A stretch of 64,000 nt of DNA, taken from assembly GCA_002839605.1 (NCBI GenBank), contig PGYK01000010.1, positions 1 to 64,000 on the forward strand, read 5' to 3'. A program made the position numbers and the translations under genes. This DNA is from Methanomicrobiales archaeon HGW-Methanomicrobiales-3 (GTDB taxonomy: Archaea; Halobacteriota; Methanomicrobia; Methanomicrobiales; Methanospirillaceae). The first letter of the stretch is position 1, and every line of letters starts with the position of its first letter. Positions 1-64,000 of this stretch are shown in pieces. A model generated the notes under the pieces. That model ran no database searches and was not told the origin of the DNA. It saw only the letters and a program-made list of their open reading frames with translations.

Positions 1-135
1 GTCAAGTACTTCCATGACTGCAAAGATCAGCGTCAGGCACCGGACCAGGAAGAGGAGGAGCACGTCTGCTCTGTGCGAAACGTACCCCAGATGCCTGATA
101 TCCGCCGCGAGCCGGGTGCAGAATTCGTGGAGCAT
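1..135 (-). CDS. Partial membrane protein, N-terminal 45 residues
   Basis: An open frame starts with ATG at 135 and runs off the left edge of the window. The 45 visible residues begin MLHEFCTRLAADIRHLGYVS and continue into a hydrophobic stretch at about residues 24-40 that is probably the first membrane helix. An archaeal TATA-like box (TTATATAA on the minus strand) lies about 20 bases upstream, so the transcript may be leaderless; no ribosome-binding site is evident. The family cannot be recognised from this much sequence. A longer competing frame over the same bases (2-301) is proline/arginine-rich and does not look like a protein. Confidence 0.5.
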   Translation of the reverse strand, partial: MLHEFCTRLAADIRHLGYVSHRADVLLLFLVRCLTLIFAVMEVLD

Positions 136-150
136 TGTGATTAATGGATG

Positions 151-160
151 TTTTATATAA
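151..160 (-). promoter_or_regulatory. TATA box for the partial gene at the left edge
   Basis: The plus-strand bases ttttatataa read TTATATAAAA on the minus strand, a good archaeal TATA element. Its centre is about 20 bases from the ATG at 135, the spacing expected for a leaderless or very short-leader transcript. Confidence 0.45.
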
Positions 161-451
161 TCTTTTAAAATCTTGCTGGTGATTGCGAGTATTTTCGCAC
201 TCATTCTGGCAATCCGGCTGACGGGTGGCGGGCGATGGGCGGACGGGGTTGGGGGGTAGAGGGTGGCGCGGGGGGAGTGCGGGAGTTTTTATGCTGTGCA
301 AACTAATTCTCTTGTATTAAGAAGGGTTCTGCCAGATGGAACCTATTGGAATGAGGCAGGGATGAGATTACGATATAAAATTTCATTAGTCCCCATGAGA
401 ATTTGCAAAAACTTTATAAGATTTTGAATGAATGTATATGTGTTATACACG

Positions 452-481
452 CTATCGTCCTGACACTTCTTGGGACGATAG
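452..481 (+). ncRNA. Hairpin followed by T-rich tract, possible small RNA end or 5' UTR structure
   Basis: A perfect 9-bp inverted repeat (CTATCGTCC at 452-460, GGACGATAG at 473-481) with a 12-base loop is followed at once by a T-rich tract (482-491). It sits between a TATA-like sequence (ctttataag, about 411-419) and the NYN gene at 514. It could end a short transcript starting near 440, or be a structured leader or attenuator of the NYN gene. Only the palindrome and T tract are seen directly; the RNA is inferred. Confidence 0.35.
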
Positions 482-513
482 TTTCTTCTTCTTAAGTCGT
501 TTATTGTAAATTA

Positions 514-1056
514 ATGACTGGCCGCATAGCTGTTTTTATTGATAATGGATATTTATCAAAGGCCCTTAATGATGGAACAAAAATTGACTTCGTAAAATTT
601 TGTGATACCGTCTGTGGCGATAAAGAACGCCTCAGGACATATTTTTACGATTGTAAACCATACAAAAGCGAACCCCCGACTGAAGAAGAAAAATACAAAA
701 TCAGCCAGTATGATAAATTTGCCAACAAAATTGAAGCCCTTCCGCGGTTCCAGATGCGGTTTGGCAAACTGCGTAAAAATAAAGATGGTTCTTTTGAACA
801 GAAGCGTGTTGATATCCTTCTTGCGGTTGAGTTAGTCCGTTTGAGCTGGTCAGGCCAGATACAATATGCAGTCATTGTAACTGGTGACAGCGATTTCGTT
901 CCGGCAATTGAGGCTGCGAAAGATGCTGGAGTTATAACAAAATTGTATTATTCCCGTCGATCTGTTCATGACGAACTCCTTTCTGCTGTAGATGAACGGT
1001 GTGAAATGGATCAAGCGTTCTTTGAAACGGTCAAGCGGGAAAAACAGAATCTTTGA
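514..1056 (+). CDS. NYN (LabA/DUF88-like) PIN-fold domain protein
   Basis: This 180-residue protein has the NYN pattern of PIN-like nucleases. It starts with RIAVFIDNGY, putting the first acidic residue at Asp10. KRVDILLAVEL gives Asp100, and VTGDSDFVP gives Asp125 and Asp127, the acidic cluster that binds metal in the fold. The family is predicted to act on RNA; the substrate here is unknown. The length fits a single NYN domain. No ribosome-binding site precedes the ATG, and a hairpin with a T tract lies 33 bases upstream. The gene is clearly AT-richer than its surroundings, with many AAA, ATT and TTT codons, which suggests transfer. It has no close neighbour on its strand. Confidence 0.8.
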   Translation: MTGRIAVFIDNGYLSKALNDGTKIDFVKFCDTVCGDKERLRTYFYDCKPYKSEPPTEEEKYKISQYDKFANKIEALPRFQMRFGKLRKNKDGSFEQKRVDILLAVELVRLSWSGQIQYAVIVTGDSDFVPAIEAAKDAGVITKLYYSRRSVHDELLSAVDERCEMDQAFFETVKREKQNL

Positions 1057-1086
1057 AGGAAAAATCACTTAGAATTATCTTTTTTT

Positions 1087-1560
1087 AAAGACGGCAACAC
1101 CACTCATTTCATCCCACCACCATCATCCCCACCGCCCCCGCCAGCCGGCCCCCCCTCCCCCCCTCTCCTTCCCCACAAGCAACCGCCGCCCCAAATCTCA
1201 CACCGGTAAACCGCACAAACCCCCCCATGTCAGGCAGGGGGGTCCCCCCCTCCCGCTTCCCGCAATGGGGGGGGAGCCACCCCCTCCGGAAAAATTATTG
1301 GCGGGGGGAGGGGGGCCCTGCCCCCCCGACTCATCGTTGAGTAACGCGGAACTTCCTGCACAGGCCCGGGCTGCGATTCGCGTGGAACCTCCGGCGGGAG
1401 CGGGGATTCACCTCCCCAACCCGATACTGGGAAGCATGCGGATTGTGCCTGCCGCGGGAGGGGGAGGGTACCCCCACCCTCCCCCCGGGATCAGTGGGGG
1501 GAGTCCCCCCTTCCGGAAAAATAATTGGTGGGGGGAGGGGGGTACCCCTCCCCTTCCACG
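1087..1560. repeat. Gene-free region with long G/C runs and an imperfect direct repeat
   Basis: The roughly 620 bases between the NYN gene and trkH hold no convincing gene. They are built from runs of C and G up to eight long. A unit of about 60 bases centred on ccggaaaaattattgg (from about 1267) recurs from about 1496 with ccggaaaaataattgg, each copy flanked by G-runs that can pair with nearby C-runs. Frames across the region translate to glycine/proline-rich low-complexity peptides and are rejected as genes. Confidence 0.6.
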
Positions 1561-1678
1561 CACGATTCAATCCCGCAAAAATAGGGTGTGACAGGCTATG
1601 ACCCACCGGAAATTCCCTAAAGTGACAGGTTATAACCCGACACCCGCCCGGCAGATCCCCGGCCCCGGCTGGGAAAGC

Positions 1679-3136
1679 CTAGTCCTCCCCCTTGAACACC
1701 GCGATCAGGAGCATCACCACGGGGATCACTTCGAGCCGGCCGATCCACATGGTGATGATAAAGACCCACTTGGAGATGACCGGCATAGCGGGCGAGACAT
1801 ACCCGGTATTGATCCCGCAGTTGGAGAACGCGGAGACGATAGAGAAGGCGGTTTCCGTGACAGAATACGAGGAAGCATTAAACTGGATGACAATCAGGCT
1901 GGCAATGGCGACCGTCCCCACCGAGAGGATGATGATGAGCATGTTCTTTGCCGTCTCAAGTTCAGCCATCGCCTTGGGGATGATCCGGCCTTCAATCCGG
2001 AACGGGATGAGCACCTTGCCGCTCAAGAACACCCGCTGGAACCACCAGAACAGGGCCTGGAATGCAAATCCCACCCGGTTTAACTTGATCCCGCCGGCAG
2101 TGCTGCCCGCAGCCCCGCCGATAAAGACTACCAGGGCAAAGAAGAGGATCGTGACATCCGCCCACGAATGAAGACCCGTGATCTGGTAACCGGTCGTGGT
2201 CATGGCCGATACCGTCATGAAGATGGCCTGGTGCAGGGCAGCACCCAACCCGAGATTGGTGAAGAAGATGAGGTCATACGTGACCACGGCTGTTGCGATG
2301 GCAAGGATGATGAGGAAGAGCTTGACCTGCATGTCGCCAAAGAGGCTGAAACGCCGGTTCTCGATGACCAGGTAATAGAGCTTGAACGGGAGCGCTCCCA
2401 CGATCATGAGCGGGATCAGGAGCAGTTCCAGGGCAAAGTTGTTGTAATGCAGGATCCCATCCGGGTGCAGGGTGAACCCTCCCGTAGAGATGGTGGTAAG
2501 CCCGAGATTGACGGCTTCCCAGAGCGAGAGCCCGGTGAAGAGGATCAGGCCGATGGCAATGAACGTGAGGAGCGCGTAAATCTTCACAAGCCTCCGCCCG
2601 GTGTTCATGACGCTTGGCAGGAACGGCTCGTCCCGGCTCTCGCTCCGGAAGATCTTCGAGCGGGAGAGCCCCGTGCTGCTGCCAAGCGCAATGGCAAACG
2701 CGATGATCCCGATACCGCCCACCCACTGCATGTACGAGCGCCAGAAGAGGAGGGCATGAGGCGTGGTATCAAGAGAGACCATCATCGTAAACGCCGTACC
2801 CGTCCACCCGGCCATCCCTTCAAAGACAGCGTCGGTAAAACTCATGTTGAGGGCGAGCATGAACGGAATACCGCTGACAACCGCACAGGCAAACCAGAAG
2901 AGCGCCACCGAGCAGAAGGCCGTTGAGAGCCGGAAGCCCCGTTCCTGCCGGGGGAGCGACGGGATAACGACACCGATTAAAAAGAAGATGACCGGCACCG
3001 CAGCCATCGGGATGAGCATCTCCCACTCGGCATACAGGAGGGCAACAAGGAGCGGTACACAGGTGACCGGCGCGACAAAGACAAAGAGATCCCCAACGTC
3101 AGAAACGATCGTGGAGAGATAGCGCAGGCGCTGCAT
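1679..3136 (-). CDS. trkH: TrkH-type potassium uptake channel subunit
   Basis: The 485-residue membrane protein matches the TrkH/KtrB length of about 480. It has the four pseudo-repeat pore loops of the superfamily, recognisable as GMAGWTGTAF, TTISTGGFT, SAMTTTGYQ and SAFSNCGINTGY, each with its filter glycine. The C-terminus MWIGRLEVIPVVMLL is also typical. It should import K+ across the cytoplasmic membrane, normally gated by a TrkA-type RCK protein; no trkA is in the window. The frame stays open to 3343, but the extra 69 residues are arginine/proline-rich and overlap the desulfoferrodoxin region, so I take MQRLRYLSTIV at 3136 as the start. Confidence 0.92.
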   Translation of the reverse strand: MQRLRYLSTIVSDVGDLFVFVAPVTCVPLLVALLYAEWEMLIPMAAVPVIFFLIGVVIPSLPRQERGFRLSTAFCSVALFWFACAVVSGIPFMLALNMSFTDAVFEGMAGWTGTAFTMMVSLDTTPHALLFWRSYMQWVGGIGIIAFAIALGSSTGLSRSKIFRSESRDEPFLPSVMNTGRRLVKIYALLTFIAIGLILFTGLSLWEAVNLGLTTISTGGFTLHPDGILHYNNFALELLLIPLMIVGALPFKLYYLVIENRRFSLFGDMQVKLFLIILAIATAVVTYDLIFFTNLGLGAALHQAIFMTVSAMTTTGYQITGLHSWADVTILFFALVVFIGGAAGSTAGGIKLNRVGFAFQALFWWFQRVFLSGKVLIPFRIEGRIIPKAMAELETAKNMLIIILSVGTVAIASLIVIQFNASSYSVTETAFSIVSAFSNCGINTGYVSPAMPVISKWVFIITMWIGRLEVIPVVMLLIAVFKGED

Positions 3137-3195
3137 CACATAGGGGTTAGTAGCCCCGGCTCTATTAGCATTTGCGTTTGAAAAGAGAAAGGGGG

Positions 3196-3576
3196 TTATG
3201 CTTTGTTTGTCCAGAGCCCGTGGACACTGCAGTACTCCCGGACCTTCACATCGGTGTCGGGAATGCAGAACTCTGCCTCCGGCTTCTCGCCGGGCCGGAA
3301 TCCATGGATGTACAGCGTGTCGCCGTGGCGGACCTCCACCCACTCGATGTAATGCTTCTCTTCCATGGGATGGGGGATGGATCCCACCTTCACGAGAATC
3401 CCGTTTTTTGACTTCTCGACAACGGGAACGTGCTTCTCCAGTCCCGCATCAGCGGTCTTTTCGACCTGCAGGACCATGGGCTTGTCGCAGCAGACAAGGG
3501 TGCCTGCCGAGGCGTGGACAACCTTGGTGATATTCCCGCATACCTCGCACTTGTACACTTCAAACAGTTTTGTCAT
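3196..3576 (-). CDS. dfx: Desulfoferrodoxin (class I superoxide reductase)
   Basis: The 126-residue protein has both iron sites of a 2Fe superoxide reductase. The N-terminal desulforedoxin-like centre has Cys10, Cys13, Cys29 and Cys30. The catalytic centre has His49, His69, His75, Cys116 and His119, with the Glu47-Lys48 loop used in catalysis. The enzyme reduces superoxide to peroxide in the cytoplasm without releasing oxygen, taking electrons usually from rubredoxin. It lies 16 bases downstream of fprA on the same strand, so it probably shares a transcript with that oxygen-reducing enzyme. The usual electron donor, rubredoxin, is decayed in this locus. Confidence 0.95.
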   Translation of the reverse strand: MTKLFEVYKCEVCGNITKVVHASAGTLVCCDKPMVLQVEKTADAGLEKHVPVVEKSKNGILVKVGSIPHPMEEKHYIEWVEVRHGDTLYIHGFRPGEKPEAEFCIPDTDVKVREYCSVHGLWTNKA

Positions 3577-3592
3577 GCCAGTACCTCCGTTT

Positions 3593-4777
3593 CTATACGA
3601 TGCCTGCTTCCTGATGCTTCTTTAATATTTCGTCTGCCAGCCGGTCGAGCGCCTGCATGCAGGCTTCGTCAGGGATACCCTTGACGAGCACCGGTTCGAG
3701 CACTTCCACCTTCACATGGTCGAGCATTGATACAATCGTCTCGGCACTCTTCCCGCCCCAGCCGTACGAGCCGATGACCGAGGCGTACCGGGTCTTGGGC
3801 CGGAGAGCGTTTGCAAGGTAGGTTGCATAGACTACCTGGGGGTGCGGGCCAAAGAGCACGGTCGGGGTTGCCATGACCACGGTCGCCGCATCCACAAGAG
3901 CGAGGGCGAGTTCGCCGATATCGGTCCGGGGGAGGTTGAAGGGTTTTGCCACGATCCCCCGGGCAATGAGGGCTGCTGTTAAGTGATCCACCATCTTCTG
4001 CGTGCTGCCGTGCATGGACACGTACGGGAGAACCACCTCGTTTTTGACGGTATCGGACACCCAGTCGCTGTAAGCATCGAGCATGAACGAGGGATTCTTC
4101 TGGATTGGGCCATGGCTTGGGGCGATCATCGTTGGCGAGAGTGCCCGCACCTTCCCGATGTATCCTTTGATACTGTTCCGGAAGGGCATCATGATCTCGG
4201 CATAATACCGCTTTGCCGAACGGAGCGAGACTGCGTCCTCCACGAGGAAGAGTTCGCTTGAGGCCAGATGGAACCCGAAGAGGTCGCAGGGGAAGAGGAT
4301 CCGGTCCTCGCGCAGGAACGTGAGCTGCGTCTCAGGCCAGTGCGTCCACGGGGTTAAGAGGAACTGGAGCGTCCGGTCACCCAAAGAGAGGGTATCCCCG
4401 TCTTTTACGATATGGAAGACATCGGCAGGAACATGGAGCAGCGCGATGAGAAGGTCCCGGCACTTCTCGTTTGTCACCACTTTTGCGTTCGGGAAGAACT
4501 CCAGGATCATGGGGAGCGAGCCGGAGTGATCCTGCTCGGCATGATTGATGACAATGTAATCGATGCGGTCAACTTTGAGCTTGACCAGGTTCTCGACAAG
4601 TTCGAACTCCTTTGCCGGGTCGACGGTATCGATCAGGGCAGTCTTCTCGCTTCCCTGTATGAGATACGAGTTATAGCTCGTGCCGTCAGGAAGGGGGATG
4701 AGCTCATCGAAGAGCCGGCGGTCGAAGTCGAGTGCTCCGACCCAGTATATTTTTGGGGCAATTTCACGAAAAACCAT
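3593..4777 (-). CDS. fprA: Flavodiiron protein, F420H2 oxidase type
   Basis: The 394-residue protein has the two-domain flavodiiron layout. The N-terminal metallo-beta-lactamase-like domain carries the diiron ligands His79, Glu81, Asp83 (INHAEQDHSGS), His146, Asp165 and His222. The C-terminal flavodoxin-like domain starts near residue 248 with VVLPYVSMHGSTQKM, the FMN-binding loop. In methanogens this family oxidises F420H2 and reduces O2 to water in the cytoplasm. The start is supported by a purine-rich site (GAGAGGAT) 5-10 bases upstream. It is followed closely by desulfoferrodoxin and preceded at 16 bases by the rubredoxin remnant, an oxidative-stress operon. Confidence 0.93.
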   Translation of the reverse strand: MVFREIAPKIYWVGALDFDRRLFDELIPLPDGTSYNSYLIQGSEKTALIDTVDPAKEFELVENLVKLKVDRIDYIVINHAEQDHSGSLPMILEFFPNAKVVTNEKCRDLLIALLHVPADVFHIVKDGDTLSLGDRTLQFLLTPWTHWPETQLTFLREDRILFPCDLFGFHLASSELFLVEDAVSLRSAKRYYAEIMMPFRNSIKGYIGKVRALSPTMIAPSHGPIQKNPSFMLDAYSDWVSDTVKNEVVLPYVSMHGSTQKMVDHLTAALIARGIVAKPFNLPRTDIGELALALVDAATVVMATPTVLFGPHPQVVYATYLANALRPKTRYASVIGSYGWGGKSAETIVSMLDHVKVEVLEPVLVKGIPDEACMQALDRLADEILKKHQEAGIV

Positions 4778-4793
4778 AGATATCCTCTCTCAT

Positions 4794-4956
4794 TCAGGGT
4801 TGAAATACTTCTTTTTTTGGGAAAGCAGACCGGGCTGGCCCGGTCGGGAGGGAGATCGGCAAACGGGATGCCGGGAGCGATGTTCTGCAGCGGTTCTCCC
4901 TTTTCGGGATTGTATTTGTGGCCGCAAATGCCACAGATGTAACATTCCATTCCCAT
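4794..4956 (-). pseudogene. Rubredoxin, frameshifted and missing key residues
   Basis: The frame from ATG 4956 (GAGGTG upstream) begins with a normal rubredoxin half: CYICGICGHKYNP with the first CxxC (Cys8, Cys11), then GIPFADLPPD. The second half has lost the conserved features. Where family members have Trp and CPxCG, this reads DRASPVCF, so Trp, the third Cys and the following Gly are gone. A seven-T run at 4812-4818 then puts the normal ending out of frame: shifted by one base, it reads PKKEVFQP followed by a stop at 4794, giving the usual 53 residues. Three lost residues plus a frameshift point to decay. A single sequencing indel could explain only the shift. Confidence 0.8.
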
Positions 4957-5057
4957 GAAAACACCTCAATTGGTAAGTAAACGGTACTCTAGTGTAGCGT
5001 CATATCTCAATAATCATTTCGATGAGGCATGCCGGGCAGATCACGGTACGGGGGCCG

Positions 5058-5606
5058 CTAAAAACCCCCGGTTACGTTCTCCTTTCCGGCAAGGTAACGG
5101 TTATAAAAGAACCGGAACGAGGCATTCTTCTTCACTGCGGTCTCCAGAGAGAAAGATTTGAGGAGCTCAAACATGAAATCAATGCGCGAATCGAACCGGA
5201 GCGGGATTAAGGCATTGAAATCCTCTTTTGTCAGATCATCGGTACTTGAGAGATCCGCAACGCCGAGTGCCTGGGCAGCATCAAACGAGATCCCGGCCAG
5301 GTACCAGCTCTCGATCTCCCGGATCACAATAACAATGCTGCGGGATTCTACTTCGTCGAACCGGTAATAGAGGATCTGTTTCTTGTCGCGGACAGAGCGT
5401 TCATTGTCGATGTCGGCAACAAAGATGTAATCGTTCTTCATCAGGGCAACGCTTTTTAGGAATTTGTTCACCTTTGCGCGCTTGATGCAGGCGTACGGAA
5501 TGATCTCCACCGAATGGTACGAGGGGGCGATCAAAGGTTTGATGATCCGGCCAAAGAAACGGATGTCGTCCTCTCCTTCGACCATGATGAACAGGCGCTT
5601 CTTCAT
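5058..5606 (-). CDS. TOPRIM-like protein, partner of the adjacent ATPase
   Basis: The 182-residue protein opens with LFIMVEGEDDIRFFGRI, with Glu10 as the first TOPRIM acid, followed by FVADIDNER with the DxD pair Asp65 and Asp67. REIESWYLAG (Glu99) is a further conserved-looking patch. This resembles the small stand-alone TOPRIM/DUF4276- or DUF4435-like proteins that occur with ABC-type ATPases. The start lies four bases after the stop of the ATPase gene, so the two are almost certainly translated together. By analogy with OLD and PARIS systems it would be the nuclease effector licensed by the ATPase. That role is inference; the motifs and pairing are seen directly. Confidence 0.7.
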   Translation of the reverse strand: MKKRLFIMVEGEDDIRFFGRIIKPLIAPSYHSVEIIPYACIKRAKVNKFLKSVALMKNDYIFVADIDNERSVRDKKQILYYRFDEVESRSIVIVIREIESWYLAGISFDAAQALGVADLSSTDDLTKEDFNALIPLRFDSRIDFMFELLKSFSLETAVKKNASFRFFYNRYLAGKENVTGGF

Positions 5607-5610
5607 GGTC

Positions 5611-6876
5611 TTACAGCCCGAGAAGGTTCTGCACGTAGAGTTCCTCGATCCCGATCTCGTTTTCGAGAAACGCCTTCACCTCATCCTTGTCGCCGGGCCG
5701 GGAGATGACCGAGTATCCCTCGCTGTCCCGGGAGATGAGCAGGATGTCATCGAGCGTGGCGTACTTGACCACCTCAGTGCTGTGGGTGGTCACCATCACC
5801 TGCTTCTTCTCCGCCGCCTCCTTCATCATCGCCATGAGGCGGGAGACCAGGAACGGGTGGATGTGGCTGACCGGTTCCTCGATGATGATGAACGGTTTCT
5901 CCTCGAAGTACAGGGCAATGATCATGGCAAAGATGACGATCGTCCCGTCCGAGAGCGACGATGCCGGAAGATCATAACTCTTGGTGTAGCGCTCGCGCAG
6001 GGTTAAGATGAGCGAGATGTCCATGAACTTCTGGACCGAGAAGTCCTCGACAAAGGGTAAGACGTCGCGGAGGAGGTTGGAGAACTTCCGTTTCTTCTCA
6101 GGGTTCTCGATGATCGTCTTGATGGCGAGCGCAAGATTGCTCCCGTCCTCTTCAAGCTCCCGCTTTCCCGTGATCACCACCCCTTTTTTCGGGAGTTTCG
6201 GGTCGATGTCGTACACGGCAATCTTGTCAAAGAGTTTCTCGATATGTGGGAGCGGGTACCCGTACACGGTCTCTAAGAGCAGCGTCCGCTCCGGCAGGCG
6301 CTTGCCCCGGTAGAAAGCAGGGATGATATCGTCAACGGTGAGGCTGCACCCGTCCGGGATCTGTGCCGCGTACCGGACTATACCGCCTTCACTCGTGATC
6401 CGGAGTTCACCTTTCCCGATGAGGTTCGTCTTTTTGACCTGGTCACCGTGACATTCGCAGTTCATCAGCTCGCAGCCGATGACCAGCTCGTCCCGGACAA
6501 TAAAAAACCCGTCGCCGGTTTTGTCGAACCGGATGGCAAACTCATACGAGGATTCGCAGGACCGTATCCCCAGCCGGACACCGTTCTCATGATCAGGATT
6601 GAGGAGATCGGGCGTGCCTTGCGGATCGTAGAGGATCTTCACCGTAAGATCCCGTAAATTCCGGATCCGGGCATTCCGGATATACTCAACCCCGCCCTGC
6701 ATGGCAATCGCGTTCACTACCCCGTGGCGGGCGATGTCCCGGAGAAACTTGAATATGCTGATAAAATTGGATTTGCCGGCAGCGTTGGAGCCGATAACAA
6801 CATTGAACCGGGTCAGGTCTACGTCAATCTCAGAGAAACTCTTGAAATTTTCAATATGGATGCGGTTGATGGTCAT
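5611..6876 (-). CDS. AAA/ABC-type ATPase of the OLD/RecF-like class
   Basis: The 421-residue protein begins IHIENFKSFSEIDVDLTRFN, the typical first strand of SMC/RecF/OLD-like ATPases. It has a Walker A GSNAAGKS (residues 29-36), a signature-like SSLSDGT near 305, a Walker B FIIIEEP with catalytic acids Glu333/Glu334, and an H-loop MVTTHSTE with His365. It is short for SMC and has no long coiled coil, which fits the AAA_21/AAA_15 class encoded next to TOPRIM proteins. With the downstream gene it forms a two-gene unit like known anti-phage pairs. A housekeeping role cannot be excluded. Its 3' end is four bases from the TOPRIM gene. Confidence 0.75.
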   Translation of the reverse strand: MTINRIHIENFKSFSEIDVDLTRFNVVIGSNAAGKSNFISIFKFLRDIARHGVVNAIAMQGGVEYIRNARIRNLRDLTVKILYDPQGTPDLLNPDHENGVRLGIRSCESSYEFAIRFDKTGDGFFIVRDELVIGCELMNCECHGDQVKKTNLIGKGELRITSEGGIVRYAAQIPDGCSLTVDDIIPAFYRGKRLPERTLLLETVYGYPLPHIEKLFDKIAVYDIDPKLPKKGVVITGKRELEEDGSNLALAIKTIIENPEKKRKFSNLLRDVLPFVEDFSVQKFMDISLILTLRERYTKSYDLPASSLSDGTIVIFAMIIALYFEEKPFIIIEEPVSHIHPFLVSRLMAMMKEAAEKKQVMVTTHSTEVVKYATLDDILLISRDSEGYSVISRPGDKDEVKAFLENEIGIEELYVQNLLGL

Positions 6877-6952
6877 GGCAGGACACCGTTATCTCATCGT
6901 CAGCATGCAAGAAAAAGAAGGTATTGGTCCCGGGGGGTTTGGGGTAAAAGTA

Positions 6953-7459
6953 TCAGGGCAGTCCCACCCACGCGGGGTTGAGCTGCATGATGGCATAGGT
7001 CAGGTAGAGGGCAAACGTCACCCAGATCATATACGGGATGAGGAGCGCCCCGGCACCCGCAGTGACCCGGAACGCCTGGATGACCGTGCAGAGCAGGATT
7101 GCCCAGAGGGCGATGATGACCATCAGGGCGAGGAACAGGGAGTGCAGGGAGAAGAACGTAAACGACCAGCTGACATTGAGGAGGAGCTGGAACAGGAACA
7201 GGGCGATCCCGAACTGGACATCGCGGTTATTGAGGCCCCGGGAGAGCATCAGGTACAGGGAGAGACCCATCATCACGTAGAGGGCAGTCCAGACCGGGGC
7301 AAACACCCACGATGGAGGAGTGAGATCGGGTTTCTCAAGACCCGCATACCAGGTCGGAATCGATGGCGTGGTATAATACGATCCGACATAGCCGGCAAGC
7401 AGGCATATGCCAAGCGCAAACACGAGGAGGAGAATCTTATGAATAACGGAATTTGACAC
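6953..7459 (-). CDS. tspO: TspO/MBR family membrane protein
   Basis: The protein of about 168 residues has five hydrophobic segments and the TspO signature: PTWYAGLEKPDLTPPSW then VFAPVWTALYVMMG, QLLLNVSWSFTFF in the middle and IPYMIWVTFALYLTYAI near the end. The family binds porphyrins or sterols in the membrane; its role in archaea is not settled. I choose GTG at 7459 rather than ATG at 7465, because GGTGA lies six bases before the GTG but directly abuts the ATG. An 18-base palindrome overlaps this ribosome-binding site. The ATPase/TOPRIM pair follows 76 bases downstream on the same strand. Confidence 0.88.
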   Translation of the reverse strand: MSNSVIHKILLLVFALGICLLAGYVGSYYTTPSIPTWYAGLEKPDLTPPSWVFAPVWTALYVMMGLSLYLMLSRGLNNRDVQFGIALFLFQLLLNVSWSFTFFSLHSLFLALMVIIALWAILLCTVIQAFRVTAGAGALLIPYMIWVTFALYLTYAIMQLNPAWVGLP

Positions 7460-7468
7460 GCACATTCA

Positions 7469-7486
7469 CCAATACTAACGTATTGG
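7469..7486. promoter_or_regulatory. Palindrome overlapping the tspO ribosome-binding site
   Basis: CCAATAC-TAAC-GTATTGG is a perfect 7-bp inverted repeat with a 4-base loop. On the minus strand its 3' arm runs into the GGTGA that precedes the tspO GTG. It could be a repressor operator or an RNA hairpin that hides the ribosome-binding site. Confidence 0.4.
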
Positions 7487-7911
7487 AGAAGGGGGATATG
7501 AGATTGTCGGATGCCTGCGGTTATAGCTATCTTCACGGGAGCACGGGAAAAATGGAGCTCTGGTGAAAACCTGCGATGGGTTGTATTGGTTTGCGATGGA
7601 ACCACTGGCGCTCGGGGTCTCATCGACCCTCGCCTTTGTGGAGCAGGCCGTAAATGGGCGCCTGTAACTAAATGATAGAACCGGGGGTTGTGGGGGCTTG
7701 CCCCCGCAGGCTGCCGCCCTCCTCTTTAGGTAGAGTGAGGGTCACCCTCAGAATTCCACAAGATGACACTGTGGGAATGATTTAATATGAAAATGTCCTC
7801 AAAAATTTCATCCTGTGTGCCTGTGGCCGCAGGCATCATGTCCATTTCCCATGAAAATCACAATCGATAAGGATTCACAGAACTTTTGTTGGTTTATTGC
7901 GATGCCTGCCG

Positions 7912-8162
7912 CCACCCCCGACAGGAAGCCCCCGTGGCGGCCTCAATTTCTGTTTTTCATGAAAATTTTGTGGGAAATCACCTGTTTGAGGGTTCCCTAT
8001 GGAGACCATGCGGAGCACTATCACTTCCGCAGCCCGACCATTGCGCGACATTGGGGGCCTTGCCGCCCCCATAAGGAGCGCAAGGATGCGGGCGAGGACG
8101 GATATGGTCAAATATTTAAACGATTTTCATCATTCTGGTGCGAACCTTCCGGTTCATGTGCG
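7912..8162 (+). repeat. Interspersed intergenic element, copy A
   Basis: The roughly 1-kb space between tspO and the UPF0316 gene has no convincing gene. It holds a 250-base element that recurs, reverse-complemented, at 31692-31923. The core at about 8029-8070 (gcagcccgaccattgcgcga, then a GGGGGC...GCCCCC hairpin) is identical in both copies, followed by aggagcgcaaggatgcgggc and gaggacgg. It ends near a GGTGYGAACC...GTTCATG sequence. Identity continues without codon-like spacing, so the similar translations of the two copies do not mean a protein. Another GC-rich palindrome (gggggcttgccccc) lies near 7693-7706. Confidence 0.65.
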
Positions 8163-8469
8163 TTTCACCAGATCAAAAATGGGGCTCCATTCCAAATTGC
8201 GGTTGTTGACCCCGATCCTGAATAATTATGCTGATTGGAGCTGACGCACACTACTCCTCCTGCGATGACCGTTGCCGCCCCGGGGAAAGCTCCTGCGGGG
8301 GCTCATGCACTACGGCCGTATACGGGATTTGCCGAATAGAGATTTGAGTGAGATGCCCGAATGCCGGACCAATCCCCGCTTGAAGCCAGTTGCCGGGACG
8401 TTTTATCCGGCAGATGCCAAAACAGGAAGAAGAGAGATTGTCATGAGATTTCCAGGATCGGTTACCCAA

Positions 8470-9063
8470 TCATTTGCGGGAAAACCGGAGAGAGTCGAGC
8501 CAGGAGAAGACACCGTGGGAATACTGCCCGGGGATCACTCCTGCGGCAACGGACTTTACCTCCTCTACGGAATAGAAGGCTTTCGGGTTGAACTGCTTGA
8601 TGATCGCGATCACCCGGGAGAGGTCCTGTCTCCTGACAATGGTGAAGATAACCTTCACCGGGCCAACCTTTCCCGTGCCATCAACACTGGTTACGCCATA
8701 GTCCCGGGACCGCAGGCACGAAAGAAGCGGCGCGGGATCATCCGGTGTGATGATCCGCACGATGACAAGCCCGATCGAGATCTTCTCCTCAATGACCATG
8801 CCGATATACGTGCCCGCGGCAAACCCGGCCCCGTAGGCAAGGTATGAAGCGATGTTGGTGAGGTTGTTCATCACCTGCCCGATGGCAAGCAGCCAGATGA
8901 TCACCTCAAAAAAGCCGATAATGGGTGCAAGATACCGGATCCCCTTGGAGATGAAGATGACCCGTATCGTACCCAGCGTGACATCGCAGATCCGTGCAAG
9001 AAAGATCAGGATGGGAAGGACAATGTATGCAAAGATTTCCGGTGAACCGAAGGGTTCCAGCAT
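8470..9063 (-). CDS. UPF0316 (DUF2179/DUF5698) membrane protein
   Basis: The 197-residue protein has three N-terminal membrane segments within about residues 10-90, including the recognisable ARICDVTLGTIRVIFISKG and GFFEVIIWLLAIGQVM. A soluble C-terminal domain follows with VKVIFTIVRRQDLSRVIAII and FNPKAFYSVEEVKS. This is the architecture and length of UPF0316 proteins. The soluble part resembles the DUF2179 small-ligand-binding domain. Function is unknown. It stands alone on the minus strand; the overlapping plus-strand frame (8272-8847) is a shadow with no family features. Confidence 0.85.
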   Translation of the reverse strand: MLEPFGSPEIFAYIVLPILIFLARICDVTLGTIRVIFISKGIRYLAPIIGFFEVIIWLLAIGQVMNNLTNIASYLAYGAGFAAGTYIGMVIEEKISIGLVIVRIITPDDPAPLLSCLRSRDYGVTSVDGTGKVGPVKVIFTIVRRQDLSRVIAIIKQFNPKAFYSVEEVKSVAAGVIPGQYSHGVFSWLDSLRFSRK

Positions 9064-9205
9064 TACGGTCTAAGGTTCCTGATGGAGATGCTAATAGTTT
9101 TTGGTGAGAAGGGAGACGAAACGATTCAGCTCAGCATTCCCTGGTGCAGCAGGGTAATTCTCACAGTGTGGGGATCCTGACCCCATAAAAAGAGGAGGGG
9201 CGGGA

Positions 9206-10210
9206 TCAGCTATCGTCATCGGATGTGGCGTTCAGGATGGTAAACTTCTTATTCCAGGTACCGTATTGCGTACCCTCGATATTGAGGACCTGCACATCCC
9301 ATTCGCCAAACGCGATCTGCGGGTTCCGGTTCGCGTTGAGATCGAGATCACAGGTGATCCTCGCGCCGGAGGAGGATACCGGGGATGTGCAGGGGATCTC
9401 GGATGTGCCCCGGACCAGACTGACTTTCACCCCGTCATTGAAATTCTCACCACTGATCGAAAGGCCGCTGTGCCCGTTTATCTCAAGTTTGTTCGGGATG
9501 ACACTGGAGATGATCGGTGCGGGGTCGCCGACAATGAATATTGACGACCGTGAGGCAGTCTGGCCATCAGGGTTGGTGACAATTACATTATAGGAGCCGG
9601 TCTCCGCATTGCGAAGGTTGAAGGTGCAGTCAATCTTTGTGGCAGCGACACTGACCCCGGTTCCGATGATTGCCGCGCTTCCCGGCTGGAGCAGTTTGGG
9701 AACAGCACCGGTGACAAAATTCGTCCCGGCAATGGAGACAGAAACAACGGCATCGGTGGCCCCTGATGCCGGGGAGATGGCAGTCACCGATGGCGCACTT
9801 CCGCTCAGGATCGTGGGCACCGGTGTTGCAATAGTCGGTGTCACGACAGGGATGCTGAGCACTGAAACATGCGCGACAGTCACCGGATAGACCTTCTCGA
9901 CAACCGTGCGGGAAGCCCATTCGGTGCGGTCGTCAATGTAATGGCCCCAGGACCCGTCAGCATTTTTATGAATCCATTGGCGTTCGTATTCATCCCTTAC
10001 CGGATCGAATTTTCTGATAACATAGAGCTGTGCTTCCCCGCCGGACGAGGTTCTGGCAATGATGTCCCCGGCCGCGAACTGGGCTGACGGCAGGGTAGTC
10101 ACAACAGGGGTTGTGGCAGGTGTGGAGGAGTTATCCGAACAACCCGCAATAAAGACCCCGATGAGAAGAAAAAGGCAGATAAGAAACCCGGACCTGAACG
10201 TGTCGGTCAT
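9206..10210 (-). CDS. Secreted lipoprotein with IPT/TIG domains
   Basis: The 334-residue protein starts with a signal peptide ending in a lipobox, LIGVFIAGCSD, so the mature protein should be lipid-anchored outside the cell through that Cys. A Thr/Pro-rich linker follows. A segment around residues 45-110 (IRKFDPVRDEYERQW) is of unknown fold. Two Ig-like TIG domains come next, beginning VTAISPASGATDAVVSVSI and ISSVIPNKLEINGHSG. TIG domains are extracellular binding or adhesion modules. It is a single gene with no obvious partner, although an unrecognised membrane protein lies 80 bases upstream on the same strand. Confidence 0.8.
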   Translation of the reverse strand: MTDTFRSGFLICLFLLIGVFIAGCSDNSSTPATTPVVTTLPSAQFAAGDIIARTSSGGEAQLYVIRKFDPVRDEYERQWIHKNADGSWGHYIDDRTEWASRTVVEKVYPVTVAHVSVLSIPVVTPTIATPVPTILSGSAPSVTAISPASGATDAVVSVSIAGTNFVTGAVPKLLQPGSAAIIGTGVSVAATKIDCTFNLRNAETGSYNVIVTNPDGQTASRSSIFIVGDPAPIISSVIPNKLEINGHSGLSISGENFNDGVKVSLVRGTSEIPCTSPVSSSGARITCDLDLNANRNPQIAFGEWDVQVLNIEGTQYGTWNKKFTILNATSDDDS

Positions 10211-10290
10211 ACTAGTATCGTTAGCAGGTTCCCCCGTATAAGAGTTATTGTCGGACAGAGACGAAAACGGCGCCTTGTTTTTGTCAATAC

Positions 10291-11160
10291 TCAGGAACCC
10301 GGATCCTCATGTCCCGGATTGGGGATTGGTGAATCCGGAACCACGATCACCGTGGTATAGGTCCGTACAAAGTACCCGTGGATAGCAAGCAGGGCAAGAA
10401 CCGCAAGAAAGGCACAGAAGACAACGCCGGGCAACAGGCTCTCAGGAATGCCCGTCCCGGCCCGTGCAGGGAAGAGCAGTACCATGCCGGTCGCAAGAAC
10501 GATCGATGTGGCATACACGTCGCGGACAGCAAAGAAGAAGAGGGCGGCACCGATTCCGAGCAGGATGCCGGTTCCCAGGGGGTCGGCAAGGCCGGTGGCG
10601 GGCGTGTGAACCCTTATGGTGAGACCGAAGAGGATCGCGGTGATGACGATGCCGGTAGGGATCGATGCTATCGCGCCGCCGGAACGGACCAGCGCCTGAA
10701 GGTGGGTCCCGGCAAGCACCCAGCAGACCATCGCAGCAGCGATTCCCGTCGGAAGATACAACAGGAAGAGGTAAAAAAGGGCCGTACGCGAGGGATCTGC
10801 CGGAGTCATGAGGAGGGCAATGAGGCAGCATGCAGCCCCGGTGAGCGTGCAGGCCAGAACGGTCCTCCGCAGGGACCGGAAGCCTGCCTGGAACATATTC
10901 ACGGCACCGGAAAGAAACGACCTGCGAAGAATGAGGACCGGTATGATCATCCCGGTCAGGATACAGCCGATAACCGTGTAGAGCACCAGCGGCAGGGTTG
11001 CCGGCTCCAGAAACAATGCCCGGTTGCCTTCCAGTAAGAAGATCTCGGCAAGCCATGCACAGTACACGAGGAGCGGAATGGCAAGAAGCCGTATGACTGC
11101 CTGCTGCACGGCGGTTGGCGGGGCAAGGGCGACGGGGATAGAGGGGGTGTTTCCGGCCAT
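10291..11160 (-). CDS. Multi-pass membrane protein of unknown function
   Basis: The 289-residue protein is mostly hydrophobic, with about eight predicted membrane helices, among them AVIRLLAIPLLVYCAWLAEI, LYTVIGCILTGMIIPVLI and GVVFCAFLAVLALLAIHG. It ends in a short polar tail, PNPGHEDPGS. I see no transporter or enzyme motif and do not recognise the family. It has normal composition for this genome and sits between korB and the TIG lipoprotein, both on the same strand. The regular hydrophobic pattern supports a real gene. Confidence 0.65.
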   Translation of the reverse strand: MAGNTPSIPVALAPPTAVQQAVIRLLAIPLLVYCAWLAEIFLLEGNRALFLEPATLPLVLYTVIGCILTGMIIPVLILRRSFLSGAVNMFQAGFRSLRRTVLACTLTGAACCLIALLMTPADPSRTALFYLFLLYLPTGIAAAMVCWVLAGTHLQALVRSGGAIASIPTGIVITAILFGLTIRVHTPATGLADPLGTGILLGIGAALFFFAVRDVYATSIVLATGMVLLFPARAGTGIPESLLPGVVFCAFLAVLALLAIHGYFVRTYTTVIVVPDSPIPNPGHEDPGS

Positions 11161-11249
11161 GATACCTATTCTTTACCAGAAGATGCGCTGGCCCGTCACA
11201 TGTACGTTTTCCTTTGGAATGGGGCAAAAAAGGACGGGGACCGGAATCT

Positions 11250-12101
11250 TCACGTTCGCGTTGCAAGGAAGGTACGGATCCGCTCTTCGCGCTCTTCATC
11301 AGGAAGGGGAGTGACGGCCATCTTCTCATCAAAGGTAGGAAGTTTTCGCTCGTAAAAGACGCCAAGTACGATCTTTGCATCGCCGGAATAATCCCACTCC
11401 CGCATCTTCAGGCAGGCTTTTGAAAAATCTGACCGGTCATGATCCCCAAGATCATAGACCCGTTCGGAATAGTAACCGGCAGCCGGGAAGAAGGTGGCAC
11501 AGATCTGGAGCACGTCGATGAGCGCGAAGCCCCGGTGGGAAATACCGCCCCGGATCAGGCTTTCGAGCTGCGGCATCTTCTTTGAATACCCCCGGGCGAT
11601 GTAGGTTGCGCCGCTCGCCAGCACCAGTTCGAGCGGGTTGACGGGATACTCTGCCGTGCCAAGAGGGGTGGATTTGCCCTTGTAGCCAAGCGGGGATGTC
11701 GGGGTGTACTGCCCGGTGGTGAGCCCGTACACCCGGTTGTCATGGACGATGACCGTGATGTCGATATTCCGTTTTGCGGCAAAGAGGAGGTGATCGAGCC
11801 CCTCGGCGTAACAGTCGCCATCCCCGCAGCAGCAGATGACCGTAAGGTCCGGGTTGGCCAGTTTGAGGCCGGTTGCCACGGGGATCGTCCTGCCGTGGAG
11901 CGAGTAGAAACTGTTGATGTTGAGGTAATCGGCGATCTTTGCGTGGCAGCCGATACCGGATACCAGCACGACATTGTCAAGGGATTTGCCCTCCTTCTCC
12001 ATGCCGGCAAGGATCGTCTTAAGGGTATGCTGGATGGTAAAGTTCCCGCAGCCCGGGCACCACGTGTTCTGTGCGCCGGTGATGAGTTCCCTGCCGGTCA
12101 T
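11250..12101 (-). CDS. korB: 2-oxoacid:ferredoxin oxidoreductase, beta subunit
   Basis: The 283-residue subunit binds thiamine pyrophosphate. It has the N-terminal WCPGCGNFTIQHTLK and the TPP/Mg motif CCCGDGDCYAEGLDHLL, then VIVHDNRVYGLTTGQYTPTS. Its length and layout match beta subunits of the two-subunit Kor/For type, which oxidatively decarboxylate or synthesise 2-oxoacids with CoA and ferredoxin. 2-Oxoglutarate is the most likely substrate; 2-oxoisovalerate or others are possible. Its ATG overlaps the stop of korA (ATGA), indicating coupled translation of a complex. No ferredoxin-like delta subunit is present nearby. Confidence 0.9.
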   Translation of the reverse strand: MTGRELITGAQNTWCPGCGNFTIQHTLKTILAGMEKEGKSLDNVVLVSGIGCHAKIADYLNINSFYSLHGRTIPVATGLKLANPDLTVICCCGDGDCYAEGLDHLLFAAKRNIDITVIVHDNRVYGLTTGQYTPTSPLGYKGKSTPLGTAEYPVNPLELVLASGATYIARGYSKKMPQLESLIRGGISHRGFALIDVLQICATFFPAAGYYSERVYDLGDHDRSDFSKACLKMREWDYSGDAKIVLGVFYERKLPTFDEKMAVTPLPDEEREERIRTFLATRT

Positions 12102-13759
12102 TTTCTGAGCACCTCCCGGATCCGCACGGCAAGATCATCGGGCGTGAACGGCCTCCCGTCATACCGGAGAATACGGTCATGGACCACAATCCCGTTTCCT
12201 TTCACAAGGTCAGCCAGCTGGCCGGTTGCGTTCTCCTCAACCACGATGAGGCGGGTAACACCATCAAGCGCGTCCATGAGCTGCTCTTCTGGAAACGGGG
12301 AGAGGACAACAGGACGAACCACGCGAAGCCCGAGCCGGGTGCCGGCTTCTGAACAGGCACACCCGGGGGATCCCCAGCAGAGGATGGCGGTTGGGGCATC
12401 AGGGATGCCGGAGATCTCAACCTGGCTAAACCGCTCCAGTTCTTTTTTGAGCGCCTCCTCTTTCCGGATCCGTTTTTCTGTCATCCGGATGGTAACTGAC
12501 CCTTCCTCGGTTGTGATCCCGGATTCGTCATGAGCATAACTGTTCACCTTGACAATGGCACCCGGCGTTCCGGCAAATGCCGGCGGGGAGATCCCCGAAA
12601 GGGTATCGGCATACCGGAGGTACGGCGTAGTCTGTTCAATGGATTCTGTGCCAATGGACCGGGAGGCATCCGGAGAAGGCAGATCCACGCTGTAGGTTCC
12701 TTCCGAGAGGGTCTTGTCGGTCAGGATGAATGCCGGTACCTGGAATCGCCATGCCAGTTCCATTGCCCGGGCAGACCAGAGAACTGATTCCGAAGCATTG
12801 GCCGGGGCAACGATGAGCCGGGGAAACTCGCCCTGCCCGGCATGGAGGACAAACCGGAGATCTGCCTGCCCGGAATACGTGGGAAGACCGGTCGAAGGGC
12901 CGGTGCGCTGGGACATCAGGATCACCACCGGGAGTTCTGCCATTCCCGCAAGCGAGAGCCCTTCGGTCATCAGGCAGAAACCCCCGCCGGACGTGCCGAC
13001 CGCTGCCCGTTTCCCGGCAGCAGCAAAACCGAGCGCCATCAAGATCACGGCAATCTCGTTCTCCGGGTGAACAACCGTGATGCCAAACCGTTCGCTCTCG
13101 CCGGCAAGGAAATGGAGCAGGCTTGAAGAGGGGGTCATGGGGTAAGAGATGTACGCGTCAAGACCTCCCCGGACAAGCCCGATACCCACGGCTTCGTTGC
13201 CGGTCAGCAGGGGACGGGGCGGGTTGGCGCACGGGGGTACCGGTCGGACGGTTGCGAGCTGGTCATAGGCATGCCGCGCAACCCGCAGGTTCTGTTCCGC
13301 CCCTTTGGGGAGGTGAGCAGTAAAGACCTGTTCTACGATCTTCCATTCGATCCCCGCGGCCCTGGCAAATCCCCCGATGATCACAGAATTGCCCATGATC
13401 TCGGGGGCGTTTTCGAGGAGCAGGATCTCCTGAACCGGAACCTCCTGCCCTTCTGCCTTCACCAGGCCTTTTTTGAAGAGGAGGGCAGAATCCACATTCC
13501 GCTGGTCTTTGTGCAGCTCAACGGTTGCCTGGTCGAGTGCAAGGATAAAGTCAACTCCCTCATTATGGGTGCCCGGGCTTTCTGCCTGTCCAGAACCCCT
13601 GATGATGGCATAATTATGACCGCCCCGGATCAGCGAGGGGTAATCGAAATAGACGTACACGGAATACCCGATGTGGTTGAGCAGGTGGGCGACCATTGCG
13701 CCGGCACTGTTGATCCCGTCTCCCGCCTTTCCCCCCACAAGCACTGCAACATCGTTCAT
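12098..13759 (-). CDS. korA: 2-oxoacid:ferredoxin oxidoreductase, fused gamma-alpha subunit
   Basis: The 553-residue protein fuses the gamma domain (residues 1 to about 180, beginning VAVLVGGKAGDGINSAG) to the alpha domain. The alpha domain starts near 200 with GGLDAYISYPMTPSSSLLHF, the conserved YPMTPSS pyrimidine-domain motif. This fusion defines the two-subunit 2-oxoacid:ferredoxin oxidoreductases. In methanogens the enzyme makes 2-oxoglutarate for the incomplete reductive TCA branch or interconverts branched-chain 2-oxoacids. A methanogen may also have a separate four-subunit Kor, so the substrate is uncertain. korB overlaps by four bases. Confidence 0.9.
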   Translation of the reverse strand: MNDVAVLVGGKAGDGINSAGAMVAHLLNHIGYSVYVYFDYPSLIRGGHNYAIIRGSGQAESPGTHNEGVDFILALDQATVELHKDQRNVDSALLFKKGLVKAEGQEVPVQEILLLENAPEIMGNSVIIGGFARAAGIEWKIVEQVFTAHLPKGAEQNLRVARHAYDQLATVRPVPPCANPPRPLLTGNEAVGIGLVRGGLDAYISYPMTPSSSLLHFLAGESERFGITVVHPENEIAVILMALGFAAAGKRAAVGTSGGGFCLMTEGLSLAGMAELPVVILMSQRTGPSTGLPTYSGQADLRFVLHAGQGEFPRLIVAPANASESVLWSARAMELAWRFQVPAFILTDKTLSEGTYSVDLPSPDASRSIGTESIEQTTPYLRYADTLSGISPPAFAGTPGAIVKVNSYAHDESGITTEEGSVTIRMTEKRIRKEEALKKELERFSQVEISGIPDAPTAILCWGSPGCACSEAGTRLGLRVVRPVVLSPFPEEQLMDALDGVTRLIVVEENATGQLADLVKGNGIVVHDRILRYDGRPFTPDDLAVRIREVLRK

Positions 13760-14047
13760 TGGCTTACCTCATTGTTCTGTTACTATCGCGGGCAAGGAAA
13801 AAGGTTGGCACCGGCCGGCCCGGGAGATCTGCCGTACGGTAACCTGGGGTTTTTCCAGGCACTTTTGGAGTATACAACGACGGATATTTTCAGATCAGTA
13901 CCTTAAAATAATCACGAATCCTTCAACAGGATATACAGAGTAAAAGAATTCTTTGCACCGGATACTGCGGCTCCCTGACCGCATTCAGGGAAAAAACCGG
14001 AACAGGTGATTCCGGCAGAAGAGAACAAACAACAGGGAGGTGAAATG

Positions 14048-14941
14048 ATGCATACGAATGGCCTGATGACTGCCAAGAAGGCGTATTCCATCCATACCAC
14101 GAGCGGCATGGATATGGACGGCCTGATCAAGGCGATCCGGCATACCAACCTCGGGATCCGCTGGAGAGCAGCACTTGCCCTTGGGGATATTGGCGAGCCT
14201 GCGGTAAAACCCCTGATCCGGGCGCTCAGGGAGGACGACCAGGACGTGCGCTGGCTGGCCGGTCTCGCTCTTGGAAGGATCGGGAAGGCTGCCATCCCCC
14301 ATCTCATACGGGCATTGTCCGAGCAGGACCACGATGTGCGGTGGCATGCCACCCGGGTTCTTGCCGAGATCGGCGAGCCGTCCATCCAGCCGCTGGTAGC
14401 AGCGCTCAGGAGCGATGACAGCGATGTGCAGTGGCGATGTGCCTTTGCCCTCTCGCTGATCGGAGAGCCCGCTGTGGAACCGCTCCTCCTCGCCCTCAAG
14501 GATTCGCTCTGGTGGGTGAGGGTCCGGGCGATCTGGGCACTCGGGGAGATCCGGGATACCCGGGCCGTGGAACCGCTGATCCAGTCGGTGAACGACCAGG
14601 ACTGGTACGTGAGGTGGAGCGCTGCCGATGCCCTTGGCAAGATCGGCGACAAACGGGCGGCGGTGTGCCTTGGCAAGGCACTCAAGGAGTCGGACTCGTT
14701 TGTCCAGGTACCGTCCATCTGGGCGCTGGGCAAGATCGGGAGCGGGGTTCCGGTTGATACGCTCATCCAGTCACTGAAGCATTCCGACTGGTACGTGCGC
14801 TGGGGTGCTGCGGACGCCCTCGGGAACATCGGGGATACGAGAGCGCTCCTGCCGCTTGAGGAACTCAAAAAAGACAAGGACGAGTATGTCCGGCATGCCG
14901 CAATCGAGGCGATCGCCAAGATCAACGGCAAACACGGCTGA
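14048..14941 (+). CDS. HEAT-repeat protein (PBS-lyase-like repeats)
   Basis: The roughly 297-residue protein consists of about nine tandem repeats of 30-31 residues, with the pattern LIxALxxxDxxVRWxAAxALGxIGxxxAVxP; examples are DDQDVRWLAGLALGRIG and HSDWYVRWGAADALGNIG. Such alpha-solenoids act as protein-binding scaffolds or, in some cases, bilin-lyase-like proteins; there is no catalytic motif. The frame is open from 14006, but a strong GGGAGGTGA at 14035-14043 points to the tandem ATG at 14045/14048. The second ATG gives the better spacing. A T-rich terminator follows. The gene stands alone on the plus strand. Confidence 0.85.
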   Translation: MHTNGLMTAKKAYSIHTTSGMDMDGLIKAIRHTNLGIRWRAALALGDIGEPAVKPLIRALREDDQDVRWLAGLALGRIGKAAIPHLIRALSEQDHDVRWHATRVLAEIGEPSIQPLVAALRSDDSDVQWRCAFALSLIGEPAVEPLLLALKDSLWWVRVRAIWALGEIRDTRAVEPLIQSVNDQDWYVRWSAADALGKIGDKRAAVCLGKALKESDSFVQVPSIWALGKIGSGVPVDTLIQSLKHSDWYVRWGAADALGNIGDTRALLPLEELKKDKDEYVRHAAIEAIAKINGKHG

Positions 14942-14959
14942 TCCACAAGGAACGGCCGG

Positions 14960-14975
14960 TTTTTTTTATTTTTTT
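14960..14975 (+). terminator. Oligo-T terminator after the HEAT-repeat gene
   Basis: A run of 15 T interrupted by one A, 19 bases beyond the HEAT gene stop, matches the T-tract type of archaeal terminator. Confidence 0.6.
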
Positions 14976-15124
14976 GGTGATAGGGTGAAATCCACCACAA
15001 CTACTGGTTAATATTGATGCAATGCAGGTTTTTTATCTTCGTTCAGGAGGACCCAAAAAATGCATCCCCCCTCTTGCGCCAAGTTGTCCCCCGAGGGGGA
15101 CGGGGCGCTATTAGCGATGCCTCT

Positions 15125-15232
15125 GTATTACCTTTATCGGGGGCACTTGAAGGTACGGTAATACAACACTATCGCAACCGGGGGATGCCCGAGCGGCGGG
15201 GGCGGAGGCTTGCCGGAGCCCCCAAGAGCGAT
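15125..15232. repeat. Intergenic inverted repeat and degenerate copy of the interspersed element
   Basis: The 345 bases between the HEAT gene and the receiver gene contain no gene. TGTATTACC at 15125-15133 pairs perfectly with GGTAATACA at 15158-15166. The following sequence (cactatcgcaaccg, then ggcttgccggagcccccaag and agcg) resembles the core of the element at 7912-8162 but is degenerate. It is placed in that family with reserve. Confidence 0.4.
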
Positions 15233-15286
15233 AATGAAATTTGTAATTCAGGTTTATCGGACTTTGGTGGACCTTCCCGAATCACC

Positions 15287-15703
15287 TTATTTTTTTATGA
15301 GCTCTTCAAGAAGCACTTTCATATCATTGATCTTGTAGGGCTTTGCAAGGATTCCGGAAAAACCAAAGGAGGCATAATCCGTGACACAGGGATCGCCGGT
15401 AAACCCGCTGGACACGATCGCTTTCACGCCCGGGTCCAGCTCTTTTAACTTCACGATGGCGTCGCGGCCTCCCATCCCTTCCGGAACCGAGAGGTCAAGG
15501 ATCACCACATCGAACGGTTCCCCGGCATCTTTTTCTTTGGTATACAGGGCAATGGCTTCCGCGCCGTCCCGGGCAAACTGCACCTCATAGCCAAGGAACC
15601 GGAGCACCTCAAGCGTCACATCAAGGATGATCTGCTCGTCGTCCATTAAGAGGATCTTTCCTTTGCTGGTCACACCCGGATTCATTACAATACAGTAGTT
15701 CAT
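15287..15703 (-). CDS. Stand-alone response regulator receiver
   Basis: This protein of about 138 residues is one receiver domain with no output. KILLMDDEQ supplies the acidic pocket, VVILDLSVPEGMGG the phosphoacceptor Asp, IVSSGF the switch residue and ILAKPYK the conserved Lys. The sequence closely resembles receivers usually fused to the C-terminus of hybrid PAS kinases, so this may be a detached module. ATG at 15703 lies about 22 bases from a TATA-like box (15717-15729), suggesting a leaderless message; ATG at 15685 is the alternative. No kinase gene is adjacent, so its partner may be encoded elsewhere. Confidence 0.85.
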   Translation of the reverse strand: MNYCIVMNPGVTSKGKILLMDDEQIILDVTLEVLRFLGYEVQFARDGAEAIALYTKEKDAGEPFDVVILDLSVPEGMGGRDAIVKLKELDPGVKAIVSSGFTGDPCVTDYASFGFSGILAKPYKINDMKVLLEELIKK

Positions 15704-15811
15704 CCGGCATAGGCAATAATAGTATATCCTGCCACTGCCGGAGATTTCAGATGATCCGGGCACGTGTAAAAAAAGAATTTTGCCTCAACGAGGAATGCTG
15801 CGGGAAAAGTG

Positions 15812-16087
15812 TTATTTTTTGAGTGCCCGCAGCCGGGCTGCTTCCTCTGCATCCTCCACGCGAAGGAGGAACGTGCCATGGCATGGCTTGGTGTACGGGA
15901 AGATGATGAAGTCCCCCTCAAGCCCGACAGCTACCGGGGGCAGACCAATAACGGGGATATCCAGAATCTTGAACCCGGGCTGGACATCAAGGAACTCTTT
16001 GAAATGTGCCCTGATATACTCGCGGGATTCCTTAAACGAAGCGCCCTTGAGGACGATCTCGTAATTCATTGACTCTACACAGCCCAT
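15812..16087 (-). CDS. DUF1894 family methanogen protein
   Basis: The 91-residue protein (MNYEIVLKGASFKESREYIR near the start, GFKILDIPVIGLPPVAVGLE in the middle) matches my recollection of the small DUF1894 family found in methanogens next to DUF1890. Its function is not established. The start at 16087 is favoured by GAGGTGA just upstream, which lies inside the end of the DUF1890 gene; the two genes overlap by 13 bases and are probably translationally coupled. No metal-binding or catalytic motif stands out. Confidence 0.75.
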   Translation of the reverse strand: MGCVESMNYEIVLKGASFKESREYIRAHFKEFLDVQPGFKILDIPVIGLPPVAVGLEGDFIIFPYTKPCHGTFLLRVEDAEEAARLRALKK

Positions 16088-16548
16088 GGTTTCACCTCAT
16101 CAAGCGCTTTTTTCAGCGGCAGCGGGTTGTGCACGGCTTTTGCCGCGATGATGGTGCAGGAAAACTCGATCTTCTTCACCTGCTCCTCGAAATGTTCGCC
16201 ATAGACAATCCCATACAGCTTTGCCTTTGAAATGGCACCCATGGTTGCCGCATAACTGACCCCGGCATCGTTATGGATAAAGACAAAACAGGAGTCAAAA
16301 TCGCGTTTCCTGTCCGCGATCTGGGCAACAGCCCGGTCAAGATCCATGACCTCCCCGAGATAGTGCCGGTCCGGGTCAGCCACGACAAGGAGCGTGTTGG
16401 CGGCCTTGTTTCCGGCAACAACCGGGGTGATCCCCGCTTTTTTAAGCCGGTTGATGAGGTACAGGGCAATACTGGTCTGCACCGGTACCTGCGGGCACCC
16501 GAGCACGAGGAGTGCGGTTGCCGGATTCGCTGCTGGTTCGCCTTCCAT
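16075..16548 (-). CDS. DUF1890 family methanogen protein
   Basis: The 157-residue protein has a Rossmann-like pattern: ALLVLGCPQVPVQTSIALYL at the start, AGITPVVAGNKAANTLL, then FVFIHNDAGVSYAATMGAI and KLYGIVYGEHFEEQV. This fits the DUF1890 family, which is restricted to methanogens and often lies beside DUF1894. The biochemical role is unknown. A purine-rich sequence, GATGAGATGA, precedes the ATG. It overlaps the DUF1894 gene and lies 80 bases downstream of fdhD on the same strand, so formate metabolism is a possible but unproven link. Confidence 0.78.
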   Translation of the reverse strand: MEGEPAANPATALLVLGCPQVPVQTSIALYLINRLKKAGITPVVAGNKAANTLLVVADPDRHYLGEVMDLDRAVAQIADRKRDFDSCFVFIHNDAGVSYAATMGAISKAKLYGIVYGEHFEEQVKKIEFSCTIIAAKAVHNPLPLKKALDEVKPWAV

Positions 16549-16628
16549 GGTTCATCTCATCCCACACGGGGTTGGTACATTCCTCCTTAGCCGGGCTGAT
16601 GAAATAATCTTCCGCGTTCAAGACCGTT

Positions 16629-17372
16629 TCAGGGTGCCGTAGGCAGTAATCCGCTGATCCGTTCGGGATGGGTATAGACGGTGAAACGGTCACCCCGGGA
16701 GAAACCGACAAGCGTGATGCCCGCCGATTCTGCGGTAGCGATCCCCTTGTCCGTGGATGCTGCCCGGGAGATGACCACCGGAATTCCGGCCCGGGCATAT
16801 TTCCGGACCATGCCGGCGGGTTGCCGGCCGGTACACCCGATCACACACCGGGAGAGATCGATCCCGTTCAGGACGGCGTACCCCACGAGCTTGTCGACCG
16901 TATTGTGCCGGCCAACATCGCTGCTTTTCCGAATCAGCCTGCCCTCACAGAACAGGACCGAGCAGTGAACCCCCCCGGTCTTTCTCCAGAGTTCGGTCTC
17001 GATCTCGCGGGTAACCGCGATCACGTCATCCGGAGTGAGCCGGATATCCGACTCCTGCTGGGGCAGATCCGAGAGATAACTCATGCCACCCGATGAGCCG
17101 ATCTCACGTTTCACCTGCACCAGATCGCAGACGGATGGGGAACAGGCAAAGATGCGGTCACCATCAACCGTCACCGAATCCACGTTTTTTACGATCCCTT
17201 CGCAGATAAGATACCCGGCACCCAGTTCCCGCAACTGGTCCCGGCTTGCAACCATCTCAGTTACGGGCCGGTCATTGAGCAGGAGCTCGAACCGGTCCTC
17301 GATGACAACGGCATCCTCTGTTGCCCGGGCCGTGCCGTCAATGAACTGGATCCCGTGATGCAGGTGGATCAT
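16629..17372 (-). CDS. fdhD: FdhD-like formate dehydrogenase accessory protein lacking the CxxC pair
   Basis: The 247-residue protein has the FdhD core: SSDVGRHNTVDKLVGYAV, VIGCTGRQPAGMVRKYARAG, IPVVISRAASTDKGIATAE and GFSRGDRFTVYTHPERI. FdhD delivers sulfur to the Mo/W-bis-MGD cofactor of formate dehydrogenase. Where well-studied members carry a CGxCG loop for sulfur transfer, this protein reads GSSGGMSYL (about residues 92-100) with no Cys. Other Cys at 77 and 82 (FACSPSVCD) are close by and might substitute. The start overlaps the cutA stop (ATGA). Confidence 0.85.
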   Translation of the reverse strand: MIHLHHGIQFIDGTARATEDAVVIEDRFELLLNDRPVTEMVASRDQLRELGAGYLICEGIVKNVDSVTVDGDRIFACSPSVCDLVQVKREIGSSGGMSYLSDLPQQESDIRLTPDDVIAVTREIETELWRKTGGVHCSVLFCEGRLIRKSSDVGRHNTVDKLVGYAVLNGIDLSRCVIGCTGRQPAGMVRKYARAGIPVVISRAASTDKGIATAESAGITLVGFSRGDRFTVYTHPERISGLLPTAP

Positions 17373-17689
17373 GATCCCCGCGTCTGTTCGTGCACCCAGT
17401 CAAGGTAGGGGCCATGACCGGCAATCACCGGAAGCGCAATGATCTCCGGTACCTCGTACGGGTGGAGATTTTTGATGGCGCGGATAACCTCATCGGCTTT
17501 CTCCTTCCGGGTCTTTATTATCAGCAGGTGCTCGTTATCAGCAGAGAACTCCCCTTTCCACGTGTAATAGGAGTTGACGTGGACAACGTTGACACAGGCG
17601 ACCAGGTGAAGATCCACCAGGGCCCGTGCAATTTTTGGTGCGTCCTGCGGGGGAGCGGTGGAATAAATTACACAGATCTCGTGAGACAT
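17369..17689 (-). CDS. cutA: CutA1 family divalent-cation tolerance protein
   Basis: The 106-residue protein has the whole CutA1 fold signature: IYSTAPPQDAPKIARALVD, LVACVNVV, SYYTWKGE, EHLLIIKTRKEK and HPYEVPEIIALPV. CutA1 forms very stable trimers and has been linked to copper tolerance, though its biochemical role is unclear. The length is typical. It begins a short unit with fdhD, which it overlaps by four bases, and may extend to DUF1890 and DUF1894. Confidence 0.93.
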   Translation of the reverse strand: MSHEICVIYSTAPPQDAPKIARALVDLHLVACVNVVHVNSYYTWKGEFSADNEHLLIIKTRKEKADEVIRAIKNLHPYEVPEIIALPVIAGHGPYLDWVHEQTRGS

Positions 17690-17804
17690 AAAGAAAACCT
17701 CCTCGTTATGACAGGTGTTGCCCTTCCCGGTTCATAAGCGTATATCATCAATGCCGGGCACGGGCGTTAAATTCTATAGACGCCAGCGCCAACACATACC
17801 TGTT

Positions 17805-18953
17805 ATGTACGCCAGCCGCATGAGCAACCTCCCGCCGTATCTTTTTGCACGGATCGACGCGATGAAAGCCGAACAACGAAAAAAAGGTGTTGACATCATC
17901 GACCTCGGGGTAGGCGACCCCGACCTGGCAACCCCGCCCCATATCGTGGAAGCCCTCTGTACCGCAGCAAAGGACCCCAAAAACCACCACTATCCCGACT
18001 ATGCCGGTATGCCTGCCTACCGGAGCGCAGTTGCAGGATGGTACCGGACGCGGTTCGGGGTCACGCTCGATGCCGATAAGGAAGTTGTTGCCCTTATGGG
18101 ATCCAAGGATGGCATCGCCCATATTCCCGAGGCATTTGTCAACCCCGGCGACTATGTCCTCTCCCCGAGCCCCGGTTACCCGGTATACCGGACCGGCACG
18201 CTCTTTGCCGAGGGACGCATCCATGACCTGCCGCTCCTCCGGAAAAATAATTTTCTCCCGGTACTTTCCGATATCCCAAAGGATGTGGCAAAGGCAGCAA
18301 GGATCCTCTATATCAATTACCCCAACAACCCCACCGGAGCCATAGCCCCCGCTGAATTCTACCGGGAAGTTGTTGATTATGCCGCAGAGAACGACGTCAT
18401 TGTTGTCTCGGACAATGCCTACTCCGAGATCTCCTTTGACGGGTACCGTGCCCCCTCGTTCCTTGAGACAAAGGGCGCCATGGACGTCGGTATCGAGATG
18501 CACTCGCTCTCGAAGACCTACAACATGACCGGCTGGAGGATCGGGATGGCAGTCGGTAATGCCGATGTCATCGCCGGGCTCGGCCGGGTCAAGACCAATG
18601 TCGACTCCGGGGTCTTTGATGCCGTGCAGCATGCCGCCATCACGGCCCTCTCGGGCCCGCAGGACTGCGTGCAGGATGCCTGCAGGATTTACCAGGAGCG
18701 CCGCGACGTGCTCGTGAACGGACTTCGGGGGCTCGGGTTTGATGTCCTGGTTCCCAAGGCAACCTTCTATGTCTGGCTGCCCGTTGAGGACTGCATGACC
18801 TTTGCCAGCCGGCTTCTGACCGAGGCTGGCATTGTTGCAACACCCGGTGTTGGCTTTGGAGCGAGCGGCGAAGGCTATGTGCGGTTTGCGATCACCCGGC
18901 CGGTTGCGCGGATACAGGACGCGATCGAACGGATACGCGGGATGAACCTGTGA
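17805..18953 (+). CDS. dapL: PLP aminotransferase, LL-diaminopimelate aminotransferase type
   Basis: The roughly 382-residue class I aminotransferase carries IIDLGVGDPDLATPPHIVEA, the PLP contacts LYINYPNNPTG and VSDNAYSEISFDG, the Schiff-base Lys237 in HSLSKTYNMTGWRIG, and the C-terminal VRFAITRP with the carboxylate-binding Arg. LL-diaminopimelate aminotransferases of methanogens have this pattern and length, and would convert tetrahydrodipicolinate to LL-DAP for lysine synthesis. Other aminotransferases of this branch are hard to rule out by eye, so the symbol is tentative. The frame extends to 17715; MYASRMSNLPPYLF at 17805 is the usual N-terminus. Confidence 0.8.
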   Translation: MYASRMSNLPPYLFARIDAMKAEQRKKGVDIIDLGVGDPDLATPPHIVEALCTAAKDPKNHHYPDYAGMPAYRSAVAGWYRTRFGVTLDADKEVVALMGSKDGIAHIPEAFVNPGDYVLSPSPGYPVYRTGTLFAEGRIHDLPLLRKNNFLPVLSDIPKDVAKAARILYINYPNNPTGAIAPAEFYREVVDYAAENDVIVVSDNAYSEISFDGYRAPSFLETKGAMDVGIEMHSLSKTYNMTGWRIGMAVGNADVIAGLGRVKTNVDSGVFDAVQHAAITALSGPQDCVQDACRIYQERRDVLVNGLRGLGFDVLVPKATFYVWLPVEDCMTFASRLLTEAGIVATPGVGFGASGEGYVRFAITRPVARIQDAIERIRGMNL

Positions 18954-19182
18954 AACCCGCAAACCACCGGACCGCAAAAGCTGGTCACCCCTCCATCACC
19001 AGCGTCTCTGACGCAGGTGCAACCAGCACGATCATGTCATCCCGGTACACCAGCCGCTCCCGGTGCCCGGGAGTGCGTATCAAAGGAACGCAGGCCGGCC
19101 AAATGTGCAGGGGAGGGACGCCTGACGATCTCCCCGCTGCGCTCCTCCGTGTGGCACGGCAACAGTAAGCGGGGAAGTCTTC

Positions 19183-20469
19183 GTGCTCTTCCACTATGCG
19201 CTGGTCGATGACCTTATCACCAAAGACGAGTTTGAACGGCGCGTTGAGGCAAAGATCGAGGACTGCGGGGACCTTGTTGACGAACCGACTGCCGCCATGA
19301 TGGTGGTCGGGGAACTCGGCCGGGAGCACGTGAAGATCAAGGGGCTCTCTGCCAAATCCAGCCTCTTCTCTTTTTTTGGAAAAATTGTTGACAAGACCGA
19401 GCCAAAGGAATTTGACCGGGCGGATGGCGAGAAGGGCTGGGTCGCCACGCTCATGCTCGGTGATGAGACCGGGACCACCCGGGTTGTGCTCTGGGACCAG
19501 AAAGCAGGGGCCGTACTCGATACGGAGATTGGCGAGGTTCTTGAGGTCATCGGCAGGCACCCGGGAAAAAATGTCCACGAGATCTATGCCCTTGCCCTCA
19601 GGAAAGCCAGTTGCGAGATAACCTGCACCGCAGCAGCGGCCGGCGGGCTCTCAACCGAACCCGTGGACCTGGATTGTGTCCTGCTCGCCATCGAACCTCC
19701 CCGCACATTCACCAAACGGGACGGCACGACCGGTGAGATGACCGGAGCGGTCATCGGGGATGCGGAGGGGACTGCCCGGCTCGTCTCATGGGTACCGGAA
19801 CTTCTTGTGGGGCATCGTGCCGGAACAACCCTGCACATCACCAGTGCCAAACCTTCCGGACGCGGCGAGGGCAGGGATTACAGCCTTGATGAGAAGAGCA
19901 CGGTAACCGTCTCCGAAACGGCCATTGTGGTTCCCGTAACACCGCTTGGTAAGGTCAGCGACAGCGGTACCTGGTCGGTCAAAGGCACGGTCAAACACCT
20001 CCGGGAGGCCCGTTCGTTCACGACAAGGACCGGAACCGCGTCATGGGTGCGGAACATTACCCTGAAGGATGGGGAGGATGAACTCAAAATCGTCCTGTGG
20101 GGCGAGAATGCCCTGATTCCGCTTTGCCCGGGCGATGCGGTGGAAGTCTACCATGCAACGGCAAAGGCAGGACGGTACGGCGGCATCGAGCTGGGCGTTG
20201 GACGGGGGAGTGTGTTCCGGGTGCCGGCAGAAGAGAGCCGCCCGATCATCTTTACCGGTACAATCATTGAAAGTAACGCAGGCCTTTTTATTGACAATGG
20301 AAAAGACCGGTACCTTATCGAGGGCGAACTCAGCCATGGGTCAGAAGTTACGGTCACCGGCACCCTCACCGGCAGCAGGATCACGCCGGAACAGGTAAAA
20401 CCGGCAACCCTCATACAAGAAGACATCCTGGCTGAGATCCAGCAGTTCGTAAAAAAAACTCAGCCGTGA
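19183..20469 (+). CDS. rpa: Replication protein A (single-stranded DNA-binding)
   Basis: The 428-residue protein is an archaeal RPA with several OB folds, seen as repeats beginning KEFDRADGEKGWVATLMLGD, FTKRDGTTGEMTGAVIGDAE and SFTTRTGTASWVRNITLKDG. The N-terminus, HYALVDDLITKDEFERRVEA then GDLVDEPTAAMMVVGELGR, is typical of euryarchaeal RPA41-like proteins. It coats ssDNA during replication and repair. The start is GTG at 19183 with GGGGAAG a few bases upstream; the frame is closed by a TGA at 19123. radA follows 83 bases downstream, a natural recombination partner. Confidence 0.9.
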   Translation: MLFHYALVDDLITKDEFERRVEAKIEDCGDLVDEPTAAMMVVGELGREHVKIKGLSAKSSLFSFFGKIVDKTEPKEFDRADGEKGWVATLMLGDETGTTRVVLWDQKAGAVLDTEIGEVLEVIGRHPGKNVHEIYALALRKASCEITCTAAAAGGLSTEPVDLDCVLLAIEPPRTFTKRDGTTGEMTGAVIGDAEGTARLVSWVPELLVGHRAGTTLHITSAKPSGRGEGRDYSLDEKSTVTVSETAIVVPVTPLGKVSDSGTWSVKGTVKHLREARSFTTRTGTASWVRNITLKDGEDELKIVLWGENALIPLCPGDAVEVYHATAKAGRYGGIELGVGRGSVFRVPAEESRPIIFTGTIIESNAGLFIDNGKDRYLIEGELSHGSEVTVTGTLTGSRITPEQVKPATLIQEDILAEIQQFVKKTQP

Positions 20470-20552
20470 TCGTTTCACTTTCACCCCCCGCACGCTCCTG
20501 AGTATTTAACCCAGTGTTTAACATCTTGTTGTGCCATAGGAGTGTATAAGAA

Positions 20553-21530
20553 ATGGCTGAAGGACCTCTGGAAATTGAAGATTTACCGGGCGTAGGCCCG
20601 AGCACTGCAGACAAGCTCCGGGAAGCCGGTTACCTGTCCGTTGAAAGTATTGCAACCGCAGCACCGGCAGAACTCTCCGAGGTCTCGGAGATCTCCGAAT
20701 CCACTGCCAAGAAGATCATCAAGGCTGCCCGGGAGATAGCCGATGTCGGCGGGTTCAAGACCGGCAGGGACATCTTTGAGGCGCGAAAGGATGTCAAGAA
20801 ACTCTCGTTCCGGGTCCCCGAGCTGGACACCCTTCTCGGCGGCGGCATGGAAACCCAGGCCATCACCGAGATGTACGGTGAGTTCGGGTCCGGAAAAAGC
20901 CAGATCGTCCACCAGATGGCAGTCAATGTCCAGCTTCCGGTGGAACTCGGCGGCCTCGGCGGCAGTGCAATCTACATCGATACGGAAAATACCTTCCGGC
21001 CCGAGCGTATCGAGCAGATGGTCAACGGCCTTGAGATCGATGATGCACCGGATGTCCAGGACGTTTTAGATAATATCCACATCGCCCGGGCACACACGTC
21101 CGATCACCAGATGCTCCTCATCGACAACTCCCGCGAACTGGCAGACGAGTTGAAGACCAGCGACAAGCCGGTCAGGCTCTTCATCATCGACTCCTTAACC
21201 GCCCATTTCCGTGCCGAGTACGCGGGACGGGGCACCCTTGCTGCCCGGCAGCAGAAACTGAACCGGCACATGCACGAGCTCTTCAAGCTCATCGACCAGC
21301 ACAACGCGGTAGGACTGGTCACCAACCAGGTCATGTCCAACCCGGCAGTCTTCTTCGGGGACCCGACCAAGCCCATTGGGGGCAACATTGTCGGCCATAC
21401 CGCCACCTTCCGGTTGTATCTCCGGAAGAGCAAGGGCGGCAAGCGTATTGCACGTCTCGTGGACAGCCCCAACCTGCCCGAGGGCGAAGCGCCATTCATC
21501 GTAGAAGAGGCTGGTCTCAAATCGTGTTAA
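20553..21530 (+). CDS. radA: DNA repair and recombination recombinase RadA
   Basis: The 325-residue protein is a full-length RadA. The N-terminal helix-hairpin-helix region reads [20 protein letters not shown]. The RecA core has Walker [10 protein letters not shown] (residues 109-117), Walker [15 protein letters not shown] and L2-region [11 protein letters not shown]. It forms filaments on ssDNA and catalyses strand exchange. A TATA-like TATTTAA lies at 20503-20509, about 45 bases before the ATG. The downstream phosphatase gene overlaps its 3' end by seven bases, so the two are cotranscribed. Confidence 0.97.
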
Positions 21531-22246
21531 AAGCACTCCTCACGGACATTGACGGAACGATCACCGGGCCGGACCGCAGGCTGGACACCGGATCGATACT
21601 TGCGATCCGGTCACTCATCCGTTCCGGGGTTGAGGTCGTACTGGCGAGCGGGAATACTGCCTGCTTCATGGATGCACTCTCCCGGATGATCGGCACGAAC
21701 GGGACGTTCATTGCCGAGAACGGCGGGGTGTACCGTATCGGGTATGGCAGCCCCCTCTCCATCAACGGGGACCAGGCGGCCTGCCGCACCGCACTTGCCG
21801 CAGTCCAGGACCATTTCCGGGCACGAGGCACCGAACTGGAACTCTACAGCCCGGATTACCGGTACGCAGATCTTGCATTTGCCCGGACGGTCCCGGTTGA
21901 TGAGGTTTACCGGATACTGAAGGACCATCCGGTGCAGGTCATCGACACCGGGTATGCCATCCATATCCAGTCAGTCGGGATCAACAAAGGAACTGCCCTT
22001 GAACTGCTCGCTCCCGCCATGGGGCTTGTGCCGGGCGATTTCCTTGCCATCGGGGACTCGCTCAACGATCTCCAGATGCTCAAAACCGCAGGAACCTCCG
22101 TCACGCTGGCAAACGGTCATCCGGACCTGAAAAGTATTGCAGACTATGTGACCGGAAAAGAGTATGGCGATGGATTTGTGGAAGCTGTTGAAAAATATTT
22201 TTTTATTTCCGCGCAAGGTAGCGGTCAACCACAATATAATCCTTGA
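21524..22246 (+). CDS. Phosphoglycolate phosphatase, archaeal HAD type
   Basis: The 240-residue HAD phosphatase has the nucleophile motif [11 protein letters not shown] (Asp8, Asp10), the second motif EVVLASGNT, the Cof-type cap with [12 protein letters not shown], and the metal-site motif [18 protein letters not shown] followed by [10 protein letters not shown]. Archaeal proteins of this family dephosphorylate 2-phosphoglycolate, which may arise from repair of oxidised DNA ends. Related sucrose-phosphate-phosphatase-like roles are possible. The start is GTG overlapping the radA stop. Its last 44 bases overlap the convergent PRC-barrel gene, so its C-terminal tail is probably not conserved. 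Confidence 0.85.
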
Positions 22247-22457
22247 TATCCTTGACCGCCTCGAACGGGATCTTCAAGACCTTGTCATCTTCCATCTCGT
22301 AGCTGGCGGTATCGAAGGTTGAATCAGGGTGAACGAGCATCCCGATAACCTGGCCGGAATCGAAGTCCACCCGGATGTTCTTCAACGTCCCGATAAGCTT
22401 CCCATCGTTGCTCATTATCTTCTTTCTCGAAAGGCTGCGGGCAAATACACGAGTCAT
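22203..22457 (-). CDS. PRC-barrel domain protein
   Basis: The 84-residue protein is a single PRC-barrel: [57 protein letters not shown]. Small PRC-barrel proteins are common in euryarchaea; the domain binds proteins or RNA in other contexts (RimM), but the archaeal role is unknown. ATG at 22457 is about 23 bases from a TATA box, indicating a leaderless message. The 3' end overlaps the phosphatase gene on the other strand by 44 bases. Confidence 0.88.
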   Translation of the reverse strand: MTRVFARSLSRKKIMSNDGKLIGTLKNIRVDFDSGQVIGMLVHPDSTFDTASYEMEDDKVLKIPFEAVKDIKDYIVVDRYLARK

Positions 22458-22473
22458 GAAAAAATTGACGATG

Positions 22474-22486
22474 TATAAATATTTAA
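22474..22486 (-). promoter_or_regulatory. TATA box for the PRC-barrel gene
   Basis: On the minus strand the sequence reads AAATATTTATACA, a strong archaeal TATA element placed about 23 bases from the ATG at 22457. Confidence 0.55.
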
Positions 22487-22546
22487 AATGTTCTGAAATT
22501 GGCGTGAAAATATGAGTGTTTTTGTAAAAACAGAAAGGCAGAAGCC

Positions 22547-22756
22547 TTATTTGAACATTTCCGCGGCCATTCTGATGTCTGCACCCCGCAGGGTTTTCCT
22601 GCCGGCATGGTCGGACATCTTCTTGGCCTCTTTTGCGAGGAGCGTTCCGTATTCTTCCATCAGCTCTGCGAGGGTCTCGGTGGCATCGGCACTGACTCGT
22701 TCGGCACCACCCTTCTTGATGATGCGTTCGACAGCGGCCTGGGATAACTCGGTCAT
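22547..22756 (-). CDS. Archaeal histone
   Basis: The 69-residue protein is a single histone fold: LSQAAVERIIKKGGAERVSA (helix 1), a long central helix ATETLAELMEEYGTLLAKEA, and RKTLRGADIRMAAEMF with the RT-type loop and third helix. It dimerises and wraps DNA in the nucleoid. The frame opens at a GTG at 22786, but MTELSQAAV at 22756 is the standard family N-terminus, with GGGAGGAA 12 bases upstream. It stands alone between the PRC-barrel and CBS genes. Confidence 0.95.
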   Translation of the reverse strand: MTELSQAAVERIIKKGGAERVSADATETLAELMEEYGTLLAKEAKKMSDHAGRKTLRGADIRMAAEMFK

Positions 22757-22812
22757 GTGAACTTGATTCCTCCCATACCTTTTCACCTCATGTATCTAAA
22801 GGTATTTCCATT

Positions 22813-23691
22813 TTAGAGCGAGGGGAATACCCGGATCACGTCCGACTGGGTAAGGATCCCGACAGGTTTTCCATCCTCGACAACGATCAGCCGGCCGATC
22901 TGCATCTCCTTGAACCGGTTGATGACCTCGAAGAGCTTCACGTCGGAACCGATCTCCTCAACCTCGTCCGTCATCACTTCGGAGACCGGAGTCGTGAGGG
23001 GGAGGTTATTCTCGATTGCCGAGGCGATATCGCTCATCGTGACAATCCCCTGCAGGATACTGTCTTCAATGACCGGAGCACCGTGGATGTGCCGGTGGTT
23101 GAAGAGGAGCAGGGCATCGCGCAGCGTGTCAAGACTCCGGAGCGTTATGAGCGGGCTTGTCATGTACTCGCGGATGGGTTGCTTGGGAAGCGAGATCATC
23201 TCGGAGGTAGCGATGAGAAGTGACTGCTTCACCTCGTCTTTTCCGAACACCTCGCCGCGTATCAGAAGCTTGTTGACCGGGGTTGGCCCGATGGTGATCC
23301 TGTCCCCGATCTCAAAGAGCCGTGTGCTGCCAAAGAGCCTGATGACCGCATGACAGATGTCCGGGTGGCAGAGCGTGGTGAAATCGATCTCCTGGACCGT
23401 CGCCCCTTTCACTTCCACCCCATCCCTGCTGATCGGCACATCGTACTCGCTGCCCTTGATATTCAGGTTCAGTTCATGGTAGGCAAGCGCAGTCGGGATA
23501 TAGCCGCCCTTGGGGCCGGGGACGCCATCGACAAGGCCAATGGATTTGAGAGCCTGCATCTGGTTGCGCACGGTTCCCGGGTTCCGGTGGATCCTGTCTG
23601 CGATCTCTTCACCTTTGATGGAGTGCGAGTGCTGGTGATAGAGGGTGATTAGGGTGATGAGGATATCGCGCTGGATAAGGGACAGGTCCAT
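22813..23691 (-). CDS. HTH and CBS-pair transcriptional regulator
   Basis: The 292-residue protein starts with a winged-helix domain (residues 1-70: LIQRDILITLITLYHQHSHS, IKGEEIADRIHRNPGTVRNQ). A middle domain of the archaeal regulator type follows (RLFEIGDRITIGPTPVNKLL). Two CBS domains end it, beginning REYMTSPLITLRSLDTLRDA and VSEVMTDEVEEIGSDVKLFE. It is probably a DNA-binding regulator that senses an adenine nucleotide through the CBS pair. The frame runs open to 24123, but those residues are antisense to the GTPase gene; ATG at 23691 is the natural start. It is divergent from that GTPase with 45 bases between starts. Confidence 0.88.
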   Translation of the reverse strand: MDLSLIQRDILITLITLYHQHSHSIKGEEIADRIHRNPGTVRNQMQALKSIGLVDGVPGPKGGYIPTALAYHELNLNIKGSEYDVPISRDGVEVKGATVQEIDFTTLCHPDICHAVIRLFGSTRLFEIGDRITIGPTPVNKLLIRGEVFGKDEVKQSLLIATSEMISLPKQPIREYMTSPLITLRSLDTLRDALLLFNHRHIHGAPVIEDSILQGIVTMSDIASAIENNLPLTTPVSEVMTDEVEEIGSDVKLFEVINRFKEMQIGRLIVVEDGKPVGILTQSDVIRVFPSL

Positions 23692-23714
23692 AACGATAAA
23701 CCGTATGACTGTCC

Positions 23715-23726
23715 ATAAATATATAG
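23715..23726. promoter_or_regulatory. Shared TATA region between divergent HTH-CBS and GTPase genes
   Basis: ataaatatatag lies in the 45-base space between the two start codons. It is at TATA distance from the minus-strand ATG at 23691 (about 29 bases) and from the plus-strand ATG at 23752 (about 31 bases). It could serve either gene or both. Confidence 0.4.
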
Positions 23727-23736
23727 GGAGCGATTT

Positions 23737-24828
23737 GTGGAATTCGAAAAGATGCCGACCGTGCCAACCGCTGAGGAGATCCTTGACCGGAGTTTCCGGC
23801 GTGCGGCAAAGAAGATGGCAGAGAAGAGCAACAAGGAGCGCGCCAATACCGACTTTGTCCGGGCGGTAGGGGCCGCAGTCCATGACCGGCTGGTCTATAT
23901 CATACGGGGGTTCCCCGAGTTTGAGAACCTGCCCCCGTTCTACCGGGAGATGACCGATATCCTTTTCGGGATTGAGAAGATCAAGCAGTCCCTGGGTGCT
24001 GTCGGCTGGGCGGCAAAGCATACCAAGATGGTGGGAAACCAGCTCGTGCTCCAGTCCCGCAAGGCCGAGGACACCCTGGTTGTCCGCAAGCGGGCAGTAG
24101 CCCGGCTCGCTTCGATGGTCCACCAGATCGACAAGGATTTGCGGTTCTTAAACGAGGTCCGGAATGTCCTGCGCAAACTTCCCAATATCGAGGATACGTT
24201 CACCATCGTTATCGCGGGCTACCCGAATGTCGGGAAGTCCTCGTTCATCCGCAAGGTTTCATCTGCTGAACCGGAAGTGGCGTCCTACCCCTTCACCACC
24301 AAAGGGATCATTGTCGGGCATCGCGTGATGGGCCGCGAGAAGATCCAGTTTGTGGATACACCGGGGATCCTCGACCGCCCGGCCGAGGAGCGTAATGCGA
24401 TCGAACGGCAGGCACTCTCGGCGATGATGAATGTCGCCAATGTCATCCTCTTCATCCTCGACCCGTCCGAGCACTGCGGGTACCAAATGGACGTGCAGCT
24501 CCGCCTGCTTGAAGAGGTGAAAGGGATGGTGCAGGTACCGGTCATTGTTGCGGCAAACAAGTCCGATCTCACCACCGCTGACGGGTATCTTTCCATGTCC
24601 ACGCAGGCAGGTGTGGGGGTTGAGGAGGTTCTTGCCACCATCCTCACGCACAAGCCGGAGCAGGTGGAGAAGAAACGGGAGCGATCAGCGGATATCCGGT
24701 CGCCGTTACCCACGAAACCCGAAGAGGTTGTCATGGAAGTGAATGCCGACAACCCGGAAGGGGGAAGACGGAAGCGGCCAAAGAAGCCCCGGAAGCCCCG
24801 AACGATTGTGCCGGACGAAACATCCTGA
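23737..24828 (+). CDS. NOG1/Obg-like GTPase
   Basis: The 363-residue protein has a helical N-terminal domain of about 160 residues, then a G domain: G1 IAGYPNVGKSSF, G2-region ASYPFTTKGIIVG, G3 FVDTPGILDRP and G4 VAANKSDL. This matches archaeal NOG1-type GTPases linked to large-subunit ribosome assembly. The C-terminus is a short Lys/Arg-rich tail (GGRRKRPKKPRKPR), plausibly rRNA-binding. GTG at 23737 opens the frame; ATG at 23752 (MPTVPTAEEILDRSF) fits the TATA spacing better and may be the true start. Confidence 0.9.
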   Translation: MEFEKMPTVPTAEEILDRSFRRAAKKMAEKSNKERANTDFVRAVGAAVHDRLVYIIRGFPEFENLPPFYREMTDILFGIEKIKQSLGAVGWAAKHTKMVGNQLVLQSRKAEDTLVVRKRAVARLASMVHQIDKDLRFLNEVRNVLRKLPNIEDTFTIVIAGYPNVGKSSFIRKVSSAEPEVASYPFTTKGIIVGHRVMGREKIQFVDTPGILDRPAEERNAIERQALSAMMNVANVILFILDPSEHCGYQMDVQLRLLEEVKGMVQVPVIVAANKSDLTTADGYLSMSTQAGVGVEEVLATILTHKPEQVEKKRERSADIRSPLPTKPEEVVMEVNADNPEGGRRKRPKKPRKPRTIVPDETS

Positions 24829-24911
24829 ATCCGATTGGCTGGGGGATTTGATCACTTCTGATTTTTTCCCCACGGGAACCGTATTTTTTCATGCTGTGAC
24901 ACCCCATTTTT

Positions 24912-24985
24912 TGCCGCAAGGATGCGGGCGGGGGCGTCTGTTTTCCTTGCCGGGCATTTTCATGCTTTTGGTGTGAACCATCGTT
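24912..24985 (+). repeat. Partial copy of the interspersed intergenic element
   Basis: gcaaggatgcgggcgggggc, then ttttcatgcttttggtgtga and accatcgttcatgcccg repeat the 3' part of the element at 7912-8162 in the same order and orientation. The upstream core is missing. The rest of the 250-base gap between the GTPase and the kinase shows nothing else. Confidence 0.5.
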
Positions 24986-25078
24986 CATGCCCGTTTCTGC
25001 GGGATATCGACAAGCCGGAAAAGGTTTATCCCTTTTCTCTGCAAGAGTGCTTTTATTCATCCCCGAAAGTGATTTGCG

Positions 25079-28000
25079 ATGTATCATATCCTCTACGTTG
25101 ACGATGAACAAGGCCTCCTGGATCTTGGGAAAGAATTCCTTGAGGCAAACGGCAAATTCAGCGTTGACACCGTCATATCGCCAGAGGATGCAATCCCGCT
25201 TCTTCGCCAGAAAAAGTACGATGCCATTGTCTCGGATTACCAGATGCCGGGCATGGATGGGATCGAATTCTTAAAGGTAATCCGGCAGCAGTTCGATGAT
25301 ATTCCGTTTATTCTTTTCACCGGAAGGGGACGCGAAGAGGTAGTCATTGACGCTATCAATAACGGAGCCGATTTTTACCTCCAGAAAGGTGGCGATGTTC
25401 CTGCACAGTTTGCTGAACTGGCGCACAAGATCCGGCAGGCCGTTCGACGGCGGGAGACGGAGCAGGAGCTGCGGAGAAGCGAGGGGCGGCTTCGTTCCTT
25501 CATTGAGACAACCTGCGAATCGGTTGCCCTTGTTGATGAAGAAGGAAGAGTGATCGAGTGGAATCCGGCAACCGAACGGATCACCGGCCTGAAAAAAGAG
25601 GAGGTTCTTGGCACCCGCCTGTGGGACCTCACCTTCCGGATGCTTCCAATCGAGCAGCGTACGGAAGAACACCGTGCATTGATCGAACAGAGGATCCGCA
25701 CGTCCCTCATGACAGGCAATCCGGTCTTTGAAGAGCCCCGGGTTATCGAATCGGCGGGGCCTGATGGCAGCCGGATCTATACCCGGCAGACGCTCTTTCC
25801 AATCAAGACCGACAAGGGGTTCGGGATCGGATCGATCTCCCAGGACATAACCAGAGAGAAACTATCAGAAGTCGCAATACGGGAAAGCGAGAAGAAGTTT
25901 CACGATCTGGCCGAACTCATCCCCCAGATTATCTTCGAGCTGGACCTGGAGTTCCGATTGCTCTGGGCAAACCAGCATGCGCTTACCACCATGGGATTTA
26001 CATTGCAGGAGATCGAAGCGGGCATCGATATCCGTTCCTTTATCGTTCCTCCGGACGCTGAAAAAGCACATGGCGATATCGCGAAGTTCCTGAGCGGGAT
26101 GCCCAAAAAGTCCCGGGAGTTTATCGCAGTCCGGAAGGATTCTCGCAGATTCCCGGTTCTTGTATACTCTGCTCCCATGTCCCGGAACGGCAGACTCTGC
26201 GGATTTTTCGGCCTGGCAGTCGATATCTCCGAGCGGAAGACGATGGAAGATGCACTCCGTGCGAGCGAAGATAAATTCCGTGGCATCACCGAGAGGTCAT
26301 CGGATCTCATCCTTGTTCTCGACAACGAGATGAGGCCGGTGTATGTCTCCCCTTCAGTGCAGTCAATGCTCGGGTTTTCTCCGGAAGAACTGGTTGGAAA
26401 GACACCGGAATTTGCCCTGGCCACGATCTTTTCCGAAACCGGCCCGGCTCTGGCGGATGCGGTAAAGGCCACCATGAGCGGACTCGCGGTTGACAATGTC
26501 GAGCTGCAGCTCAAAAGAAAAGACGCAAGCCCGGTTATCGTAAGCCTGTCCGCGGTGCCGGTCCTGCGTGATGGCCGCGTCGACGGTGCCCAGGTCTCCA
26601 TGCGGGATATCACCGAGCAGACCGCCACCCGGTCCGCCCTGCAGGCAGTGATCGGGAGCATGGTCGGGACAACCGGGATGAGCTCGCTCCAGCAGATCGT
26701 GGAGACGGTCGGTTCATGGCTGGGTGCCGACTGCGTCATGATCGGAGAGATCCAGCCCGATCATGATACGGTGAAGGTCCTTGCCATGGTCCTTGACGGG
26801 AAGCAGGTCAATGATTTCATCTATCACCTCAAAGGAACCCCCTGCGAGAATGTCGCGGAGAAGGGGTTCTGCCATTACCCGGAGGACTCCGTCCGGCTCT
26901 TCCCGTTTGCAAAGGATATCATCGACCTGAATATCCAGGGGTATGCCGGAACACCCCTGTGGAACTCCCAGAAGAAGGTTATCGGGATCCTCTGTGCTCT
27001 CTCCCGTATGCCGTTACAATTATCCCCTTCAGTCAGATCGATTTTGGAAACTATCGCCGTGAAAGCCGGCGCAGAGATCGAGCGATCCCAGATCGAGCGG
27101 GAACTCCAGAACAGCCAGAAGAAAGCACAAAAGGCAATGGAACTGGCAAACCTGGTGAACTGGGAGTGGGACATCAGGACCGGTCTTTTCACCTTCAATG
27201 ACCGTTTCTATACCCTGTATGGGACTTCAGCGGAGCGGGAAGGGGGGTACCTGATGACCCCGGAGAGATACAACCGGGAGTTTGTTTACCCGGAAGACCA
27301 GGACACCGTTGCCGCGGCGTTTGCGGGGCAGCCCCCTTCATCTGATACGGGAGCAGAGTTCCAGATGGAACACCGCATCATCCGCCGCGACGGAGAGATA
27401 CGCACCATCAGGGTCCGGGTCGGAATCTCGCAGGACAGCAGTGGGCAGGATATCATCGTCCACGGCGCAAACCAGGATATCACGGAACAGAAAAAGATGG
27501 AAGAGGCTATCCGGCAGGCAAACAAAAAACTCAGCCTTCTCTCCGGTATCACCCGCCATGATATCAATAACCAGCTCCTGGTACTGAACGGATTTATCTC
27601 AATCTTACATCAGGAAATCCATACCGATTCAACGGATAAATATTTCTCCCGTATCACGGACGCAAGCAACAATATCACGGAGATGATCCAGTTCACCAAA
27701 GAATATGAGCTGATTGGCACCGGCGCTCCGGTCTGGCAGGATCTGACAACCGTAATTTCGAATGCCGGAAAAGGCATCGTCCCGGCAGGGTGGACCGTAA
27801 CCAAGAACCTTCCTGCAACAACCGAAGTATTTGCTGATCCGATGCTCGAGAAGGTTTTTTTCAATCTGTTTGACAATGCGGTCCGGCACGGAGAGCGGGT
27901 GACGCAGATCACGGTATCGTCGCGCACGGAGAGGAGCAAGCTCATCATTGTCTGGGAGGATAACGGGGCCGGTATCGCTGCTGACGACAAGGAGTATATC

Positions 28001-28162
28001 TTCACGCGGGGATTTGGGAAGAATACCGGGCTTGGCATGTTCCTTGTCCGGGAGATCCTCTCCCTGACGGGCATCACTATCGTGGAGAACGGGGAGGCCG
28101 GGAAAGGTGCCCGGTTCGAGATGACGGTCCCGGCGGGGTTATGGCGGATTGCCGGTACGTGA
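25079..28162 (+). CDS. Receiver-PAS-GAF histidine kinase, 1027 residues
   Basis: The N-terminal receiver (residues 1 to about 120) has YVDDEQ, phosphoacceptor VSDYQMPGMDG and LQKGG. Three PAS domains follow, opening RLRSFIETTCESVALVDEEG, KFHDLAELIPQIIFELDLEF and KFRGITERSSDLILVLDNEM. A GAF domain (SSLQQIVETVGSWLGADCVM) comes next, then a PAS/PAC module ([19 protein letters not shown]). The kinase core has the phosphoacceptor His in GITRHDINNQLLVLNGF and an HATPase domain with NLFDNAVRHG and WEDNGAGI. There are no membrane helices, so it is cytoplasmic. With the receiver in front, it may be the second step of a phosphorelay. It is isolated from the large signalling island downstream. Confidence 0.9.
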   Translation: MYHILYVDDEQGLLDLGKEFLEANGKFSVDTVISPEDAIPLLRQKKYDAIVSDYQMPGMDGIEFLKVIRQQFDDIPFILFTGRGREEVVIDAINNGADFYLQKGGDVPAQFAELAHKIRQAVRRRETEQELRRSEGRLRSFIETTCESVALVDEEGRVIEWNPATERITGLKKEEVLGTRLWDLTFRMLPIEQRTEEHRALIEQRIRTSLMTGNPVFEEPRVIESAGPDGSRIYTRQTLFPIKTDKGFGIGSISQDITREKLSEVAIRESEKKFHDLAELIPQIIFELDLEFRLLWANQHALTTMGFTLQEIEAGIDIRSFIVPPDAEKAHGDIAKFLSGMPKKSREFIAVRKDSRRFPVLVYSAPMSRNGRLCGFFGLAVDISERKTMEDALRASEDKFRGITERSSDLILVLDNEMRPVYVSPSVQSMLGFSPEELVGKTPEFALATIFSETGPALADAVKATMSGLAVDNVELQLKRKDASPVIVSLSAVPVLRDGRVDGAQVSMRDITEQTATRSALQAVIGSMVGTTGMSSLQQIVETVGSWLGADCVMIGEIQPDHDTVKVLAMVLDGKQVNDFIYHLKGTPCENVAEKGFCHYPEDSVRLFPFAKDIIDLNIQGYAGTPLWNSQKKVIGILCALSRMPLQLSPSVRSILETIAVKAGAEIERSQIERELQNSQKKAQKAMELANLVNWEWDIRTGLFTFNDRFYTLYGTSAEREGGYLMTPERYNREFVYPEDQDTVAAAFAGQPPSSDTGAEFQMEHRIIRRDGEIRTIRVRVGISQDSSGQDIIVHGANQDITEQKKMEEAIRQANKKLSLLSGITRHDINNQLLVLNGFISILHQEIHTDSTDKYFSRITDASNNITEMIQFTKEYELIGTGAPVWQDLTTVISNAGKGIVPAGWTVTKNLPATTEVFADPMLEKVFFNLFDNAVRHGERVTQITVSSRTERSKLIIVWEDNGAGIAADDKEYIFTRGFGKNTGLGMFLVREILSLTGITIVENGEAGKGARFEMTVPAGLWRIAGT

Positions 28163-28464
28163 AGAGAGTCCTGTTCCGGCCACCAGGATCGGTTCGGGGG
28201 TCGGTTGCACGGTGCGGGCGCGGACGAAAGTGAGGTGAGGGGCGCGTTCCCTTCCGGATCCTTCGGCTTCTTGTATCCACCTTTCCATCCCGACATCGCT
28301 CCTGCGTCCTGCACTTTCCGCACCTCATTTCCTGCTGACAGAGTACACCGTCCGGCTCATGGCAGGGAATTGTTCTATTTTTGCATGTGCCAGATCACCA
28401 TTTCCTGGAGGCAGATTCTTTGAAATTACCGGAAGATCCCCTTGACAATTGGGGGTCTGCTGAG

Positions 28465-28631
28465 GGGGGTCGGGCGGTGTACTTTGGTACAAAAACGATC
28501 CGCCACGCGGTTCCCGGGCACGTTCGCTGGAACTTCCCTTCCAAAATCACGACGTAACAGCGCTTCTTATTGAAGAAGAACCGGCTCCTGCCCCGGCTCG
28601 TGCCAAAAACAAAGTACACCGCCCGACCCCC
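28465..28631. mobile_element. MITE-like element with perfect 22-bp inverted ends
   Basis: The 620-base gap before the next gene has no supportable gene. gggggtcgggcggtgtactt plus tg at 28465-28486 is repeated exactly, reverse-complemented, at 28610-28631. The enclosed 123 bases carry no long frame. The 167-base size and terminal inversions fit a miniature inverted-repeat element or an IS remnant. No target-site duplication is obvious outside the arms. A large regulatory hairpin is the alternative. Confidence 0.5.
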
Positions 28632-28781
28632 TGCATCCCACCACCAAGGATTTAGCCAGCCGCAGCGGATCATCCGGATCATATCCTGCCAGTCACCACC
28701 TCAGGCTGTGGCAGGCAATGAATCCCATGAGAATGGTGTGCGGTTCTATCCGGCCCGGCTGGTGCCGCACAGGAGACCCTG

Positions 28782-29285
28782 ATGGCCCATTTCAACACAA
28801 GACCCGGAACGAAGAGTGCGACACACCGGTTTCATACACCGGTTCGCGACATCGCCGCGTTCGATGCCGTCGCACGGGCGCTGGTACGCGATAACCCGCT
28901 CGGGTGCACGGCATACCGGACCGTGAGAAGGCACCGCCCGCCGCTTGAAAAGGTCCGCGAGAGGTATACCGCGAAGTTCGTCTACCTTGACCCGGCAGAA
29001 AAGAAGATCGGCACCGGGCAGGATACCTTCAACACGGTCGAAGGATACGAGTACGGTATTGCTGCCGTCCTCTCCAATATGGCAAACGTCGCTGCCCACA
29101 AGGGCAGGGTGCGGCACGTGCCGGACCTCGATCTCTTCTCGGTTATCTTCAGGTGCCACGACCCGGGCGGGGAGAACTATTTTGTGATCCTTGCCCGCGA
29201 CCGCGTGACCGTGGCATCGTACGAGAACGACGCTATCCTTCAACGTGTTTCGCGGTGGACGGACACCGTGCCGGAACTGGCGTGA
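28782..29285 (+). CDS. Uncharacterised 167-residue protein
   Basis: The frame has normal codon use and a mixed, folded-looking sequence, for example RDIAAFDAVARALVRDNPLG, FVYLDPAEKKIGTG, FSVIFRCHDPGGENYFVIL and RDRVTVASYENDAIL. There is no signal peptide, membrane helix or Cys pair, so it should be soluble. I do not recognise the family. ATG at 28782 is preceded by GGAGACCCTG, which may serve as a weak ribosome-binding site. It is convergent with the A22 protease gene, 45 bases away. Confidence 0.6.
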   Translation: MAHFNTRPGTKSATHRFHTPVRDIAAFDAVARALVRDNPLGCTAYRTVRRHRPPLEKVRERYTAKFVYLDPAEKKIGTGQDTFNTVEGYEYGIAAVLSNMANVAAHKGRVRHVPDLDLFSVIFRCHDPGGENYFVILARDRVTVASYENDAILQRVSRWTDTVPELA

Positions 29286-29330
29286 TGCCGGCAATCCAAT
29301 AGCAGGATGTGGGGTGGAACTGGGCCGGCT

Positions 29331-30254
29331 TCACGCCCACCCTATCATCGCCCACCCGATCAGGAACCCTAAGATAGTACCCCCATTGATTGGCGGCAGC
29401 CCGGCCTGCGGTCTTCCCGACATCACGAAATACAACAGGACAAGGATACCGGCAACCGACCCGATCATCGCGCCGAGCGCCGGCAGGTTGATGATCCCGC
29501 CGATCTTTGCCCCGTGCAGGAAGACATTGGCAGACACCACGAGGATTGCCGGCATGATCATGTCGCCCATACCGATGATGAACGCCGCACGTTCGCTGCC
29601 CTTTCCTTCGGTGGCGGCATCGCCCTCTTCACTGCTGATCTTCCCGAACCCCTCTTTGATGAACGAGTAGTCCCGCCGCTTGGGGATGACGAAGAGGATC
29701 GGGGTTTTGAGATCGACTACGCCCTCCGCAAGCGTGATCATGTGTTTGGTCTTGTACACCGAGATCGCGTCATAGACCGCGAGGATCAGGAGCAGGAGGA
29801 CGACCGGCAGCACTTCGAGCGAGACCCCGAAGATCGACGCGATCCCGGCGCCTATGAGGATGCCCAGCGAATCGATGACATACCATTCCGGGTACCAGTA
29901 GAGGAGGAGCGTGGAGAGGATAGCAAGAACGGCTACGATGAGCGTTGCTGCGTTGGTTGCGCCCATCCCCGCATACACGAGGGCTGCGTAAATATAACAA
30001 AAAGTTGCGAAGATCGAGAGGCCGATGATCGCCGCAATGACCCGTTTGAGGTTGTATTTGATCAGGATGAGCAAAAATACGGTAAAGACCAGCAGGATGC
30101 CGATGAAGATGAACGGGTTCTCGTACGATGACGGGTCCTCGAATGCCGTGATGCCGGACGCCTGCACGGGCAGCGACAGCAAGAGGGCGCCAATCTCGAC
30201 TGCAAGGAGCAGGAGGGGCATTGCAAGGAGGGGGATTAAGTTCTTTTTGTCCAC
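29331..30254 (-). CDS. Presenilin-like A22 family intramembrane protease
   Basis: The roughly 307-residue protein has nine hydrophobic segments and the two catalytic aspartate motifs of GxGD proteases: LILAVYDAISVY (YD) and FIIGMGDMIMPA (GxGD), plus the PAL-type motif NLPALGAMIG near the C-terminus. It should cleave substrates within the membrane; archaeal members are signal-peptide-peptidase or presenilin homologues. I place the start at GTG 30254 (VDKKNLIPLLAMPLLLLAVE), with GGAG eight bases upstream. The frame continues to 30677, but that extension is antisense to the next gene. The divergent neighbour starts 59 bases away. Confidence 0.88.
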   Translation of the reverse strand: MDKKNLIPLLAMPLLLLAVEIGALLLSLPVQASGITAFEDPSSYENPFIFIGILLVFTVFLLILIKYNLKRVIAAIIGLSIFATFCYIYAALVYAGMGATNAATLIVAVLAILSTLLLYWYPEWYVIDSLGILIGAGIASIFGVSLEVLPVVLLLLILAVYDAISVYKTKHMITLAEGVVDLKTPILFVIPKRRDYSFIKEGFGKISSEEGDAATEGKGSERAAFIIGMGDMIMPAILVVSANVFLHGAKIGGIINLPALGAMIGSVAGILVLLYFVMSGRPQAGLPPINGGTILGFLIGWAMIGWA

Positions 30255-30312
30255 GCTGGTAGCTCCACTTTTTTCAGGTAGTTTAATTAATTTGCTCTCA
30301 TCATCTAAAAGC

Positions 30313-30627
30313 ATGGAGCTCCGCGAATACTGGATCGATATCCTCCTCACCATTGTGATGGTCATCTCAACGCTCGTCCTCATCCTCCGTTTCTGGCAGG
30401 ACATCACCATCGCGATTGCCGCCGCCCTGATGATGCTCTCGATTGGCGGCCTCTTCCTCTCCCTCCAGGTCAAGATGCGCCACCTGGAAGAGAGCGTGAT
30501 CGCCCGCGAGCGGATGCTGCGAACGAACCTTGAGGTGATCTCCACCCGGATGGTCGACAAGTACGACCTTGCCATTTCGCACCTTGACGAACTGGTTGCC
30601 GAGATGTCCAAGCGAGCGTACAAATAA
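30313..30627 (+). CDS. Small membrane protein with cytoplasmic helix
   Basis: The 104-residue protein has two membrane helices (about residues 8-27, ILLTIVMVISTLVLILRFW, and 31-53, TIAIAAALMMLSIGGLFLSL). A charged, probably coiled-coil tail follows (KMRHLEESVIARERMLRTNL to the end). I do not recognise a named family. It starts in the space divergent from the A22 protease, and FEN-1 follows 24 bases after its stop, so it is likely cotranscribed with that repair gene. A functional link is not established. Confidence 0.7.
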   Translation: MELREYWIDILLTIVMVISTLVLILRFWQDITIAIAAALMMLSIGGLFLSLQVKMRHLEESVIARERMLRTNLEVISTRMVDKYDLAISHLDELVAEMSKRAYK

Positions 30628-30651
30628 GAACAGCCGGAATAGTGAGAAGCC

Positions 30652-31653
30652 ATGGGCGTAGCAATACGGGATATCATCGCGGACTACAAGGCACCGGTAA
30701 CGTGGGAAGCACTGCCGGGCACGGCAGTCATTGATGCCAACAACGCGCTGTACCAGTTCTTAACCATCATCCGGCAGCCGGACGGCACCCCCCTGATGGA
30801 CCGGAACGGGCGGGTCACATCGCACCTCTCGGGCATCCTCTTCCGGCTTTCGAGTTTTATGGAGAAGGGGATAAAGCCGGTCTTTGTCTTTGACGGGAAA
30901 CCGACCGCACTCAAGCAGGCAACCATTGACGAGCGCCGGAAGATCCGTGACACGGCGGGCGAGAAGTGGAAGGAGGCAGTCGAACGCGGCGACGAAGCGG
31001 AGGCATATAAGCAGGCCCGGTCATCGACCCGGGTTGATACTGCCATTATCGAGACCTCAAAGGAACTTCTCGGGCTCATGGGCATTCCGGTTGTGCAGGC
31101 GCCGGGCGAGGGCGAGGCGCAGGCATCGTACATGGTGGCAAAAGGCGATGCCCGGTACGTGGTCTCGCAGGACTATGACTGCCTCCTCTTTGGCACCCCG
31201 GTGCTGGTCCGGAACCTGACGGTCTCCGGGAAACGGAAGATCCGGGGCAGGCAGATCACGGTGAGCCCCGAGCGGCTCGTGCTCTCCGATACGCTTGGAG
31301 GCTTACACCTGACCCGCGAGCAGCTTATTGAGATCGGGATCCTGATCGGCACGGACTTCAATGAGGGGGTGCAGGGTGTCGGGGCGAAGACGGCGTTGAA
31401 GATTGTGCAGAAGGGGGAGTTTGTCCAGAAACTTGCCGAAAAGCAGCCCGGTTTCGATCCCGCGCCGGTCATGGATATGTTCCTCCACCCGCCGGTTACT
31501 GACGATTACGCGCTTGCGGCGGGACATCCCGATCCGGAAGGGATCCGGAAGATGCTCTGCGATGGCTACGACTTTTCCGTGGAGCGGGTGGACCGGGCGA
31601 TGGAAGGGTTCACGGTCAAGGCCGGCCAGAAGACGCTCGAGAGCTGGTTTTAG
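30652..31653 (+). CDS. fen: Flap endonuclease 1
   Basis: The 333-residue protein is a complete FEN-1. The N-terminal nuclease block has [20 protein letters not shown] and [14 protein letters not shown]. The internal block has [20 protein letters not shown] and [11 protein letters not shown], with the paired acidic metal ligands, then the helix-hairpin-helix [20 protein letters not shown]. The C-terminus QKTLESWF is a PCNA-interacting motif. The enzyme removes 5' flaps during Okazaki fragment maturation and base-excision repair. The length matches archaeal homologues. Confidence 0.97.
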
Positions 31654-31691
31654 GGTGTGAGCAGTGCTCACGGAGAGATAGGCATGAACGG

Positions 31692-31923
31692 GTGGGGTCA
31701 CACCCGATACAGGAAAATTCCCAAAATAATGAGTACATCCGTCCTCGCCCGCATCCCTGCGCTCCTTTTGGGGGCGGCAAGGCCCCCAATGTCGCGCAAT
31801 GGTCGGGCTGCGGTAGCGATAGTGCCTCAGATGGCGTGCATGCAGGACCCTCAAGAAGGTGATTTGCCGGGATATTTTCATGAAAACCAGTATTGAAGCC
31901 GCCGCGGGGCGCCCTTCGGGGCG
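31692..31923 (-). repeat. Interspersed intergenic element, copy B
   Basis: This is the reverse-complemented copy of the element at 7912-8162, including the identical core with GGGGGC...GCCCCC, the aggagcgcagggatgcgggc block, and a GGTGTGACC...CGTTCATGCC end beside the FEN-1 gene. It occupies most of the 445 bases between FEN-1 and the next kinase. The remaining sequence holds a second GC palindrome (gggggcatcagccccc, about 31949-31964) and no gene. Confidence 0.65.
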
Positions 31924-32098
31924 GCGGCAGTAATCCTCACGGGGGTATGGGGGCATCAGCCCCCATCAATATTCGTTTCGTGTTTTTCATGGATAATCCT
32001 TCGAAGTGATGATGGGAGTATACAGCCCACATTCCTCCTTAAAGATGCTTGCCGCCTACCACCCCTCATGAGTATCGTGGCATCCAGCCCTCACCATC

Positions 32099-34189
32099 TC
32101 AGAACTTCTCCGGAAACACAATCACGAACCGGGTTCCCTGCTCCCTCTCCACCTTCATCTCCCCGCCGAGCTGGTGGACGAGAACGCCAACCAGCTGCAT
32201 GCCGAGGCTTGCCCTGCTCCGGATCTCGAAATCGGGCGGCAGCCCGGCGCCATCGTCCTGCACCGTGAGACAGAAGCTATGATCGCTCTGGTGGTGCAGG
32301 GAGAGCAGGAGCGAGCCCTTCTCCCTGCCGGCAAACGCATATTTCAACGAATTGGTCACCAGTTCGTTGATGATGAGCCCGCAGGGGATGGCCATGTCAA
32401 GGTTCATGTTCACCTCATCCACCTCAACGCTGACATCTACTCTTGTGGAAAGAGAATAGGAGTTTGTGAGGTCAGCGACGAGGCTCCTGATATATTCTGA
32501 GGCATTGATGACCCCGAGATTCTTTGCCTGGTACAGTTTCTCGTGCACGAGCGCCATCGTCCTCACCCGCTGCTGGCACTCGGTAAGCTTCCCGACGGCA
32601 ACCGGATCCTCGATGTAGTTGGACTGGAGTTCCAGAAATCCCGATATCACCTGCATGTTGTTCTTGACCCGGTGATGGACTTCCTTGATCACCACCTCCT
32701 TCTCGCGCAACGAGGATTCCAGCCGTTCCTCGTACCGCTTCCGTTCGGTGATATCGAGGTGGAGACCAACCCATGACGTGATCGTACCGCCGGCATCGTA
32801 ATGCGGGGCTCCCCGGCTGAGCACAATAGAGGTTTTACCTTTGGTATCAACGATACGGTACTCGTAGTCCCAGAACGCGCCGTTCCTGATGCACTGCCGC
32901 CAGTCGGCGAGGGTCCGGTCAGCGTCCTGCCGTGGCAGGAGATGCATCCAGCCCTTTGTTTTATACTCCGTTCCGGAGATCCCAAGCAGTGCAAGGAACG
33001 ATTCGGAGAGGTACGTGAAATTCCCGAGCGCGTCGCAGGACCAGACTCCGAACGGGATGAGATCGCCTATCATCCGGTACCGGGATTCGCTCTCGACAAG
33101 GGCCGCCTGCGCATGCCGGCGCTCGGAAATGTCCCGAAGCGTACTCAGAATTGCCGGGCGACCGCCGTACTCGATGATCTTGCTGTTGACCTCGACCGGC
33201 ACCGGAACGCCGTTTTTGGTCATCAGCAGGGACTCGAAGAGAAAATGGCCCTTTGACTGGAGTTCAGTGTTCTGCGTTTTTGAGAGCCCGCCTTTTGGGA
33301 GGAGACCCAGGTCTTCGAGCCGGAGTTCCTGGAGTCTCTTCACCGAGTACCCGGACTGCCGCGCCGCGATCAGGTTGGCGTCGAGGATGGTTCCTGCGGG
33401 GTCGTGGATCAGGATCGCGTCCGTTGCCCGGTCAAAGAGCATACGGTACCGGAGTTCCGATTCGATGAGGTTGTCGTGGATCTCCTTCTTTTCCGTAATG
33501 TCGATCGCCGAGCAGACCATGAGGGAAGAGTCCGCAAGCGATGCGGTCAGCAGCATCCAGCCTCTGCTGCCGTCCTTCTTCCGGTACGCTGCCTCGACAG
33601 GATCGGTTTTTTTGTCAGATGAGATCTCATGTTTCAACGCGTCCAGTTCCTTTGGATCCCACCAGACTGACGAGATGTCTTTTCCCGTCAGCTCTTCTGA
33701 GGTGGTGCCGAACATCGCAGCGGTCCGCTCATTGAGCTGGACAATTTTTCCGGTTTCGGGATCGAACGTGAAGATCCCGGCAAGGGACTTGTCGTACATC
33801 TCGCGGAACTTCTTCTCCTGCTGGGAGGACTCCGTGAGCGAGGCGATGATGACCCCGACGGTGACAAAGATATAGAACCATGCCACGCTCGATGCAAATG
33901 CCGTGATCTCAAACGGCATGAGCCAGAAGACCAGGCCAAGATAGATCCAGCCAAGGATGATGGTGAAGTAGATGGCATACCGCGGGTGGGTACGGGCAAG
34001 GAGGATGATGGGCAGGATATAGAGGTAGGGGAAGATCTCGATGATCCCGCTTGTCAGGGAGAAGAAGGTTGCAAGGATGATCTCGATGGTAAATACCACG
34101 ATGACATAGAGCCAGAAGAGTTTCCACCACGAGATCTCTTTCATCCACTCACAGTTCCTTAAGCCTGCCAGATGGCTCTTTTCCCCCAT
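32099..34189 (-). CDS. Membrane PAS histidine kinase, HisKA_2 type, 696 residues
   Basis: Four or five N-terminal helices (residues 18-120, for example WWKLFWLYVIVVFTIEIILA) anchor the protein. Three PAS domains follow, opening KFREMYDKSLAGIFTFDPET, RYRMLFDRATDAILIHDPAG and RYRMIGDLIPFGVWSCDALG. The HisKA_2 helix EVHHRVKNNMQVISGFLELQ carries the phosphoacceptor His, and the HATPase has ELVTNSLKYAF and DDGAGLPP. No extracellular sensor loop is evident. ATG 34189 opens the frame; MKEISWWKLF at 34144 is an alternative. A TATA box lies at 34235-34244. No receiver is fused to it; the divergent REC-PAS gene is a candidate partner. Confidence 0.9.
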   Translation of the reverse strand: MGEKSHLAGLRNCEWMKEISWWKLFWLYVIVVFTIEIILATFFSLTSGIIEIFPYLYILPIILLARTHPRYAIYFTIILGWIYLGLVFWLMPFEITAFASSVAWFYIFVTVGVIIASLTESSQQEKKFREMYDKSLAGIFTFDPETGKIVQLNERTAAMFGTTSEELTGKDISSVWWDPKELDALKHEISSDKKTDPVEAAYRKKDGSRGWMLLTASLADSSLMVCSAIDITEKKEIHDNLIESELRYRMLFDRATDAILIHDPAGTILDANLIAARQSGYSVKRLQELRLEDLGLLPKGGLSKTQNTELQSKGHFLFESLLMTKNGVPVPVEVNSKIIEYGGRPAILSTLRDISERRHAQAALVESESRYRMIGDLIPFGVWSCDALGNFTYLSESFLALLGISGTEYKTKGWMHLLPRQDADRTLADWRQCIRNGAFWDYEYRIVDTKGKTSIVLSRGAPHYDAGGTITSWVGLHLDITERKRYEERLESSLREKEVVIKEVHHRVKNNMQVISGFLELQSNYIEDPVAVGKLTECQQRVRTMALVHEKLYQAKNLGVINASEYIRSLVADLTNSYSLSTRVDVSVEVDEVNMNLDMAIPCGLIINELVTNSLKYAFAGREKGSLLLSLHHQSDHSFCLTVQDDGAGLPPDFEIRSRASLGMQLVGVLVHQLGGEMKVEREQGTRFVIVFPEKF

Positions 34190-34234
34190 GGCTGAGCGGG
34201 CATTGGCATGCTTAACTGATACTTACCGGTGGGA

Positions 34235-34244
34235 TTATATAAAA
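34235..34244 (-). promoter_or_regulatory. TATA box for the 696-residue kinase gene
   Basis: The minus strand reads TTTTATATAA, placing transcription start near 34215, about 25 bases before the ATG at 34189. Confidence 0.5.
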
Positions 34245-34472
34245 GATACCGCATCCCTGCGGGGCCGGGCAGGGATATTCTGGATTGGACGATACTGAAC
34301 AATCCAAAATCCCGAAGTCCGAATTCTCTGGGGCCGTGATATACGGGGGAGCCGGTGCAGGTGCCGGCCCCTTCCCGGTTCCAGAAGAACGCCCCGGGGA
34401 TATCATTATTATCCTTGATACCCCTAATGGAGAATAGAGAGCAGCAGGAATATGTGCAGGGTGTGAACCAGC

Positions 34473-35219
34473 GTGCAGGAAAAATCGGTTCTTATTGTTG
34501 AAGATGAAGGTGTCGTGGCACTCTCCATCCAGGCAGCACTGACGAAGATGGGATACACGGTTGTCGGGATTGCCGTGACCGGGGCAGAAGCGCTCTCCCT
34601 TGCACGAGAACACAAACCCGATGTCATCCTCATGGATATCCATATCAAGGGAGATATGGACGGTATCCAGACAACCGAGAAACTCAACGAGGTATCGGAT
34701 ATCCCGGTCATATTCCTGACGGCGTATGCCGATGATGAAACGGTAAAACGGGCACTGAAGACAAAGTCCACCAGTTACTTGGTCAAGCCCTACAATCCCC
34801 GCGAGCTCTATTCCAATATCGAGTTTGCCATCTACAAGCGCCGGATGAAGGACCGGGCTGGTTCGCACCGGGAGAACCTTGAACTCTTCTTTACCCGGAG
34901 CAGTGGTGCCGGGCTCATCATCGATATGCAGAACCGGGTAGTTTTTGCCAACTCTGCTGCGGAGATCCTGCTCGGCTGGACCGTGGAGGAGATGCGGGGG
35001 AAGAACTTCTTCTCGCTGGTGAACCCGTCCGCATCAACGGCAGACGGGCCGATCGATGATACCGTCAAGGGTATCCTGGACCTTGAAGCCGTCGACTACC
35101 TGCCGCCCCTTGCCCGCATATCCACAAAGAGCGATCGGATCAGGACTGTTTCCTTGAAAACCGCGATCGTCCGCGAGGAAGATGGCGAGAACCGGTTCCT
35201 GATGATCCTGATGCAGTAG
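34473..35219 (+). CDS. Receiver-PAS protein, 248 residues
   Basis: The receiver (residues 1 to about 122) has VLIVEDEGVVA, phosphoacceptor ILMDIHIKGDMDG, FLTAYADDE and SYLVKPYNPREL. It is followed by one PAS domain (ELFFTRSSGAGLIIDMQNRV). There is no DNA-binding or enzymatic output. The receiver subtype, with MDIH...MDG and the helix-5 sequence YSNIEFAIYKRRM, is shared with the REC-PAS genes on the opposite strand. The start is GTG at 34473. It is the only signalling gene of the island on the plus strand and is divergent from the 696-residue kinase. Confidence 0.88.
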   Translation: MQEKSVLIVEDEGVVALSIQAALTKMGYTVVGIAVTGAEALSLAREHKPDVILMDIHIKGDMDGIQTTEKLNEVSDIPVIFLTAYADDETVKRALKTKSTSYLVKPYNPRELYSNIEFAIYKRRMKDRAGSHRENLELFFTRSSGAGLIIDMQNRVVFANSAAEILLGWTVEEMRGKNFFSLVNPSASTADGPIDDTVKGILDLEAVDYLPPLARISTKSDRIRTVSLKTAIVREEDGENRFLMILMQ

Positions 35220-35231
35220 GAGAGTTCTCCC

Positions 35232-36491
35232 CTACGGGCTTTCTGTCCGGGCTGTGACCTCGTACCCGACATACTGGTAATTCCGGATATGCCCAGTGCT
35301 GTCAAAGAAGGCCCGGACAACCCAGTGGAGGGTCCGTGTGGAACCATCAGGATGGAGGATCCGGCAGACAACCGGGGCTGCCGGGCGATCGGGGGTCAGG
35401 GTCGCGAGATGTGCCTGCATCATCTTTGCATCATCGGGATGAACGGACGGGGCAAACAAGAACCCGATGGTATCCTCCGCGGTGCGGCCAAAATAGGAGA
35501 GAAATGCCGGGTTTGCAAACACGCAGGTCTTCTCAGGCGTGCTCCGGTACACCAGTTCGCTCTGGTCCTCGACAATTGCAGCAAACCGGGCCTCGCTCTC
35601 TTTCAGGGCTTCTTCTGCCGCAACCCGATCGGATATATCGATCATCACCCCAATCAGGCCGGCGATCTGCCCGTCCGTGCCGCTGAAGTTGGCTTTCTTG
35701 AAGATGACATCGCGGGGTGTCTGGTCGGCATGGCAGAATTTTGCCTGGTACACCTGGATTCCCCGGCGGGTGAGGAGCTGGGAGTCCTTCGCAGTCGAGA
35801 TGGCAGCCATGTCGGATGAGAAGAGGGCGGCATCGGTCTTTCCCACAATTGTCGGTTTGCTGATCCCGGTGTACGCCTCAAACGCCATGTTGCATCCCAG
35901 GTACACGCCGTTTGCATCCTTGTAATAGATCGGCGCAGGGATGGTATCGATGAGCTGCTGGAGGAACGCAAGCTGCTGCCGGAGGGTGGCGGTGCGGCGG
36001 GCCACCCGCTCCTCGAGTTCCTCGTTGAGTTTCTTTAAGTTCTCCTCGCTCTCCTTCAGTTGCCTGTCAAGCCCGTACTTGTACCGGGCCATCTCAATGG
36101 TCGATTGCAGTTCGCGTTCACTGAAGGGTTTGATGATGTACCCGTACGGGCCGGTGAGTTTTGCCCGGGCGAGGAGGGCAGGGTCGGCATATGCCGTGAG
36201 GTAGATGACCGGGATGTCGCTCATCTCGTGGATGGCGTTCACGGCATCCACCCCGTCGATCTTTCCCGCAAGGTGGATGTCCATGAGGATCAGGTCGGGC
36301 ACGGTTACCTGTATCTTCCCGATGGCTGCCTCTCCCGAGTGAGCAATCCCGGCAATTGCGTACCCAAGGAATTTTAAGGTCACGGCAAGGTCGTCGGCAA
36401 CGATGGCCTCATCCTCGACAATAAAGATCCGGAAACCTGCCCGGGCCGCGTCTTCGGCTGCCTGACTCGTTTCATCCACCATCCCGTCCAT
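35232..36491 (-). CDS. Receiver-PAS-PAS protein, 419 residues
   Basis: The receiver occupies residues about 20-140 (FIVEDEAIVADDL, LILMDIHLAGKIDG, YLTAYADPAL, GYIIKPFSERELQST). A coiled linker (NEELEERVARRTATL) leads into two PAS domains, LQQLIDTIPAPIYYKDANGV and RFAAIVEDQSELVYRSTPEK, the latter ending in YQYVGYEVTA. No kinase core or DNA-binding domain is present. A GGAG lies seven bases before the ATG. The upstream paralogue ends only four bases before this start, so they share a transcript. Confidence 0.9.
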   Translation of the reverse strand: MDGMVDETSQAAEDAARAGFRIFIVEDEAIVADDLAVTLKFLGYAIAGIAHSGEAAIGKIQVTVPDLILMDIHLAGKIDGVDAVNAIHEMSDIPVIYLTAYADPALLARAKLTGPYGYIIKPFSERELQSTIEMARYKYGLDRQLKESEENLKKLNEELEERVARRTATLRQQLAFLQQLIDTIPAPIYYKDANGVYLGCNMAFEAYTGISKPTIVGKTDAALFSSDMAAISTAKDSQLLTRRGIQVYQAKFCHADQTPRDVIFKKANFSGTDGQIAGLIGVMIDISDRVAAEEALKESEARFAAIVEDQSELVYRSTPEKTCVFANPAFLSYFGRTAEDTIGFLFAPSVHPDDAKMMQAHLATLTPDRPAAPVVCRILHPDGSTRTLHWVVRAFFDSTGHIRNYQYVGYEVTARTESP

Positions 36492-36495
36492 GTCT

Positions 36496-37590
36496 CTACT
36501 CCACCCACCCGTTCAGGACGATCCTGCCAACGAACGGGTTGTCGCTCTGGTTGCTCATGATCCCCTTGATGATGCAGAGGGTCCCGTCCGGTCTCTCGAA
36601 TTTCAGCCGGATCGGTTTTGCCATGCCGGGGTGGATGAGGATCTCGGAGAGCACCTGTTTTGCCTGCTGGTAGTCGCTGATACTGACGTGATCGAAGAGG
36701 GTGCGCTTCAGGTTCTCGTCCTCTGGATACAAAAGAGCCTGCCGGAACGAGGGGCTGTCCTGCACAAATGAGCCATCAGGATTGAGCATGACCATCACTT
36801 CCGAGGCGTCCTCGATGAGCAGCCGGAAGCACTCGGCATTGTTCTTTGCCAGGTCATCGGACTGTTTCTTTGCGGTGATGTTCCGGATGCTGACGGCATA
36901 TTTTTCAGGAGCATGACGGGCATCATACACCGGGCAGATGGTCACATCATACCAGCTGCGGTTGTGCTGCTCTTCAAAATTCAGCCGCCGCTCGCCCTGC
37001 ACGGCAAGGTTCCAGCAGGCCATCTTCGGGGATAAGAGGTTCTTTCCGACAAGTTCGTACGCGCTGGTACCACCCAGCTCGCCCTGGGTTGTCCCGCAGT
37101 GTTCGGCAAGCGCCTCGTTGGCTACAAGGAATGTCCCGTCAGACCGGATCAGGTACAGGAAATCCTGCGAGGCATTGACCATCAGCCGGGTTGTGGCTTC
37201 GCTCTCGATAAGGCGGTGCTCCATCCGGTGCTTGTAGAGCGCCATCTCGATGGCGGAGTGGAGTCCCCGTTCATCATAGGGTTTGATGACATACCCGTAC
37301 GGTTCGGTCTTCTTTGCCCGCTCCAAAATGTCGGAATCCGCGTAGGCGGTGAGGTAGATGACCGGAGTACCGTGAAGGGCATGGATCCGGCCTGCTGTAT
37401 CGATCCCGTCCATGGTGCCCGCAAGGTGGATGTCCATGAGCACGAGGTCGGGACCCGCGGATGCGACCAGTTCGAGTGCAGCCTCACCGTTCCGTGCGGC
37501 CCCGGCAACGGAGTAGCCAAGGCTCAATAAGGTCTCCCTGATATCATCGGAAACGATCCCTTCGTCTTCAACAATAAGGATGGATGGCAT
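36496..37590 (-). CDS. Receiver-PAS-PAS protein, 364 residues
   Basis: The receiver starts at the N-terminus (SILIVEDEGIVSDDI, LVLMDIHLAGTMDG, YLTAYADSDI, GYVIKPYDERGLHSA). Two PAS-like domains follow (RLMVNASQDFLYLIRSDGTF and RLLIEDASEVMVMLNPDGSF). There is no output domain. I place the start at ATG 37590 behind GGGGAGGA; a GTG 39 bases further upstream overlaps the preceding gene and is less likely. The gene sits between two other receiver genes with gaps of 16 and 4 bases. Confidence 0.87.
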   Translation of the reverse strand: MPSILIVEDEGIVSDDIRETLLSLGYSVAGAARNGEAALELVASAGPDLVLMDIHLAGTMDGIDTAGRIHALHGTPVIYLTAYADSDILERAKKTEPYGYVIKPYDERGLHSAIEMALYKHRMEHRLIESEATTRLMVNASQDFLYLIRSDGTFLVANEALAEHCGTTQGELGGTSAYELVGKNLLSPKMACWNLAVQGERRLNFEEQHNRSWYDVTICPVYDARHAPEKYAVSIRNITAKKQSDDLAKNNAECFRLLIEDASEVMVMLNPDGSFVQDSPSFRQALLYPEDENLKRTLFDHVSISDYQQAKQVLSEILIHPGMAKPIRLKFERPDGTLCIIKGIMSNQSDNPFVGRIVLNGWVE

Positions 37591-37606
37591 CGTCCTCCCC
37601 GTCCAC

Positions 37607-38545
37607 TCAGCGGTACCCCATTGCCGCACCCAGCAGGTTTGCGGTTATCCGTAATGCTTCGATCTCATCAGGAGAGCGGGTGCGTGCCTTTATGTCGAAG
37701 AACCCGATGAAGCCCCAAAGGCTGTCTCGCACAAAGACGGGGACGATAACCCCGGACTCAACCCCGAGCAGGCGGAAGAGCGGTTTCTCTTCTTCGGGAA
37801 GCGCCCCGGGAACCGCGGAGACGACCACACCCCGGTTCAGCAGGTCCTCCCACCGGTGGAGCCCCATCGCCCCATATGTGAACCCTTGGAGTTCCGGCCT
37901 GAAGAGGCAGGAGTGATATTCGGGGCATCCCCATTCATAGATCAGGCTGATGGCTGATTTGCCCGATGGATCGCGGGTGAGCGAAAAGATCCCGATTGCG
38001 CCGGCATTGAGCGCAAGCCCGAGGGGATCGAGGATATTCTGCATGTCGGTGGTGGTGATGAACTCTTCAGGTCTGGACGCGGAATTTGTGCTGCGGGTGA
38101 CCCGGAGCAGCCATTCAACGGCTGAACTGAGGGCAAAGAGGATCTCATCGCGTTTTTTGATCTCGCGTTCGATCCGGTGCTTGTAGAGCGCCATCTCGAT
38201 GACCGAGTGAAGTTCCCGCTCATCGTACGGCTTGATGACATACCCGTACGGCATGGTCACCTTTGCCCGGTCGAGCAGTTCCTTGTCGGCATAGGCGGTG
38301 AGGTAGATGACCGGGATGCCGTAGAGGACATGGATCTTTCCGGCGGTCTCGACCCCGTCCATCTGCGTGGCAAGGTGGATGTCCATGAGGACGAGATCCG
38401 GCCTGAGGGCTCCCACCTTCTCGATGGCGATCTCGCCGGACTTTGCAATGCCCGGCACATCATACCCGAGACTTTTTAACGTCTCCATGATGTCGTTTGC
38501 CACAATCGCCTCATCTTCCACAATAAAAATCGCGGGGGGTTCCAT
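37607..38545 (-). CDS. Receiver-GAF protein, 312 residues
   Basis: The receiver (FIVEDEAIVANDIMETL, LVLMDIHLATQMDG, YLTAYADKEL, GYVIKPYDERELHSV) is followed by a GAF-like domain. That domain begins EFITTTDMQNILDPLGLALN and contains SGVIVPVFVRDSLWGFIGFF, close to the GAF domains of archaeal kinases. It would bind a small ligand or protein rather than DNA. GGAGTGCAGG precedes the ATG at 38545; the frame extends 45 bases further. It is the only member of this receiver run that carries GAF in place of PAS. Confidence 0.87.
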   Translation of the reverse strand: MEPPAIFIVEDEAIVANDIMETLKSLGYDVPGIAKSGEIAIEKVGALRPDLVLMDIHLATQMDGVETAGKIHVLYGIPVIYLTAYADKELLDRAKVTMPYGYVIKPYDERELHSVIEMALYKHRIEREIKKRDEILFALSSAVEWLLRVTRSTNSASRPEEFITTTDMQNILDPLGLALNAGAIGIFSLTRDPSGKSAISLIYEWGCPEYHSCLFRPELQGFTYGAMGLHRWEDLLNRGVVVSAVPGALPEEEKPLFRLLGVESGVIVPVFVRDSLWGFIGFFDIKARTRSPDEIEALRITANLLGAAMGYR

Positions 38546-38635
38546 CCTGCACTCCACTTCTCTTCGATCTTTGAGTTGTCCTCGTACCAATTATGGTTGT
38601 CGTATCCGTTCACGGGCCCCATGTGCCGGTTCCTG

Positions 38636-39232
38636 TCATGCACTCTCAAGCAGCCGGTCCGAAAACCCGAGCCGGGTATGCAGGGCAGTGAGCCGTTCTT
38701 TCAGGGCATTTACCTGGATCGTGTCAGTCCACGGGCGCTCCCTGCGCCGCGCTTCAAGGTTCCGGGCAACGGTTACCAGACGCAAAAGCCGGGCATATTC
38801 CTGCACCGCACTCCGGTCCTTTCCCGAGGAATACGCCGCCGTCATCGCCTCCTGCAGTTCATGGTCCCGTGTGATGATAGCGGCAAGCGACGAGACGATC
38901 TGCTTCACGTCCACCGGCTTGACGATATAGTCCCAGATCATGCCGCCGTATCGCAGGATTTCATCCGTAACCGGCGGTTTTCCGGTGAGGACAAGTATCG
39001 GGGGGTGCCGGGACAGCCGGGCATCCAATACCGCACGAAGGGTGTCCCACCCGTCCATGGGCTCCATCATCATGTCGAGGATTATCAGGTCCGGGTTCTC
39101 CTGCCCGAGCAGATCAAGACATTCCTTGCCACCGGCAACCGTGAGCGGCCGGAACCCCCCCATCTCAAGGTAAATGGCAAACAATTCCCGGATTGCGGGG
39201 TCGTCGTCAACCAGGAGGATGGTCTCCATCAT
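38636..39232 (-). CDS. Receiver protein with helical C-terminal tail
   Basis: This 198-residue protein has a receiver (TILLVDDDPAIREL, LIILDMMMEPMDGWD, LVLTGKPP, DYIVKPVDVKQIV) of a subtype different from its REC-PAS neighbours. A roughly 75-residue tail is rich in Arg, Glu and Leu and predicted helical (YARLLRLVTVARNLEARRRE); it has no recognisable output fold. The ATG overlaps the stop of the upstream REC-PAS gene (ATGA), so the two are translationally coupled and may work as a pair. Confidence 0.87.
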   Translation of the reverse strand: MMETILLVDDDPAIRELFAIYLEMGGFRPLTVAGGKECLDLLGQENPDLIILDMMMEPMDGWDTLRAVLDARLSRHPPILVLTGKPPVTDEILRYGGMIWDYIVKPVDVKQIVSSLAAIITRDHELQEAMTAAYSSGKDRSAVQEYARLLRLVTVARNLEARRRERPWTDTIQVNALKERLTALHTRLGFSDRLLESA

Positions 39233-40269
39233 GCATCCTCCAAAGGATTCCGGCAGGAGGTTTCATCGGTTGGATCATCAGGACGGTTCCGGTAGTGCCG
39301 CAGGAGGAAACGGCGGACTTTTTCTGATTCCACCCAGCCGCGATCGAGACGGTCAACCAGGGTATCGATCACCGCGATCTGGTCCATGATACGCTCCCGG
39401 TAATGAACACAGTCAAGGCTCACGTATCCCATGATCGCCTGGAGGGGGTTTCGAATCTGGTCGTTGAGGATCTGGAACTGCTCCATGTTCTGTTCGATCT
39501 GCGTGATGCCCTCTTTTTTTAACTGGTTCTCGAACATCTTGTGATCGGTGATATCATGGTACTGGACAAGAACCCGCTTTTTTTGGCCCTCGTGCCCGTT
39601 GACGAGGTGGAGGGAGACTTCAAACCATGCATTATTCCTCTTCTCCTCGAACCGGACCGGGATACCGGATTTCAAGACAGAACTGACCTGCGATTCCAGC
39701 GAGGTGAACATCCCCTCGTGGTCGAACAGGATTGCAGGTTCTCTCTGCATTTTGGGATACGAATCGTTGAGCCGGCGTGACATCGCATCGTTGAGGGCGA
39801 TGACCTGCTGATCGGCATCAAGGAGCATCACGGCATCGGGAATGGCATTGGCAAGCACCCGGATCGTCCGCGTGTCTTCTCGTGCCTGCTCCTCCATCCG
39901 GTGCTTGTAGAGCGCCATCTCGATGGAGGAGTAGAGTTCCCGTTCATCGAACGGTTTTAAGACATACCCGTAGGGCTCGGTGACTTTTGCCCGCTCAAGG
40001 CTGGCTTCATCGGCATGGGCCGTGAGAAAAATGACCGGGATGGTATACAGTGTATGGATCTGTTCTGCCGTGTCGATGCCATCCATGGTCCCGGCAAGGT
40101 GGATATCCATGAGGATGAGATCGGGACGGGTTTTTGTTACGGTACGAAGCGCAGATTCTCCTGAACGGCAGATACCACTGACATGATACCCCAGTTTTTC
40201 AAGGGTCTGGCGGATATCCTCAGCTTCGATGAGTTCATCCTCCACAATGAAGATGGTTGCCCCGGACAC
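39229..40269 (-). CDS. Receiver-PAS protein with degenerate dimerisation helix
   Basis: The 346-residue protein has a receiver (FIVEDELIEAEDI, LILMDIHLAGTMDG, FLTAHADEAS, GYVLKPFDERELYSS) and a PAS domain (IRVLANAIPDAVMLLDADQQ). Its C-terminal segment, QFQILNDQIRNPLQAIMGYV, resembles the histidine-kinase dimerisation helix. The position normally holding His reads Gln, and no ATPase domain follows; the chain ends about 75 residues later. It is therefore not a kinase. The start is GTG at 40269 with GGAGG upstream. It overlaps the next receiver gene by four bases. Confidence 0.85.
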   Translation of the reverse strand: MSGATIFIVEDELIEAEDIRQTLEKLGYHVSGICRSGESALRTVTKTRPDLILMDIHLAGTMDGIDTAEQIHTLYTIPVIFLTAHADEASLERAKVTEPYGYVLKPFDERELYSSIEMALYKHRMEEQAREDTRTIRVLANAIPDAVMLLDADQQVIALNDAMSRRLNDSYPKMQREPAILFDHEGMFTSLESQVSSVLKSGIPVRFEEKRNNAWFEVSLHLVNGHEGQKKRVLVQYHDITDHKMFENQLKKEGITQIEQNMEQFQILNDQIRNPLQAIMGYVSLDCVHYRERIMDQIAVIDTLVDRLDRGWVESEKVRRFLLRHYRNRPDDPTDETSCRNPLEDA

Positions 40270-40409
40270 CCGTGCTCACTCCTCCCTGACTAGTCAATGG
40301 ATCACGGTACTTGCACATAAAGGTTATTAAGGAAAAAGGACCCGGGCTTGGCACCGGTGCACAGCCAGGCCGCCATGTGTACTGCCCTGCAGGACAGCGG
40401 GTGCAGATC

Positions 40410-41543
40410 TCAGCCCATCCGTTCCCGGAGCACGAAGACCCGGCACACATTCTGCCGGTCAACAGCGACAGGCGTGCTCTTGATGAGCGTTTTTATCCGG
40501 ATACCGAATTTGTTCAGCAGCGTGACGGTGCCGCTCCAGACCCGTTTCTTGTCGACAAAGAAGGCGTTGGTGTCCATGGCAAACGGATCTTCGGGATCTT
40601 TGATGATGCTGATATGTTTGGTATAGATCTCGTCAGGGGTGTACCCGAACCGTTCCCGGAACGCTTTGTTGATGTACATCACCGTGCCCATCATGTCGGT
40701 TGCCACGACAAAGTCGTCCATGGAATCGAGCATTGCGGCAAAGAGGGCAAGGGACTGCTTCTCGTTCTCGAGCTGGCGGGTAAGGCCGGTCAGGTCGAGT
40801 TCGCGTTTCTTGATATCCGTGATATCGTAGCTCTCGATGGCACACCGGAAGACCTGGTTGTTCTGGTCAAAGAGCGGGGAGATGGTGTGGGAGAGCCACT
40901 TATTGTTGAACTCCTCCTCGAATTTGTAGGGAATTTTGTCGTAAAAATGCTTCTGGACGGCCTCAAGGAGCACCGGGGAGATGATACCGGCGGTAACCAG
41001 GGTTGCGAGGGGAGGCAGGGGGCCGGATGCGCCGGCATGGGGGTTCTGCTGCGAGAACGCTGTATTGATGGAGAGGATGTTGGTGTCCTTGTCGATGATG
41101 AAGACGGGGTCGGGGTTGATGTTGAGGATCGACCGGATCAGGGCTTCGTTCTCCTTGACCCGTTCATCTGCCCGGAACTTGTAAAGCGCCATCTCGATGG
41201 TGGACTGGAGCCCCCGGTCATCGTAGGGCTTGATGATGTACCCATAGGGTTCGGTGAGTTTGGCCCGGTCAAGGAGCGCGTTATCGGCATAGGCCGTCAG
41301 GTACACGACCGGGATGTTGTACAGGGAATGGACTTTTGCGGCAGTCTCGATCCCATCCATGGTTCCGGCAAGGTGGATGTCCATAAGTACAAGACCGGGC
41401 CGTAATTCCCCAATCTTTTCTACCGCGGTTTCCCCGCTCTTTGCGGTACCGGCTACGGTATAGCCAAGACTCTGGAGCGTCTCTTTGAGATCGTTTGCCA
41501 CAATGGCTTCATCCTCGACAATGAAGATCGATTTTTGTTCCAT
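40410..41543 (-). CDS. Receiver-PAS-PAS protein, 377 residues
   Basis: The receiver (FIVEDEAIVANDLKETL, LVLMDIHLAGTMDG, YLTAYADNAL, GYIIKPYDDRGLQST) is followed by two PAS domains (LIRSILNINPDPVFIIDKDT and FAAMLDSMDDFVVATDMMGT). There is no output domain. It has its own promoter candidate at 41586-41594 and is separated by 84 bases from the multi-PAS kinase gene upstream. By position it could be the phosphate acceptor of the large kinases. Receiver identity with the genes at 35-40 kb indicates recent paralogy. Confidence 0.9.
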   Translation of the reverse strand: MEQKSIFIVEDEAIVANDLKETLQSLGYTVAGTAKSGETAVEKIGELRPGLVLMDIHLAGTMDGIETAAKVHSLYNIPVVYLTAYADNALLDRAKLTEPYGYIIKPYDDRGLQSTIEMALYKFRADERVKENEALIRSILNINPDPVFIIDKDTNILSINTAFSQQNPHAGASGPLPPLATLVTAGIISPVLLEAVQKHFYDKIPYKFEEEFNNKWLSHTISPLFDQNNQVFRCAIESYDITDIKKRELDLTGLTRQLENEKQSLALFAAMLDSMDDFVVATDMMGTVMYINKAFRERFGYTPDEIYTKHISIIKDPEDPFAMDTNAFFVDKKRVWSGTVTLLNKFGIRIKTLIKSTPVAVDRQNVCRVFVLRERMG

Positions 41544-41585
41544 GCTATCCCCAGAACCCGTACAGGGAGACAGTCATCAGGGATT

Positions 41586-41594
41586 CATATAAAC
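41586..41594 (-). promoter_or_regulatory. TATA box for the 377-residue receiver gene
   Basis: The minus strand reads GTTTATATG about 45 bases before the ATG at 41543, implying a leader of about 20 bases. Confidence 0.4.
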
Positions 41595-41627
41595 TTTTGC
41601 AATTGACGGGTGCCGGAAGTTCCATGG

Positions 41628-44456
41628 TCATGCTCCGGTCGTGCCCGGTTCATCCGGCAGGTCTTCGTCCGGGTTAGTATTTCCGGGTAGTGCACGTTCA
41701 GCGATCTTATGGACATTTTTCAAGGGGATATCGATGATGAAACTGGTCCCCTCCCCCGTGCCAGTGGCGATGGTGCCGTCGAGCTGGTCAACAAGGTTGT
41801 TCACGAGCCGGAGGCCAAGGGATTCGGTTCTCTTCCAGTCAAAGCCCTCCGGCATGCCAACCCCGGTGTCGCGATAGACGAAGCGGAGCCGGTCCGCACC
41901 CTGCAGGGTACCGTCAATGGATATCGAACCCCTCCGGTCATCTGCAAACGCATGCTTGAAGGAGTTGGAGACCAGTTCGTTCATGATGAGCCCGAGCGGG
42001 GTGACCATGTCGATATCGGCCATGATTTCGGGCATGGTGACAGACAGGGCGATCCGGTGCTGCTGGACATTGTAGAACTGGGCAACCTGTTTTACCAAAA
42101 ACAGGAGGTAATCTTTGAGATTGATCTCCGCGATATCGGGGGAGCGGTAGATCCGTTCGTGGACAAGCGACATAGCCCGCACCCGGCTCTGGGTGTCCCT
42201 GATAGCTTCAAGCACCCCGGGATCGGTGATGAACCGCGACTGGAGTTTTAAGAGGCTGGTTATGATCTGGAGGTTGTTCTTGACCCGGTGGTGGATCTCC
42301 CGGAGGAGGAGGACTTTTTCTTCGAGAGACCGGCTGATCTCCTGCTCTGCGAGTGCCCGGGCGGCAATCTCGGCGGTCAGGTCCTCGGTGCGTTCCAGGA
42401 CCCGTTTCTCGAGATCCTCGTTTGCCTGCCGTATCGCCTTCTCGGCTTCCTTGAGCGGGGTGATATCGGTGAGCACGTTGATGCTTGCCGGTCCGCCCTC
42501 GTACTGGATCAGGGCACCGTGGACAAGAACCGAGTGATACGTGCCGTCGCGGGCAGCGATCTTAATCTCGTACGGGGGGACCTCTTCACCCTGCATCCTT
42601 TGGGCTGCTGCCTGCCGGACGATCGCGTGAGACTCCGGGGCTACCAGGCTTAAGAACGACGTGCCGACAAGGGTCTGCGCCGTATTGGATATGGTGGCTG
42701 CCCCGGCCGGGTTGACATAGAGCAGGATACCGTTTCGGTGGACGATGACATAGTCCGGGAGCTGGTCGATGAGCGAGCGGTACCGCTCCTCGCTCTCGCG
42801 CAGGGCTATTTCCGCCATCTTGCGTTCCGTGATGTCCTGGTTTGCGCCATGGGTTCCGATTGTCCGCCCGCTGGCGTCCCGGGTAACCCTGATGCGGACG
42901 ATAATATACCGGATCTCCCCGTCCCGCCTTATGATACGGTGCTCCCGGAGTGCTATGTAGCCGGGTTCGGGTCGTGCGAGCGCTTTTGTGATCTCATCGG
43001 CAACAATTGGCTGGTCGTCCGGGTAGGTGAACTCCCGCATGTACACCTCTGCAGGCATCCGGTAACCTCCCTCCCGTTCGGCAGTGGTTGCGTACAGGGC
43101 ATAGAACCGGTCGTTGAAGGTGAAAGTTGCCGACTCTACGTCGAACTCCCAGTCTGCCATCATGGCCATGTCCATGGCTTCCGAGAGGAGAAACTGGTTC
43201 TTCTGCAATTCAGCCTCTGCCGTCTTCCGGTCCGTGATATCTTCAATGGTTGCGAGGATGGCGGGGTTTTTGCCCATCGGGACAAGGCATGCAGAGAACT
43301 GGCAGGTTCGCATATCCCCGCTTTTTGTCCGGATTTGTATCTCCAGATCGTATATGCATTGGCTGTTCCGGAGGGCGGATTGAATCCGCCCGGGATCATC
43401 GGGATCAGGAAAGAGGCCCAGTTCTTCAGACGTTTTCCCCAGCGCTTCGTTACGGGAATAACCGCTTTTTCTGACAAACGCATCATTCACATCGGTAATT
43501 TTCCCGTCCGTTGCTGATACGAGGGTAAGCACAACCGGGCTGTTCTGAAAGATGGTGGAGAATTTACTTTCAGACTCCCGCAACTGTTCCTCTGCCAGTT
43601 TCCGGTCGGTGATGTCATGGATAATGGAATAGAACAAGGCTTTTCCCTGCACGGTGATTGGGCCGGAATACACCTCGACAAAACGCTTCTCCCCGCCGGC
43701 GCGGTAATGGACTGACTGGAAGTGTTTGGCTTTCTCCTGTTTTGCCCGGATAAGGTTGTTGACCACCTTCTCTTCCGGCAGCCGGTTCAGGTCAAAGATA
43801 CCCATTGACACGAGCCGGTCACGCGGGTACCCGTAATACCGCACGGCTGCATCGTTGGCATCCACAATTCGCCCGGTATCCGGGTCGATCAAGAGCGAGA
43901 CCGAGGCGTTGTTCGAGAAGAGAGAACTGTACCGTTCCTCGCTCTCCTGTAACTCTTTCTGGATCCCGATGAACGTGCTGATATCCTCAAGCGTCTCGAC
44001 CGCGCCAATCATCGTCCCGTTGTCATCCATGAGTGGTGCCGCGATGAGATGCAGCCATTTTCCCCGGCTTCCGAGAGCCGGGAAAAAATCCGTCACCTCA
44101 TACGCACCGGCCACAAGGTCCGCCCGCTGGTAGGAGTGGGGGTACAGGACCGGTATCTTTGCTGTGAAACCGTCAACGATCAGGTCAGCAAGACAGGGGC
44201 GGACTTCAGCATAAAACGCTTTCCAGTGATGGTCTGTTCCGAGGATCGCTGCCGCTTTGAGGCCGGTGGCATTTTCCAGCGCCCGGTTCCACGAGATAAC
44301 ATGGTGATCGTTGTCGATGACAAATTCCGGAACCGGTGAGGCTGCGATGATGGCGTTCAGCTGCGCTTCCCGTGCACGTGATAGTGGTTCCCGCGAGGGA
44401 TCGCCTGAACCGGAACACGGTTGCTCCACCGGCCGGGGGTCATTTGCGGGACTCAC
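41628..44456 (-). CDS. Cytoplasmic five-PAS histidine kinase, 942 residues
   Basis: There are no membrane segments. Five PAS domains open LNAIIAASPVPEFVIDNDHH, RYSSLFSNNASVSLLIDPDT, KFSTIFQNSPVVLTLVSATD, EAMDMAMMADWEFDVESATF and [21 protein letters not shown] coiled linker leads to the HisKA_2 helix [20 protein letters not shown] and the HATPase (ELVSNSFKHAF, DTGVGMPE). PAS4-PAS5 closely match PAS7-PAS8 of the 1828-residue kinase upstream. It is the last gene of the long minus-strand run; an 82-base gap separates it from the previous gene. A receiver is not fused, so a separate receiver must accept its phosphate. Confidence 0.9.
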   Translation of the reverse strand: MSPANDPRPVEQPCSGSGDPSREPLSRAREAQLNAIIAASPVPEFVIDNDHHVISWNRALENATGLKAAAILGTDHHWKAFYAEVRPCLADLIVDGFTAKIPVLYPHSYQRADLVAGAYEVTDFFPALGSRGKWLHLIAAPLMDDNGTMIGAVETLEDISTFIGIQKELQESEERYSSLFSNNASVSLLIDPDTGRIVDANDAAVRYYGYPRDRLVSMGIFDLNRLPEEKVVNNLIRAKQEKAKHFQSVHYRAGGEKRFVEVYSGPITVQGKALFYSIIHDITDRKLAEEQLRESESKFSTIFQNSPVVLTLVSATDGKITDVNDAFVRKSGYSRNEALGKTSEELGLFPDPDDPGRIQSALRNSQCIYDLEIQIRTKSGDMRTCQFSACLVPMGKNPAILATIEDITDRKTAEAELQKNQFLLSEAMDMAMMADWEFDVESATFTFNDRFYALYATTAEREGGYRMPAEVYMREFTYPDDQPIVADEITKALARPEPGYIALREHRIIRRDGEIRYIIVRIRVTRDASGRTIGTHGANQDITERKMAEIALRESEERYRSLIDQLPDYVIVHRNGILLYVNPAGAATISNTAQTLVGTSFLSLVAPESHAIVRQAAAQRMQGEEVPPYEIKIAARDGTYHSVLVHGALIQYEGGPASINVLTDITPLKEAEKAIRQANEDLEKRVLERTEDLTAEIAARALAEQEISRSLEEKVLLLREIHHRVKNNLQIITSLLKLQSRFITDPGVLEAIRDTQSRVRAMSLVHERIYRSPDIAEINLKDYLLFLVKQVAQFYNVQQHRIALSVTMPEIMADIDMVTPLGLIMNELVSNSFKHAFADDRRGSISIDGTLQGADRLRFVYRDTGVGMPEGFDWKRTESLGLRLVNNLVDQLDGTIATGTGEGTSFIIDIPLKNVHKIAERALPGNTNPDEDLPDEPGTTGA

Positions 44457-44538
44457 GGTTCACCTCGTTCTTCGATTGTTCGGACCCACCCCGTCTTCCG
44501 GGCCGGCCGTTCAGGTACTGGCCGGATGATGAAACCCG

Positions 44539-47500
44539 TCATTCGCCTGCCTCCCGGTCACTCTTCTGGCCCTTTTGCACGGTTATCGTCCACGCCGTCC
44601 CGCTGCCTGCATCCAGCGTGATCGTCCCGTTCACCTGGTCGACAAGGCTGGTCACGAGCCGCATGCCAAGGGACGCAGTATTTGCCCAGTCCAGGTTTGG
44701 GGGCATGCCGATACCATCATCCCGGACAACCAGGACGATGCGATCCCCCTCCGTTGTGCCCCGGATGCCGATCGTCCCTTCCTTCCCGTCCGGGAAGGCA
44801 TGCTTGAGGGCATTGGAGACCAGCTCGTTCATCAGCAGGCCTAAGGGGACTGCCGTGTTGATATCGACCATGATCTCCTCCATGGCAAAATCGAGTTTCA
44901 CCCGCCGGGTATCGGTTCCGAAATACGAGAAGAGCTGGGTGGCAAGGAAGCGGGTGTAGTCGGCAAAATCGATCCGGGAGAGGCTCGTGGAACGGTAGAG
45001 CTTTTCATGGACAAGGGACATTGCCCGGACCCGGTTCTGCGTCTCGGATATGATCTGCTTAATTGCGGGATCGTTGGTCTGGCGCATCTGGAGGTTGGTC
45101 AAGCTGATGATGATCTGGAGATTGTTCTTGACCCGGTGGTGGATCTCCCGCAGGAGCACGACCTTCTCGTCCAGGGATGCCCGTATCGCATCCTCGTCCT
45201 GCTTCTGCCGCGTGATGTCATGAGCGGCAACAATGATCTGGTCGCTGCTGCCATCCCGGCCCGGAATAACCGTTGCATGTACGGACAGCGGGGTGATGTG
45301 CCCGTCGGTCCGCTGTATCCGGACCTGGTTCTCGATTGTGCCTTTCTGGAGCAGTCCTGCAAATGCAGACTGGATGGTGCCGTCCTCGACAAGGTATCCG
45401 AAATAAGGTGTACCGATCAGCTGATCCTTTTTGATGCCGGTCAACACCTCTCCGGCAGTATTGACATCCATGATGGTGCCGTTACTGTCGAGTACCACCA
45501 TCAGGTCCGGGTTTGCCTCGATGACCGACCGGGTATAGTCGAGGGCTGCCTGTACATCCTTCTCGGCCCGCATGCGCTGGGCAACCTCTTCCTCAAGTGC
45601 CCGGGTCCGGTCCCGTACCATCTGTTCAAGGTTCTGGTTGATCCGGGCGAGATCGGCTTCCGCCTCCTTGAGCCGGGTGATGTCACGCATGGACTCGATG
45701 GCGCCGGTGATATCCCCCTTTGAATCGAAGAGCGGGGATGCAACCAGCGAGAGGGTTGTCAGACGCTCGCTATTTTGCCGGCGGATCGCAATCTGAGCAC
45801 TGACCGTGCGACCTTCCTGGCGGATATTTACATAATTCAGCCGCCCGGCATCCCGGTCCGGGTGAAGGACAAGGTCGATGAGGATCGGGCGGCGTTTTTC
45901 ATAAATCCAGAGGCTGTATTCATGATCGCCCTTCCCGATGACAGCAGCCGCAGGAACCCCGCTGAGCTGCTCGAGTGCCCGGTTCCACGCGATCACGATA
46001 CCGTCCTTGTCGATGACGAACGTGGGATCGGGAAGGAAACTGATGATGTCAGCAAAGAGCTGCCGGGACTCGCGAAGCGCTTCCTCAGCTGCCTTGCGTT
46101 CGGTGATGTCCCGGAAGTACCAGACCCTTCCGTAATACATCCCGTCACTGCCGATCATCGGGGCAGAATACCGGTCAAATACCCTTCCGTCTTTGAGTCC
46201 GACCTCCTCCCTGCTCTTCTCATCCCGGTTGGCATAGAGGTAGTTGACCCGGGATGTGAATTCTTCCGGGTCTGACAACTTGTCAATCACCGATTGCAGG
46301 GCACGTTCATCAGAACCTGATGCAATCACATCCGGTGGGATCCCCCATAACTCGATGAAACGTTTGTTGAACGAGATGATCTTTCCTGATCCGTCAACAA
46401 CAAGGATCCCGTCGATGGAAACATCCTGTTGCGTTGCGAGCAAAACGTTTGAGAATTTCAGATCTTCTTCTGCCTGTTTGCGCTCGGTGATATCCCGGAC
46501 AATGCCGAGAACCTCCCGGGTACTGAGCGCGACCAGGCGTGCTTCGTACTGGCGCACACCCTGCGGGAGGGAGAGTTCGTACTCGAAGAGCTGGAGTTTG
46601 TTCGTATCCAGTGCCATCCCGAGATGGTACAGGATCGTGCCGGTCGGTTCTTCCCCAAACCCGGAATCCCTGACATTGGTCCCGATGATCTGTTCTGAGG
46701 GTATGGCAAGAGGGGAATCGTCAGGCACCCGGAAGTCCCGGTAGACCCCGTCAGAGGATATGACAAACATCATGTCCGGAATCGCCTCAAGCAGCATCGC
46801 GCTCCGGTGCTCGCTCTCCTGTAACGCATCCTCTGCCCGTTTCCGTTCGGTGATGTCGAGCACGATCCCCTCATAATGGGTGATGGTGCCGGAAGGATCG
46901 CGGCGGATGTGGGTATAGTCCATGATCCAGAACAGGTCATGGTTCTTGCCGAAGATCCGGTACTCCTGTACAAAGTCATCGATATGGTTGCTGCTGTTGT
47001 ATTCAACCTCGCTTCCCACGCGATCAAGCTCGTCCGGGTGAACAAGGGAAGAGAACGGCACCCTGCCGGAAAGGAAATCTTGTGGAGTATACCCGAACTG
47101 GGTGATGTTGTCGCTCACCGTCTCCACCGGCCAGTGCTCCTCGGCTCTCCAGAGGAACGCAACCGCCGGGCTGGTGTTGATGATCCGGAGCTGCTCTTCC
47201 TGGATACGGAGCAGTTCTTCAATCCGATCCTGGCTGTTCCTGCGCTCGGTGATGTCTTCAAAGACCGCAACGAAATAGCCCTTCTCCGGGCAGAACGCAG
47301 AGACTTTCAGCCACGAATGCAGGGGTTTGAAATCGATCTCGAATGTCTCAGGAATGCCGGTTTCTGCCACCCGCCCGTACATGGAAAAGAGCTCGGGGGT
47401 CAGCCTGCGGATTTCCGGTATCGCTTCAAGTACCCGTTTTCCCTCGATATTCACAAGGCCGGTCAGCCGTTCGAACGAGCGGTTAACGGATAGGTAGATC

Positions 47501-49488
47501 CAGTCCACCGGCAGACCCTCATCATCGTAGATCATCCGGCAGTACGCAAACCCTTCGAGCATGTTCTCAAAGAGCGTGCGGTATTTTGCCTCGCTCTCTT
47601 TCAAGGCATTTTCAGCCTTTTGCCGCTCCGTGATGTCGAGGAAGGTGACCACGGCCCCGACAACCACGCCCTTGTCCCGCTGGGGATACGACCAGTACTC
47701 AGCAGGGAAGGATGAGCCGTCAGCCCGCCAGAACACTTCGTCATCCACATGTGTAGCCTCCCCGGTCCGGAATGCCCGGTAGATCCGGCATTCTTCTTTT
47801 GGGAACCGGGAACCATCGGCGTGTTTTCCATGGATCTGCCAGTGCATGTTCTTCCCGATCAGATCCTCCTCGTCCTGGTATCCCAGGCTGGTGAGGCACG
47901 CTCTGTTGCAGAACGTGCAGTTGCCGTCCATGTCGATGCCATAGATCGCTTCTGCGGCGGAGTTCAGCAGGAGAAGGATCTTCTCCTCGGATCGTTTCCG
48001 GTCGGTGATATCAAGGAAGGTGCCAATCAGCCCCCCGAGGGTTCCGTCAGTGTGGAAGAACGGAGCTTTGTAGAAGATCACATCGTGAAGCGAACCATCG
48101 GCATACTGAACCTGCGTCTCGTACCGCTGGGGAACCGGATTCCCGAAGAGCTTCTGGTCGGCGGCGGCATACGTGTCGGCAAGGTCTTTGGGGGAGAGGT
48201 CATAGACGCTCTTTCCGACAATCTCCTCCCGGGAAATTCCGAGATATTCCGAAAACGGGGGGTTACACCCGAGATAGTTCCCGCTTGTATCCTTAAAGAA
48301 GACCGGCACCGGAAGGGTATCGATCATGGCCCCGAGGAACCGGGAACTCTCGCCGGCGCGGAGCTCGGCCGCACGCTGGCCGGTCACGTCCCGGCCGATT
48401 GCGATATACCGGGTTGCATTCCCGTCCTGGCCCTGCATTGCCCGGGTGTTCCAGACGATCGTCCGATGAGTTGTGTCAGCGCACTGAATCTCCGTCTCAA
48501 AATCTTCCAGGGTTGTGTCACTGGAAAGGACCCGCCGGATCTCCCGGGTCACCCATCTGCGATAATCGCTGTCCGGGTACAGCTGTTTCCAGACCGCGTT
48601 CTTTCCCACGACATCGGCTTTTTTATACCCGCTGATCTGTTCGGCAGCATCGTTCCAGACAACAATGGTGCCGTCCGGTGCAAGAACCGAGATCCAGACA
48701 TTGGCGTTTGCAATCACGCTCTCCTGGAACTGCTGCAGGGTTTTTAGAGAGTCCTGTGCTGCCTTCTCATCGGTGATATCCTCACCATAACTCAAAACCC
48801 CGGTGATGATGCCATCCCCGGTCTTCAACAGGGTGTTGTACCACCGGATGGTGCGGATAGTGCCTTTCCCGGTAACAACCTCTCCTTCAACCATGCGATC
48901 CGGCCCGGGATCCCTGTCCATGACACGGACAAAGAGGGAACGAACCGATTCCCGCTCATCCTCTTTAATGAAGGTGTTCACCCAGTCTTTTCCGGCGATC
49001 CCGCCCGCCGGGCATTCGAGAATTTCACATCCTTTCTCATTGAGATAGGTTATGGCCCCGTTCCGGTCAAGGACAAGGATGATCGCCGGGGCAAGGGAGA
49101 TATACTGCTCCTTTATCTGCGTGGATTCCTGCCCTGCACGTTCTGCCCGTGTGAGTTGCTCGGAGAGATACGCGATGATGGCAGCGATCCCGACAAAGAC
49201 GATGAACCGGTACAGCGCCCCCATGATTTCATCAGGCCGGCCGGGTCCGAACAGCACGACAAGGCCAAGATAGGCAAGGGCGAGCCCCGTGGCAAGACTG
49301 AATCCTTTCCACCGGTAATGGTAGGCGAGGAGGACGATCGGGAAATAATAGAGGTGCATGAAGATGGTGGTGATCCCGTTTGTCAGGCACCAGAAGGTGA
49401 TGAAGAGGACTCCTGCTGCGAGGATGAGGATGATGAGCTGCCAGAGCCGTTCGGTCATGGCAAATCCGGGTTTTTGCGTCTGTGTCAT
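44539..49488 (-). CDS. Giant membrane histidine kinase with about ten PAS domains
   Basis: At 1649 residues this is far longer than typical kinases. The N-terminal 110 residues hold four or five helices (LWQLIILILAAGVLFITFWC). About ten PAS domains follow, among them QYISLAPAIILVLDRNGAIT, RFLGAMIDTLPVPVFFKDTS, KYRTLFENMLEGFAYCRMIY, ISFLPDPTFVIDKDGIVIAW and TRSVIEANPDLMVVLDSNGT. The core is HisKA_2 ([20 protein letters not shown]) plus HATPase (ELVSNALKHAF, DDGIGMPP). No large external loop is visible, so sensing is probably intracellular or within the membrane. Twelve bases separate it from the 1828-residue kinase gene upstream. The chain has no frameshift. Confidence 0.9.
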   Translation of the reverse strand: MTQTQKPGFAMTERLWQLIILILAAGVLFITFWCLTNGITTIFMHLYYFPIVLLAYHYRWKGFSLATGLALAYLGLVVLFGPGRPDEIMGALYRFIVFVGIAAIIAYLSEQLTRAERAGQESTQIKEQYISLAPAIILVLDRNGAITYLNEKGCEILECPAGGIAGKDWVNTFIKEDERESVRSLFVRVMDRDPGPDRMVEGEVVTGKGTIRTIRWYNTLLKTGDGIITGVLSYGEDITDEKAAQDSLKTLQQFQESVIANANVWISVLAPDGTIVVWNDAAEQISGYKKADVVGKNAVWKQLYPDSDYRRWVTREIRRVLSSDTTLEDFETEIQCADTTHRTIVWNTRAMQGQDGNATRYIAIGRDVTGQRAAELRAGESSRFLGAMIDTLPVPVFFKDTSGNYLGCNPPFSEYLGISREEIVGKSVYDLSPKDLADTYAAADQKLFGNPVPQRYETQVQYADGSLHDVIFYKAPFFHTDGTLGGLIGTFLDITDRKRSEEKILLLLNSAAEAIYGIDMDGNCTFCNRACLTSLGYQDEEDLIGKNMHWQIHGKHADGSRFPKEECRIYRAFRTGEATHVDDEVFWRADGSSFPAEYWSYPQRDKGVVVGAVVTFLDITERQKAENALKESEAKYRTLFENMLEGFAYCRMIYDDEGLPVDWIYLSVNRSFERLTGLVNIEGKRVLEAIPEIRRLTPELFSMYGRVAETGIPETFEIDFKPLHSWLKVSAFCPEKGYFVAVFEDITERRNSQDRIEELLRIQEEQLRIINTSPAVAFLWRAEEHWPVETVSDNITQFGYTPQDFLSGRVPFSSLVHPDELDRVGSEVEYNSSNHIDDFVQEYRIFGKNHDLFWIMDYTHIRRDPSGTITHYEGIVLDITERKRAEDALQESEHRSAMLLEAIPDMMFVISSDGVYRDFRVPDDSPLAIPSEQIIGTNVRDSGFGEEPTGTILYHLGMALDTNKLQLFEYELSLPQGVRQYEARLVALSTREVLGIVRDITERKQAEEDLKFSNVLLATQQDVSIDGILVVDGSGKIISFNKRFIELWGIPPDVIASGSDERALQSVIDKLSDPEEFTSRVNYLYANRDEKSREEVGLKDGRVFDRYSAPMIGSDGMYYGRVWYFRDITERKAAEEALRESRQLFADIISFLPDPTFVIDKDGIVIAWNRALEQLSGVPAAAVIGKGDHEYSLWIYEKRRPILIDLVLHPDRDAGRLNYVNIRQEGRTVSAQIAIRRQNSERLTTLSLVASPLFDSKGDITGAIESMRDITRLKEAEADLARINQNLEQMVRDRTRALEEEVAQRMRAEKDVQAALDYTRSVIEANPDLMVVLDSNGTIMDVNTAGEVLTGIKKDQLIGTPYFGYLVEDGTIQSAFAGLLQKGTIENQVRIQRTDGHITPLSVHATVIPGRDGSSDQIIVAAHDITRQKQDEDAIRASLDEKVVLLREIHHRVKNNLQIIISLTNLQMRQTNDPAIKQIISETQNRVRAMSLVHEKLYRSTSLSRIDFADYTRFLATQLFSYFGTDTRRVKLDFAMEEIMVDINTAVPLGLLMNELVSNALKHAFPDGKEGTIGIRGTTEGDRIVLVVRDDGIGMPPNLDWANTASLGMRLVTSLVDQVNGTITLDAGSGTAWTITVQKGQKSDREAGE

Positions 49489-49500
49489 CGGTACATCACC

Positions 49501-52500
49501 TCATACCTTTTCATGAACCACCATCGTGAACTGCGTGCCACCGCTCCGGTCAAGTTCAATGGTCCCGTCCATCTGGTCAACCAGAGTGTTGACCAGCCGC
49601 AGGCCAAGGGACTGCGTGTTCTGCCAGTCGAGATCGGCAGGGATCCCGATCCCGGTATCCCGGAAGAGGACCGTTAAGGTGTGTTCCTCTTTTGTTACCC
49701 GGATGGAGATCTCTCCTTTCCGGCCATCGGGGAAGGCATACTTGAGGGAGTTCGAGATGAGCTCGTTGATGATTAGCCCGAGCGGGATCGCAGAGTTGAT
49801 ATCGACATTCACCTCGCCGATGTCGAGTTGGAACTGGATACCCCGGCTTTTTGCATCATAGAACTGGAAGAGACCGGTTCCGAGGAACCGGAGATAATCG
49901 GCAAGGCTGATATGCGAGATGTCCTCGGCCTTGTAGAGTTTCTCGTGGACGAGCGCCATGGCCTTGACCCGGTTCTGGCTCTCGCGGATGGCAGCAAGGG
50001 TCGGTTCATCCCTGATATACCGGGACTGGAGGTTTAAGAGGCTTGCAATGATCTGGAGGTTGTTCTTGACCCGGTGATGGATCTCTTTTAAGAGCATAAC
50101 CTTCTCATCGTAGGATCCCTTGAGTTTTCTCTCGGCTTCAAGCCGCTGGGCATTCTCCTCTTCGAGCGACTGGTTTGCTTTTTCGAGCGCTTCGGTCCGG
50201 TCCTTCACCCGCTCTTCGAGAACGGTGTTGAGGGAGCGGATCTCGGACTCCATCAGCCTGCGGCTGGTGATGTCGATGTTGACCCCGGTCAGGCGGGACG
50301 GGGTGCCGTTCTCGTCAAATTCAGCAATCTTTCCCCGCCCCAAAATCCAGAGCCAGTTTCCGTCTTTTGTTAACAGCCGGTACTCGATCTCGCAGAGCGG
50401 GCGTTTCTCCGCGATCTGCTTTTTGAGATCCGGCAGGACCCGTTCCTTGTCGTCCGGGTGGATGTGTGCAATCCAGCCTTCAAAGGTTGCGGGAAATTCT
50501 CCGGGCCGGTACTCGAGCATGGTATAGAACCGGTCGGAGAATACCGCAGTACCGGTCTTAAGATCCCAGTCCCATGAGGCTACATCCGCCCCTTCCATCG
50601 CAAGCCGGAGCCGTTCCTCGCTCTCTAATAGCGCCTGCTCCGCCTCCTTGCGCTGCTGGATGGGCCGCGTGGTGACCACCACCCCGTTCACCCCGGGGAC
50701 ATCGAGGAGGTTGGTACCGATGGCGTCCACCCAGAGATACTCCCCGTCGGCCTTCCGGATCCGGAATTCTGTTGGTGTGCCCGGGTTCGTCTGCCCATAG
50801 ACTTCGTTAAGATCGTGGCGTACCCGTTCGAGATCGTCCGGGTGGACCAGTTCCAGCGGGTCCGTTCCCAGGAGGGAACCTTCCGGATACCCGAGTATCC
50901 GTTCGGCCGAGGGGGATTCATACAGGATCCGGCCGTCTGCATCAAGGATCCTTATGAGGTCGGAAGAGTTCTGGATGAGGGCCCGGAACCGGGTCTCGGT
51001 TGCCCTAACCGCGTCTTCGGCTTCCTTTGCCACGGTGATATCGATCACAATCCCGGTCACGGTCCCGGCCGAGCCATCGGGATGGCGGCGGGTGATGCCC
51101 CCCACGTCCCGGAACCACCGGTAATCACCGGTGGCGGCCCGGATACGGTAATCGATATGGTACCGCGTCTCCCGGCCCTCAAGGTGATCCCGCATTGCCT
51201 GCATCGCATGTTCGCGATCATCGGGGTGCAAGAGTGCGGTGAAATCCGTGTAGTGATGGAACTTGTCAGGGGAATACCCAAGCATGGTTGCCTTGCGGTC
51301 GTCGAACCGGACCGACCCGTCCGGCAAATCCATCTCCCACCAGGCAAGGCTGCCGATCTCCATGGCCGAGTCGAGGCGGATTTCATAGGCTTTGCGAATC
51401 TCCTCGGCCTCTTTGAGCATCGTGATATCGGTGAGGACATTGAGGCTTGCCGGCCCGCCCGAGTACTGGATCATCACGCCATTGACGAGCACGGTCCGGA
51501 AAGCCCCGCCCTTTGTTACGATCTTGATCTCGTAGGAGGGGAGGTCCTCACCTTCCATCCGTTGTGCAATCGCTTTTTGTATGGTATCGTGGAAGGCAGG
51601 ATCAATCAGCGGGAGGATCGGCTTTCCGACAAGGGCTTCCGGATCATATCCCATCCGGGATGCTCCGGACGGGTTGACATAGAGCAGGATGCCGTTCCGG
51701 TGAACGATGACATAGTCCGGCAGATGGTCCATCAGGCCGCGGTACCGCCCCTCGCTCTCTAAAAGGGCCTGTTCCGTTCTCTTGCGGTCCGTTATGTCCT
51801 GGTTTGCACCATGGGTCCTGACCGTCCTGCCGTTCTCGTCAAGGATGATGCCGAACCGCACGACAATCGTCCGGATCTCCCCGTCCCTCCGGACGATGCG
51901 GTGCTCCACCTGCGAGATGAAGGACGGGTCGGTAGATGCGACTGCCTTCCTGACCTCGTCGGCAACCAGGTTCTGGTCTTCAGGATAAACAAAACGCCGT
52001 GCATACTCTTCTGCCGACATCTGGTAGCCGCCTTCCTGTTCTGCGGTGGTACCATACAGGGAGTAAAACCGGTCATTGAAGGTGAAGATTCCGGCCAGTG
52101 CATCGAACTCCCAGTTCACCAGCCGTGCAAGGTCCATTGCTTCCTTGAGCTGGGCCTGGCTCACCCTGAGTTCCTCTTCTGCCCGTTTCAGTTCGGTGAT
52201 ATCGCGGACAACGGAAACGGACCCGATGATGGTCCCCGACGAATTCCGGACCGGGGCTGCACTCACCAGCCGGTAGCGCAGTTCCCCGTGCAGGGGGGTG
52301 ATTACCATCTCTTCCAGGTTCCGGACAACTTCGCCGTTCAGGGCACGAAGTGGCGGTGCATCCTCAACCGGTCGCGGGGTGCCATCGGGATTGAGGACGG
52401 TTACGCTCCCGGCAAGGGTCTCGACCGGGATCGTTTCTTCCGGATCAAGACCGAATACCTCGACAGCGCGGGGGTTCGCAAGCGTGAACCGGTGCTCCGT

Positions 52501-54987
52501 GTCGGCAAACCAGACCTCATCCGTGATGCTGCTGACAAGCGAGGAGAGTTTCTGCCGCTCCTCTTCTACTGCCACAAGCAGCCTTTCCCGGTCCTCTTCG
52601 GCCTGCTTCTTCTCCGTCACATCCTCATAGAGGGCGACAATCTCGCCGGACGGGAGCCGGTACACGTAATTATCGCGCCAGCCGGAGATCCGGTCATCCT
52701 TGTACATCGAGACCGGGTGCGATTCGGGAATGCCGGTCCGTGCCACCCGACAAAAGACATCGAACAACCCGAACGCAACAACGCCCGGGAAGGCATCGCG
52801 GACGCTCTTTCCCACGATCTCTTCCTTCTTCACCTTCTCTATCGTCTCAACGGCACGGTTGACATTCCGGATGATGAAATCCTCCCCGTCACCCATGGGT
52901 TCGTAGATTGCAACACCGGCGCCCATGGTGTTGAAGAGTTCCCGGAACCGCTCTTCACTCTCCACAAGTGCGTTCTCGGCCTGCTTGCGCTCCGTGATGT
53001 CCCTGCTGATCCCCTGGAAACCCGCAAATGATTCATCCGGATCAAATACCGCGTTCGAGCTGACCTCGAACCAGCAGGTACCTCCGCCTTTCCTTGTCAG
53101 CTCGATCTCAAAGACCGTTGCCAGGTCCCGGCTGCCTTGGGAGTAATCCTCCATCCGCTTCCGGAGCCGTTCCCGCACAGTACGGGCGGATGATTCTGTC
53201 AGGAGGTGAAGAAGGGAGGTCCCGACAAGCTCTGCGGGAGAATAACCGGTCCGGCTCTCCACCGACGGGCTGACGTACGTGAACGTGAGGTCAGGCAGGG
53301 TCTGCCACACAACATCCCGGACATTATCGACCAGGAACCGGTATTTTTTCTCGCTCTCAACAAGAGCATGCTCCACAGTCTTCCGGTCCGTGATATCCTG
53401 GATGATGCCAAAAGCCCTGACCGGGGACCCTGATGGATCCTTTGCCATCTCCATTTTCTGGTAGAGCCAGCGTTCATTCCCGTCGGGACGGATCATGCGG
53501 AACTCGGAATCTACCGTATTCCCATCTGCAAGAAAATCCTTCACCGTACGGTTCATCCGCTCACGATCATCCGGATGGATCAGGGCTGTTATCGCATCAT
53601 AGGTTAGGGTAAAATCACGGGGTACGCCAAAAATCCGGTATATCTCTTCGGACCAGACCAGCCGGTTGCCGGCGATATCCCAGTTCCAGTTCCCAAGATG
53701 GCCGATGCCCTGGGCCCGGGAGAGGTTCCTCTCGCTCTCCAAAAGAGCCTCATCGGCATTCTTCCTCCCGGTGATATCCTGGCACCCGCCAAACAACCGG
53801 TATATCGCTGGATTATCGGGGTCCCTGATACATTCCGCAAAACACCGGAGCCATGTTGTCGCCCCGTCCTTTGTCCGGATCCGGAGCTCGCATTGGGATG
53901 TGTTGCCAGGCAAAAGGCCGCCAATCTTCTCGTCAAATACCGGCTGGTCCTCATCTGCAACAATGCCCCTCCAGCATCCCATCTTCAGGATATCCTCTTC
54001 AGGATAGCCGGTGATCTTCTGGAAAGCCCCGGTGATCCAGTCGATCGAGAAGGTCTCATCCGCAGACCGGGTGCAGGAATATGCAAAATCGCTGGTGAGA
54101 CCAGAGATATGGCGGAACCGGTCCTCGCTCTTCTCAAGGGACAGTGCGGTGCGTTTCCGTTCCGTGATGTCCCGGATTACCTCGATCGCCCCGGTCCGGT
54201 TTCCCGCCGCATCAAAGAGGGGCGAGGCCGTACCCCAGAGATATGCACCCTTCCCGCCGAATATCGTGGGGATGAAGGTCTCGGATGTAATCCGGCCATC
54301 CTCGCGCCGGATATAATCGTATTTCTGCTCAATCTCCGCATCGTCCATCAGGACAAGATCGATGAGGATCGGCCGGCGCCTGCCGTAGAAGGGGAGGCTG
54401 TACTCGTGATCGCCTTTTCCCAGCATATCCGCGGCCGGAACACCCGTCATCCGCTCGATGGCCTGGTTCCAGGCGATCACCCTGCCATCATGATCGATCG
54501 CAAATGTTGCATCGGGGAGGAACGCCAGGATATCCGCAAGGCGCTTCTGGGCATCCTGCGCATCCGCTTCCGCCCGCTTCCGGTCCTGAATATTCTTCCA
54601 GTCGCGGAGCGCCCTGGTTACGATACGGGGAAGATCGCGGAACACGGTGGCTGATTTTACCACGTAATCGATGGCCCCGGACTTCATGATCTCGACTGCC
54701 AGGCGTTCGTCACCAAAACTTGTCATGACGATGAGCGGGATGGTGACTTTTCCATCGGAACGCGGCAGGATGTCGAGACCTTTTCCTTCGGGAAGGATCC
54801 AGTCGGCGATGATGAGATCGGGGGGATCCTGTTCGATCACCTGCCGCGCTTCGTTGAGCGTTCCGGCAACGGAGATCCTGAACCTGCCCGGGTCATCCCG
54901 GAATGCCCTGAGACAGAGCTCCTGGTGCGCAGTATCGTCATCGAGAATGAGGATATGGGGGGGGTTCTGCCCCGCGGGGGAGTCCAT
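49501..54987 (-). CDS. Giant receiver and eleven-PAS histidine kinase, 1828 residues
   Basis: The N-terminal receiver (residues about 10-130) has [13 protein letters not shown], phosphoacceptor [21 protein letters not shown] and [10 protein letters not shown] count eleven PAS domains between about 145 and 1590, including [60 protein letters not shown] and [20 protein letters not shown]. The core is HisKA_2 ([20 protein letters not shown]) and HATPase ([19 protein letters not shown]). There is no membrane segment. The receiver at the front suggests phosphorelay input from another kinase. It lies 33 bases downstream of a stand-alone receiver gene. Confidence 0.92.
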
Positions 54988-55020
54988 AAAAACCCGGTCC
55001 TGAAAACAACGGCCGCGGGC

Positions 55021-55476
55021 TCACTCCGGCAGCGGTTTTGCGTTCCAGCCCAGCCAGTAGAACCCGAGATCCTTCATCAGTTTCGTGAACGTCCTGAAGT
55101 CAAGGGGCTTGACGATATAGCTGTTGGCGTGGTAGTCATAGGATTTGGCAATATCGCTCTCGGCATCGGAGCTCGTCAGGATGACCACCGGGATCCGCAA
55201 AAGCTCAGGCGTGGTCTTGATCGTCCTGAGCACCTCGAGCCCGTCCACCCGGGGGAGACGGAGGTCGAGGAGAACAAAATTCGGCCGGGGATTCTTTTCA
55301 TGATCGGCATAGGCCCCCCGCTGGAAAAGATAGTCGAGGGCTTTTTCACCATCCACCACATGGTGAATCCTGTTTGCCACCTGCTGGTCCCGCATGCCCC
55401 GGATTACGAGCTCGGCATGGGCTTCGTTGTCTTCAACCAGCAGGATGTGCAGGGGTTCACCGGTAAGTTCAGCCAT
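55021..55476 (-). CDS. Rcp1-type stand-alone receiver, 151 residues
   Basis: This receiver belongs to the subtype usually partnered with phytochrome-like kinases (Rcp1). Features are ILLVEDNEAHAELVIRGM, the insert KALDYLFQRGAYADHEKN, phosphoacceptor FVLLDLRLPRVDGLEVL, VVILTSSDAESD and SYIVKPLDFRTF. There is no output domain. It lies 17 bases after the REC-HisKA kinase gene and 33 before the 1828-residue kinase gene, so it could shuttle phosphate between those two. Confidence 0.92.
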   Translation of the reverse strand: MAELTGEPLHILLVEDNEAHAELVIRGMRDQQVANRIHHVVDGEKALDYLFQRGAYADHEKNPRPNFVLLDLRLPRVDGLEVLRTIKTTPELLRIPVVILTSSDAESDIAKSYDYHANSYIVKPLDFRTFTKLMKDLGFYWLGWNAKPLPE

Positions 55477-55493
55477 AGAAGTCTCTCTTTTCT

Positions 55494-56750
55494 CTATGCG
55501 TTATTATTGCTATCGGTGCTGGTGCCGGCAGGGGGAAGCGTGAACCGGAACGTTGTCCCCTTCCCTTCACCTTCCGATTCCGCCCATACTCTCCCACCGT
55601 GGGCTTCGATGATCCGCTGCACGATGGCAAGACCGATACCGGTGCCTTCAGTTTTCCCGTCCAGTTTCTCGAACAGGTTGAAGATTCGGGCCAGATACCG
55701 GGGATCGATCCCAATACCGTTGTCTGCAACAAAGAAGACCGGTTCGTCCCCTCCGACATCAACGCCAATCCGTATGACCGGGTTGGGCCGGTCACCCCGG
55801 TACTTGATGGCATTCTCGATTAGATTCACCAGAACCTCCCGGATCCGGGCAGGGTCTGCATTCACTGGGGGAAAATCAGGATCAACGTCGATCCGGATCC
55901 CGTGCCTTGAGAGCACGCTGGAATAGAGATCAACTGCTTCCTCAACGATGCTGCCAAAATCAACGGGTTTTGGCGTGTTGATGCTCTTGCCTGCCCGGGA
56001 GAGTTTGAGGAGATCGGAAAGGAGTGTATCCAGCGTATCTACCGCAGAGGAGATACGGCGGACATGGGTTTTCAGCTCGGGGTTCTTTTCACCATTTACC
56101 ATCTCCTCTTCGATAAGCCCGGCAAATCCCTGGATGGTGATGAGCGGGGTCCGGAGTTCGTGGGAGACCGTATACGTGAACCGGGCCAGTTCCGCGTTCT
56201 TCTGTTCCAGCTCCTTTATCATGGCTTCCCGCTGCTGCTGGGCGGCCTTGCGCTCGATAATCTCTGCTTCGAGCTGCATCACCTTCTTCTCGAGCTTGCG
56301 GAAGAGCACCTCGTTATATTCCTGCAGGATCCCGGCCGCATCCTCCGGGCCGGTTCCCTTTGCAACACCGTCTTTTTCCTTTGCTTCCTCAAGAACCGCC
56401 CGTATTTCCTGGATCAACAGGTCGGGTTTTAAGGGTTTGATGAGGAACCGGTCGGCACCCAGTTTTCGTGCGAACTGCTCATCTTTCGGATCGGTGTACG
56501 TTGCCGTGTAAACGACAAACGGGATATTTTTAAGCTGCTCATCGGATCTCCACAACCGGCAGAGTTCAAATCCATCCATCACCGGCATCAGGATGTCCGT
56601 GATGATGAGATCCGGCGGGGATTTTTTGGCAATCTCCAAGGCATCCCTGCCATTTTTTGCAGCAGTCACCTCAAAGCCGTTTCCTTTCAGGACCGATTCC
56701 AGCAGGTAGAGGTTTGTGGCAATATCGTCGGCAATCAGGATCCGGGTCAT
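55494..56750 (-). CDS. Receiver-histidine kinase (HisKA type), 418 residues
   Basis: An N-terminal receiver (RILIADDIATNLYLLESVL, LIITDILMPVMDGFEL, VVYTATYTDPKD, RFLIKPLKPDLL) is joined by a coiled coil to a classic HisKA helix, [20 protein letters not shown]. The HATPase has NLIENAIKYRG, ADNGIGID and [19 protein letters not shown] place the start at ATG 56750 (MTRILIADD), which overlaps the stop of the upstream receiver gene (ATGA); a longer frame to 56846 overlaps that gene. There is no membrane segment. Its receiver subtype is shared with the kinases starting at 60475 and 61834. Confidence 0.9.
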   Translation of the reverse strand: MTRILIADDIATNLYLLESVLKGNGFEVTAAKNGRDALEIAKKSPPDLIITDILMPVMDGFELCRLWRSDEQLKNIPFVVYTATYTDPKDEQFARKLGADRFLIKPLKPDLLIQEIRAVLEEAKEKDGVAKGTGPEDAAGILQEYNEVLFRKLEKKVMQLEAEIIERKAAQQQREAMIKELEQKNAELARFTYTVSHELRTPLITIQGFAGLIEEEMVNGEKNPELKTHVRRISSAVDTLDTLLSDLLKLSRAGKSINTPKPVDFGSIVEEAVDLYSSVLSRHGIRIDVDPDFPPVNADPARIREVLVNLIENAIKYRGDRPNPVIRIGVDVGGDEPVFFVADNGIGIDPRYLARIFNLFEKLDGKTEGTGIGLAIVQRIIEAHGGRVWAESEGEGKGTTFRFTLPPAGTSTDSNNNA

Positions 56751-57139
56751 CCACCCTCCCCCGTCCGGGCACCGGCTGGAAGGTACGCTTCGATCTCTGT
56801 GGTGAACGTTTGCGGATTGATTGGCTTCTCGATGTAGCCGGTGCACCCCGCAGCAAGCGCTTTCTCCCGGTCACCGGCCATGGCATAGGAGGTGAGGGCC
56901 ACGATGGGGATCTCGCTCACGCCCGGAATCTTTCTGAGTTCGCGTGCGGTATCGTACCCGTCCATGATCGGCAGCTGAATATCGAGCAGGATGAGATCAG
57001 GCTTCTCTTGTGTGGCAAGAGCGATGCCCTCCTTCCCGTCATGCCCCCGGGTTACAGAATAGCCTTTTGCGCTCAGGATGAAACTGACCAGGTAGAAGTT
57101 CTGGTCATTGTCCTCGATATAGAGAATCTTTCTTGTCAT
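56747..57139 (-). CDS. Stand-alone receiver, 130 residues
   Basis: A single receiver domain: [20 protein letters not shown], phosphoacceptor [30 protein letters not shown] and [12 protein letters not shown]. This subtype, with the TSYAM/KPI signature, is the DivK-like receiver often found beside hybrid kinases. The start at 57139 overlaps the stop of the dCache kinase gene, and its stop overlaps the next start, both as ATGA, so three genes are translationally coupled. It is the most likely immediate acceptor for the dCache kinase. Confidence 0.92.
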
Positions 57140-59052
57140 GATACTTTCCTGTCCACAGGTACGGTAAAACTGAATGTGCTGCCTTTGCCCCATTCGCTCT
57201 CAACACTGATCGTACCCCCCATCAGGCTGACGAGCCGCTTCGAGATCGAGAGGCCAAGACCGGTTCCTTCGTACTTCCTTGTCAGGCCGGTCTCGATCTG
57301 CGTGAACGGTCGGAAGAGCTTGTCCATATCCTCCTTTTTCATCCCGATTCCGGTATCCGAAACGCTGATTTTGACAAAATCACCCCCGGCCCGGCACGTT
57401 ATACGGATATACCCCTGTTCGGTAAACTTGATGGAATTACTCAGAAGATTGAGGAGCACCTGCTCCAGACGGCGGCTGTCGCCCCTCACCCTCTCAACAT
57501 CAGGGTCAACATCCAGTTCGAGCGCCAGGTGTTTTGCTTCAGCAAGGGGTTTGACGGTACGGACAACCTTCTCAAGCACCGGACGAATCTCGACCGGCTC
57601 AATAGCAATTTTCAGTTGCCCGGCCTCGATCTTGGAGAGGTCGAGCACATCGTTGATTAAGGAGAGAAGGTGGTCTGAACTGTCCGCAACCATCCCGAGC
57701 TGCTTCTTCTGCTCCTCGTTCAATGGCCCGGCCAGTTCCTGCAGGAGGATCCCCGAGAACCCGATGATGGAGTTGAGCGGGGTGCGCAGTTCGTGGGACA
57801 TGGTGGCAAGGAATGCCGACTTGAGCCGGTCGGCAGATTCGGCAGCCTCCTTTGCCTGTTCGAGCTCGCGGGTTCGTTCGGCTACGAGATCCTCTAAGTG
57901 ATCGCGGTAGGTTTCGAGTTCGCGGAGCGCCATCAGGCGCCCCTGCTCCTCGGATCGGATCTTCCCGACCATGGATTTGAACGAACGGGCAAGGCTCCCG
58001 ATCTCCCCGGCACCTTCTGTTTCGATCGTCTGGTTCAGGTCACCGGTATCAGCGATCCTCCGGCTCACCTCCGTGAGGCTGGCAAGCGGCCGGATGACCG
58101 TACGGTTAAGGATAAAAAGGGTGAAGACGCTGAGCAGGACCAGCGCGATGAGGACAAAGAGGAGGATCCGGAAGATGGAATCGTTGATCTTCTGCTCGAT
58201 GGCGCTGAACGGGACAAAGGTGCCGATCTTCCAGCCGAGTTCGGGGGAGGTGTAGTACATCAGGTAGGTGTCGCTCTGGACTATGACGCCTTCGCGGGAC
58301 GTGAGGAAGACGGAAGTCTGATCGCCAAGAATCCCGTCAATATTGCTGTACAGCCAGGAAGGGTCCCTGGCAGAAAGGATCGTGCCATTCCTGTCAGTCA
58401 GGATCATCTCCCCTCCCCCGATAATGTCGACCGTGGAGATGTAACTTGTTAAATTGACCAGTGTGATATCGGCCCCGACTACGCCGTAGATGGTCCCGTC
58501 CGCATCCTTTAAGGGGGTGACGATCCCGATGTTCACGTCATCCGTGGTGACTGCTTTGTATGGCTCTGTTACCGACACCTGATCCGGATGCTCCTTTGCC
58601 AAAATGTACCACGGGCGATCGCGGGGATCGTACGCGGTTGGCCGGGCCCGGGGGTACGAGCGCACGAACGTCCCGTTCTTCCGGCCCATGTACACCGAAC
58701 TGACATACGGGTGCGAGATCTGGTACCCTTTCAGGATATCGATGATCTCCTGCTCTTCTGGTGTGATGGCGTAGGCAAAAGTCGCTTCATCGGCATTTAA
58801 GAAGGAGGTGAAACGGGCATCGTCCGGGTCCCGGATGTTCTGGTTGAGCGAGAGCTCGTGGACATCGTGCTTTGCCTCATTGATAAAATTGGAGAGTGCA
58901 AAATCGATGTGCCGGAGCTGGCTGATGGAATCGCCGGATATGGTATCGAGGTTCTGCTTATGCAGGGACGAGGGGAGCACGCCGCCGATGAGCACCAGTA
59001 CGAGCACGGCAATGACCAGGTACAGCAACAGGATCCGTGTCTGGAGCTTCAT
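57136..59052 (-). CDS. dCache-HAMP histidine kinase, extracellular sensor, 638 residues
   Basis: A first membrane helix (residues 7-27, [20 protein letters not shown]) and a second (about 292-312) enclose a large extracellular double-Cache domain. That domain contains the ligand-pocket sequence [20 protein letters not shown] and [24 protein letters not shown] ([20 protein letters not shown]) and a coiled coil lead to the HisKA helix [19 protein letters not shown] and the HATPase ([27 protein letters not shown]). It is the only clear extracellular receptor of the island and heads the long operon, so it may supply its external signal; the ligand is unknown. A TATA box lies upstream. Confidence 0.93.
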
Positions 59053-59073
59053 GGGTAGTGGGGAATGCTTATT

Positions 59074-59086
59074 CTCATATAATAAA
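59074..59086 (-). promoter_or_regulatory. TATA box heading the long kinase operon
   Basis: The minus strand reads TTTATTATATGAG about 28 bases before the ATG at 59052, indicating a short or absent leader. Confidence 0.45.
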
Positions 59087-59272
59087 AGTATCCCTTAAAA
59101 TATCAGAACCACAGAGACGCCGGAAGGAGGGTGTTGGTTACCGCAATTGCGAAAGATATCCCCTTTCAGGATACCTCCGGAGTTACAGGAAGAGAAGCGC
59201 AGCCTGAGCACTCATGAAGGGCCTGAAGGGCCGGGATGTTTTTTTACGGAAACGGTGATCCGGCTGGCAATT

Positions 59273-60475
59273 TCAGGCCGGAACCTGTTCCGGTACGGTA
59301 AGGGTAAACTTCGTGCCCGAAGACCGGTCAAGTTCAATGGTCCCCGCGAGCTGGTCGGCGAGGCTGTTGACCAGCCGGAGCCCGAGCGAGTCTGAATTTC
59401 TCCAGTCAAACGATTCCGGAATACCGGCACCGTCATCCTGAACAATGATCCGGATTGTGCCGGCATTTTTTGCTCCCGTAACCGTGATCGTCCCTTTCCT
59501 GCCGGCCGGGTACGCGTGCTTGAGGGAGTTGGAAAGGAGCTCGTTGATGAGAAGGCCAAGCGGGATGGCCCGGTTGATATTGAACCGGATACCGGGCATA
59601 TCCACCTCGAACTTCACCCGGGCTGCCCCGATCCCGTAGAATTGTAAAAGGCTGGTTCCCATGAATTTCACGTAATCCGCGATATCGATCGATGAGATAT
59701 CGTCCGACTTGTACAGCCGTTCGTGGACAAGGGCCATCGCCTTCACCCGGTTCTGGCTCTCATCAAGCATGGCGAGCGTTGCGGGATCGGAGATGTGCCG
59801 GGACTGCGTATGCAGGAGACTTGCAACGATCTGGAGGTTGTTCTTGACCCGGTGGTGGATCTCCTTTAAGAGCAGTTCCTTTTCAGAGAGCGACGTGTTG
59901 AGCTCCCGCGTCCGTTCAGCCACCCGCGTTTCCAGTTCTTCATTGAGTTTTTGCAGCTGCTCCTCTGCCCGTTTGCGTTCAGCTATCTCCTCCTCAAGCT
60001 GCAGAACCTTCTTCTCCAGCTTGTGGAAGAGCACCTCGTTATACTCGCGCAGGATCTCCATCTCGTCCCCGAGAGGACGGCGGGGGCCGGGAACGGTTTT
60101 TTCCCTGGGCGTGTTAAGGATCTCCCGCACGATCCGGATAAGCTCGTCAGGCTTCTGGGGTTTTATCACGAACCGATCCGCCCCGAGGTTCATGGCGAAC
60201 TGCTCATCCTTTGCTTCGGTATAGGTAGAAGTGTAGAAAACCACCGGAGTATGGTTCAGGTTCGCATCGGTCTTTACCTGGCGGCAGAGCTCGAACCCGT
60301 CCATCACCGGCATCATAATATCGGATATGATCAGATCAGGCGCATGTTCCTTCGCTTGTGCAAGCGCCTCGGCACCATTTTTCGCGGCAATGACTTCGTA
60401 TCCGTACCCTTTCAGGATCGATTCCAGCAGGTACAGGTTTGCCGGTATGTCATCGGCGATAAGGATGGTTGTCAT
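59273..60475 (-). CDS. Receiver-histidine kinase (HisKA_2 type), 400 residues
   Basis: The receiver (ILIADDIPANLYLLESILKG, LIISDIMMPVMDGFEL, VFYTSTYTEAKD, RFVIKPQKPDEL) is followed by a long coiled coil (KVLQLEEEIAERKRAEEQLQ). The HisKA_2 helix [20 protein letters not shown] and the HATPase (ELLSNSLKHAY, DDGAGIPE) complete it. It has no PAS or membrane domain, so its input must come through the receiver or through partners. ATG 60475 (MTTILIADD) is preceded by GGGAAGG; the frame is open to 60541. The 220-base gap downstream separates it from the dCache kinase operon. Confidence 0.9.
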   Translation of the reverse strand: MTTILIADDIPANLYLLESILKGYGYEVIAAKNGAEALAQAKEHAPDLIISDIMMPVMDGFELCRQVKTDANLNHTPVVFYTSTYTEAKDEQFAMNLGADRFVIKPQKPDELIRIVREILNTPREKTVPGPRRPLGDEMEILREYNEVLFHKLEKKVLQLEEEIAERKRAEEQLQKLNEELETRVAERTRELNTSLSEKELLLKEIHHRVKNNLQIVASLLHTQSRHISDPATLAMLDESQNRVKAMALVHERLYKSDDISSIDIADYVKFMGTSLLQFYGIGAARVKFEVDMPGIRFNINRAIPLGLLINELLSNSLKHAYPAGRKGTITVTGAKNAGTIRIIVQDDGAGIPESFDWRNSDSLGLRLVNSLADQLAGTIELDRSSGTKFTLTVPEQVPA

Positions 60476-60661
60476 CGTTAAGCCTTCCCGCTGGTAAAAC
60501 CGCAAGAAGCCTCCCATGCAGGCGGGATCCTTGTCGGACACGCGGGAAAGACCGGTTCCTGTTTCCGTGGCATCATCAGCAGGGGACTATTCCTGCTCCG
60601 GAATAATAAGGGTTTGTTTTACCCCGGTTAAAGAACGAGAAAGAATGCGCAAATGAACAGG

Positions 60662-61834
60662 TCACGGGTTTCCAACAAAACGGTACATGCCATCCGGCAC
60701 CGTGATCTCGAACCGGGCGCCGTTACCAGAAATGCCCGTTTCCTGAATGCTCATCCCGGACAGGTGCAGGAATTCCCGGACAAAGAAGAGCCCGAACTTT
60801 CCTTCTCCCCCGGCAACACGGTCGAAGATATGGGGCTTCTCGTCCGGCAAAATGCCATCCCCGTCATCCTCGCAGACAAGGATGAGCCCTCCGGGTATTT
60901 CCCTGCCGGAGAAGGAGATCCGGGTAACACGACCCCCGTGCCGGATGGCGTTATTGATAAGACTGTAAAAGACGCGGGAGATGAGCGGATCGCAATTGAT
61001 CTCCAGCCCGTGGAGGTTGCAGGTGAGCGACACGGTGTGCTTCTGGCTCTGGAGCGCCATCTGCATCCGGATAATCTCATCAGGTGCAATCCAGCGGGAT
61101 TGATCGATGCCCATCTGCTGGTAATCCCGGGTCTTTATGATCAGGTTCTGGATGGTATCAAGGATCTCTATCTGTTTCTCAATAACTGCAACCCGGTCTA
61201 TCCCGTTTTCAGAACGACGGGACAGTTCCGTAAATCCCCTGAGTGCAGTCACCTTGTTCTGGATATCCTGGTTGGCAACATCCGTCATCAGGGCAAGTTT
61301 GGCGTTTGCAAGGCTGCTCTTCTCTTCTGCCTGCCGGTGGCCGGAAACCTCGCTGTCGAGCTGCCGGTTCCGCCGTTCCAGTTTGCGGAGCAATACCTCG
61401 TTATGCAGCCGCAGGCTCTCCGTCTCATCGATGGTGGGGCGTTTTGCCGCCGAACCTCCCGTTGAAAATTCCCTTACTACCTCACCGACAATCCGGCCAA
61501 GGACTTCGGGCTTCTGGGGTTTGACGACAAAACGGTCTGCACCAAGACTCTTGGCAAACGCTTCATCCTTCGGATCGGTATAGGTTGCCGTATAGAACAT
61601 GAACGGGATATGTTTCAGCCGCTTATCGTTCTTCCACCGCCGGCAGAGCTCGAACCCGTCTATCACCGGCATCAGGATATCGGCAACAATCAGGTCCGGC
61701 GGGTTCTTTTGCGCAGCATCCAGTGCCCCGGCGCCATCCCGGACGGCTGCCACATCGAACCGGTATCCTTTGAGGATCGATTCCAGCAGGTACAGGTTCT
61801 GCGGGTTGTCGTCAGCGATGAGGATTCGGGTCAT
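60662..61834 (-). CDS. Receiver-kinase homologue lacking the phosphoacceptor histidine
   Basis: The 390-residue protein has an intact receiver (RILIADDNPQNLYLLESILK, LIVADILMPVIDGFEL, MFYTATYTDPKD, RFVVKPQKPEVL) and an HATPase domain (VFYSLINNAIRHGG, CEDDGDGILPDE, GLFFVREFLHLSG). The dimerisation helix reads MTDVANQDIQNKVTALRGF where related kinases, such as the one at 25079, have TRHDINNQL; the His is Gln here. Autophosphorylation at the usual place is therefore not possible. It may regulate a paired kinase allosterically. ATG 61834 is chosen over GTG 61840. Confidence 0.87.
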   Translation of the reverse strand: MTRILIADDNPQNLYLLESILKGYRFDVAAVRDGAGALDAAQKNPPDLIVADILMPVIDGFELCRRWKNDKRLKHIPFMFYTATYTDPKDEAFAKSLGADRFVVKPQKPEVLGRIVGEVVREFSTGGSAAKRPTIDETESLRLHNEVLLRKLERRNRQLDSEVSGHRQAEEKSSLANAKLALMTDVANQDIQNKVTALRGFTELSRRSENGIDRVAVIEKQIEILDTIQNLIIKTRDYQQMGIDQSRWIAPDEIIRMQMALQSQKHTVSLTCNLHGLEINCDPLISRVFYSLINNAIRHGGRVTRISFSGREIPGGLILVCEDDGDGILPDEKPHIFDRVAGGEGKFGLFFVREFLHLSGMSIQETGISGNGARFEITVPDGMYRFVGNP

Positions 61835-61879
61835 GGGCACTCAACCGGGCGAAGGAATATTGGTTATCGTATATCGTTC

Positions 61880-61895
61880 CGGTTAATTAGTAAAT
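61880..61895 (-). promoter_or_regulatory. AT-rich promoter candidate for the 390-residue kinase homologue
   Basis: The AT-rich sequence ggttaattagtaaatattac includes a TATA-like TAATATTTA on the minus strand about 50 bases before the ATG. An 8-bp inverted repeat (TATCGTAT at 61865-61872, ATACGATA at 61902-61909) flanks it and could be an operator. Confidence 0.35.
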
Positions 61896-61969
61896 ATTAC
61901 GATACGATACCTGGATGGCAGCCTCACCCGTTCCATTTCCGGATTCCAATTATTCCGGGAATACTTCAG

Positions 61970-62110
61970 TTAAAAATTTTCCCGGTCTCCATTGCCCGAA
62001 GCACCCGGCAGCGTGAACCGGAACACCGTACCTTTCCCCACACCATCCGACTCCACCCGGATCTTCCCGCCATGGGCTTCAATGATCCGCTTTACCGTGG
62101 CAAGGCCGGT
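61970..62110 (-). pseudogene. Orphan C-terminus of a histidine kinase
   Basis: From about 62110 down to the stop, the minus strand encodes [20 protein letters not shown] and [12 protein letters not shown], the end of an HATPase domain. It is nearly identical to the C-terminus of the kinase gene at 62728. Upstream of about 62110 the homology stops and the sequence runs into the HicBA flank. There is no kinase core, so this is a truncated duplicate whose 5' part was lost or replaced. Confidence 0.75.
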
Positions 62111-62170
62111 GCTAATTCCCCATACCCGTAACAGTCGTGAGAGATTACCTGTGCGAAAAAGAATTAATGC

Positions 62171-62416
62171 ATGAATACCGATGATGTGTATATGAAATCG
62201 ATCCATGTTCCCATCATAATCGAAACTGATGAGGATGGGGTCTTCATCGTATCATGCCCCCAGTTCAAAGGCTGCCATACGTATGGAAAAACCATTGATG
62301 AGGCACTTGTCCGCATCAGGGAAGTTATTGAACTGTGTATGGAAGATTCGGAGGCATCAGACCACCTCAATACATTTGTGGGATTCCGCGAAGTTGAGAT
62401 TGTCTCTGGTGCGTAA
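62171..62416 (+). CDS. hicB: HicB family antitoxin
   Basis: The 81-residue protein has the HicB partial RNase-H-like fold: [40 protein letters not shown] and EVIELCME. It would bind and neutralise HicA and repress the operon. No C-terminal DNA-binding domain is obvious; it ends in [12 protein letters not shown]. The common family start MKSIHVP corresponds to ATG 62192; ATG 62171 gives seven more residues. Its stop overlaps the hicA start as TAATG. The cassette is AT-richer than its surroundings and has the less common order hicB before hicA. Confidence 0.85.
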
Positions 62417-62655
62417 TGCTTCCAATAATGAAGGGAAAAGATCTGGTTGCTCTTCTTGAGACGATAGGTTTTACTGCCATCCGCCAGAGAGGATCTCATG
62501 TCCGGATGAAATCTGATGATGGCAGGTTCACCTCTGTACCTGTTCACAGCGGAGAGGATATACCAAAAGGGCTGCTGCGAAAGATAATCCGGGAAGATCT
62601 TGAAATTACCCTTGAAGATTTTGTGGATGCTTATGAAAAATATAAGGGGCATTAA
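62416..62655 (+). CDS. hicA: HicA family mRNA interferase toxin
   Basis: The 79-residue protein is a double-stranded-RNA-binding-like HicA/YcfA: KGKDLVALLETIGF, then IRQRGSHVRMKSDDGRFTSV with the catalytic His in the GSH motif, VPVHSGEDIPKGLLRKIIRE and LEDFVDAY. It cleaves mRNA when not bound by HicB. The start at 62416 overlaps the hicB stop; MKGKDLV at 62428 is the usual N-terminus and an alternative. All key residues are present, so the pair is probably active. Confidence 0.88.
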   Translation: MLPIMKGKDLVALLETIGFTAIRQRGSHVRMKSDDGRFTSVPVHSGEDIPKGLLRKIIREDLEITLEDFVDAYEKYKGH

Positions 62656-62727
62656 GTATTCCCTTACAAAACCAGATTTGGATGCCGTTTTTTATTGTGA
62701 AAGAGAATGACTGATACCTGACTTCAT

Positions 62728-64000
62728 TCACTCGTTTTCCGGTGCCCCCGGCAGCGTGAACCGGAACGTCGTCCCCTTCCCCACACCTTCCGACTCCACC
62801 CGGATCTTCCCGCCATGCGCCTCGATGATCCGCTTTACGGTGGCAAGACCGATGCCGGTGCCGGGAACCTCCGGGTGGAAACGTTCGTAGAGCCCGAAGA
62901 CGTTTGCAAGGTTCTCCCCTTTTATGCCCATGCCATTATCCCGCACGAAAATGACCGGGGCTCCTGCCTCATGCTGTACCCCCACTTCCACCCGGGGCTC
63001 TTGCTGGTCGCCCATGAATTTGACCGCGTTGTCGAGCAGGTTCGTCATCACCTGCAGGAGACGCTGACGGTCACCCAGCACCACGGGGAGGTTGTCCGAA
63101 ATGACCAGCGTAACACCGCGTTCTTTTGTGGTGGCGTCCAGCATCCCTGCTGCTTCCCGGGCAAGATCCGTAAACGGGATTTTGACCGGCGTATCAACGG
63201 CTTTCCCGCTCCGGGAGAGGGCCAGCAGGGTTGTTATCAGCCCCTCCAGTTTTTTCGCTGATTCAGATATCCGCTGGATATCCGTGGTCACCCGGTCGGT
63301 ATTGCCGGATTTCATATCATCTTCAAGCAGGGCGAGGAATGCCCGTATGGCAAGGAGCGGGCTTTTCAGATCATGAGACACCGTGTACGTGAACCGGTCA
63401 AGCTCCGCATTCTTTTGGGCAAGTTCGTTAATGAGGGTCTCCCGCTGCTCTTCCGCACGTTTCCGGCCGGTGATGTCAAGGAAACAGACAAGACTTGCGA
63501 TCAGATGATCCTGGCCATCAAAGACCGGTGTTCCGAATATCTCGAGGAGAACGCGGGTCCCGTCGGGGTGGACAACCTCCATGTCATCAGCATAGCTGCT
63601 CTCGCCCCGCATACCCTTAATAATCGGCATGGTATCCGGGGGATACCGTTCAGAGCTGCCGGACCGGAATGCTTCATAGACCTCGGCAAGGTTTTCGCGG
63701 GATGCATCCGGCAAAATACCCCTTCCAAGGAGACGACCCGCGGCCGTATTGGCAACGATCGGCTTTCCGGTCGGAACCTCGACCATGAATATGCCTATCG
63801 GGATGGTGTCAAGCAGCGTATTGAACAGCCGGTTCCGGGTGGCAAGCTCTTCTGTTTGCTGCCGGAGAATGTCATCCATCCGTTTCTTTGCGGTGATGTC
63901 CATGATATTCCCGCAAACCCGTACAATCCGGCCGTCCTGCAGTTCCGGCCTGCCCATGGTCCGCACCTGGATCTGCTGGCCGTCTGCCCGGAACAGTTCG
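62728..64000 (-). CDS. PAS histidine kinase (HisKA type), 5' end outside the window
   Basis: The frame continues past the right edge; the last bases encode ELFRADGQQIQVRTMG, the middle of a PAS domain ending VCGNIMDITAKKR. A second PAS (LFNTLLDTIPIGIFMVEVPT) follows, then the HisKA helix YTVSHDLKSPLLAIRAFLAL with its His. The HATPase has NLLDNAVKFMG, RDNGMGIKGENLANVFGLYE and [18 protein letters not shown]. At least 420 residues are visible. The C-terminus is duplicated in the orphan fragment 0.6 kb downstream. N-terminal domains, possibly more PAS, are not seen. Confidence 0.92.
   Translation of the reverse strand, partial: ELFRADGQQIQVRTMGRPELQDGRIVRVCGNIMDITAKKRMDDILRQQTEELATRNRLFNTLLDTIPIGIFMVEVPTGKPIVANTAAGRLLGRGILPDASRENLAEVYEAFRSGSSERYPPDTMPIIKGMRGESSYADDMEVVHPDGTRVLLEIFGTPVFDGQDHLIASLVCFLDITGRKRAEEQRETLINELAQKNAELDRFTYTVSHDLKSPLLAIRAFLALLEDDMKSGNTDRVTTDIQRISESAKKLEGLITTLLALSRSGKAVDTPVKIPFTDLAREAAGMLDATTKERGVTLVISDNLPVVLGDRQRLLQVMTNLLDNAVKFMGDQQEPRVEVGVQHEAGAPVIFVRDNGMGIKGENLANVFGLYERFHPEVPGTGIGLATVKRIIEAHGGKIRVESEGVGKGTTFRFTLPGAPENE

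What the first reader, a model, noticed from the sequence alone, without database searches (positions are those of the whole stretch)
7912..8162. Interspersed intergenic element family, two clear copies and two partial
Copy A (7912-8162, plus) and copy B (31692-31923, minus) share a core of more than 40 identical bases with a GGGGGC/GCCCCC hairpin and several flanking blocks in the same order. Partial copies occur at 24912-24985 and, more degenerate, at 15165-15232. The conservation ignores codon positions. It may be a non-autonomous mobile element, a structured RNA, or a REP-like sequence bound by a protein.
Basis: seen in the sequence. Interest (0 to 1): 0.55.

Follow-up and report, generated by a model that had tools for sequence, protein, structure and literature searches.

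The report
Modular miniature transposons in a methanogen
The repeated stretch is the right half of a small transposon without its own transposase, scattered in patchwork versions between the genes of a methane-making archaeon and probably moved by the enzyme of an IS5-type insertion sequence found in sister species.

Summary
The repeat is real. Copy A is the right part of a longer element (window 7556-8174, 619 bp) that starts AGCTCTGGTGAAA, ends TTTCACCAGATC and is flanked by AAAAATGG on both sides. [quoted passage not shown] The right-end module M1 has 129 places in the own genome at E<=1 and occurs in 38 of 39 genomes of the genus. The conserved core occurs 32, 23 and 3 times in three genomes and was not found in the other 36. 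Of 41 left-tip/right-tip pairs, 14 have 8-bp flanks equal at 7 or 8 positions, against 2.2% of cross-pairings. IS5-family insertion sequences of about 1 kb in sister genomes have the same 13-bp tips; 8 of 11 copies examined have perfect 8-bp duplications. None was found in the own assembly. The element is modular, with parts exchanged between orthologous loci. Structured RNA, REP/RAYT and coding readings are not supported. Verdict: a MITE family, not found in print for this genus in three searches, with an architecture like pneumococcal BOX.

The parts
7548..7555 (.). left target-site duplication AAAAATGG
   Evidence: sequence; identical to 8175-8182
7556..8174 (+). complete element A (619 bp): tip - M5 - M3 hairpin - M4 with core - M1 - tip
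   Evidence: tips AGCTCTGGTGAAA and TTTCACCAGATC; modules by nhmmer
7566..7783 (+). module M5 (left cassette, found in either orientation)
   Evidence: nhmmer E 1e-67; also matched in G013, G020 and G017
7907..7948 (+). module M3, G+C-rich hairpin (REP-like in look)
   Evidence: nhmmer E 0.0017; fold
7964..8100 (+). module M4, one of several alternative middle cassettes
   Evidence: nhmmer E 1.5e-42
   Evidence: cmsearch 107.6 bits; 32 copies in own genome at E<=0.01
8123..8174 (+). module M1, right end with outer tip
   Evidence: cmsearch 53.9 bits
8175..8182 (.). right target-site duplication AAAAATGG
   Evidence: sequence
31673..31974 (-). element B, decayed tips: M2 (31941-31974), M3 (31892-31929), M4 (31740-31876), M1 (31673-31718); outer left part not delimited
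31740..31815 (-). conserved core of element B
   Evidence: cmsearch 101.6 bits
24912..24998 (+). decayed fragment: 3' end of core, spacer and M1 without outer tip
   Evidence: M8 E 2e-8; core-like part by eye only, not found by model R2

Best explanation
The finding is part of a family of modular MITEs of the genus Methanoregula. Shown: many elements start near TGCTCTG(T/G)NGAAA, end near its reverse complement, and those with well-matching flanks (14, about 240-820 bp) carry 8-bp, mostly A/T-rich target duplications. No protein family is recognised in copy A. They lie between genes, more often at gene 3' ends. Inside, hairpin-rich cassettes (M2 to M9) occur in varying combinations, joined at short shared seams such as TTTCCCATGAAAA. 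Inferred: an IS5-family DDE transposase supplied in trans (full copies with the same 13-bp tips exist in sister genomes) inserts them into A/T-rich sites. The patchwork interior probably arises by ectopic recombination or gene conversion between copies. The 76-nt M4 core is a sub-module carried along and spread by this exchange; no host function is shown.
For: Copy number: 59 BLAST places; 129 M1 places at E<=1; core 32, 23 and 3 copies in 3 of 39 genomes; M1 in 38 of 39 genomes. Tips and duplications: 14 of 41 tip pairs have 7-8 of 8 flank bases equal in one fixed frame, against 2.2% of cross-pairings. Partner: PF01609 insertion sequences of about 1 kb, IS5 family by NCBIfam NF033579, tip TGCTCTGTAGAAA or close variants, 8 of 8 duplication bases in 8 of 11 copies examined. 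Empty site: G000 lacks the G013 element of L171; its flanks are adjacent at the T-tract used as target. At copy A the matching stretches of G017 lie about 110 bp apart, against about 1030 bp in the window. Modularity. Place: 33 convergent, 24 tandem, 5 divergent gaps, 0 inside a gene, 13 unclassified, against 5, 36 and 5 gaps in the window.
Against: No copy of the partner is seen in the own assembly: PF01609 gives 2 places there, without a pair of these tips. Partner and MITE share only 11-17 terminal bases in two of three MITEs compared by BLAST; copy A gave no hit at E<=1. 27 of 41 tip pairs do not reach 7 of 8. Copy A matches 6 of 8 in the strict tip frame; 8 of 8 only when its right end is set one base earlier. 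Four of the 14 good duplications are near-homopolymers (L029, L096, L129, L171), though the cross-pair control has the same base make-up. Three of 11 insertion-sequence copies match at only 4-6 of 8. Copy B has no clean tips.
Confidence: 0.9

Rival explanations
1. The M4 core is a functional structured RNA that has been picked up by, and is maintained inside, the elements.
For: Mean core identity is 0.87-0.91 at every level of identity of the neighbouring M4 part (0.47 to 0.92), while the spacer just beyond it is 0.45-0.56 in five of six bins (1.0 in the last, 3 pairs). The inner helix keeps 97% of its pairs. Without the loop-side helix, changes at paired positions are mostly C>T or A>G, which keep G-U pairs on this strand (42 against 12 cells; unpaired 26 against 51).
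Against: No covariation above shuffled columns (paired cells 91.2% against 91.1%; 203 of 500 shuffles as high). RNAalifold covariation term 0.02. Three of the four pairs of the loop-side helix are broken in 12-13 of 39 rows, mainly by changes of its 5' arm. By columns the strand asymmetry is weak (11:5 against 10:10). No Rfam match. A constant divergence of about 13% also fits one burst of sub-module spread.
Confidence: 0.07
2. REP/REPIN-like palindromes moved and bound by a RAYT (Y1) protein.
For: The M3 and M2 modules are G+C-rich extragenic palindromes.
Against: PF01797 has 0 matches in 6 of 6 genomes, while it rings in 5 of 14 control genomes. Many elements have tips and 8-bp target duplications.
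Confidence: 0.02
3. Decayed pieces of a protein-coding gene or of a full insertion sequence rather than MITEs.
For: A 136-aa open frame spans 7815-8225.
Against: No Pfam family at E<=1 for that frame. Length differences in the core shift the frame. The 14 elements with good duplications are 237-824 bp long, and the insertion sequence shares only end bases with the elements compared.
Confidence: 0.01

Closest known systems
BOX elements of Streptococcus pneumoniae (PMC3049150, passages read)
   Same: Modular intergenic repeats with TIR and target duplications, 125 elements in one genome, 67-637 bp, variable inner modules; an insertion sequence with somewhat similar ends has been proposed as the mover.
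   Different: Archaeal host, IS5-type tips, 8-bp duplications, several alternative cassettes instead of tandem boxB units. No relation by descent is claimed; sequences were not compared.
IS5-family insertion sequences of sister Methanoregula genomes (NCBIfam NF033579; L268, L244)
   Same: 13-bp tip TGCTCTGTAGAAA or close variants and 8-bp A/T-rich target duplications.
   Different: About 1 kb with a transposase; only 11-17 terminal bases are shared with the MITEs L171 and L195.
Prokaryotic MITEs in general (review PMC10969869, passages read)
   Same: Multicopy, TIR-bounded, non-autonomous, moved in trans.
   Different: Strongly mosaic inside; the word 'modular' does not occur in the review's main text.
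REP/REPIN elements (PMC3116915, seen in a search listing only)
   Same: Extragenic palindromes.
   Different: No Y1 transposase found in 6 genomes; target duplications present.

Membership tests
MITE | terminal inverted repeats | tested here: met
   41 tip pairs; copy A tips
MITE | target-site duplications | tested here: met
   14 of 41 pairs at 7-8 of 8 in a fixed frame, control 2.2%
MITE | multicopy, short, no transposase gene | tested here: met
   no Pfam family in the 136-aa frame of copy A; other copies were not scanned with Pfam
MITE | autonomous partner with matching ends | tested here: met
   in sister genomes; not found in the own assembly
MITE | actual transposition in trans | not testable with these tools
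   needs an experiment; one filled/empty comparison
IS5-derived MITE | partner belongs to the IS5 family | tested here: met
   NF033579 at 196.3 and 207 bits, cut-off 140
REP/REPIN with RAYT | Y1 (RAYT) transposase in the genome | tested here: not met
   0 of 6 genomes
structured RNA family | compensatory base changes | tested here: not met
   1 of 20 pairs with a change on both sides, shuffled mean 0.8
structured RNA family | match to a described family | tested here: not met
BOX element | boxA/boxB/boxC sequences | not tested
   comparison is of architecture only

The most novel reading that the evidence does not exclude
The elements are a cassette-exchange system: fixed transposon ends in which alternative hairpin modules (M4, M6, M7, M8, M9) are swapped, also at the same chromosomal place, and at least the M4 core is kept by selection because it does something for host or element at gene 3' ends, for example as a terminator or RNA-level insulator.
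Probability: 0.15. Interest if true: 0.65.

Novelty: new variant of a known kind. Interest (0 to 1): 0.38.

Why it matters
A 2024 review says that relatively less is known about MITEs of archaea (PMC10969869, passage), and three searches showed no account for Methanoregula. Here one genome has over 100 traces of one family, with a likely donor transposase in sister genomes, an empty site, and orthologous elements that differ by whole modules. It would let specialists test how mosaic MITEs arise, and it may explain why several UBA154 contigs end near these modules. It also removes a false lead towards a new RNA family.

Tried and rejected
Partner families tested for matching tips and rejected: IS6-type PF13610 (3 of 39 genomes, 0 in G000; 4 loci read, one unpaired tip-like stretch in L213); ISL3 PF01610 (4 of 39, 0 in G000; 4 loci read, no tip); IS1595 PF12762 (14 of 39, 0 in G000; 24 loci read, isolated tip-like stretches but no pair). 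Two long tip-to-tip spans, L157 and L197, were read as open frames only: no transposase was recognised by eye, and they were not run against a family library. Viral contigs: 0 exact matches for one core pattern and one M1 pattern. A 34-bp match of the core to a secD gene in another family is probably chance. Covariation of the core: not found. Coding: rejected. L194 against L180 gave no readable empty site.

Gene context rests on my own simple codon-usage gene caller; 13 of 75 clusters could not be classified. The 41 tip pairs come from 35 loci, 6 of them counted twice with alternative partners. Left out: 6 of 35 copies in the identity profile, 5 of 35, and from the 49 core rows four rows of three duplicate loci and five short rows, leaving the 40. 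Seed M10 gave no hits. Scoring caps (150 of 1648 M1 candidates, 123 candidates a genome, 40 of 83) make counts lower bounds. Models R1 and R2 were built from copies found here, R2 from G000, G013 and G020 alone, so they may miss distant relatives.

Full report
1. What was checked. The two main copies are real and far beyond chance: 79% identity over 253 columns, E 3e-53, with 45 bases identical in a row and 3 differences in the 76-base core. The own genome (2.59 Mb, 18 contigs) has 59 BLAST places for the 258-bp query at E<=10, pieces of copies included. The 24912 partial copy is real; the 15165 one is supported only by a neighbouring cassette.

2. Host. An exact pattern of the right-end module was found in 10 stretches of the genome collection, from two Methanoregula MAGs, UBA154 and UBA276 (that scan may leave out the own genome). 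G017 has contigs of the same lengths (78412 and 161229) as two UBA154 records and is in the same genus as the own genome. So the host is taken to be a Methanoregula species (inference).

3. Boundaries. The identity of aligned copies falls to about 0.3 right after the right tip. Reading outwards, many copies show a left tip GCTCTG(G/T)NGAAA and a right tip TTTCN(A/C)CAGAGC. For copy A these are at 7556 and 8174, with AAAAATGG on each side.

4. Target duplications. In a fixed frame 14 of 41 tip pairs (35 loci) match at 7 or 8 of 8 flank positions; cross-pairings of different loci give 2.09% + 0.12%. Non-homopolymer examples with 8 of 8 are TGAAATCG (L195), AAACCAAA (L181), AAAAATGA (L179) and AGAAAAAC (L174). 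The other 27 pairs do not match that well, as expected for old copies or wrong pairings, but this is also a fact against. Copy A reaches 6 of 8 in the fixed frame and 8 of 8 with its right end one base earlier.

5. Empty site. Locus L171 of G013 has an element between two genes whose relatives in G000 (L125) are adjacent: CCGTTCCTTTTTT in the empty site against CCGTTCCTTTTTTTTTC before the element, 28 bp after a stop codon. Beyond the T-tract the intergenic sequence is diverged, so the right junction was not read exactly. At copy A the matching stretches of G017 lie about 110 bp apart, against about 1030 bp in the window. In G020 an element with cassette M7 lies beside the same right-hand gene; its left neighbour is beyond the contig end.

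6. Partner. DDE_Tnp_1 (PF01609) gave 26 matches in G030 and one to three in seven of the other nine genomes searched. Eleven of the G030 rows have the same score; the seven of these that I delimited are 1006-bp insertion sequences with tips TGCTCTGTAGAAA. G017 has a 1007-bp relative with GGCTCTGTAGAAA; G022 has two (1002 and 988 bp). Of 11 copies examined, 8 have identical 8-bp flanks such as ATTATTTT and GAATAATC; the other three match at 4 to 6 of 8. NCBIfam names the protein IS5 family. Of the six MITEs with 8 of 8 duplication bases, four carry exactly TGCTCTGTAGAAA at both ends and two differ in the first two bases. By BLAST, insertion sequence and MITE share 11-17 end bases only (L171, L195), and copy A gave no hit at E<=1. 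The own assembly has two PF01609 places without a pair of these tips, so there the driver is lost, unassembled or never was present.

7. Anatomy. Nine recurring modules were traced with profile searches in 234 loci. A frequent order is tip, M5 in either orientation, M2, M3, a further cassette, M1, tip; a short form is tip-M5-M1-tip (L130). Of 96 distinct M1 copies in G000 loci, the module just inside is M4 in 29, M9 in 22, M2 in 16, M3 in 6, M5 in 10 (6 of them reversed), M6 in 4, reversed M2 in 3, reversed M4 in 1, M8 in 1, and nothing recognised within 150 bp in 4. M7 was seen in other genomes. Several elements have M1 at both ends, facing outwards (L004, L005, L027, L029, L061, L091). At orthologous loci of G000 and G013, one pair is alike along most of its length but has an unlike patch within M5 (L013/L175); others differ in whole modules: L030/L066 have different left parts and the M4 cassette on different sides of a similar M1, and L016/L191 have M3 against M5. 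Three such pairs were aligned. This points to exchange between copies after insertion; independent insertion is not excluded in each case.

8. The core. Mean core identity is 0.87-0.91 at every level of identity of the adjacent part. This can mean constraint, or one burst of spread by exchange. The tested base pairs do not covary. A bias towards pair-keeping C>T and A>G changes is seen by cells, not clearly by columns. The core was found in 3 of 39 genomes, M1 in 38 of 39, so the core is probably a late addition and not needed for movement (inference).

9. Where they sit. With a simple gene caller, 33 of 62 classified clusters lie between convergent genes, 24 between tandem and 5 between divergent genes, 0 inside genes; 13 were unclassified. 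The window's own gaps are 5, 36 and 5. In G000 49 tips face a gene 3' end and 17 a gene 5' end; in the G013/G020 loci 18 and 8. Flanks next to 3' ends are 74% A+T; the T share is similar at tips facing 5' ends (0.40 against 0.44), and only 18 of 49 have a TTTTT run, so a preference for terminators as such is not shown; A/T-rich targets plus selection against promoter insertions would do.

10. Comparison with what is known. The family meets the MITE features that I could test. In architecture it is closest to pneumococcal BOX elements, which are modular, with TIRs and duplications, 125 in one genome (PMC3049150, passages); no sequence comparison was made. The 2024 review names archaeal MITEs in Sulfolobus, Halobacterium, Haloquadratum, a Desulfurococcus-type archaeon and several other genomes (PMC10969869, passages). 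Searches for Methanoregula with repeats or MITEs, and for MITEs in methanogens, listed 3, 1 and 8 papers, none about these elements by title and abstract (listings only). That this family is unreported rests on these searches alone.

Noticed in passing
L268-L273 (G030), e.g. L268:1126-2097: The transposase frame of the 1006-bp IS5-family element has no stop codon of its own; it reads through the right tip into the target, so copies with the same score have open frames of different lengths (315-357 aa).
   Followed up: partly
L082 (G061), 1501-1534: 34-bp match of the core to a secD gene in another family; probably chance, but capture of a gene fragment was not excluded.
   Followed up: partly
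L156, L157, L158, L159, L160, L161 (UBA154): An M1 module lies within about 280 bases of the contig end in these six loci, which suggests that assemblies break at these repeats.
   Followed up: no
L059:1048-1125 (-): A diverged core copy whose predicted hairpin is long and well paired although many bases differ from the other copies.
   Followed up: no
G000:C12:137832-139332: Two adjacent DDE_Tnp_1 transposase genes, one with a stop codon inside, with a separate element tip just downstream.
   Followed up: partly
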